Source: Chloroflexota bacterium (GTDB taxonomy: Bacteria; Chloroflexota; Anaerolineae; J102). From it: a stretch of DNA of 33,032 nucleotides. Below are positions 1 through 33,032 of this stretch, in pieces (position 1 is the stretch's first letter; the number at the start of each line of letters is the position of its first letter). Location: NCBI GenBank assembly GCA_024224665.1, contig JAAENG010000399.1, forward strand, positions 1-33,032. Reading direction: 5' to 3'. The notes below the pieces were generated by a model. The model did not search any database, was not told the origin of the DNA, and was given only the letters and a program-made list of their open reading frames with translations. A program made the translations under genes and the position numbers.

Positions 1-717
1 AACTGCGGAGCCACGGCCCCCGTCACCATCGAAGGGGGTGTGAACCAGGCCAATGCGGAGTGTTTGGCCGGTATGGTGATCGCCACCCTGAAGAACGAAC
101 GCGCTCGCCTGATCAGCGGTGCAAATACGTCGTCTATGGATATGCGCACCACAGTGACAAATTACGGAGCGCCAGAATGGGCGAGAACAGTGGCCATGTA
201 TGCCGGCATGGGCGAGTACTACGGCCTGCCGAGTTGGGGCGCCGGCGGCTGCAGTGATGCAATAGAGCCCAATTTCCAAGCGGCGACCGAAGCCTACGAG
301 AGCATCCTACTGGCGTTGCAATCGAGATCGACCCTTGTCCATGATATGGGCTATCTCAAACATGGCTTTCTCTATGACCCCCGAATGCTTGTGCTCACCC
401 AGATGCTGGTGGAGCGAGCGCGCATGCTGCTCCGACCCTTGCATCTTTCAGAAGAGATCCTGGCGGGACAAGCCATCGATGATGTCGCCAGAGAACGACC
501 TTACCTCGATAACTACCCTGCCCACGACCACACGTTCGAACATTTCCGAAAGGTATTGTACATGCCGCCGCCGTATTGGGAACGAGGCGAACAACACGCG
601 CTTAGCCTCCCCACTATGCTGACAGATGTGGTCAAAGAGATCGTGGCTACACACAAGCCGGCGCCGTTATCTGACAACAAGTTAGAAGAGATAAACGACT
701 ATCTTAAGTCGCTCTAG
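1..717 (+). CDS. MttB/COG5598-family methyltransferase, 5'-truncated by the window edge (copy A)
   Basis: Frame open from base 1: NCGATAPVTIEGGVNQANAECLAG..., then YYGLPSWGAGGCSD...HDMGYLKHGFLYDPRMLVLTQMLVE..HDHTFEHFR. Resembles the C-terminal half of the MttB superfamily and copy C in this window. Confidence 0.85.
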   Translation, partial: NCGATAPVTIEGGVNQANAECLAGMVIATLKNERARLISGANTSSMDMRTTVTNYGAPEWARTVAMYAGMGEYYGLPSWGAGGCSDAIEPNFQAATEAYESILLALQSRSTLVHDMGYLKHGFLYDPRMLVLTQMLVERARMLLRPLHLSEEILAGQAIDDVARERPYLDNYPAHDHTFEHFRKVLYMPPPYWERGEQHALSLPTMLTDVVKEIVATHKPAPLSDNKLEEINDYLKSL

Positions 718-771
718 CGGCAAGCGGCGAGCTGTGCTTGATAGCATCATGTGATCATAATACACTGTGTT

Positions 772-825
772 GCGTGATGCGTGATGCGTGATGCGTGATG
801 CGTGATGCGTGTTGCGTGTTGCGTT
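772..825. repeat. Heptanucleotide tandem array: GCGTGAT x5 then GCGTGTT x2 plus partial unit
   Basis: Read directly: units at 772-806 (GCGTGAT) and 807-820 (GCGTGTT). Confidence 0.95.
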
Positions 826-846
826 GTTCGTATCACGGCGCCTTCT

Positions 847-867
847 GACCTCCGACCTCCGACCTCC
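847..867. repeat. Heptanucleotide tandem repeat GACCTCC x3
   Basis: gacctccgacctccgacctcc, 5 bp upstream of the ATG at 873. Confidence 0.9.
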
Positions 868-872
868 GATCC

Positions 873-2867
873 ATGCCCGACCCAACCCGCCCATCCGATC
901 TCGTTCTCGGCATTGATACCGGCGGCACCTTTACCGATGGCATTCTGTTATACTACCAGTCTCGTCAGGTGCTGGCAACGCATAAAAGCCTGACTACCAA
1001 ACGAGATTTTGCCATCGGCATCGAACAGGTGATCGATGGTATCGATATCGAGGATCCCGCGGCCATCAACATGGTCTCGATATCGACCACCCTGGCCACC
1101 AACGCCATTGCCGAAGGAAAGGGCAAGCGGGTGGCGCTTCTGCTCATCGGCTATGATCCGGAGCTAATTGCGTCATTTAAGCTGGCAGGCCGTTTCGCTA
1201 CGCCCAACTTCTACTACTTCCGGGGCGGGCACGATCTTTACGGGAGGGAACGGGAACCCCTCGATCTGCCAGGCATTCTGGAAAAGGTCACCGAGATCAG
1301 TGCTAAGGTGGATGCGCTTGCCGTATCGAGTTACTTTAGTCCTCTCAATCCCGAGCATGAAAACCGCACTTACGAGGCGCTGGCGGCGAACTGTGATCTG
1401 CCCATTGTGCTCGGACACCAGCTCTCCACCAAACTGGGTTCCGTGGAGCGAGCGACAACGGCAGCCCTGAATGCATCTTTGCTGGCCGCGCTTAGGGATT
1501 TCGTGCTCGCCGTGCGCAGGGCCCTGGAGCACAGACAGATCGAGGCGCCGTTAATGGTCGTGCGCGGCGATGGTACCTTGATGAGTGATGCTTTTGCCGC
1601 CCGCTCACCGGTCGAGACCATTCACTCGGGGCCGGCGGCCAGTGCCATTGGCGGGCGTTTTCTCTCTGGCGTCGACAATGCACTTGTTGTAGATGTAGGA
1701 GGAACGACCACAGATATCGCCCTGGTAGAGCAAGGACAGGTGGCAGTGAGTGAAGATGGGGCGACAGTGGGCGATTATAAGACGTCGGTGAGGGCCGCCA
1801 ATCTCCTCTCTATTGCCCTGGGTGGTGATAGCCATATCCATCTGGGCAGTAACCGTGACATCCGCATCGGACCGGAACGGGTCACGCCGATATCCTACAT
1901 CGCCTGGCAATACGATGAGGTGTTGAGCCGGCTCAAGGCGCTCAACCGTCGTTCGTGGGATCAAGTCACACCTGAGGGCCTGCATTACTGGTATCTGCAA
2001 CGCAAACCTGCTGATACGTACATTTTTACATCACAACAGAAGGCACTTGTTCGATTCCTGCAAGGGGGTCCCAAGCCCGTTCCTGAGATCATAAAACATC
2101 TGGGCGTGTTGCACATTTCCCAGATCGACATCAGCGAACTATTTCGGCGGGAGATCCTGGGCAGAGCAGGACTGACCCCGACCGATCTGTTGCACACAGA
2201 GGATCGGTTTACGCCCTGGTCTGCGACCGCAGCCACCGAGGCATTACAGGTGTTCGCCAAAAGCCTGTTGAGGAAGGTGGAAGAGGTTCGCAGAGAGGTG
2301 TGGGGTCAGAGCACGGAGATCATCGTGCGGGCGATCATAGGCTTTTTGACCGATCTCAAACTCGCCCCCAGGGGGACGAAAGAGGATAGTGGAAGTTGGT
2401 TTTTCGACAACAGCTTGTACCACCTGCACCCTTATCTGCAGACCACCTTTACCTTAGGGCTCCCCATCATAGGCATCGGCGCCCCGGCTGCCGTGTTCCT
2501 ACAAGAGGTTGCCCGCGTCTTGCACACCGAACTCATCCTGCCCGAACATCACGAAGTCGCCAATGCTGTTGGTGCGGTAGCCGGTAGCGTCATGGTGGCC
2601 GAGGAGCTACTGGTCTATCCTAGGATTTCGGAGCAAGGTCTGGAGGTATTGGGTTATATTGTGCAAACCAGCCAGGAACGACTGACGTTTGATGCGCTCG
2701 ATGAGGCGCTTATCCATGCCCGTAGGCTGAGCCGGGAACGCGCCCTGGCAGCGGCGCTGCGCTCGGGTGCTGACAATCCCCAGGTCATCGTCGAGGAACA
2801 GCGTGATGGCATCGATACCATTCGCGTACGCGCCAAGGCAGTAGGTAATCCCAGGCTGTCTGGGTGA
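873..2867 (+). CDS. Hydantoinase/oxoprolinase family protein (HyuA-like)
   Basis: 664 aa; LGIDTGGTFTDGILL N-terminal motif, HSGPAASAIGG, VVDVGGTTTDIALV typical of hydantoinase A/oxoprolinase. Confidence 0.9.
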   Translation: MPDPTRPSDLVLGIDTGGTFTDGILLYYQSRQVLATHKSLTTKRDFAIGIEQVIDGIDIEDPAAINMVSISTTLATNAIAEGKGKRVALLLIGYDPELIASFKLAGRFATPNFYYFRGGHDLYGREREPLDLPGILEKVTEISAKVDALAVSSYFSPLNPEHENRTYEALAANCDLPIVLGHQLSTKLGSVERATTAALNASLLAALRDFVLAVRRALEHRQIEAPLMVVRGDGTLMSDAFAARSPVETIHSGPAASAIGGRFLSGVDNALVVDVGGTTTDIALVEQGQVAVSEDGATVGDYKTSVRAANLLSIALGGDSHIHLGSNRDIRIGPERVTPISYIAWQYDEVLSRLKALNRRSWDQVTPEGLHYWYLQRKPADTYIFTSQQKALVRFLQGGPKPVPEIIKHLGVLHISQIDISELFRREILGRAGLTPTDLLHTEDRFTPWSATAATEALQVFAKSLLRKVEEVRREVWGQSTEIIVRAIIGFLTDLKLAPRGTKEDSGSWFFDNSLYHLHPYLQTTFTLGLPIIGIGAPAAVFLQEVARVLHTELILPEHHEVANAVGAVAGSVMVAEELLVYPRISEQGLEVLGYIVQTSQERLTFDALDEALIHARRLSRERALAAALRSGADNPQVIVEEQRDGIDTIRVRAKAVGNPRLSG

Positions 2868-2889
2868 ATGAGGAGGTTGAGAGGAGATC

Positions 2890-2961
2890 ATGTATCGTCA
2901 CATCAAAGGCTTCTATGATCAGGTTTGGGCGATTTTGGCGGAAGAAGCCAAAGAGGGTTAA
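2890..2961 (+). CDS. Possible small ORF (23 aa: MYRHIKGFYDQVWAILAEEAKEG)
   Basis: Preceded by a good Shine-Dalgarno (gagaggagatc-ATG); could equally be the 5' stub of a lost gene. Stop codon overlaps the stop of the convergent gene. Confidence 0.35.
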   Translation: MYRHIKGFYDQVWAILAEEAKEG

Positions 2962-3368
2962 TGTTGTTCTATAGCTGCAAGGGCTTCGGCACCAGCCGGT
3001 AGGATACCCAACTCCCTCCCTGCCATCGATATCGTGTCCCAGAGATAGGCGCCCAAAGAGCGGGCGCCTATAAGCGAGTATGCCAGTAAATCACCCATGT
3101 CGTGATGCAGAATGTGTTGGCGGGTTTTGGCGACACTCGATTGTCTGGCGTTGCGGTCGGGAAACTGGTAGGAGTCAAAATCCAAACCACATAAGCGACT
3201 GAGCAGGTCAGCACTTTGCGGACCTATCAAGCGAGTGATGGCTGCCATTGCCCCCTCTTCTGCAGCGGGCGCCGTGTGAATGAAATGGCGGTCTTTCCGC
3301 AGGCGATAGAGCATGCCGTGCTCCACCTCGGCGCCCTCTCCGATGTCGAGTTCAGGCACGCTCCACAA
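2958..3368 (-). CDS. Sarcosine oxidase gamma/GcvT-fold-like protein, start uncertain, possibly degraded
   Basis: ...AAITRLIGPQSADLLSRLCGLDFDSYQFPDRNARQSSVAKTRQHILHHDMGDLLAYSLIGARSLGAYLWDTISMAGRELGI resembles the SoxG C-terminus. The frame stays open upstream but has no ATG/GTG; only a TTG at 3368. Confidence 0.5.
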   Translation of the reverse strand: MWSVPELDIGEGAEVEHGMLYRLRKDRHFIHTAPAAEEGAMAAITRLIGPQSADLLSRLCGLDFDSYQFPDRNARQSSVAKTRQHILHHDMGDLLAYSLIGARSLGAYLWDTISMAGRELGILPAGAEALAAIEQH

Positions 3369-3469
3369 TGATGATAGGATCGCAGCCGAGTGCTTTCCCC
3401 CAAGATGCGAGGCGGTGGTTGATTTTTGTTTAGACCCTGACGGATGAGTTTGATCGACATGTTGAGTGC

Positions 3470-4012
3470 TTAGAACGATATGTCATCATCTAAGAACGCC
3501 TGCTGTTGGGAGACTTGTTGTGCAGTTTCTGAATCGTCCGCGCCAACGAGGGGAAACGCTTCAGCTTCTTTCTTCATCTCTGACCTGTGAGTTTCCATGC
3601 GCTCTTCTTCGATACGCCAACGTTCTTCCCAACCTTCGGGATCGTAGCCATCCAGCAGGCTCATATCGGGCGCCAGTCCAAATCCCCAACCATGGCTGTG
3701 CCCCTCGGTTATGTCAGCTTCGGCATCATTCTTCATAGCTTCACAGATAGGACAATCATGATCGAACATATCGCCAAGTCGATCTGCTGGAATAACATTT
3801 TCGATGCCCAGTTCCTCATTTCTGATCACCTTCTGTGGTGTGTAACCATACAGTTGATCTTGTGGCGTGAAGAACCAGGTGCGGATGACTTCATCCAACG
3901 TCTTGCGCTCGAATTCGACGGCCGTGCCCTTCAATTCAGCAATTTGTGTTGCGCAAGTGTCTCGGAGGTAATGAACCAAATCTCCGTAGAGTGTGGCCTC
4001 GTGAATGGTCAT
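3470..4012 (-). CDS. Hypothetical protein (180 aa), contains DHDCPICEAM
   Basis: Strong SD (AAGGAGAG) upstream of the ATG at 4012; long ORF; family not recognised. Confidence 0.65.
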   Translation of the reverse strand: MTIHEATLYGDLVHYLRDTCATQIAELKGTAVEFERKTLDEVIRTWFFTPQDQLYGYTPQKVIRNEELGIENVIPADRLGDMFDHDCPICEAMKNDAEADITEGHSHGWGFGLAPDMSLLDGYDPEGWEERWRIEEERMETHRSEMKKEAEAFPLVGADDSETAQQVSQQQAFLDDDISF

Positions 4013-4045
4013 GTTTCTCTCCTTGTCTATGAAACGTTAGTGGAT

Positions 4046-4185
4046 GGGTGTGCGTCAAGATTTTGGAAGAACAATTCTGCTCTAGCCGGATCGCCAGATC
4101 CGGCGGGATTGCGCTACCAAGTGGCGGGTTTGGCAACCCGCCTGGAGCAGAGAAAGGGTGTTTCCAAAAAAAACGACGCACACCC
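4046..4185. mobile_element. Probable MITE / non-autonomous element (140 bp)
   Basis: Perfect 11-bp terminal inverted repeats GGGTGTGCGTC (4046-4056) / GACGCACACCC (4175-4185), inner TTTTGGAA similarity, flanked by TTAGTGGAT (4037-4045) and TTAGCGGAT (4186-4194). Two internal 8-bp-stem hairpins at 4085-4104 and 4123-4142. Confidence 0.7.
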
Positions 4186-4207
4186 TTAGCGGATCACTAC
4201 ATAGTAA

Positions 4208-4489
4208 ATGGGGCTATCATCTGCTAGAATAATCCTATGCTACATCAGACTTCCAATTTGCCGAAACTTCTTTCAGCTCATCGACGATGCTCCCCTTATG
4301 TTCAGAGGTCGGGTTGTGACCGAAGGTATTTCACTCTATTCGCGTGCTGATGATGAACGCGTCGCTTTCGAAACGCGTACACGTGCTTTGTACTTCGATT
4401 TCCTGCCAGCCGCCATGGCATTGCAGCGGGCTTTTATTGATGATGTCCTTGAACGAGGTATAGTGGGTAGACGCACAGAACGTAGATGA
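4208..4489 (+). pseudogene. C-terminal remnant of an MNT-type nucleotidyltransferase
   Basis: LMFRGRVVTEGISLYSRADDERVAFETRTRALYFDFLPAAMALQRAFIDDVLERG resembles the C-terminus of small nucleotidyltransferases; the GSxxxGxxxxxSDxD core is absent. Confidence 0.45.
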
Positions 4490-4503
4490 AGCATTCGAGG
4501 GAT

Positions 4504-6015
4504 TCATAGCAGAATTGTAAATCGTTCCCGGATCTTAGCATCGACTTCGGGTGAGATCGGAGCGGGCCGGTGGGTGGCGAGGATGTGCTTCGCCTGGGTT
4601 CGAGCAGCTTCCCACATCGTCAGACCGCCCTTCTCTTCCCACTCACCTCGCCGTTGCCGGTCACCTGTATGGGGATAATAGTACTCGCTGTTCATCAGTT
4701 GCAGGCTCTGTTGGGTGCCGAGATAATGTCCCTCACCTCGACAGACTTCATCGATTAGCTCGACGGACAGGGTGCTGTCATTGACCTCGATGCCACGCAC
4801 CATACGCATGATCGAGCCGTTGATATCGTCATCGATCACGAACTGTTCATAGGCCACGGTCATCATTGATTCAAGGAAACCAGCCGAGTGGTGGATGTAG
4901 TTGGCGCCCGCCAATGCGGCCGCCAACCCTGTCATGCCCTTTTCATAGCCGGCCTGTATGTCGGGGATCTTGGAGTCGGTTAGCCCGGAAGAATTGTAGA
5001 CGGGCAGTTGATAGAATTGGCCAAGCTGGCAGACGGCTGCATGCATGAGAGCAAACTCGGGCGCCCCACCCACGAAATTGCCTGTGCGCATGTCGGAGAC
5101 CGAAGGCACATAACCCAGGATGATAGGGGCACCGGGCTTGACAAGTTGGGTGTATACAACACCCGACAACTCTTCGGCGTTGATCTGAACGAGTGTACCG
5201 GCCAGGGCAGCGGGACTGGTAGCGCCTGACTGGGGAGCGGATGACAGGAACACGGGAATATCCTGCCGTACGACCTCGGTCAACACCTCGACAGTTTCCG
5301 GGGCGAAACGCAGAGGACTCACGGTCCAACAGATGGTGGCCGAAATGATCGGGCGTTCCTTGAGCTTGTCCCCACCTCCTGCGATCATGCCAGCCATTTC
5401 TACCACATCACGGACGGATTGCACCGCATAGCAATTACCCGTTACATGTTTGGATGTGTTGGCAAGGCTGGCATAATAGGTGTTGAGGTCCAGATTCTCG
5501 CTGGGGACATCGCGGGCCACGCAGGCTCTGAGATAAAAGTGAATATTGTCCAGGACGTCTACAAGGCGCCCGATTTCAGCCACATCCGCCAGCGTGGACG
5601 GGCGAGGATGGCCGGTATCGAGATCAAGCACTTTTACCGCTGCACCTCCTGTGCCCATGTAAACGCGAGTGCCGCCCAAATGCATGTCATATTTTGGATC
5701 CCGGCCACAGAGCATGACTTCGTTTGGCGCGGATGCAAGGGCATGTTCTACCATGGCCTTGGAGATGTAGACCCGGTTGTTATCCTCATCAATGTGAGCC
5801 CCTGCATCCTTAAAGATCTCTCGACATTCTGAGGACATTACCTCGATGCCGGTTTGTTCAAGCACGGCCAGTGATGCTCGATGGATTTGCTTGACTTCCT
5901 CCTGACTCAAGGGCTTGTATTGTCCCCCTCGCAGACCCGGCAGCGGTTTAAACAAAGGCTCTTTTTTTTGATCCTCGCTATGTCGTCTACGGCTGTGTCG
6001 TCGTCGTCTACTCAT
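4504..6015 (-). CDS. MttB/COG5598-family methyltransferase (copy B), no internal amber codon
   Basis: 503 aa; GTGGAAVKVLDLDTG, SSAPQSGATSPAALAGTLVQ, LTDSKIPDIQAGYEKG, AGANYIHHSAGFLESMMTVAYEQFVIDDD; close paralog of 28100-29635. Confidence 0.92.
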   Translation of the reverse strand: MSRRRRHSRRRHSEDQKKEPLFKPLPGLRGGQYKPLSQEEVKQIHRASLAVLEQTGIEVMSSECREIFKDAGAHIDEDNNRVYISKAMVEHALASAPNEVMLCGRDPKYDMHLGGTRVYMGTGGAAVKVLDLDTGHPRPSTLADVAEIGRLVDVLDNIHFYLRACVARDVPSENLDLNTYYASLANTSKHVTGNCYAVQSVRDVVEMAGMIAGGGDKLKERPIISATICWTVSPLRFAPETVEVLTEVVRQDIPVFLSSAPQSGATSPAALAGTLVQINAEELSGVVYTQLVKPGAPIILGYVPSVSDMRTGNFVGGAPEFALMHAAVCQLGQFYQLPVYNSSGLTDSKIPDIQAGYEKGMTGLAAALAGANYIHHSAGFLESMMTVAYEQFVIDDDINGSIMRMVRGIEVNDSTLSVELIDEVCRGEGHYLGTQQSLQLMNSEYYYPHTGDRQRRGEWEEKGGLTMWEAARTQAKHILATHRPAPISPEVDAKIRERFTILL

Positions 6016-6151
6016 TTGGTGTCTGCATTCTTGCTATCAGCGCGCCCAGCGTATCCAGGAGCGCACGCTTGGCCTGATGCTGCACTTGCTCAGGTAGATC
6101 GACCCACTGTGTGCTGTGGATAAAATCCAGAGCGTGATCGATAAGGGTCAT
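6008..6151 (-). pseudogene. N-terminal remnant of an MmgE/PrpD family protein (47 aa)
   Basis: MTLIDHALDFIHSTQWVDLPEQVQHQAKRALLDTLGALIARMQTPNE* matches the pattern of the start of the PrpD gene at 9039-10433 (MNKQYHLDHILQFIHETTYHDCPPEVQYRAQLCLLDVIGSLCGGRQT). Overlaps the copy B start as ATGAGTAG. Not in the supplied ORF track. Confidence 0.75.
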
Positions 6152-6167
6152 AATGGTGTCATGTCGG

Positions 6168-8996
6168 TCACGCCGTCCTGACAGAAACCTTCATGAGATA
6201 GGGAAAACCCTGTTCCGAGATCGCATCCCGCATTCTCGCAGGCGTTACCGGGATGCATCGCATTCTTACGCCGGTGGCATTATATATGGCGTTGAGGATG
6301 GCAGCGCGGGTGTGTCCCATCACCGCTTCGCCCACACCTTTGGCGCCCATGGGGCCATGTTTGCCGCTTGCTTCTACTAGATGGATCTTTATATCGGGAA
6401 CATCCCCAATGCGGGGGATGCGATATCGTTTGAAATCCAGGGTTAGGTCGGGGATGAACTCCTCCAACAGGGTTGCGCCTAATTCCATAACCACAGCACC
6501 TTCGATCTGCCCCTGCAAATCCACCGGATTAATGGCTCGCCCGACGTCCTGTGCTACGACGATACGCTCGACCTTCACCCTTCCACTCTTCCTGTTCACC
6601 CGCACCTGTGCCAGCGACATGCCGACGACGAAATGGCCGGGGATATACCCTGGATCGGTAGCAGGTAAATGGTTGGAGAGATCGAACGTGCCGGTGTATC
6701 GTAATGGTTGGCCATGGTATTGCCACTCCTGTGCAACGGCCTGCAATGTAACACTTCGCCGGGGATCTTCCCGCATGTAAACACGGTGCGCAGCAAGGCC
6801 CAGTTGTCCGGGGGCGATATCGATCATCTCGGCAGCCGTGCCGATGATAGCCTGTTTCAGCACACGTGAAGCATTACGAATCGCCCCGCCTATCCAGTAC
6901 GTCGAACGACTTCCTCCATAGATTTCACTGCTAATTGTGGTATCTGTGTCGCCATTGACCAGGACGATTGCTTCACGGGGTACGCCCAACACATGGCTGG
7001 CAAACTGACTCATCACCGAATCCAGGCCCTGCCCCGCTCTTACCGCCGAATAGTAGAGGGTGATTCTACCTTGTAAATCCAGGCCGGCCTGGGCGGTTAC
7101 CTTCGTAGCCCCGGCCTTGCTGTAGCGATACCAGGCGGCGGCCAATCCCGAGCCAACGTAATCCTTTTCAATTGCGCTCTGTCTGACTTGCTCTGTTTCA
7201 ATCCGAAGAGCCTGCCACTCCGGGCGAATTGTCTCGAGTATCTCTTTGAAGGCGAAGGACTCATCGAAGGGTTGGCCAAGGGTTGTGCCACTGCCTTGGT
7301 CTACTGCATTGTGCATTCGCAGGTCGAGCGGATCGATGTCCAGACGGACGGCCAATTCGTCTAGGCTGCATTCCAGGGCCATGGTCCCCTGGGGCATGCC
7401 GTAACCCCGAAACGCCCCGGAATTCGCCCAGTTGGTATGGGCAATGCGGACATCATAATCTATGGCCTGCCAATCATAAGGGCCGATACCGCTCTGAGCC
7501 ACCAGGGCGGCGATATCAGGTGCACCGCCATAAGGGCCGGCATTACCAATGGCGTCTGCTCGTAAGCTTAACAGTTTGCCATCGCACCGTGCATCGATCG
7601 TGTAGTTGAATCTAAAAGGATGGCGCTTGAAAGTTGCGGCAAATGTCTCACGACGTGTGAAGACCAATTGCAGCGGTTGTCGCAAGAGATAGGCGGGCAA
7701 GGCAATGGCTACAACGGGCCAGAAGTAGTGCCGCCCCCCGAAGCTGCCGCCCATTTCCGAGGCGATCACACGCACTTTTTCGGGGGGAATGGCGAGCATG
7801 GAGGCAATCTGAAACCGCCGAACGTGCGGTTGCTGGGTGGGGCCGATCACGACCACGCGCCCTGCATCATCTGTATAAGCCACGATGGCTTCGGGTTCCA
7901 TTGTCACATGGTCCTGGCTGGGCATCTCATACTCGGCGCTGAGTGAAACGCCTGCGAGTGTCCCGGCAGTTTGCACATCTCCTTTTCGGATCCTATGTGT
8001 TTCGTAGCAATTGCCCTGGGGATGTAAGTGCGGGGCCGATGGCTGCAGAGCCTCTTGAGGATCGTTTAGCGTTGGTAGTGGTTCGTAGGTGACTCGTATC
8101 GCTTCTACCCCCGCCAAGGCGCTGGCCACGTCGACAGCGACGACAAAGGCAATCGGCTCACCGATCATGCGCACACGTTCTGACGCCAGGATTGGTTCTA
8201 GCGTATGCCCGGAATCCTCTTCTACAGTCAGGGCTTCTTTCATGTCCAAGGCATCGCTAAACTGTGTAACGCCGGGGATATCGGCGGCTGTGAACACACC
8301 CCGCACACCTGATATGGCTTGGGCAGGGCCTGTATCAATGCTGACAATTCGGGCATGCGCATGGGGGCTGCGTAGTACTTTGATACACAGCATACCTGGC
8401 AGGGAAATATCACCGGCATAGTGCGTAACGCCGGTGACTTTGTCGACTGCATTCAGGCGACGGAGATGCCCACCTATCGCATGCTCTGGCTCTGTGGGCG
8501 CCGGTTTTGCCTGAGGTCCTGTTGCAGCCATCACCGAATCGACTATCTTGATATAGCCCGTACAGCGGCAAAGATTGCCTTGCAGCGCTCGCATCACTTG
8601 CGCTGGCGTGGGTTGGGGATTTCGCTCGAGTAGTGCTTTGGCGGAAAGGAGGACGCCGGGTGTGCAGTAGCCGCACTGCACTGCGCCATGATCGATAAAT
8701 GCCTGCTGTAAGGGATGCAACGCGTCTTCAGCGCTGAGCCCTTCGATGCTGAGCACGCGAGCGCCGGCCACAGACTCCATTTTCGTCAGGCAGGAACGTA
8801 GCGCTCGTCCGTTCACCAGCACAGTGCAGGCGCCACATTGGCCTTCATAATCACAACCCTTTTTGGTGCCGGTCAGTGACAAGATGTCTCGCAGGTAATC
8901 CAATAGTGTCAGAGCTGGATCACCATCAAAGCTCACGAGCGTGTTATTCAATTCAAACGAGATGCTGATGTGGAGTTCGGGGTTTATGTTAGTCAC
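6168..8996 (-). CDS. Xanthine dehydrogenase/aldehyde oxidoreductase family: [2Fe-2S] domain fused to molybdopterin-binding subunit
   Basis: 942 aa; CDYEGQCGACTVLVNG, QCGYCTPGVLLSAKALLERNP, GNLCRCTGYIKIVDSV, then molybdopterin domain (GGSFGGRHYFWPVVA, GAFRGYGMPQG, GPMGAKGVGEAVMG). Confidence 0.92.
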   Translation of the reverse strand: MTNINPELHISISFELNNTLVSFDGDPALTLLDYLRDILSLTGTKKGCDYEGQCGACTVLVNGRALRSCLTKMESVAGARVLSIEGLSAEDALHPLQQAFIDHGAVQCGYCTPGVLLSAKALLERNPQPTPAQVMRALQGNLCRCTGYIKIVDSVMAATGPQAKPAPTEPEHAIGGHLRRLNAVDKVTGVTHYAGDISLPGMLCIKVLRSPHAHARIVSIDTGPAQAISGVRGVFTAADIPGVTQFSDALDMKEALTVEEDSGHTLEPILASERVRMIGEPIAFVVAVDVASALAGVEAIRVTYEPLPTLNDPQEALQPSAPHLHPQGNCYETHRIRKGDVQTAGTLAGVSLSAEYEMPSQDHVTMEPEAIVAYTDDAGRVVVIGPTQQPHVRRFQIASMLAIPPEKVRVIASEMGGSFGGRHYFWPVVAIALPAYLLRQPLQLVFTRRETFAATFKRHPFRFNYTIDARCDGKLLSLRADAIGNAGPYGGAPDIAALVAQSGIGPYDWQAIDYDVRIAHTNWANSGAFRGYGMPQGTMALECSLDELAVRLDIDPLDLRMHNAVDQGSGTTLGQPFDESFAFKEILETIRPEWQALRIETEQVRQSAIEKDYVGSGLAAAWYRYSKAGATKVTAQAGLDLQGRITLYYSAVRAGQGLDSVMSQFASHVLGVPREAIVLVNGDTDTTISSEIYGGSRSTYWIGGAIRNASRVLKQAIIGTAAEMIDIAPGQLGLAAHRVYMREDPRRSVTLQAVAQEWQYHGQPLRYTGTFDLSNHLPATDPGYIPGHFVVGMSLAQVRVNRKSGRVKVERIVVAQDVGRAINPVDLQGQIEGAVVMELGATLLEEFIPDLTLDFKRYRIPRIGDVPDIKIHLVEASGKHGPMGAKGVGEAVMGHTRAAILNAIYNATGVRMRCIPVTPARMRDAISEQGFPYLMKVSVRTA

Positions 8997-9038
8997 TGCG
9001 CAAGGTGGTCGTGAGGGGAGTCTCGTTGTGAATGTTGC

Positions 9039-10433
9039 CTACAGGTTTTCTGCTGGGGGAGCGAGAAGATCGAGTAGCGGCTGGATCGTGGCAAGCATGG
9101 GCAGTTCAAAGACGGTCTCTTCGATGGCTGCCACACGTTCTGCGAATAAAACATCACAGGCAAGCCAACGATATTTCGTCCGCAACTCGGCATCTGTCAG
9201 AGGGAAATCGGCCTCTCCGCGAAAAGTTGTATCTCCACAGGCATATGTACTGCCATCAGTCAGAGTGATCTTCGCCCGAGCCAGAAACCTGCCAGGGAAA
9301 CGTTCGGTAATATCGGGCGCCTCGATCAAGACGATTTTATCTGCCAGGCTGAGGACACGCTCGTCGTGCAGATAGTCTTCGAGCAGTTGTTTGGGTCCCA
9401 CACCTGGCCAGACTTGTTGGGATGAATCCTCATCCGAGCTGGCGAGCAAGGCAGCGGCCACGGGATAGGGAAGACTGTATTGAGCCTGTTCCGTGGTGGC
9501 TGGCCGCGGGTGAGCCAGGCGCGTGGCTTTGGCGAAAGTCTCGATCTCAATCTGTTGGATTTGTCCCACGGCAATGTTATGGTCCCGCACAAGACCCAGA
9601 ACAGCCTCAATGGCCGGTTGCGCCCACCAGCACACAGCATGGACCTTAAAACCCTGCTCCATGATCAGCCAGCGAGATGCCAGATCTTGCCAGTCAGCGG
9701 CTATTTCAGGCGCCTCTACTGTGAGGGCCGGTGCGCCCGTAAAACCCGAGGCAGCCAGCATACCCGAGCTGATCCCGGCCATTGCGCCCCATCCGCTGGC
9801 ATCCTTCAACATGGTGGGGTGATCGATACAGCGCATCATCTGAGAACGTGGGCCGTGGTATTCGGCAATGCCTAAGGCGTGGCGCGTTTGCTCAGCACTA
9901 AGACCATGTAGGCGGCTGTAGATGGCTGCGGAGGAGACCGCCCCCCAGGCGCCAGACGTGTGGTAGTCACAAGCTGTAGCGTGGAGGATTACGGCTGCGC
10001 GGCAGGCGATATCATAGCCCACCACCATGGCAGTGAGAAACGCCTCACCTGAAATGGACCGCTCTGTTGTTGCCTCTATTTGCTCGCTCACGGCCATCAC
10101 GGTTGGGAAAACGTGTACACCGGCATGTCCGAGGCTCTGGCGATAACTGTCATGGATATCCATGGCATCGATGGTCATGCCATTGGCCATGGCCGCGCCT
10201 GGGGCGCTACAGCGAGTTCCGTTTAGCAGTAACGTGGCCTGATCCCCACCAAATGCGTCCAGGGCATGCTTGTGAACGATCGGGGAAAGTAACGTTTGAC
10301 GGCCACCACACAGAGAGCCTATGACATCCAGTAAACAGAGTTGCGCCCGATACTGTACCTCCGGCGGACAGTCATGATAGGTGGTTTCGTGGATAAACTG
10401 TAGGATGTGGTCCAAATGATATTGTTTATTCAT
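9039..10433 (-). CDS. MmgE/PrpD family protein
   Basis: 464 aa; MANGMTIDAMDIHDSYRQSLGHAGVHVFPTVMAVSEQ typical of the MmgE/PrpD family. Confidence 0.88.
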   Translation of the reverse strand: MNKQYHLDHILQFIHETTYHDCPPEVQYRAQLCLLDVIGSLCGGRQTLLSPIVHKHALDAFGGDQATLLLNGTRCSAPGAAMANGMTIDAMDIHDSYRQSLGHAGVHVFPTVMAVSEQIEATTERSISGEAFLTAMVVGYDIACRAAVILHATACDYHTSGAWGAVSSAAIYSRLHGLSAEQTRHALGIAEYHGPRSQMMRCIDHPTMLKDASGWGAMAGISSGMLAASGFTGAPALTVEAPEIAADWQDLASRWLIMEQGFKVHAVCWWAQPAIEAVLGLVRDHNIAVGQIQQIEIETFAKATRLAHPRPATTEQAQYSLPYPVAAALLASSDEDSSQQVWPGVGPKQLLEDYLHDERVLSLADKIVLIEAPDITERFPGRFLARAKITLTDGSTYACGDTTFRGEADFPLTDAELRTKYRWLACDVLFAERVAAIEETVFELPMLATIQPLLDLLAPPAENL

Positions 10434-10448
10434 GGCGGAGTTCTCCCT

Positions 10449-10685
10449 CTAAAGCGTGACCTGTTGCGCCAACCTGGTCATGCGGCGCATGGCGTTGTAA
10501 TAACTATCATCCACCACCGTGAAAAAGGCGAAACCTCCCATCTTCAGGGTTTGATCTCCAAGCGCATCTAGATGTAAATGTAGCATTACGTCCGTAATCG
10601 CCTCGCGAATTGGCGCTGGTACTGAGGTGGATATAACCCAGGGTGGTATGGGGCTGGGACCAAGCATCTCGATTATTCGAATTGC
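10449..10685 (-). pseudogene. C-terminal remnant of a PhnD/phosphonate-type substrate-binding protein
   Basis: AIRIIEMLGPSPIPPWVISTSVPAPIREAITDVMLHLHLDALGDQTLKMGGFAFFTVVDDSYYNAMRRM resembles the PhnD-like C-terminus; a TAA stop lies just upstream (10686-10688) and the N-terminus is missing. Confidence 0.6.
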
Positions 10686-10725
10686 TTATCGTTTAGAATC
10701 CGTTCTGCACACCAGAGCTGTTTTA

Positions 10726-11526
10726 TCATCCGTGGTAACCGAGTTGTGAAGAGACTGTTGCTGCTGTCTTGCAAAGGGGCTGGATAAAAGTGTCGAGCGT
10801 CTCCTTCTCCATGCGAAAGGTGGGGCCGGAAATGGACACTGTTGCAATCACTTCTTGCAGATGGTTCTTGATCGGAACTGCGATATCACAGAATCCAACC
10901 TCAAACTCGCCATGCACGACGGCAAAGCCTTTGTCTCGAATCTCCGGCAAACATGCTTCCAGTTCCCGGCGATCCACGATGGTGTGTTGGGTATAGGATT
11001 GGAGATCAGATGACAGTATGGCCGCACATTGTGCGGGTGTTGAATAAGCCAGAAAGACCTTTCCGCTGGATGTACAATGGACGGGTGTACGCCGGCCGAT
11101 CCAACCCAAGTATTGGATAGATTTTGGGCTGGCCTCTCGTTCGATTATCATGCATTCGTTGCCATCGAGGACGGAAATATTGATGGTCTCACCTGTGAGT
11201 TCGGCCAGGCTGGGTAGATGTGGCTGAGCGAGACCGCGCACATCCAGGCGACCCAGGGCCACTCCTGCCAGACTGACCAAGCCCAGTCCCAGGCGATATT
11301 TACTTGTCTCGGAATTTTGGCTGACCAGTCCTTCGAACTGAAGGGTAGCAAGGATGCGCGATACGGTACTCTTGTGTAATCCAAGGTGTAGGCTAATCGC
11401 AGTGACGCCTAATTCTGGTTCCTTTTCGCTAAAACAGCGCAAGATCGCCACGGCACGTTGAATGGCCTGCACGGGCGCCGTTGTACGTGTCTGATCATCA
11501 GGTTCTGTCATCGCCAAATTAGACAT
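10726..11526 (-). CDS. IclR-family transcriptional regulator (likely start MSNLAMTEPDD at 11526)
   Basis: VQAIQRAVAILRCFSE..LGVTAISLHLGLHKSTVSRILATLQFEGLV..YRLG N-terminal HTH; effector domain with EREASPKSIQYLGWIGRRTPVHCTSSGKVFLA. Confidence 0.92.
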   Translation of the reverse strand: MSNLAMTEPDDQTRTTAPVQAIQRAVAILRCFSEKEPELGVTAISLHLGLHKSTVSRILATLQFEGLVSQNSETSKYRLGLGLVSLAGVALGRLDVRGLAQPHLPSLAELTGETINISVLDGNECMIIEREASPKSIQYLGWIGRRTPVHCTSSGKVFLAYSTPAQCAAILSSDLQSYTQHTIVDRRELEACLPEIRDKGFAVVHGEFEVGFCDIAVPIKNHLQEVIATVSISGPTFRMEKETLDTFIQPLCKTAATVSSQLGYHG

Positions 11527-11530
11527 TCGC

Positions 11531-13006
11531 CTATCTGGCCAAAATGCGGTCGATTTCCTGATCGACATCAGCCGGTAGCATCTCAACCCTGTGGTTATTT
11601 ATGATGGAAATGGTGGTCCTACGAACACGCGCCAGCACGTCTTCGGCGCCCTGTTCGCGCCATTTCCCGATCCGCTGTCTGTCGAAGTGTTCGGGCAGCC
11701 ACAGTTCTCGCCAGTGGCTCATGGTGTGTTCGTGGCTGAGAAACTCACCCCCGGGTCCTACATCGTCGATGACGTCCAAGGCCAGGGCCTCCTCGTCGAC
11801 GCGCACACCCTGCATGAAGCGGCGGGTTTGCGAGATCATTTCGTTGGTGAGCACCATCATTTCCGGCGAGTTCGTGAGCCCGCTTTCGAGGTAGCCGACG
11901 TCATGATTGAGATTGGTCCTGGCCAGGAGTGCGGTCTGCACCGAGAATTGAGCATCAACCGCAGCCTGGGCATCGGGAAGTTTGCTATCGCTGTGGCCGC
12001 CATAGCCCCAGCATGGCAGTCCATAAAAGCGCGCCATCTCGGCTGCCATCACGCGCGCCAGTTGGAATTCAGGCGCGCCGTAAACACTGATCATCTCCTT
12101 CATGTCCAGGTGATGCACGCCATGCCCATACAGGAAGGGCGCACCGGAGTTCATGGCCTGGTGCATCACCAGCCCACTCAGCATTTCGGCGTTGCCCAAG
12201 GTCACTGCGCCTGCCAGTGTGATGGGCGCCGTACCACCCATCATGGGCGCGGGCGAGTGGGTGACGGGAATGGAATGTTTGGCTGCAAAGAGCAGTTTGT
12301 CGACCGCTTCGAGGGCGTGTTGCAGAGGAGTGGTCGGTTCAGAGTAGAGCAGTAAGGTGGGATATCGCGAGAGCGACTGCATACCGCCTGCCACGGCGGC
12401 CGCCATCTCTGCGATCGCCTGGATGTCCGCTAAGTCATCGCAGACGAACACGATCGGTTTGGTGGTGTTACGGAGCATGCAGGCGAACTGGCGCCGGAAA
12501 TAGCGTTCGGTAGGCACGTCTCTGGGGATGCCCACCGACATGACAAACCCGATCTCAGGCAGGGCATCGCATACACGAATGCAATCTGCTACATCACAGA
12601 GCATAAAGTCCCGGTGCTGGCCTGTTTTCGGATCCATGTAGCGCAGAGTATCTGAGCCTGGCCCGAAATAGACCTGTTCCCCATCCAACGTCACTGCCAC
12701 CTGATCGCTCCCGCGGCGGTAGAGATTAAAGTGACTTGGGGCCGTGGCCAGAGATGATTCGATTACGGAGGGGGCGAGTTTCGCCAGATTGCCCTCGATC
12801 CGTGCGCCTGCTCCGTGCAGTAGCTCAAGCCCCTCTTCGTGAAATACTTCAACGCCCGTACGGCGCAAGATCTCGCACGAGGCCCGGTGGATCTGCAGGC
12901 AATGGCTTCGTTCCAGCATGTGCAGTCGAGGGCGGATGCGCGGCAGATCGGGGAGAGTGGCTGCCACAGCGGTGGTTGGGCGGCGATCACGTCGACGACG
13001 TTTCAT
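11531..13006 (-). CDS. MttB/COG5598-family methyltransferase (copy C), no internal amber codon
   Basis: 491 aa; VYFGPGSDTLRYMDPKTGQ, GTAPITLAGAVTLGNAEMLSGLV, YGLPCWGYGGHSDSKLPDAQAA, NHDVGYLESGLTNSPEMMVL. Confidence 0.92.
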   Translation of the reverse strand: MKRRRRDRRPTTAVAATLPDLPRIRPRLHMLERSHCLQIHRASCEILRRTGVEVFHEEGLELLHGAGARIEGNLAKLAPSVIESSLATAPSHFNLYRRGSDQVAVTLDGEQVYFGPGSDTLRYMDPKTGQHRDFMLCDVADCIRVCDALPEIGFVMSVGIPRDVPTERYFRRQFACMLRNTTKPIVFVCDDLADIQAIAEMAAAVAGGMQSLSRYPTLLLYSEPTTPLQHALEAVDKLLFAAKHSIPVTHSPAPMMGGTAPITLAGAVTLGNAEMLSGLVMHQAMNSGAPFLYGHGVHHLDMKEMISVYGAPEFQLARVMAAEMARFYGLPCWGYGGHSDSKLPDAQAAVDAQFSVQTALLARTNLNHDVGYLESGLTNSPEMMVLTNEMISQTRRFMQGVRVDEEALALDVIDDVGPGGEFLSHEHTMSHWRELWLPEHFDRQRIGKWREQGAEDVLARVRRTTISIINNHRVEMLPADVDQEIDRILAR

Positions 13007-13453
13007 GGAAGGCTTGCTCCTGCAGGATGGCTATGACCGTTGTTTGGACCTGTGTCTTGTGTCGGAGTCTGAGCACCTTCATTTGCCATCGCTACCGATG
13101 CCATCGCTCCACACACCTACAATGTTCTATGCTGTACTTGCAGTGCGTTTGTTTACTCGTTCAAAGTTATAGCTCGTGCTCAAGGTGACATCAGCACACA
13201 CAAGGTGTTGCATATTATGAAACTATGTTGCAAAGTTTTGTATTCTTATTGTAAGCGTACTTGTTGTGATGGTCAAATGGGATACTTAGCGTCTACTTGA
13301 TGCATCTCTCATCGATAGCAAAAAGGGAAAGCCGCGCCTTGCGTTCAATTGGAGGGATGGAGGCGCGTGTGTGGATACCGAAGGTTCAGGATATCGGGAT
13401 AACGTTTGTGTTATGAAAACTTGGCGCCTGCCCCTTCGCCCCGGTGCCGAGTG

Positions 13454-13840
13454 CTAGCTGGTAACGGTATTCGCCTTGAACCAAGCGGTAATCGTCTCTT
13501 GCGATGGGCGGTCATTAGCCACGGACCAGACGAAACTTTCCAAGGCATCATTGCTGCATGTCAGGCGCAAACCGTTCTGTAGTAGGAACAAAGAGGTTGC
13601 CGTGATCGCGGTGCGCTTGTTGCCGTCGACAAAGGGATGATTATTCGTTAGTGATTCCATCAGAGCTGCTGCTTTGGCGAACAGAGTTGGATAAAGATCT
13701 TGACCATCAAATGTCACTTTGGGGCGAGCCACTGCTGATTCCAGTAATCCCAGATCTCTGATGCCATATTCGCCGCCAGTGGCGTCGATGAGACGGGCAT
13801 GAATGAATAATACCTGCTGCGCCGTCAGAAAGAGCGTCAT
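13454..13840 (-). CDS. Doc/Fic-family death-on-curing toxin
   Basis: 128 aa; canonical HPFVDGNKRTA Fic/Doc motif; overlaps the upstream antitoxin ORF by 4 nt. Confidence 0.9.
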   Translation of the reverse strand: MTLFLTAQQVLFIHARLIDATGGEYGIRDLGLLESAVARPKVTFDGQDLYPTLFAKAAALMESLTNNHPFVDGNKRTAITATSLFLLQNGLRLTCSNDALESFVWSVANDRPSQETITAWFKANTVTS

Positions 13841-14076
13841 TTTGCCAGTGCTTCAAGGGCAGGGCGATAGCGCTCAATGAAATCATCCAACTGCTGCGCG
13901 AAGGCGATCTCGATGTCAACCAGTTCGGATTCGGAAGGGGCAATGATGATGTGACCTTGTACACGGTCCACCTTCACAGACACCTCACTACCTTCCTTAA
14001 GTCCAATGTGCTGAATCGAATCTTTGGGTAGGGAGATTACCAGGCTGTTGCCGGTTTTGAAGATTTTCCTGACCAT
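13837..14076 (-). CDS. AbrB/MazE-like antitoxin
   Basis: 79 aa; RKIFKTGNSLVISLPKDSIQHIGLKEGSEVSVKVD, SpoVT-AbrB swapped-hairpin pattern; C-terminus DDFIERYRPALEALAK. Confidence 0.85.
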   Translation of the reverse strand: MVRKIFKTGNSLVISLPKDSIQHIGLKEGSEVSVKVDRVQGHIIIAPSESELVDIEIAFAQQLDDFIERYRPALEALAK

Positions 14077-14222
14077 TGTGGCTCCAGTTTGTGCGTACAG
14101 TGTACTAACGTATTTGAATTATGCCCAGTTCAGGCGGCTAGACAAGGTTTCTTGACACGACTGACCGACCAGGTATTATGGATAACCCATCCCAAAGGTT
14201 TGTCCCATCTCATCCACCAAGG

Positions 14223-15500
14223 TCAGGGATTTGCCGCTACTTGCCAGGCGGCGAGGGTCCTGGCCATTTCCGTGTAGAGTGCGCCTAATCCTGTCTGGTC
14301 AACGGTGTCGACGGCCGCTCCCACAAAGGCGGGTCTGGTTGCGAGGGCGATGTGGGCCAGCATGCGCAGGAAGCGTGGCGTGGCGCCGGCCTCTGCCGTC
14401 AGCAAGACCTCTAAACCCCGTTCATGACAGGCGGAAACGGTTTCGATGATCTGGTGAAGGCTGCCGATGGCGGAACCATTGATATGCAGGGATTGCAGCC
14501 CGGTGGTCTCGGCCATGGTCGCTGCCTGAGCTGCCGAAAAGATCTCGCCCGCCACCAGGGTGACGTTCATATTACGAAAGCGCAGGAAATCCCGTAGCTC
14601 TCGCAATAAAGCCGCTGATTCGGGGCCGGCGTTGCCGGAGATATTCTCGATCCTCAGGGGAAGTGGCTTCGCTGCTTGTTCCAATCCTGCCAGGGCTCCG
14701 AGCAACTTACCGCTCTGCCCCGCATACAGTTCTGCCATACCACCGCGCACATCGACGTGAATGTGGGGCGTCGCCTCGGGTTGGACTTTTTGCAGATGTG
14801 ATCGCACACCTCGTACAAAGCGCTGGAGGATGTGACAATCTTCTCCCAGAACCTGTACTGGCTCCCCCTCCGGTACCTGGTACCCGACCGTTGCAATCGT
14901 CCGACCAATAGCTTGCAATGACTGCAGGGGGGCGTGAGTGTCGATCCGGGCATGCAAGGGCAGGGTGGCTTCGGCCGGCGCCAGACCATACGCTTCCGCG
15001 ACGTACTCTGCCACCGTAAACTGGCGTGGGTGGGCGGCGGCGCTCAAGATCGCCTGCTCCAGGCAAGAGCGCAAGGCCGGGCGCAGGGGGAATGGTGGGT
15101 TCACGCCAGGAGTTGGGGATACATTTGCCGCCGGGCGCAGTTTGCCGGTAAACAGGTCCCGGCGAGAAATCGCTTGTAGCGAGGGTGGTGTTGCGGCCTC
15201 GGGTTGCTCGTTACCATCTGGCAGTGAGGCGCTGAGATCGCCGATAAGCAAGGCCAGGTCGGGGAAGCTGGTGAGTGGCCGCCCAATCAGTGCCGGCGCC
15301 AGCCTCTCCAGCAGCCAATCCTCGATACCGGCGACTTCACCTTCGCTCAACGGACGCGTCCAGGTATGATCTCCCCAATAAGCTGGTACGCTACGCTCTC
15401 CCGCCAACACGATGCCTACCGAAATCGAAGCAATCACGCCGCCGGCAGTGCGCTGCAATCCAGGTATGAAAAGCAATTTTTCGATCAGAGGCGAAGGCAT
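14223..15500 (-). CDS. Methylaspartate ammonia-lyase-like enolase-superfamily protein with altered catalytic residues
   Basis: Probable start MPSPLIEKLLFIPGLQ at 15500. HIHVDVRGGMAELY, AKPLPLRIENISG, LRDFLRFRNMNVTLVAGE and LQSLHINGSAIGSL align with MAL HIDVYGT, AKPFxLRIEGP, LRAELxxRGVDxELVADE and MVQIKTPDLGG. Confidence 0.65.
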   Translation of the reverse strand: MPSPLIEKLLFIPGLQRTAGGVIASISVGIVLAGERSVPAYWGDHTWTRPLSEGEVAGIEDWLLERLAPALIGRPLTSFPDLALLIGDLSASLPDGNEQPEAATPPSLQAISRRDLFTGKLRPAANVSPTPGVNPPFPLRPALRSCLEQAILSAAAHPRQFTVAEYVAEAYGLAPAEATLPLHARIDTHAPLQSLQAIGRTIATVGYQVPEGEPVQVLGEDCHILQRFVRGVRSHLQKVQPEATPHIHVDVRGGMAELYAGQSGKLLGALAGLEQAAKPLPLRIENISGNAGPESAALLRELRDFLRFRNMNVTLVAGEIFSAAQAATMAETTGLQSLHINGSAIGSLHQIIETVSACHERGLEVLLTAEAGATPRFLRMLAHIALATRPAFVGAAVDTVDQTGLGALYTEMARTLAAWQVAANP

Positions 15501-15623
15501 CAGCAAGGTCGGACTGGCGGGTGTGCTGTCAGGGTTAGTTCTGATCGATCCACAACGCAAGGAACACGAGGGCCGGGTCGTGTCCCTTGCCACAAGTTCA
15601 TATTAGATGAGCGTTCGTTTCTG

Positions 15624-16280
15624 TCAGACCACGCTACGCATATCGATGATTTCTTGGTCTGGGATCTGGCCTAGAACGCCTTGCACCTCTGCCAAGGTGA
15701 CGCCCGGGATTTTCAGCACCAGGTCATAGGAATCAGGTTGTTTACGGGGGGGGAAGCTGCCGATACCCATCACACCCCAGCCCTGTTCCGAGATGGCGGA
15801 CATCACCTTGTTGAACTCACCCTTTCGATTTGGCATTCGCACGGTGACACGCACGCCCTCGGCCGGTAGACCCAACATCATCTGAAAGGATTTCAGAAGA
15901 TCGGTTTCGGTGATGATGCCGACCACGACATCCTCTCGGATAACCGGCAGGCAACCGATCTTGTGATCCGTCATCAGCCTGGCTGCGCGCTCAACCGTCT
16001 TGTTTGGTTCGACGGTCTTCACAAGTTCAGCTTTGAGCATGATCTGCTTCGCCGTTGTTTCTGTGAGACGTCGCGAGATCTCCCAGATATTGAGGCTGCC
16101 CAACTCATCAGGTTTCAAGGCCAAACGCTGGCGGGTGATCAGCCCCTCCAGATGTTTACCGCTGCCGGCGACAGGCACGTGGCGAATGTGGTTTTCGGCC
16201 ATGATCTTCTGCGCTTCAGCCGCAGGTGTTTGGGGCGAGATCATGATGGGATGACGTGTCATGCAGTCTTTGACCAGCAT
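15624..16280 (-). CDS. CBS-pair plus ACT-domain protein (AcuB-like)
   Basis: MLVKDCMTRHPIMISPQTPAAEAQKIMAENHIRHVPV, second CBS (AARLMTDHKIGCLPVIREDVVVGIITETDLL), then an ACT-like C-terminus VRVTVRMPNRKGEFNKVMSAISEQG. Confidence 0.85.
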   Translation of the reverse strand: MLVKDCMTRHPIMISPQTPAAEAQKIMAENHIRHVPVAGSGKHLEGLITRQRLALKPDELGSLNIWEISRRLTETTAKQIMLKAELVKTVEPNKTVERAARLMTDHKIGCLPVIREDVVVGIITETDLLKSFQMMLGLPAEGVRVTVRMPNRKGEFNKVMSAISEQGWGVMGIGSFPPRKQPDSYDLVLKIPGVTLAEVQGVLGQIPDQEIIDMRSVV

Positions 16281-16284
16281 CGTA

Positions 16285-18417
16285 TTAGTCCTCTTTCACT
16301 TGAGTGATGACAGGGTCGAACGTATTTAATGTCTCGAGAGGGATATGGCAAAAAATGCGGTGGCCGCTCTCAATCTGGCGCCAGGGGGGTAGTTCCTGTT
16401 CGCAGATCTTACCTTCATCAGGTAGAAGATGGCGCCGCGGGCAGCGAGTGTGGAAACGGCATCCGCTGGGCGGGCTGATGGCGCTGGGCACATTGCCTTC
16501 CAAGCGGATATGTTTTTGCTGCACGGTGGGATCGGGGATGGGAACGGCGGAGAGCAAGGCCTCGGTGTAGGGATGGTAGGGAGGGGCATATATCGCATCG
16601 GCAGGTCCGATCTCCATGATCTGCCCCAGGTACATGACAGCGACGTCATCTGAGAAAAAGCGCACCACACTGAGGTCATGGGCAATGAAGATCATGGTTG
16701 TACCCACATCGCTCTGAACCTCGAGCAGCAGGTTGAGGATGGCTGCCTGCACCGAGACATCGAGAGCACTGACCGGCTCGTCGCAGAGGACGAGATCAGG
16801 CCGGCTGGCTAAGGCTCTGGCAATGCCGACGCGTTGTTTTTCGCCACCACTAAGCTGGCGAGGCAGACGGTCGTAGTAGTTTTCTCCCAGGCGCATCTCC
16901 TGCAATAGTTTGATAACCTCGCCCCGAACCTGCTCTTTGGGCACGGTGCCGAAACGAATCATAGGGCGGCCGATCTGATCCCCAACCGTGTAGGCAGGGT
17001 TCATGGTGGAGTCAGGATTTTGGAAAACCATCTGCAACTCTTGGATGAGCAGGTTGTCGCGCCCCGATAGGTCACCGGTGATGTCAAAACCCAGGAACTG
17101 TGCTTCGCCTGCGGTGCTCTCTTCCAGCCCGATCAAGGTCTTGATTAGCGTGCTCTTGCCACAACCGGACTCACCCACCACACCCAGCGTCTTACCCCGC
17201 CTCACCGTAAAGCTGGCATCCTCGACCGCTTTTACATGCCGTTTTTCAGTTCTACCGAGCACATCCCTCAACGAACTGCCCTGCACATCATAATATTTTT
17301 TCAAGCCGTCCACAACCAGGATTGGCTCGGCTTCGCCGTTACCCGCAGTCAAAGTGGGGAGTTCGAGTTCTTCCGGAGGCGTCCATAGGGCGGGATCGAT
17401 ATCTTCGGCAAAGTGACAACGTACGGCAACACCATTGGGCATACTACGAATTTGCGGCCGCTCTTCCAGGCAGCGGTCTTGAGTATAATCGCAGCGCGGG
17501 TTGAAAACACAACCAACAGGTCGGTTGGCCGGGGGTGGTACTCGGCCGATGATAGGATAGAGGATACTGCTGGCTTTGTCTGCGCCCAGTTTGGGCACGC
17601 AGCGCATCAGTCCCTGGGTGTAAGGATGTTGCGGTCTCTTGTAAATCTGCTCCACTGTTCCCCGTTCGACCATCTCTCCGGCATACATCACGCCCACCTG
17701 GTTACAAACCCGGGCGACGACGCCAAGATTGTGAGTGATGTACATGATGGCTGTGTCGAAATCCCGACGCAGTTCGGCGATGAGGTCGAGTACTGCCGCC
17801 TCTACCGTTACGTCGAGGGCTGTTGTAGGCTCATCCATAATAAGCAGGGCTGGATTGTTTAGCAAGGCCATGGCAATCACCACGCGTTGCTGTTGGCCGC
17901 CCGATATCTGGTGAGGATAACGCTTCATGACATTGGCGGCATCGGGCATGTAGACCCGCTCCAGCATCTCCACGCAGCGTTTAGCCGCGTCATCATCACT
18001 CATCCCCCTGTGAACTGTGAGCACTTCCTTCATCTGGTCGCCCAAGCGCATGGAGGGGTTCAGTGCCTGCATCGGATCCTGATAGACCATGGCGATCTGG
18101 TCACCCCGCAGTTGCCGCAGTTCCTCGCCGCCCTTACCCACCAGTTCCTGGCCCAGGAATTTGATAGATCCCCGTTTCACATAGCCGTTGGCGCCCAAGA
18201 AATTGACAATAGCCCAGGCTACCGTGCTCTTGCCACAGCCCGATTCGCCGACGATGCCATAGGATTCGCCGCGGTTGATCTCAAAGGAGACGTTTTGCAC
18301 GGCCTCGATCTCGCCGCCACGCACTTTATAGGCGACCGCAAGATCCTCAAGTTTGAGTACGGGGCCTACCTTGCTGACATCCTCGGTTACGCTCCAATCC
18401 ACTGTTGTTTCAGCCAT
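16285..18417 (-). CDS. Oligopeptide-type ABC transporter, two fused ATPase domains (DppD-DppF-like)
   Basis: 710 aa; two Walker A (GESGCGKST), two signature motifs ([18 protein letters not shown]), two oligopeptide C-terminal CxF/Cxx motifs. Confidence 0.95.
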
Positions 18418-18426
18418 AGAGACTCC

Positions 18427-18570
18427 TCAGTGACTCATTTGATTTGCTTTTCGGTTTGCTGGGCAGGGTTGACATTTGAGATTATCGATTGAAATCGTGG
18501 TCTGTGAGACAGGTGGCCGCAGGCCAGCCAACGCTGAAAAGGCAATCTGCACCCTGATTAGTCCCTCCAT
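18427..18570 (-). CDS. Possible small ORF (47 aa) between permease and ATPase genes
   Basis: MEGLIRVQIAFSALAGLRPPVSQTTISIDNLKCQPCPANRKANQMSH*, fills the 18418-18601 gap; no clear SD. Weak. Confidence 0.2.
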   Translation of the reverse strand: MEGLIRVQIAFSALAGLRPPVSQTTISIDNLKCQPCPANRKANQMSH

Positions 18571-18601
18571 GCAGGTGAACAGGCCGCCGATCTGATAACA
18601 G

Positions 18602-19858
18602 CTATTTCTGATATCTCGTTAGTTCTTCTCGCATACCATCTGCAAACAGATTCAGGCCAATGACCAGCGATGCGATGGCAACAGCGGGCGGGATCACGGC
18701 CCAGGGATGGACGAAAATGAATTTGCGCGCCTCGTTGACCATGTTGCCCCAGTCAGGATCAGGTGGGGGTAATCCGATGCCCAGAAAGCCCAGCGTGCCG
18801 ATGGCGAAAATGGCGTAGCCTACGCGTAACATGGCATCAACCAAAATAGGCCCGCGGGCATTGGGGAAGATCTCGCGGAACATGATGTAGGTGGGGCTCT
18901 CTCCCCGGGTTTCTGCGGCGGCAATGTAGTCTCGAGTCTTGATATCGAGGGCGAGACTGCGCACCAGGCGGGCAACGCCAGGCGCGCCCGTTACCGTGAT
19001 AGCGAAGATCACAACCACGTCCCCTTGTTCCAGGGCAGTGATGATCACCAGATAAAGGACGATGGCGGGGAAGGCGACCATGGCATCCAGCACCTGCATG
19101 ATGCTCTGGTCCCACCAGCCGCCACGAAAAGCGGCGTTGAGGCCCAGAAAAGAACCGACCACGAGCGCGCCAAACACGCCCCAAAGAGCCACGCCTATAG
19201 GTAAGGTAATGGCAGGGAGTTCAAGGGATTGTAGGGGTATAGAGATGGCCACCAGTGCGATCGCGAGCGCCAGGCTACCGCTCCACACGATCATTGTATC
19301 TCTATAGTCGTAACGTTTTGCAGTAAGCCAACCATAGATGAATACCGCACCATAGACAAGGAGAGAGAGAATGATCAGGCCGATGTTCACGCTGCCAATG
19401 AGTAAGGCCAGACCCACCAAGACCAGGAGGACCAGGGCGAGTAGAAGCACTCGCGTTGAGAACCGCCGTTTGAGGACGACAAGGGGATAGAAGATACAGG
19501 CGGCGCCGGGTATCAATGCCAGCACCAATATCAGATTACCGGCTGTTGTATCTGGCAGGCGGGTCTTGAGCAAAATGACCTGGGTGCCCGCCATCAGTCG
19601 CGACATGAGATCCCGACCTAAGTGATCGGTGCCCAACCAATTGACCGAATTAGGTAGCAGGTTCTGTTCGAAAAGCGTGGAATTCGGCGGGTAGGGCGTC
19701 CAAAATATGGAGACGATACCAAGGAGAAACCAGAATAGAACGATGATCAGGCCGACGGTAGCGACTCGTGAGTCGAAAACAATCGAGAGGCTGTCCCAGA
19801 AACTCTTCAAGCGGGAGGGTTTGGGAGATGCGCCGGCTGTGGGTTGTGCTACGGCCAT
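18602..19858 (-). CDS. Oligopeptide-type ABC transporter permease (DppC-like) with an internal hydrophobic insertion
   Basis: Start MAVAQPTAG at 19858 with SD (AGGAG). WLGTDHLGRDLMSRLMAGTQ and the BPD signature (AAAETRGESPTYIMFREIFPNARGPILV) typical of DppC. Confidence 0.9.
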   Translation of the reverse strand: MAVAQPTAGASPKPSRLKSFWDSLSIVFDSRVATVGLIIVLFWFLLGIVSIFWTPYPPNSTLFEQNLLPNSVNWLGTDHLGRDLMSRLMAGTQVILLKTRLPDTTAGNLILVLALIPGAACIFYPLVVLKRRFSTRVLLLALVLLVLVGLALLIGSVNIGLIILSLLVYGAVFIYGWLTAKRYDYRDTMIVWSGSLALAIALVAISIPLQSLELPAITLPIGVALWGVFGALVVGSFLGLNAAFRGGWWDQSIMQVLDAMVAFPAIVLYLVIITALEQGDVVVIFAITVTGAPGVARLVRSLALDIKTRDYIAAAETRGESPTYIMFREIFPNARGPILVDAMLRVGYAIFAIGTLGFLGIGLPPPDPDWGNMVNEARKFIFVHPWAVIPPAVAIASLVIGLNLFADGMREELTRYQK

Positions 19859-19934
19859 AAAGGAACTCCTGTCTGGAGGATGTCGGCTAGATGCCGACAC
19901 TTGACAGCATCGCAAGGTAACGGTTTACTTTGCT

Positions 19935-19983
19935 GCGTGTTGCGTGTTGCGTGTTGCGTGTTGCGTGTTGCGTGTTGCGTGTT
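19935..19983. repeat. Heptanucleotide tandem array GCGTGTT x7
   Basis: Seven perfect units read directly. Confidence 0.97.
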
Positions 19984-20022
19984 GGCATTAAAAAACGGAA
20001 AATATGGTTAAGCGATAGTTAC

Positions 20023-21321
<1,299 letters not shown>

Positions 21322-21345
21322 AACTGCACTCCACGGTTGTCGGTG

Positions 21346-21373
21346 ATCGGTGATCGGTCAACCGATCACCGAT
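21346..21373. repeat. Perfect 13-bp inverted repeat (ATCGGTGATCGGT-ca-ACCGATCACCGAT)
   Basis: Read directly; overlaps a TCGGTGA heptamer repeat at 21340-21360. Confidence 0.9.
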
Positions 21374-21376
21374 AAA

Positions 21377-21415
21377 GAGTAGTGGAACAAAACGAAGCGT
21401 TCTGCTCCACTACTC
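21377..21415 (-). terminator. 18-bp stem, 3-nt loop RNA hairpin between the lipoprotein and permease genes
   Basis: Minus-strand RNA GAGUAGUGGAGCAGAACG-CUU-CGUUUUGUUCCACUACUC; the two non-Watson-Crick positions are G-U pairs on this strand. Followed by only three Us, so intercistronic stabiliser/attenuator is as likely as terminator. Confidence 0.65.
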
Positions 21416-21435
21416 AAACAAATGGACGAATGGAA

Positions 21436-23193
21436 TCAGGCTTGCTTCCAGACCTTGTTCATCAAGTAGTAGGCAGTGGGATGGGCTACCACGTTTTGGA
21501 ATTCCTTCCCCGTGATGTTCCACACGTTCTTCCAGAAGCTGTTACCTAAGGGGCCATGATCCTGCATGATGTCTTCCATCTTGCAGAAAATCGAGCGTCG
21601 AGCCTCGACATCCAGCGTCGCCTGAGCCTCGATCAATAATTGGGTGAACTCATCATCAAACCAGCGGGTCTCGTTCCAGGCGCCGATGGATTCCTCAGTA
21701 TAGGCCATGGCCGGGACCATGGTGCCCAACGGTCGGTGCGTCCAGGAGGTGATGCCCAATGGCACTTCCGTCCACCGATCCCAATAACCGCCCGGTTCGG
21801 TAATATCCAGACTGATTTCAAATCCTGCCGGTGCGGCCAGTTCCTTCAAGGTCTGGGCGATTTCAGGTTCAGCCTGATCGTTCTTGGTCGCCAGCGAGAC
21901 CTTCAGCGGTAACGAGATGCCCTTTTCAGCAGCGTATTCTTCCAGCAGCGCTTTGGCCTGATCAGGATCATAGGCTGGAATCGGTTTCTCGCAGTACGCC
22001 GGGTGAATGGGGGCGAAGTGGGCGTCGATGGATTCTTCTCCCTCACTGAAGTAGGCAAGTTGCAAGATCTTGGCGCGATCCTGGCAGAGCTTAAGGGCTG
22101 TGCGTACGCGATTGTCATCCCACGGTTCCAAATCCACTCGCATGCGCAGGATCAGGCATTGGGCGGTGCTGGCGGGGCGGACAATCAGGTCGGCATTGTC
22201 TTTCAATGCCTGGAAGTCGCTGGGACGCGGGTCGTAGAGCGTGTCCACCTGGCCCGACTGCAAGGCGGCCACGCCGGCATCCTTGTCGGTGGAGACGAAG
22301 ATCAGTTCGTCTAAGTAGGGCAGGGGGTCGCCATCCTCGCCATTTTGCCAGTAATCCTCGCGGCGTTTGAATCTGGCGCGCTCGCCTTCGGCATACTCTT
22401 CGAGTAGGAAGGCGCCGGTGCCAACGGGCTGTTTGATGAGATCACCTTCAAAGTCACGATGAAGGATGACACCCGGATAGTGGAAAAGGCTTTCGGGAAT
22501 GGCGATGTCCGCATTGAGCAGGTGGAGACGAATGTGATAGTCATCAACCTTCTGGACGTTTGACATTCCGCCCAAAACCGTCACCACCTCCTCCTCATCC
22601 ACTATATCCACTATTATCTTCTTCAGCGACGACAGCAGCGCCAGCATCGAAGAACCGACATCGGGATTGAGCCACTCGCCCATGGTAAACATGACGTCGT
22701 CGGCTGTGAGATCATCACCATTATTGAATTTAATCCCTTGCTTCAGGAACAGATCCCAGGTCTTGACATCTTCGCTCGCTTCCCATTTATCCAGTAGTAG
22801 CGGCCGGGTGATGTTATCCGATCCCGTCTCTGTTAGATATTCGTTCGTCTGACGGACGATGTTGGCGCCTTCCACCCAGGCTAGCCGGGCGGGATGGTCG
22901 AGAAGCTGTAGCGCCATCGAAGCCGTCCAGGTACCTCCACGCTGGGGGCCTGTGGCTGTGGGGCTGTCCGCAGGCGCACCCTCTTCTTCGGTGACGACCG
23001 TGGCAGCCGGCGCTGCTCCTCCACCACCACAGGCCGCAACAAAGGTTGCCGCCCCGGCAGACATGCCTAACAACGTGGCCATGCGTAGGAATTCACGGCG
23101 AGAGATACTTCCCTCGCTGAATTGGTCATATGCAACGGGAATGTAGGGATGGATGGCTTCCATCTTCTTCTTGTCGACCTCTGGCTTCTTCAC
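21436..23193 (-). CDS. Oligopeptide-type ABC transporter substrate-binding lipoprotein with Tat-like signal
   Basis: 585 aa, GTG start with AAGGAGG SD; SRREFLRMATLLGMSAGAATFVAAC (twin-Arg plus lipobox); SBP_bac_5-like body. Confidence 0.92.
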   Translation of the reverse strand: MKKPEVDKKKMEAIHPYIPVAYDQFSEGSISRREFLRMATLLGMSAGAATFVAACGGGGAAPAATVVTEEEGAPADSPTATGPQRGGTWTASMALQLLDHPARLAWVEGANIVRQTNEYLTETGSDNITRPLLLDKWEASEDVKTWDLFLKQGIKFNNGDDLTADDVMFTMGEWLNPDVGSSMLALLSSLKKIIVDIVDEEEVVTVLGGMSNVQKVDDYHIRLHLLNADIAIPESLFHYPGVILHRDFEGDLIKQPVGTGAFLLEEYAEGERARFKRREDYWQNGEDGDPLPYLDELIFVSTDKDAGVAALQSGQVDTLYDPRPSDFQALKDNADLIVRPASTAQCLILRMRVDLEPWDDNRVRTALKLCQDRAKILQLAYFSEGEESIDAHFAPIHPAYCEKPIPAYDPDQAKALLEEYAAEKGISLPLKVSLATKNDQAEPEIAQTLKELAAPAGFEISLDITEPGGYWDRWTEVPLGITSWTHRPLGTMVPAMAYTEESIGAWNETRWFDDEFTQLLIEAQATLDVEARRSIFCKMEDIMQDHGPLGNSFWKNVWNITGKEFQNVVAHPTAYYLMNKVWKQA

Positions 23194-23371
23194 AATAGCC
23201 TCCTTTTTGTGGCTAACGGTTGATATAGAGAGTATATCGATATGAGTTATGTCCCCGTTCTATTACGAAATTTCACCTCCTTGATAGATAAATAATCAGC
23301 TAGTCAGAGAAACACGAAAACACGACAATTCTATCAGTTTGAATAGATGCCATGGATTTTCTATTTTAAAT

Positions 23372-23392
23372 GGCCAGTCCACAAAAGTGGAC
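23372..23392. promoter_or_regulatory. Putative operator: GGCCAGTCCACA with inverted repeat GTCCAC-aaaa-GTGGAC
   Basis: Palindrome at 23377-23392; the GGCCAGTCCACA 12-mer recurs at 23670-23681 in the same intergenic region. Confidence 0.4.
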
Positions 23393-23663
23393 AACTTTAC
23401 GAAATACTTGCGACTTTTACAGCTTTGCGTAAGAGGATGTTTGCAAAGTTAAGGTCGATGGAATGACAATATATCTGGCTCTTTTGCTTCGATTGTCGCC
23501 TGCCAGCATTCTTTCGCTTTGATCATGTCGTCTTCGTACGTCGAATTGCCCGAATGTGGATGAGCTTAATAGCGGTGGACTGACGGTCATCTGCGAAACA
23601 TTCATTGTATCGCTTGAGCAATACTATGTATTGCCTAACACGTTTGCGACATGTTACTGTCAA

Positions 23664-23685
23664 GGTATGGGCCAGTCCACATACC
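23664..23685. promoter_or_regulatory. Second GGCCAGTCCACA copy within inverted repeat GGTATG...CATACC
   Basis: Read directly. Confidence 0.35.
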
Positions 23686-23721
23686 CGATCTTTCTAGAAC
23701 GAGTATAACACGAATACAATA

Positions 23722-24834
23722 TCATGCCAATTGATCGAACAGAATGACACCGCGCGCGTTTTCACCTGCTAACATGTCGGCATAAGCCTCGTTGATAGCC
23801 TGTAATGTATAGGTTTTGGAGATCAATCGATCGAGATTCAGCCTTCCTCGCCTGTATAGGTCGGTGTACAGTGGGAAATCCCGGGCGGTGTTGGCGGTTC
23901 CGTAATATGAACCGGTAATGGTTTTTTCCTGGCGGGTGATGATGGCGCCTGGCAGATCCGTACTGCTACCCATGGGCGATACACCCACCAGCACAAGCGT
24001 GCCTCCCGGCCGTGTGGCCTCCAAGCATTGCTCCTGAACTGCGGGAATGCCAATGGCTTCGAATACGTAATCAGCGCCCCGACCTTCGGTCATATCACGG
24101 ATTTCAGCCACTGCATGCGCACCCGCCATGATGAAATGTGTGGCTCCAAAAGAGAGGGCGATATCACCTTTGGCTTCGGCTGCGTCGACGGCAATGATCT
24201 GGCCGGCGCCCGCCAGTTGCGCCCCCATGATAACGTTTAGCCCCACACCACCGGCGCCAAACACCGCCACCGTACTGCCTGGCTTCACCCTGACCGTGTT
24301 TAATGTCGCGCCCACACCGGTTGTCACGGCACAACCGATCAGGGCTGCAACCTGCAAAGGCACGTCATGAGGAACGGGCACACAGCATTGTTGGGGTGCA
24401 ACCACGTATTCGGCAAAACAGCCCAATGAGCTAAAATGGTAGACAGGTTGGCCATTTAAGGAGAAGCGGGTCGTTCCATCCAACATGGTGCCGGCCCAGA
24501 GCGCCTCCACAAAGGTGGTGCAAAGACTGGGCCGATCGTTGAGGCAGTAAAAGCAATGTCCGCAGTTCGGCGCCCAATTCAAGATCACATGGCCTCCGAC
24601 CTGAAAGTCGGCCACACCCTCGCCGACGGCTTGTACCACACCGGCTCCTTCATGGCCTGGTACGACCGGTAGAGGATGTTGTGTGTCGCCTGTCACCAGA
24701 TGCCAGTCGCTGTGGCAGACGCCCGCGGCAGCGATTTTGATCAACACTTCTCCCGTCTTTGGGGGGTCGAGATCTAAAGCCTCCATTTGGATGGGAGCGC
24801 CAACTTCATGCAATACTGCGGCCTTAATCTTCAT
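23722..24834 (-). CDS. Zinc-dependent alcohol dehydrogenase (MDR superfamily)
   Basis: GVCHSDWHLVTGD, PGHEGAGVV, NCGHCFYCLNDRPSLC structural Zn site, VFGAGGVGLNVI. Confidence 0.94.
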   Translation of the reverse strand: MKIKAAVLHEVGAPIQMEALDLDPPKTGEVLIKIAAAGVCHSDWHLVTGDTQHPLPVVPGHEGAGVVQAVGEGVADFQVGGHVILNWAPNCGHCFYCLNDRPSLCTTFVEALWAGTMLDGTTRFSLNGQPVYHFSSLGCFAEYVVAPQQCCVPVPHDVPLQVAALIGCAVTTGVGATLNTVRVKPGSTVAVFGAGGVGLNVIMGAQLAGAGQIIAVDAAEAKGDIALSFGATHFIMAGAHAVAEIRDMTEGRGADYVFEAIGIPAVQEQCLEATRPGGTLVLVGVSPMGSSTDLPGAIITRQEKTITGSYYGTANTARDFPLYTDLYRRGRLNLDRLISKTYTLQAINEAYADMLAGENARGVILFDQLA

Positions 24835-24915
24835 ACCATTTTCCTCCTGTAAGGATCATTGGGATTCAGTTGGTTTATGGTTCAATTTGTTTTATCATCT
24901 GATTTGTTGCCGGTT

Positions 24916-24983
24916 GGTCGCGTGGTCGCGTGGTCGCGTGGTCGCGTGGTCGCGTGGTCGCGTGGTCGCGTGGTCGCGTGGTC
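24916..24983. repeat. Octanucleotide tandem array GGTCGCGT x8.5
   Basis: Eight perfect units plus GGTC. Confidence 0.97.
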
Positions 24984-25004
24984 ACCTGCCACTTGCCGTG
25001 TTGT

Positions 25005-26114
25005 TCATATTCGGAACGTCTGCAGAGCTTGCCAATCGATGTTTACCCCCAAGCCCGGTTTGTCAGGTAGGGTTATCGTGCCGTCAGGATCGACTCGTAT
25101 GGGTTCGGGCAAGATAAAATCCCGGAGGTCGGGCGTCCAGGTTGGGGGATCGAGGGGATATTCGATAAAAGGAGCTGTCGATACCGCCGCAAATACGTGT
25201 AGGTTGGCGAGCAAGACCAGACCGTCACCCCAGGTGTGTGGTGAATACATGGCCCCACCAGCCTGAATCTCTTCCGCCAGTTGCCTACCTCGTAGGATGC
25301 CGGTGCTCCAAGCCACGTCAGGTTGATAAACATCGAGGCAACCTCGGCGAAGGTATTCCTTTAATTCAGCGAATTCACGAGCGCCCTCTCCACCGGCGAT
25401 TCGCAGACGTGTTCGTTCCCTCAACTCGGCCAGACCCCGGTAATCATGCCGGTGCAGGGGCTCCTCGAGCCAGTAGACATCGAGTTCTGCCAGGGCGTCG
25501 GACAGCCAAAGGGCGGTCTTCAGATCCCACGAAGGTCTGATATCCCAGGGCATGCGCCATCCCTGATTGGCATCCACCTGGATATCCATGTCCGGTCCCA
25601 CCGCCTCTCGCACGGCCCTGACGACGGCTAGATCGTCGTTGGGGTCTTGGGCATGAAAACGCAGTTTCAGGGCGGGGAATCCCAGCGCTTGCAGCTCCAG
25701 GGCGGATTCAGCGCGCTGGCCGGGCGGCAGGCGCCCGCCTGTGGATGCATAAACCCGAACCTTATTGCTGTTCCCGCCCAAGAGTTTCCAAAGGGGCAAA
25801 CCCTCGATTTTGCCCATCAAATCCCACAGCGCAATCTCCAGCGGCCACATGCGTCCATAATGGAATTGTAGGTTGTCGAGAACCTCCACGTGCCGGGCGA
25901 TGTCGAAGGGATCCTGGCCCAGAAACAAAGTTTCGTGTCCGGCGAAACCCAGCATGGCATCCCCTGAGCCAACGCCCTCATAGTCGCCAACCCGCACGCG
26001 CACGATCGTGCTTGTGAAACTGGTCCGTGGCCGCGGATCCCACGAGGCCAGAAAGGGCGGATCGAGAGGCAGTCTGTAATGGTTGATTTCGATGGCGGTA
26101 ATAGTATGACTCAT
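25005..26114 (-). CDS. Mandelate racemase/muconate lactonizing enzyme family protein (enolase superfamily)
   Basis: Start MSHTITAIEINHYRLPLD at 26114. ALKLRFH, IQVDANQGW, WLEEPL, AGGEGA, DVYQPDVAWSTGI and SPHTWGDG active-site motifs. Confidence 0.9.
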   Translation of the reverse strand: MSHTITAIEINHYRLPLDPPFLASWDPRPRTSFTSTIVRVRVGDYEGVGSGDAMLGFAGHETLFLGQDPFDIARHVEVLDNLQFHYGRMWPLEIALWDLMGKIEGLPLWKLLGGNSNKVRVYASTGGRLPPGQRAESALELQALGFPALKLRFHAQDPNDDLAVVRAVREAVGPDMDIQVDANQGWRMPWDIRPSWDLKTALWLSDALAELDVYWLEEPLHRHDYRGLAELRERTRLRIAGGEGAREFAELKEYLRRGCLDVYQPDVAWSTGILRGRQLAEEIQAGGAMYSPHTWGDGLVLLANLHVFAAVSTAPFIEYPLDPPTWTPDLRDFILPEPIRVDPDGTITLPDKPGLGVNIDWQALQTFRI

Positions 26115-26146
26115 CTTTTTCTCACTATGAACAACTCCGCCCCATT

Positions 26147-28042
26147 TTAACTTTCTGATGACAGCAATTGGTCCAGGTTGAGTCTGTTGATAGCCTCGTC
26201 GGTGGGGATGCCGGTGTCTGGGGCCCAGCCCATGAGTTCGTAGTAGCGTCTCAAAGCCCACGAAAATTTCTCGTCATTGATTTCGATATCGGCCAGGGGG
26301 CCACGCTCGAACGCCTTCATCACCCGTCTGGGTAGCCGGTCGTCTGCAACCCCAAAACCCTCTCGCACATTAAATAGTCGCGAGAGGGTCTGTGCCCGTT
26401 CGCCTACTGCCAGGATATCCCGGACGCTAAACTCGGCGCCGGTGACGCCTGAGAGGGCCTGGGCGAGGTGTTCGTAACGATAGGGATAGAAGTGGCAGTT
26501 GATGGCACAGTCCTGAAAATGCATCCAGTTCAGTTCATTGTAAAATACCTGTAATTTATCTTCGTCCAACACTGACGGAGATAGGGGCCCCACCGGTTTC
26601 TCCAATACCGAATTAACGCGATCCAGGCCCTGGCCGGGGCTGGAGAAATCGGTGTCGTGCACGTTCATCATGTGGTCGGCGCCGACTGGAGCAACGGCAT
26701 AGCCTACACCCAACACATGCTTGAGCCGAGGTTCGTGCATGGGCAGTTCCTGACCTTTGACGGTGATATCGAATGCCCCGGTTGCCGGACCGTAACGCTG
26801 ACTCATGCGCGCCACACCCTCGGCCATGACATCGCCAAAGCCCTGCCGCTGGGCGATCATCTCCACAGAACGCAAGAGCACTTTGGCATCGCCCCAACGG
26901 TAGGCCAATCCACCGGTCTCTTCTTCGGTGATTATGCCCCGGGCAAAAGCCTCCATCACGAAACCGATGGAAGCGCCCGTTGAGATGGCATCGAGACCGT
27001 AGGCATTGGCCAGTTCATTGGCCTTAGCAACGGCGAGATTGTCATCCACGCCACAAGTGGGACCGAAGGCGGCCATCGTCTCGTATTCAGGACCGCCATA
27101 ATCGGGATGGAGTTTACGGTAGGGGTCGGGATCGTCATGCTCGAAGACCTGCTTGCAAGTGATGGGGCAGGCCTGGCAGGTATCTCGTTCTTTGAGGAAC
27201 ATCTCGTAATTGCGTTCGCCGCTGAGCAGCGCCCGGTTTTCAAACATCGGTTCGCTGAAGTTTTTTGTTGGTAAGGCGCCTACCGCTCCCCAGTTCATCA
27301 AGGAATCCTGCGTGCCCCTGCCAATGCCCGCTGTCGCCCAGGCAGCCAGTTCTTTATAGTTGGCGCCCAGCCATGTGGCAACACCATTCAGCTCTTTGCG
27401 TGCGGCCACCGGCGCCGGCATGGTCCCGCGTACGGCCACTGCTTTCAGGTTCTTCGATCCCATGACCGCGCCCAAACCATTGCGACCGGCCGCGCGGTTT
27501 ATATCACTCATGACCGCGGCATAGCGCACCAAATTCTCTCCGGCCGGACCGATCTGCGCCACCCGTATCCGATCATCAGCCAATTCTGCGAGGATGGCGC
27601 CCTGTGCCGGTGCAGTCTTCAATCCCCACAGGTGCTGGGCGGAACGGATCTCGACAGCGCCGTCCTTGATCCAGAGATAGACCGGCGAAGCAGCCCGTCC
27701 ACGAATCACCAGGGCATCGTAGCCCGACCTTTTGAATTCATGTCCCCACCATCCCCCGGCCTCGGAACTGCCGATGGCGCCCGTCAGTGGCGACTTTCCG
27801 CCAACGCCGTGCCGACCGGCGCCGGGCAAGTTCGTACCTTGCATGATACCCGGAGCGAAGATCAAGAGATTGTCAGGCGACAGTGGATCGGTCGCAGCCG
27901 GTAGATCTCGAAGGAGGTAATAGGCTACCATCGCCCGACCCCCTACCAGCAGTTTATAAAAGTCGTGAGATGGCGTCTCGACCTGGATCTCAGCTGTCGT
28001 CAAATTGATGTGCAGGATCTTGCCGTGTATTCCGCTTAGCAT
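26147..28042 (-). CDS. Aldehyde:ferredoxin oxidoreductase family protein (AOR-like)
   Basis: 631 aa; MLSGIHGKILHINLTTAEI, PGAGRHGVGGKSPLTGAIGSSEAGGWWGHEFKRSGYDALVIRG, CQACPITCKQVF, FQDCAINCHFYPY. Confidence 0.94.
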   Translation of the reverse strand: MLSGIHGKILHINLTTAEIQVETPSHDFYKLLVGGRAMVAYYLLRDLPAATDPLSPDNLLIFAPGIMQGTNLPGAGRHGVGGKSPLTGAIGSSEAGGWWGHEFKRSGYDALVIRGRAASPVYLWIKDGAVEIRSAQHLWGLKTAPAQGAILAELADDRIRVAQIGPAGENLVRYAAVMSDINRAAGRNGLGAVMGSKNLKAVAVRGTMPAPVAARKELNGVATWLGANYKELAAWATAGIGRGTQDSLMNWGAVGALPTKNFSEPMFENRALLSGERNYEMFLKERDTCQACPITCKQVFEHDDPDPYRKLHPDYGGPEYETMAAFGPTCGVDDNLAVAKANELANAYGLDAISTGASIGFVMEAFARGIITEEETGGLAYRWGDAKVLLRSVEMIAQRQGFGDVMAEGVARMSQRYGPATGAFDITVKGQELPMHEPRLKHVLGVGYAVAPVGADHMMNVHDTDFSSPGQGLDRVNSVLEKPVGPLSPSVLDEDKLQVFYNELNWMHFQDCAINCHFYPYRYEHLAQALSGVTGAEFSVRDILAVGERAQTLSRLFNVREGFGVADDRLPRRVMKAFERGPLADIEINDEKFSWALRRYYELMGWAPDTGIPTDEAINRLNLDQLLSSES

Positions 28043-28099
28043 GTGGGTTCCCCTGTCGGAATGTTAGTAATAGCTGATCGCTTTCATTCTATCGAAGTT

Positions 28100-29635
28100 T
28101 CATCCAGGATAGCCACCTGGCAACATGACCTCAACCGGCAGTTGGATGGGGAAGGTCTCTCGTAGTTGGCCGTCGATCTGGTCTGGCAGGATCTGGGGGA
28201 AAGAGGATGACAGGATTTCCTGAGCGCGACGTCTGGCACGCTCCCTCATATCCAGGCCACCTGCCTGCTCCCAATCTTGGCGCGTAGCCCGTTCGGCAGT
28301 GTGTGGGTAATGGTATTCGCTTTGCATCAACCGCAGGGTTTGGGGGTGTCCGAGATAGTGCCCTTCGCCGAAACAGACGTCGTGAATGACATCTAACGAT
28401 AGGGATTCCTCGGTCACCTCCATTCCTTTGACCAGGCGCATGGCCTGTCCATTGATGTCGTCGTCGATGACATACTGCTCGTAGGCTACGGCTAGCATAG
28501 ATTCCAGCATGCCGGCCGAGTGGTGGTTATACTGGGCGCCAGCCAACGCAACCGCAGCCGTGGTTAGCCCTTTCTCGAATCCAGCCTGAACGTCGGGGAT
28601 CTTGCTGTCGGATAGAGCCGAGGAGCTATAGACGGGCAAGCCATAATGCTGCGTCATTTGCGCTGACGCCGCATTCATCAGCGCCAATTCGGCGCATCCA
28701 CCGACCATATTGCCGGTACGAAGATCGGAGACCAGGGGCATGCCCCCCAGCAAGGTGGGATGACCTGGCCGCAGCAACTGCACGTAAGTGAGCCCGGCCA
28801 GTTCTTCGGCGATGACCTGTACCAGTGTCCCCACCAGCGAGGCGGGAGAGGTTGCGCCCGATTGTGGGGCTGACACCAACGAGATGGGGATGCCGGCGCG
28901 CACGGCGGCTGTCAGGGTCTCGGTGGTTGCCGTAGCGAAACGTAGTGGGCTGACCATGTAACCCAGATTCATGGACAGATGAGGGCGGGAAAGAAAAGCC
29001 TCTTCCCCCCCGGCGATGATCACGCCCATGCGTTTGATCTCGGCCACCTTATCCGCAGAGTAGCAGCCGCCCATCACATGTTTATGGGTCGCAGCCAGGC
29101 AGGCGTAAAAGGTGTTGATGTCGATTTCAGCGGACGCCACATCTCGGGCAACCACGGGCCTCAGATAGAAATGGATATTATCCAGGGTCTCTACCAGCCG
29201 GCCGATATCATATAGGTCCCGCAGGCAGGTGTCCCGTACCCGACCGTTCATCAAATCAATGATATTGATGGCGGCCCCACCTGTCCCTAAATGGACGCGG
29301 GCGTCGCGCAGGTGCAAATCGAAGCGGCCATCCCGGCTATAGAGCACAACATCCTTATTTGCAGTTTTCAAGGCGCCGTCGACCATGTCGGCCGGGATGA
29401 ACACCCGGTCATTGGCTTTGTCTAGGCGCGCACCCGCTTCTGCAAAGATATCCCGACACTCGGATTCGCGCACTTGTACACCCGTGCGCTCCAAGACGCT
29501 GAGAGCGGCATCGTGAATCCGCTGTACCTCTGCTTCTGTCAGGGGACGGTATTGACCGCCTTCCAGGCCGGGCGCCAGTGCGTTCGGTACCGACTCATTA
29601 CGACGCCGGCGTCGTATCCTCATTCGTGATGCCAT
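28100..29635 (-). CDS. MttB/COG5598-family methyltransferase (copy D), no internal amber codon
   Basis: Probable start MASRMRIRRRRR at 29635; highly similar throughout to copy B (e.g. HHSAGMLESMLAVAYEQYVIDDDINGQAMRLVKGMEV). Confidence 0.92.
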   Translation of the reverse strand: MASRMRIRRRRRNESVPNALAPGLEGGQYRPLTEAEVQRIHDAALSVLERTGVQVRESECRDIFAEAGARLDKANDRVFIPADMVDGALKTANKDVVLYSRDGRFDLHLRDARVHLGTGGAAINIIDLMNGRVRDTCLRDLYDIGRLVETLDNIHFYLRPVVARDVASAEIDINTFYACLAATHKHVMGGCYSADKVAEIKRMGVIIAGGEEAFLSRPHLSMNLGYMVSPLRFATATTETLTAAVRAGIPISLVSAPQSGATSPASLVGTLVQVIAEELAGLTYVQLLRPGHPTLLGGMPLVSDLRTGNMVGGCAELALMNAASAQMTQHYGLPVYSSSALSDSKIPDVQAGFEKGLTTAAVALAGAQYNHHSAGMLESMLAVAYEQYVIDDDINGQAMRLVKGMEVTEESLSLDVIHDVCFGEGHYLGHPQTLRLMQSEYHYPHTAERATRQDWEQAGGLDMRERARRRAQEILSSSFPQILPDQIDGQLRETFPIQLPVEVMLPGGYPG

Positions 29636-29701
29636 GACTCTCTCTTCAGGGATGGGAAAATGCACAGTCCAGATAGTTCGACGATTTTGGTAACCTGGCA
29701 C

Positions 29702-29722
29702 GTAGAACTTAGAACGTCGAAC
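29702..29722. repeat. Degenerate heptamer triplet GTAGAAC-TTAGAAC-GTCGAAC
   Basis: Read directly in the spacer between the Fe-ADH stop and the copy D start. Confidence 0.6.
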
Positions 29723-29727
29723 TCAGG

Positions 29728-30915
29728 TTAATAGGCCTCATCGTATAATTGTTGCATGGCTACCTGGTCAATTGCCCGGGGATTTGTTGTCCAGTTGAAA
29801 TCTTTTAGATAGGCGCTGGATGCCATGGCGGGGATAAGAGATTGATCTACACCGGCATCCCCTAGTCGGGCGGGCAGGCCGATATCACCGATCAGGCGGC
29901 GTACAGCTTTGACGGCGTGCGCGCCTCGTTTGGATACGGTATTACCCGGCATGAGCTGAGGTTCCAGTGCCTGGCCGATGTCGGCGTAGCGTTCGGGTGT
30001 CTCCGACAGATTATTGGCCATCTGTCCGGGTAGCATTACGGCGATGGCAACGCCATGGTGTAGATCGGCAAAGCTGGAAAGCTGGTGCGCTAATGCATGG
30101 CAGGCGCCCAGCCAATTTGAACTGATAGCGATCCCTCCCAACATGGCTGCTTCTACCATGGCAGTGCGAGCGTGCAGGTTGTCGGGCTGATGAACTGCCT
30201 CGCGTAGATGTTGGCCAATCAGTTCGATGCCTCTCAGGATCAGTGGGTCGAGGGCAGCTTGATGATTGGTGGACACATATGCTTCGATGAGATGGGAGAG
30301 CGCATCTATTCCCGTGGCCGCGGTGAGGTCGGGGGGAAGGCTCAAGGTCAGTTCCGGATCAATCAAGGCAATGGTCGGCAGCAGGTTGCCGGTACCCACC
30401 CCGAATTTTGCCTTCTCCTTCTTATCCGTGATCACAGCCCAGGGCGTGACCTCACTGCCGGTTCCAGCGGTTGTTGGTATGGCGATCAGGGCCGGCATAT
30501 CGCAGACCTGCGGGGCCGGCCGCGCCTCCGCTCCTAGTCTGGTCGAGTATTCGGAGATACCGGCGTCATTGGGGCCGCCCAATAGAAGGCGCATAGCTTT
30601 GGCGGTATCGAGGGCACTACCACCGCCAACTCCCACGATAGACTCGGCGCCACAAAGGTGATAGGCTTTCGCTGCACGATGCACCGATTCGATATCAGGA
30701 TTGGGTATAACATCATCGTACCGGGTGACGTGTACACCGGCATCGGCCAGGGATTGCATGAGCGGATCCAAGAGTCCCAGGGCGAGGATGCCCGGATCGG
30801 TCATCAAAAAGGCATGGCTTATACCCAGCGCCTGTACCTGGGCGCCAACCAGTTTCGCCGCACCCGCTCCGATGTGTACCTGTCCCGGCCAGAGATAGGT
30901 GGAGATTCCTGCCAT
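29728..30915 (-). CDS. Iron-containing alcohol dehydrogenase
   Basis: GVGGGSALDTAKAMRLL, IPTTAGTGSEVTPWAVITDK, GACHALAHQLSSFADLHHGVAIAVMLP. Confidence 0.94.
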   Translation of the reverse strand: MAGISTYLWPGQVHIGAGAAKLVGAQVQALGISHAFLMTDPGILALGLLDPLMQSLADAGVHVTRYDDVIPNPDIESVHRAAKAYHLCGAESIVGVGGGSALDTAKAMRLLLGGPNDAGISEYSTRLGAEARPAPQVCDMPALIAIPTTAGTGSEVTPWAVITDKKEKAKFGVGTGNLLPTIALIDPELTLSLPPDLTAATGIDALSHLIEAYVSTNHQAALDPLILRGIELIGQHLREAVHQPDNLHARTAMVEAAMLGGIAISSNWLGACHALAHQLSSFADLHHGVAIAVMLPGQMANNLSETPERYADIGQALEPQLMPGNTVSKRGAHAVKAVRRLIGDIGLPARLGDAGVDQSLIPAMASSAYLKDFNWTTNPRAIDQVAMQQLYDEAY

Positions 30916-30928
30916 TTGTTACCTCCGT

Positions 30929-30942
30929 GCGTGTTGCGTTGA
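30929..30942. repeat. Degenerate remnant of the GCGTGTT heptamer (GCGTGTT-GCGTTGA)
   Basis: 14 bp upstream of the Fe-ADH start; same unit as 807-820 and 19935-19983. Confidence 0.45.
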
Positions 30943-31000
30943 TTGTTCACGGTAGGACGTTTCTAACTCATATTGCAGGTTATTATGGACATTTGGACAG

Positions 31001-32176
31001 TCAAGAAATGGAGCCGATGCCGTATGCACCATGTAGCACCCTGCCAGTCTCGAAACGGTCGGGGGTGTACATGTCGATGGGAATGCGGGGCTTCTGGCCG
31101 AGGATGGTCTGAGCCAAGGACTCGCCGATGGTTGGGGCGAGTTTGAAGCCGTGCCCGCTGAATCCGACCATCACATATAGGCCTTCATACCCCGGCGCCT
31201 CGCCAACCAGGGGATTCCAATCGTCGGAGATATCATATGGGCCCGTCCAACCCGCAGTATATTGGGCATGGTTGAAGGCGGGCATGCGATTGCTGATGAG
31301 GCGGCCGATCCGTGAAACATGTTCCAGGTCAACATGATCGGTCAGTGTATCAGCGTCGCCGATGGGATCGCCATGATCGCCCGTACCGATCAACACGACC
31401 CCACCCGTTTCCGGCCGGAAATAAATCTTGTCAGGCGTGGTCAGATCCTTGACGATGGGCCAGTGGGGTTTATAGGGCTGGTCGATTTTCAAGGTGATGA
31501 CCTTGTGGCGGCTGGTGACGTAAGGGAGTTTCAGGCCGGTCCCGTTCAATAAGGTATTGGTCCAGGGACCTAAAGCTAAGATGACAATAGCACTCTCGAA
31601 GTTATCATGTGGAGTCTGAACCTGCTTTGTAGCGCCGTTGAGTTTGAGGCCGGTGACTGGCGTCTCCGTGTGTATGGCGACGCCCAGGTCTCGCGCACGA
31701 TTGGCATAGGCTAAAGTGGTCAGGTAGGGATCGGTATAGCCGGTCATGCTGTCATAACCGATCACGCCGACGTCGTCGAATTGCAAAAGGGGATGTAATT
31801 CGTTGGCCTCGGTCGGGGTCAACTCGGCCGTATCGATACCGTAGTCGTTCTGTTCTTGGAATACAGTAAGCATGGGCTCACGGTGTTCTTCAGGACCGAC
31901 GATGAGGTAACCTGTGCGACGCCAGCCGATATCACCGCCGACCCGCTCCTCGAAATCCGCAAAGATCTTCAGGCTTTCGACAGCATGTAACATGTTGGCC
32001 GTGATCGAATAATGGGTACGGACAATGGCACAGGACTTGGCGGTGCCCCCCGAACAGATGCCACCTCGCTCTAGCAGCGCGATATTGTTTGCTCCCATCC
32101 GGGCGAGATTGTAGGCTGTAACGCATCCATACAACCCTCCACCCACGACGAGATAATCTGCGGTTTGCGTGCTCAT
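31001..32176 (-). CDS. FAD-dependent oxidoreductase, DAO / SoxB-like family
   Basis: YLVVGGGLYGCVTAYNLARMGANNIALLERGGICSGGTAKSCAIVRTHYS; C-terminal GLYVMVGFSGHGFKLAPTIGESLAQ; good SD (GGAGGAGG). Confidence 0.9.
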   Translation of the reverse strand: MSTQTADYLVVGGGLYGCVTAYNLARMGANNIALLERGGICSGGTAKSCAIVRTHYSITANMLHAVESLKIFADFEERVGGDIGWRRTGYLIVGPEEHREPMLTVFQEQNDYGIDTAELTPTEANELHPLLQFDDVGVIGYDSMTGYTDPYLTTLAYANRARDLGVAIHTETPVTGLKLNGATKQVQTPHDNFESAIVILALGPWTNTLLNGTGLKLPYVTSRHKVITLKIDQPYKPHWPIVKDLTTPDKIYFRPETGGVVLIGTGDHGDPIGDADTLTDHVDLEHVSRIGRLISNRMPAFNHAQYTAGWTGPYDISDDWNPLVGEAPGYEGLYVMVGFSGHGFKLAPTIGESLAQTILGQKPRIPIDMYTPDRFETGRVLHGAYGIGSIS

Positions 32177-32197
32177 GCGCTTGCCTCCTCCAATTTT

Positions 32198-32357
32198 AGT
32201 CGCGTGGTCGGTTGGTCGCGTGGTTGGTTGGTCGCGTGGTCGGTTAGTCGCGTGGTCGGTTAGTCGCGTGGTCGGTTGGTCGCGTGGTCGGTTGGTCGCG
32301 TGGTCGCGTGGTTGGTTGGTCGCGTGGTCGCGTGGTCGCGTGGTTGGTTAGTCGCTC
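32198..32357. repeat. Imperfect octanucleotide array, ~20 units of GGTCGCGT alternating with GGTCGGTT/GGTTGGTT
   Basis: Partitioned by eye into 8-bp units with a partial 16-bp higher-order period; same core unit as 24916-24983. Confidence 0.93.
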
Positions 32358-32372
32358 AGATGCGGTGGGGTG

Positions 32373-32855
32373 TTATGTTGCGATGTCTGCCAGTTGTGCG
32401 TTTGCCAAACGGATGAGATCCTTCGGTTTGAGTTCCAGTCCGGCCATGGGATCGCCACTGCTTATGTTCACATTGTTGCAGGAGGCGATGGTAGTATCGA
32501 AGATCACCGGCATGTTTTCGGGCAGACCGAGCGGCGCCACTGCCCCCTGCACAAATCCGGTTTCGGCCTCAATCTCTTCAGCGCTGGCAAAGGTGAGGCG
32601 TTTCCAATCACCGCCCAGGTACGAGCGCACCGCTTTGTAATCAAGTCGTGCATGGCCCAGTACGCAGGCCATTACGTAGCGCCGAGGTTTGCTTTTTTCC
32701 CGAAGCAAGATCGATTTTACCATCTCTTCTTTGACCACGCCGCGCTGGGCTGCCGCCGCTTCTACTGTGAATACCGCTTCATTGTGTGGGAGCGATTTGT
32801 AGGCTACACTCTCAGCATCCAGGAGTCTGGTGATTTTGGTATGTGGATTAGCCAT
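32373..32855 (-). CDS. YbaK/EbsC-type aminoacyl-tRNA deacylase family protein
   Basis: 160 aa; VKSILLREKSKPRRYVMACVLGHARLDYKAV...GFVQGAVAPLGLPENMPVIFD typical of the YbaK/ProX domain. Confidence 0.88.
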   Translation of the reverse strand: MANPHTKITRLLDAESVAYKSLPHNEAVFTVEAAAAQRGVVKEEMVKSILLREKSKPRRYVMACVLGHARLDYKAVRSYLGGDWKRLTFASAEEIEAETGFVQGAVAPLGLPENMPVIFDTTIASCNNVNISSGDPMAGLELKPKDLIRLANAQLADIAT

Positions 32856-32916
32856 GATGCCCTTTATAAAATGCGATCATCTGCGGAATTCCTTAGAAAG
32901 TGTTTGAAAAATGGTT

Positions 32917-33030
32917 TTACGGCGCCCGAATTACAGTTGAGCGGGCGAGCCGTCGAGTCATGATGTGAATCATTGCCGCATATATCATGGCTTCGCTTGT
33001 TTCAGGTAAGATTTCATACTCCTTGCTGAG
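32917..33030 (-). mobile_element. C-terminal end of an IS5-like DDE transposase, continues past the window
   Basis: LSKEYEILPETSEAMIYAAMIHIMTRRLARSTVIRAP* carries the ExLPETSEAxIYxAMIxxMxRRL pattern. Not in the supplied ORF track. Confidence 0.7.
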
Positions 33031-33032
33031 GC

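What the first reader, a model, noticed from the sequence alone, without database searches (positions are those of the whole stretch)
4046..4185. 140-bp MITE with 9-bp near-identical target duplication and twin hairpins
Perfect 11-bp terminal repeats GGGTGTGCGTC/GACGCACACCC are flanked directly by TTAGTGGAT and TTAGCGGAT (8 of 9 identical). Inside are GCCGGATC-GCCA-GATCCGGC and GGCGGGTT-TGGC-AACCCGCC hairpins, resembling REP/BIME architecture inside a transposable unit. It has no coding capacity, so an IS would have to mobilise it in trans.
Basis: partly seen in the sequence, partly recalled or inferred. Interest (0 to 1): 0.6.

Follow-up and report, generated by a model that had tools for sequence, protein, structure and literature searches.

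The report
Promoter-seeking mini-transposon carrying REP-like hairpins
This 140-bp stretch is a real, multi-copy mini-transposon in a Chloroflexota genome: its ends are those of the ISKra4 transposon family, which inserts just upstream of gene promoters, and inside it carries a pair of REP-like DNA hairpins that belong to a different transposition system.

Summary
The element (4046-4185) has relatives in its own genome; in five elements with both ends the flanks match only in a 9-bp register (82% identity at 9 bp, 18-40% at other lengths). The ends, GGGTGTGCGTCAAGATTTTGG, belong to a class-wide MITE family (39 of 298 genomes, reversed-pattern control near zero; many copies with perfect 9-bp duplications). 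ISKra4-family insertion sequences in the class have ends of the same kind, and one in a relative has an identical 21-bp end. The family inserts with a sigma-A -35 box exactly 16 bp outside one end, the published specificity of the ISKra4 group. The two inner hairpins are a REP-like inverted pair: a GCTC tag at a fixed distance from a covarying hairpin, up to 158 units per genome in other families. In this genome the only exact unit outside a MITE flanks a REP-associated tyrosine transposase. So the element is an ISKra4-type MITE that has captured a REP-like pair. Not shown: movement, an ISKra4 transposase in this draft assembly, an empty site. It is a new variant of a known kind.

The parts
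4037..4045 (.). left copy of the 9-bp target duplication, TTAGTGGAT
   Evidence: 8/9 identical to the right copy, and only the 9-bp register matches across five elements.
4046..4066 (+). left terminal end GGGTGTGCGTCAAGATTTTGG (11 bp perfect inverse with the right end, then the TTTTGGAA arm)
   Evidence: the identical 21-mer ends an ISKra4-family IS in G065.
4079..4104 (+). REP-like unit 1: GCTC tag (4079-4082) plus hairpin with GGATCGCCAGATCC core (4088-4101)
   Evidence: GCTC at exactly this place in 79 of 88 distinct units of repeat-rich genomes.
4123..4148 (-). REP-like unit 2, inverted: hairpin GGCGGGTTTGGCAACCCGCC then GAGC tag (4145-4148)
   Evidence: inverted partner of unit 1 with the same GCCA/TGGC loop.
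4165..4185 (-). right terminal end, inverse of GGGTGTGCGTC (4175-4185), with the inner TTCCAAAA arm beside it
4186..4194 (.). right copy of the 9-bp target duplication, TTAGCGGAT
4202..4230 (+). candidate sigma-A promoter: -35 TAGTAA (4202-4207), 17 bp, -10 TAGAAT (4225-4230), 16 bp outside the right end
   Evidence: weak in this copy (3/6 and 5/6; not found by the stricter scan), but at the family's preferred position.

Best explanation
A non-autonomous transposable element (MITE) of the ISKra4 group, a branch of the prokaryotic Mutator-like DDE transposases. An ISKra4 transposase acting in trans recognises the GGGTGTGCGTCAAGATTTTGG ends, probably by way of a circular intermediate. It inserts the element 16 bp upstream of the -35 box of a sigma-A promoter and duplicates 9 bp. 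The inside is captured cargo: an inverted pair of GCTC-tagged REP-like hairpins of the kind that flanks RAYT genes. In this genome the hairpin pair has spread only with the ISKra4-type ends. Shown: the family, the duplication, the promoter spacing, the end shared with an ISKra4 IS in a relative, and the RAYT flanked by the same hairpin unit. Inferred: the actual movement, the circular form, and that a RAYT once moved the hairpin pair.
For: Copies. Duplication: 8, 8, 8, 7, 6 of 9 in five own elements; control 0-5; 15 of 27 end pairs perfect, 22 of 27 at 7 of 9 or better, in G133, G195, G243, G268, G183, G088. End type: ISKra4 IS in the class have ends such as GGGTGTGACTAAATCTGG with perfect 9-bp duplication; an ISKra4 transposase (210 bits, cut-off 205) lies between GGGTGTGCGTCAAGATTTTGG and an eroded second end in G065. 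Promoter spacing: score peak at offset 16 with z = 8.2 in own copies, 6.8 in G008/G002 and 8.6 in a further set of 71 ends; 7 of 17 own ends reach the threshold at exactly 16 against a shuffled mean of 0.05. Guerillot et al. 2014 (PMC3942029) give 16 bp, 8-9 bp duplications, and promoters at either end for near-perfect inverted ends in the ISKra4 group. Cargo; RAYT flanks.
Against: No ISKra4 transposase was found in the window's own assembly, a draft of 628 contigs, about 92% complete. The one IS with an identical end has an eroded second end and no duplication. The window's own promoter is weak. No empty site could be found.
Confidence: 0.87

Rival explanations
1. The whole element is a REP doublet (REPIN) mobilised by a RAYT; the outer arms are only an extended stem, and the 9-bp flanks are fortuitous.
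For: The core is a tagged inverted hairpin pair and a RAYT flanked by the same unit is present. Published REP dimers sit inside longer palindromes (PMC3733652).
Against: The same ends occur class-wide with quite different interiors and perfect 9-bp duplications, the promoter spacing follows the ends, and in this genome the RAYT has an in-frame stop.
Confidence: 0.05
2. A MITE, but mobilised by another Mutator-like family such as ISLre2 or IS256.
For: ISLre2 elements share the 16-bp promoter spacing (PMC3942029).
Against: No ISLre2 match in this genome and only a weak partial IS256 match. IS256 shows no promoter preference in PMC3942029. ISKra4 elements of the class have the matching GGGTGTG ends, one of them identical over 21 bp.
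Confidence: 0.06
3. A structured regulatory RNA or attenuator kept by selection, not a mobile element.
For: Very stable fold, covarying stems, lies between genes.
Against: No Rfam match over it, both orientations and unrelated loci, target duplications. Covariation is also expected of REP hairpins.
Confidence: 0.02

Closest known systems
ISKra4 group insertion sequences (Mutator-like p-MULT 4; Guerillot et al. 2014, PMC3942029)
   Same: GGG ends, near-perfect inverted repeats, 9-bp duplication, insertion 16 bp upstream of the -35 box.
   Different: No transposase gene; 140 bp instead of about 1.4-1.7 kb; carries palindromic cargo.
REP/BIME and REPIN doublets with RAYT (PMC3733652, PMC6006769)
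   Same: Inverted pair of short hairpins with a fixed tetranucleotide next to the foot; the same unit flanks a RAYT gene in this genome.
   Different: Tag is GCTC, not GTAG/GTGG or CGTC; in this genome it occurs only inside the MITE or beside the RAYT, in few copies.
Anabaena GTAG-15 dimers inside long palindromes and H. neapolitanus CGTC-1 dimers inside 41-bp palindromes (PMC3733652)
   Same: REP dimers nested in a longer inverted repeat.
   Different: That passage gives no transposase assignment, target duplication or promoter targeting.
Other bacterial MITEs (review PMC10969869)
   Same: Short, non-coding, inverted ends, intergenic.
   Different: The review does not mention ISKra4 or Mutator-type MITEs.

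Membership tests
ISKra4-type MITE | Terminal inverted repeats with GGG ends of the family type | tested here: met
   21/21 identity to one end of an ISKra4 IS.
ISKra4-type MITE | 8-9 bp target duplication | tested here: met
   9-bp register only, five own elements; many perfect in relatives.
ISKra4-type MITE | Insertion 15-17 bp upstream of a sigma-A -35 box | tested here: met
   Peak at 16 in three sets of ends; in the window copy itself the promoter is weak.
ISKra4-type MITE | Autonomous partner with the same ends | tested here: met
   In relative G065, with one end eroded.
ISKra4-type MITE | Autonomous partner in the same genome | tested here: inconclusive
   None in the draft assembly.
ISKra4-type MITE | Demonstrated movement or empty site | not testable with these tools
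   No same-genus genome held; one search found no relative of the neighbouring gene.
REP / REPIN (core only) | Hairpin with a fixed tetranucleotide at its foot | tested here: met
   GCTC at one fixed place in 79/88 units against 0/21 single hits in repeat-poor genomes; stems covary.
REP / REPIN (core only) | Unit flanks a RAYT gene | tested here: met
   G000:C570, both sides, inverted; the protein matches NF047646 at 56 bits, below its cut-off of 80.
GTAG or CGTC REP super-families | Tag GTAG/GTGG or CGTC | tested here: not met
   The tag is GCTC.

The most novel reading that the evidence does not exclude
In Anaerolineae-type Chloroflexota one promoter-targeting ISKra4 end set acts as a general vehicle that picks up different palindromic modules, including GCTC-tagged REP pairs of a RAYT system with a tag outside the two known super-families. 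Two unrelated transposition chemistries (double-strand DDE and single-strand HUH) would then share one element and place ready-made hairpins a fixed distance upstream of promoters.
Probability: 0.55. Interest if true: 0.65.

Novelty: new variant of a known kind. Interest (0 to 1): 0.52.

Why it matters
It ties a hairpin-bearing MITE to a named transposase group by four independent marks (end sequence, duplication length, insertion distance from promoters, a partner IS in a relative). It shows REP-like hairpins travelling inside another transposon, and suggests a third REP tag class with its own RAYTs. Because the family places strong hairpins 16 bp upstream of promoters, its effect on transcription is directly testable.

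Tried and rejected
IS256 (Transposase_mut) as partner: only one weak partial match in the genome. ISLre2: none in this genome. A structured RNA family: no Rfam hit on the element. An intrinsic terminator: none found. Empty site through the neighbouring 180-aa gene: no relative in genome contigs. RAYT flanks in G036, G031, G039, G040 and G042: the Y1_Tnp genes examined there have no such hairpin nearby, so the RAYT that spread the pair in those genomes was not identified. Target duplications for the CTCAGTAGAT-ended doublets: only five cases, nothing clear. The exact end pattern in viral contigs: none. Literature: no paper found on ISKra4 MITEs or on this repeat in Chloroflexota; the library holds open-licence papers only.

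Full report
The element and the observation. The window is contig C399 of a 5.77-Mb draft genome in 628 contigs. Related records carrying the same ends are named Caldilineaceae bacterium and Chloroflexota bacterium, so the host is a Chloroflexota bacterium, probably of the Caldilinea group (inference). Every feature reported is at the stated place. The single strand folds into one long stem closed by the terminal repeats, with a second arm pair TTTTGGAA/TTCCAAAA, a closing stem CTGCTC/GAGCAG and two hairpins on top (-43.9 kcal/mol, z = -7.7).

It is a family. In the same genome there are relatives with both ends at C301:2246-2364, C555:11986-12104, C424:9286-9417 and C544:3176-3305, one-ended remains at C40 and C610, and a further element with the same ends but another interior at C251. 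The 22-bp end pattern gives 12 matches and its reversed control none.

Target duplication. For five own elements with both ends clear (C399, C301, C555, C424, C251), the 9 bases on the two sides agree at 8, 8, 8, 7 and 6 positions. Left and right flanks of different elements agree at 0-5. Mean identity is 0.82 at length 9 and 0.18-0.40 at every other length from 5 to 13. In relatives from other families (G133, G195, G243, G268, G183, G088), 22 of 27 end pairs agree at 7 or more of 9 positions and 15 agree at all nine.

Which transposase. ISKra4-family transposases are present in the class. Their insertion sequences have ends such as GGGTGTGACTAAATCTGG (22/22 inverted, perfect 9-bp duplication), GGGTCTATTTCAGTTTTG (perfect duplication) and GGGTGTAAGTCTGAAATA. 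The family's end pattern occurs in 39 of 298 genomes of the class, up to 98 times per genome, with five control matches in all. Among these, G065 has an ISKra4-family transposase (NF033572, 210 bits, cut-off 205) with the end GGGTGTGCGTCAAGATTTTGG, identical to the window's 21 bases, on one side; the end on the other side is eroded at the tip and no duplication is left. No such gene is in the window's own assembly.

Promoter targeting. The ISKra4 group is reported to insert with the -35 box about 16 bp from the end, at either end when the inverted repeats are nearly perfect, and to duplicate 8-9 bp (PMC3942029). I scored sigma-A-like promoters at every distance outside the ends. The mean score peaks at offset 16 in the window's own genome (z = 8.2), in G008/G002 (z = 6.8) and in 71 ends from other genomes that were not used to notice the pattern (z = 8.6). 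Examples are TTGACA-17-TATACT at C555 and TTGACA-17-TACACT at C424. In the window the matching site is TAGTAA-17-TAGAAT at 4202-4230, on the right side. It is weak, and a stricter scan does not report it.

The cargo. The inner hairpin core GGATYGYCARATCC occurs in 21 of 61 related genomes, 158 times in G036, 36 in G031, 34 in G040 and 28 in G042; the reversed control is zero everywhere. In the repeat-rich genomes the units often form inverted pairs GCTC-hairpin-spacer-hairpin-GAGC. The tetranucleotide GCTC sits at one fixed place in 79 of 88 distinct units and in none of 21 single hits from repeat-poor genomes. The five outer stem positions keep pairing through changes on both sides. These are hallmarks of REP sequences, but the tag is neither GTAG nor CGTC (PMC3733652, PMC6006769). 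In the window's genome the only exact copy of the hairpin outside a MITE lies beside a REP-associated tyrosine transposase, with an inverted, slightly divergent partner on the gene's other side; by my own reading of the translations this gene sits between trpB and trpA, and it has an in-frame stop. Several homologues of that RAYT elsewhere in the class are also flanked by GCTC-tagged hairpins of other sequence.

Ends and cargo are separable. The same ends enclose quite different palindromic interiors in G008, G133, G195 and G088. The same hairpin pair is found between other outer arms in G036, G031 and G039. So the window element is best read as an ISKra4-type MITE that captured a REP-like pair and multiplied with it. 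A tandem array in a Caldilineaceae genome, three copies separated by 9 bp, fits the circular intermediates described for these transposases, in which the ends are 6-10 bp apart (PMC3942029).

What is not shown. Movement, an empty site, the partner transposase in this genome, and the role of a RAYT in spreading the hairpin pair are inferences.

Noticed in passing
L229:4837-5605 (JAGNDO010000003.1, Caldilineaceae bacterium): Tandem array of three 253-bp elements with the same ends and another palindromic cargo, separated by 9 bp, as if from a circular intermediate.
   Followed up: partly
G000:C301:8341-8381 (L011): Two copies of the end sequence abut tail to tail, TCCAAAATCTTGACGCACAGCCTGTGCGCCAAGATTTTGGA; origin unclear.
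   Followed up: no
G000:C570 (L201:1375-2050): Decayed RAYT gene flanked by inverted REP-like units, apparently inserted between trpB and trpA.
   Followed up: partly
window 4884-4983 (-): Rfam PYLIS_3 match (49.1 bits) inside an mttB-type gene (4504-6015) that is open over 503 aa; more likely sequence kinship than a pyrrolysine signal.
   Followed up: no
G036 contigs, e.g. L142, L144, L146: 158 hairpin units in one 3.8-Mb genome, many as pairs with outer arms CTCAGTAGATGGAAAATCGCTC; their mobilising enzyme was not found.
   Followed up: partly
L041:5300-5420, L037 about 1700-1800, L040:1-160: Short tandem arrays (for example of the type CCGGTAGACCGGTAGG) near several elements or remains with these ends.
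   Followed up: no
window 4208-4489 (+): A 93-aa frame begins inside the candidate promoter just outside the element; no Pfam match for the part tested; possibly a gene fragment.
   Followed up: no
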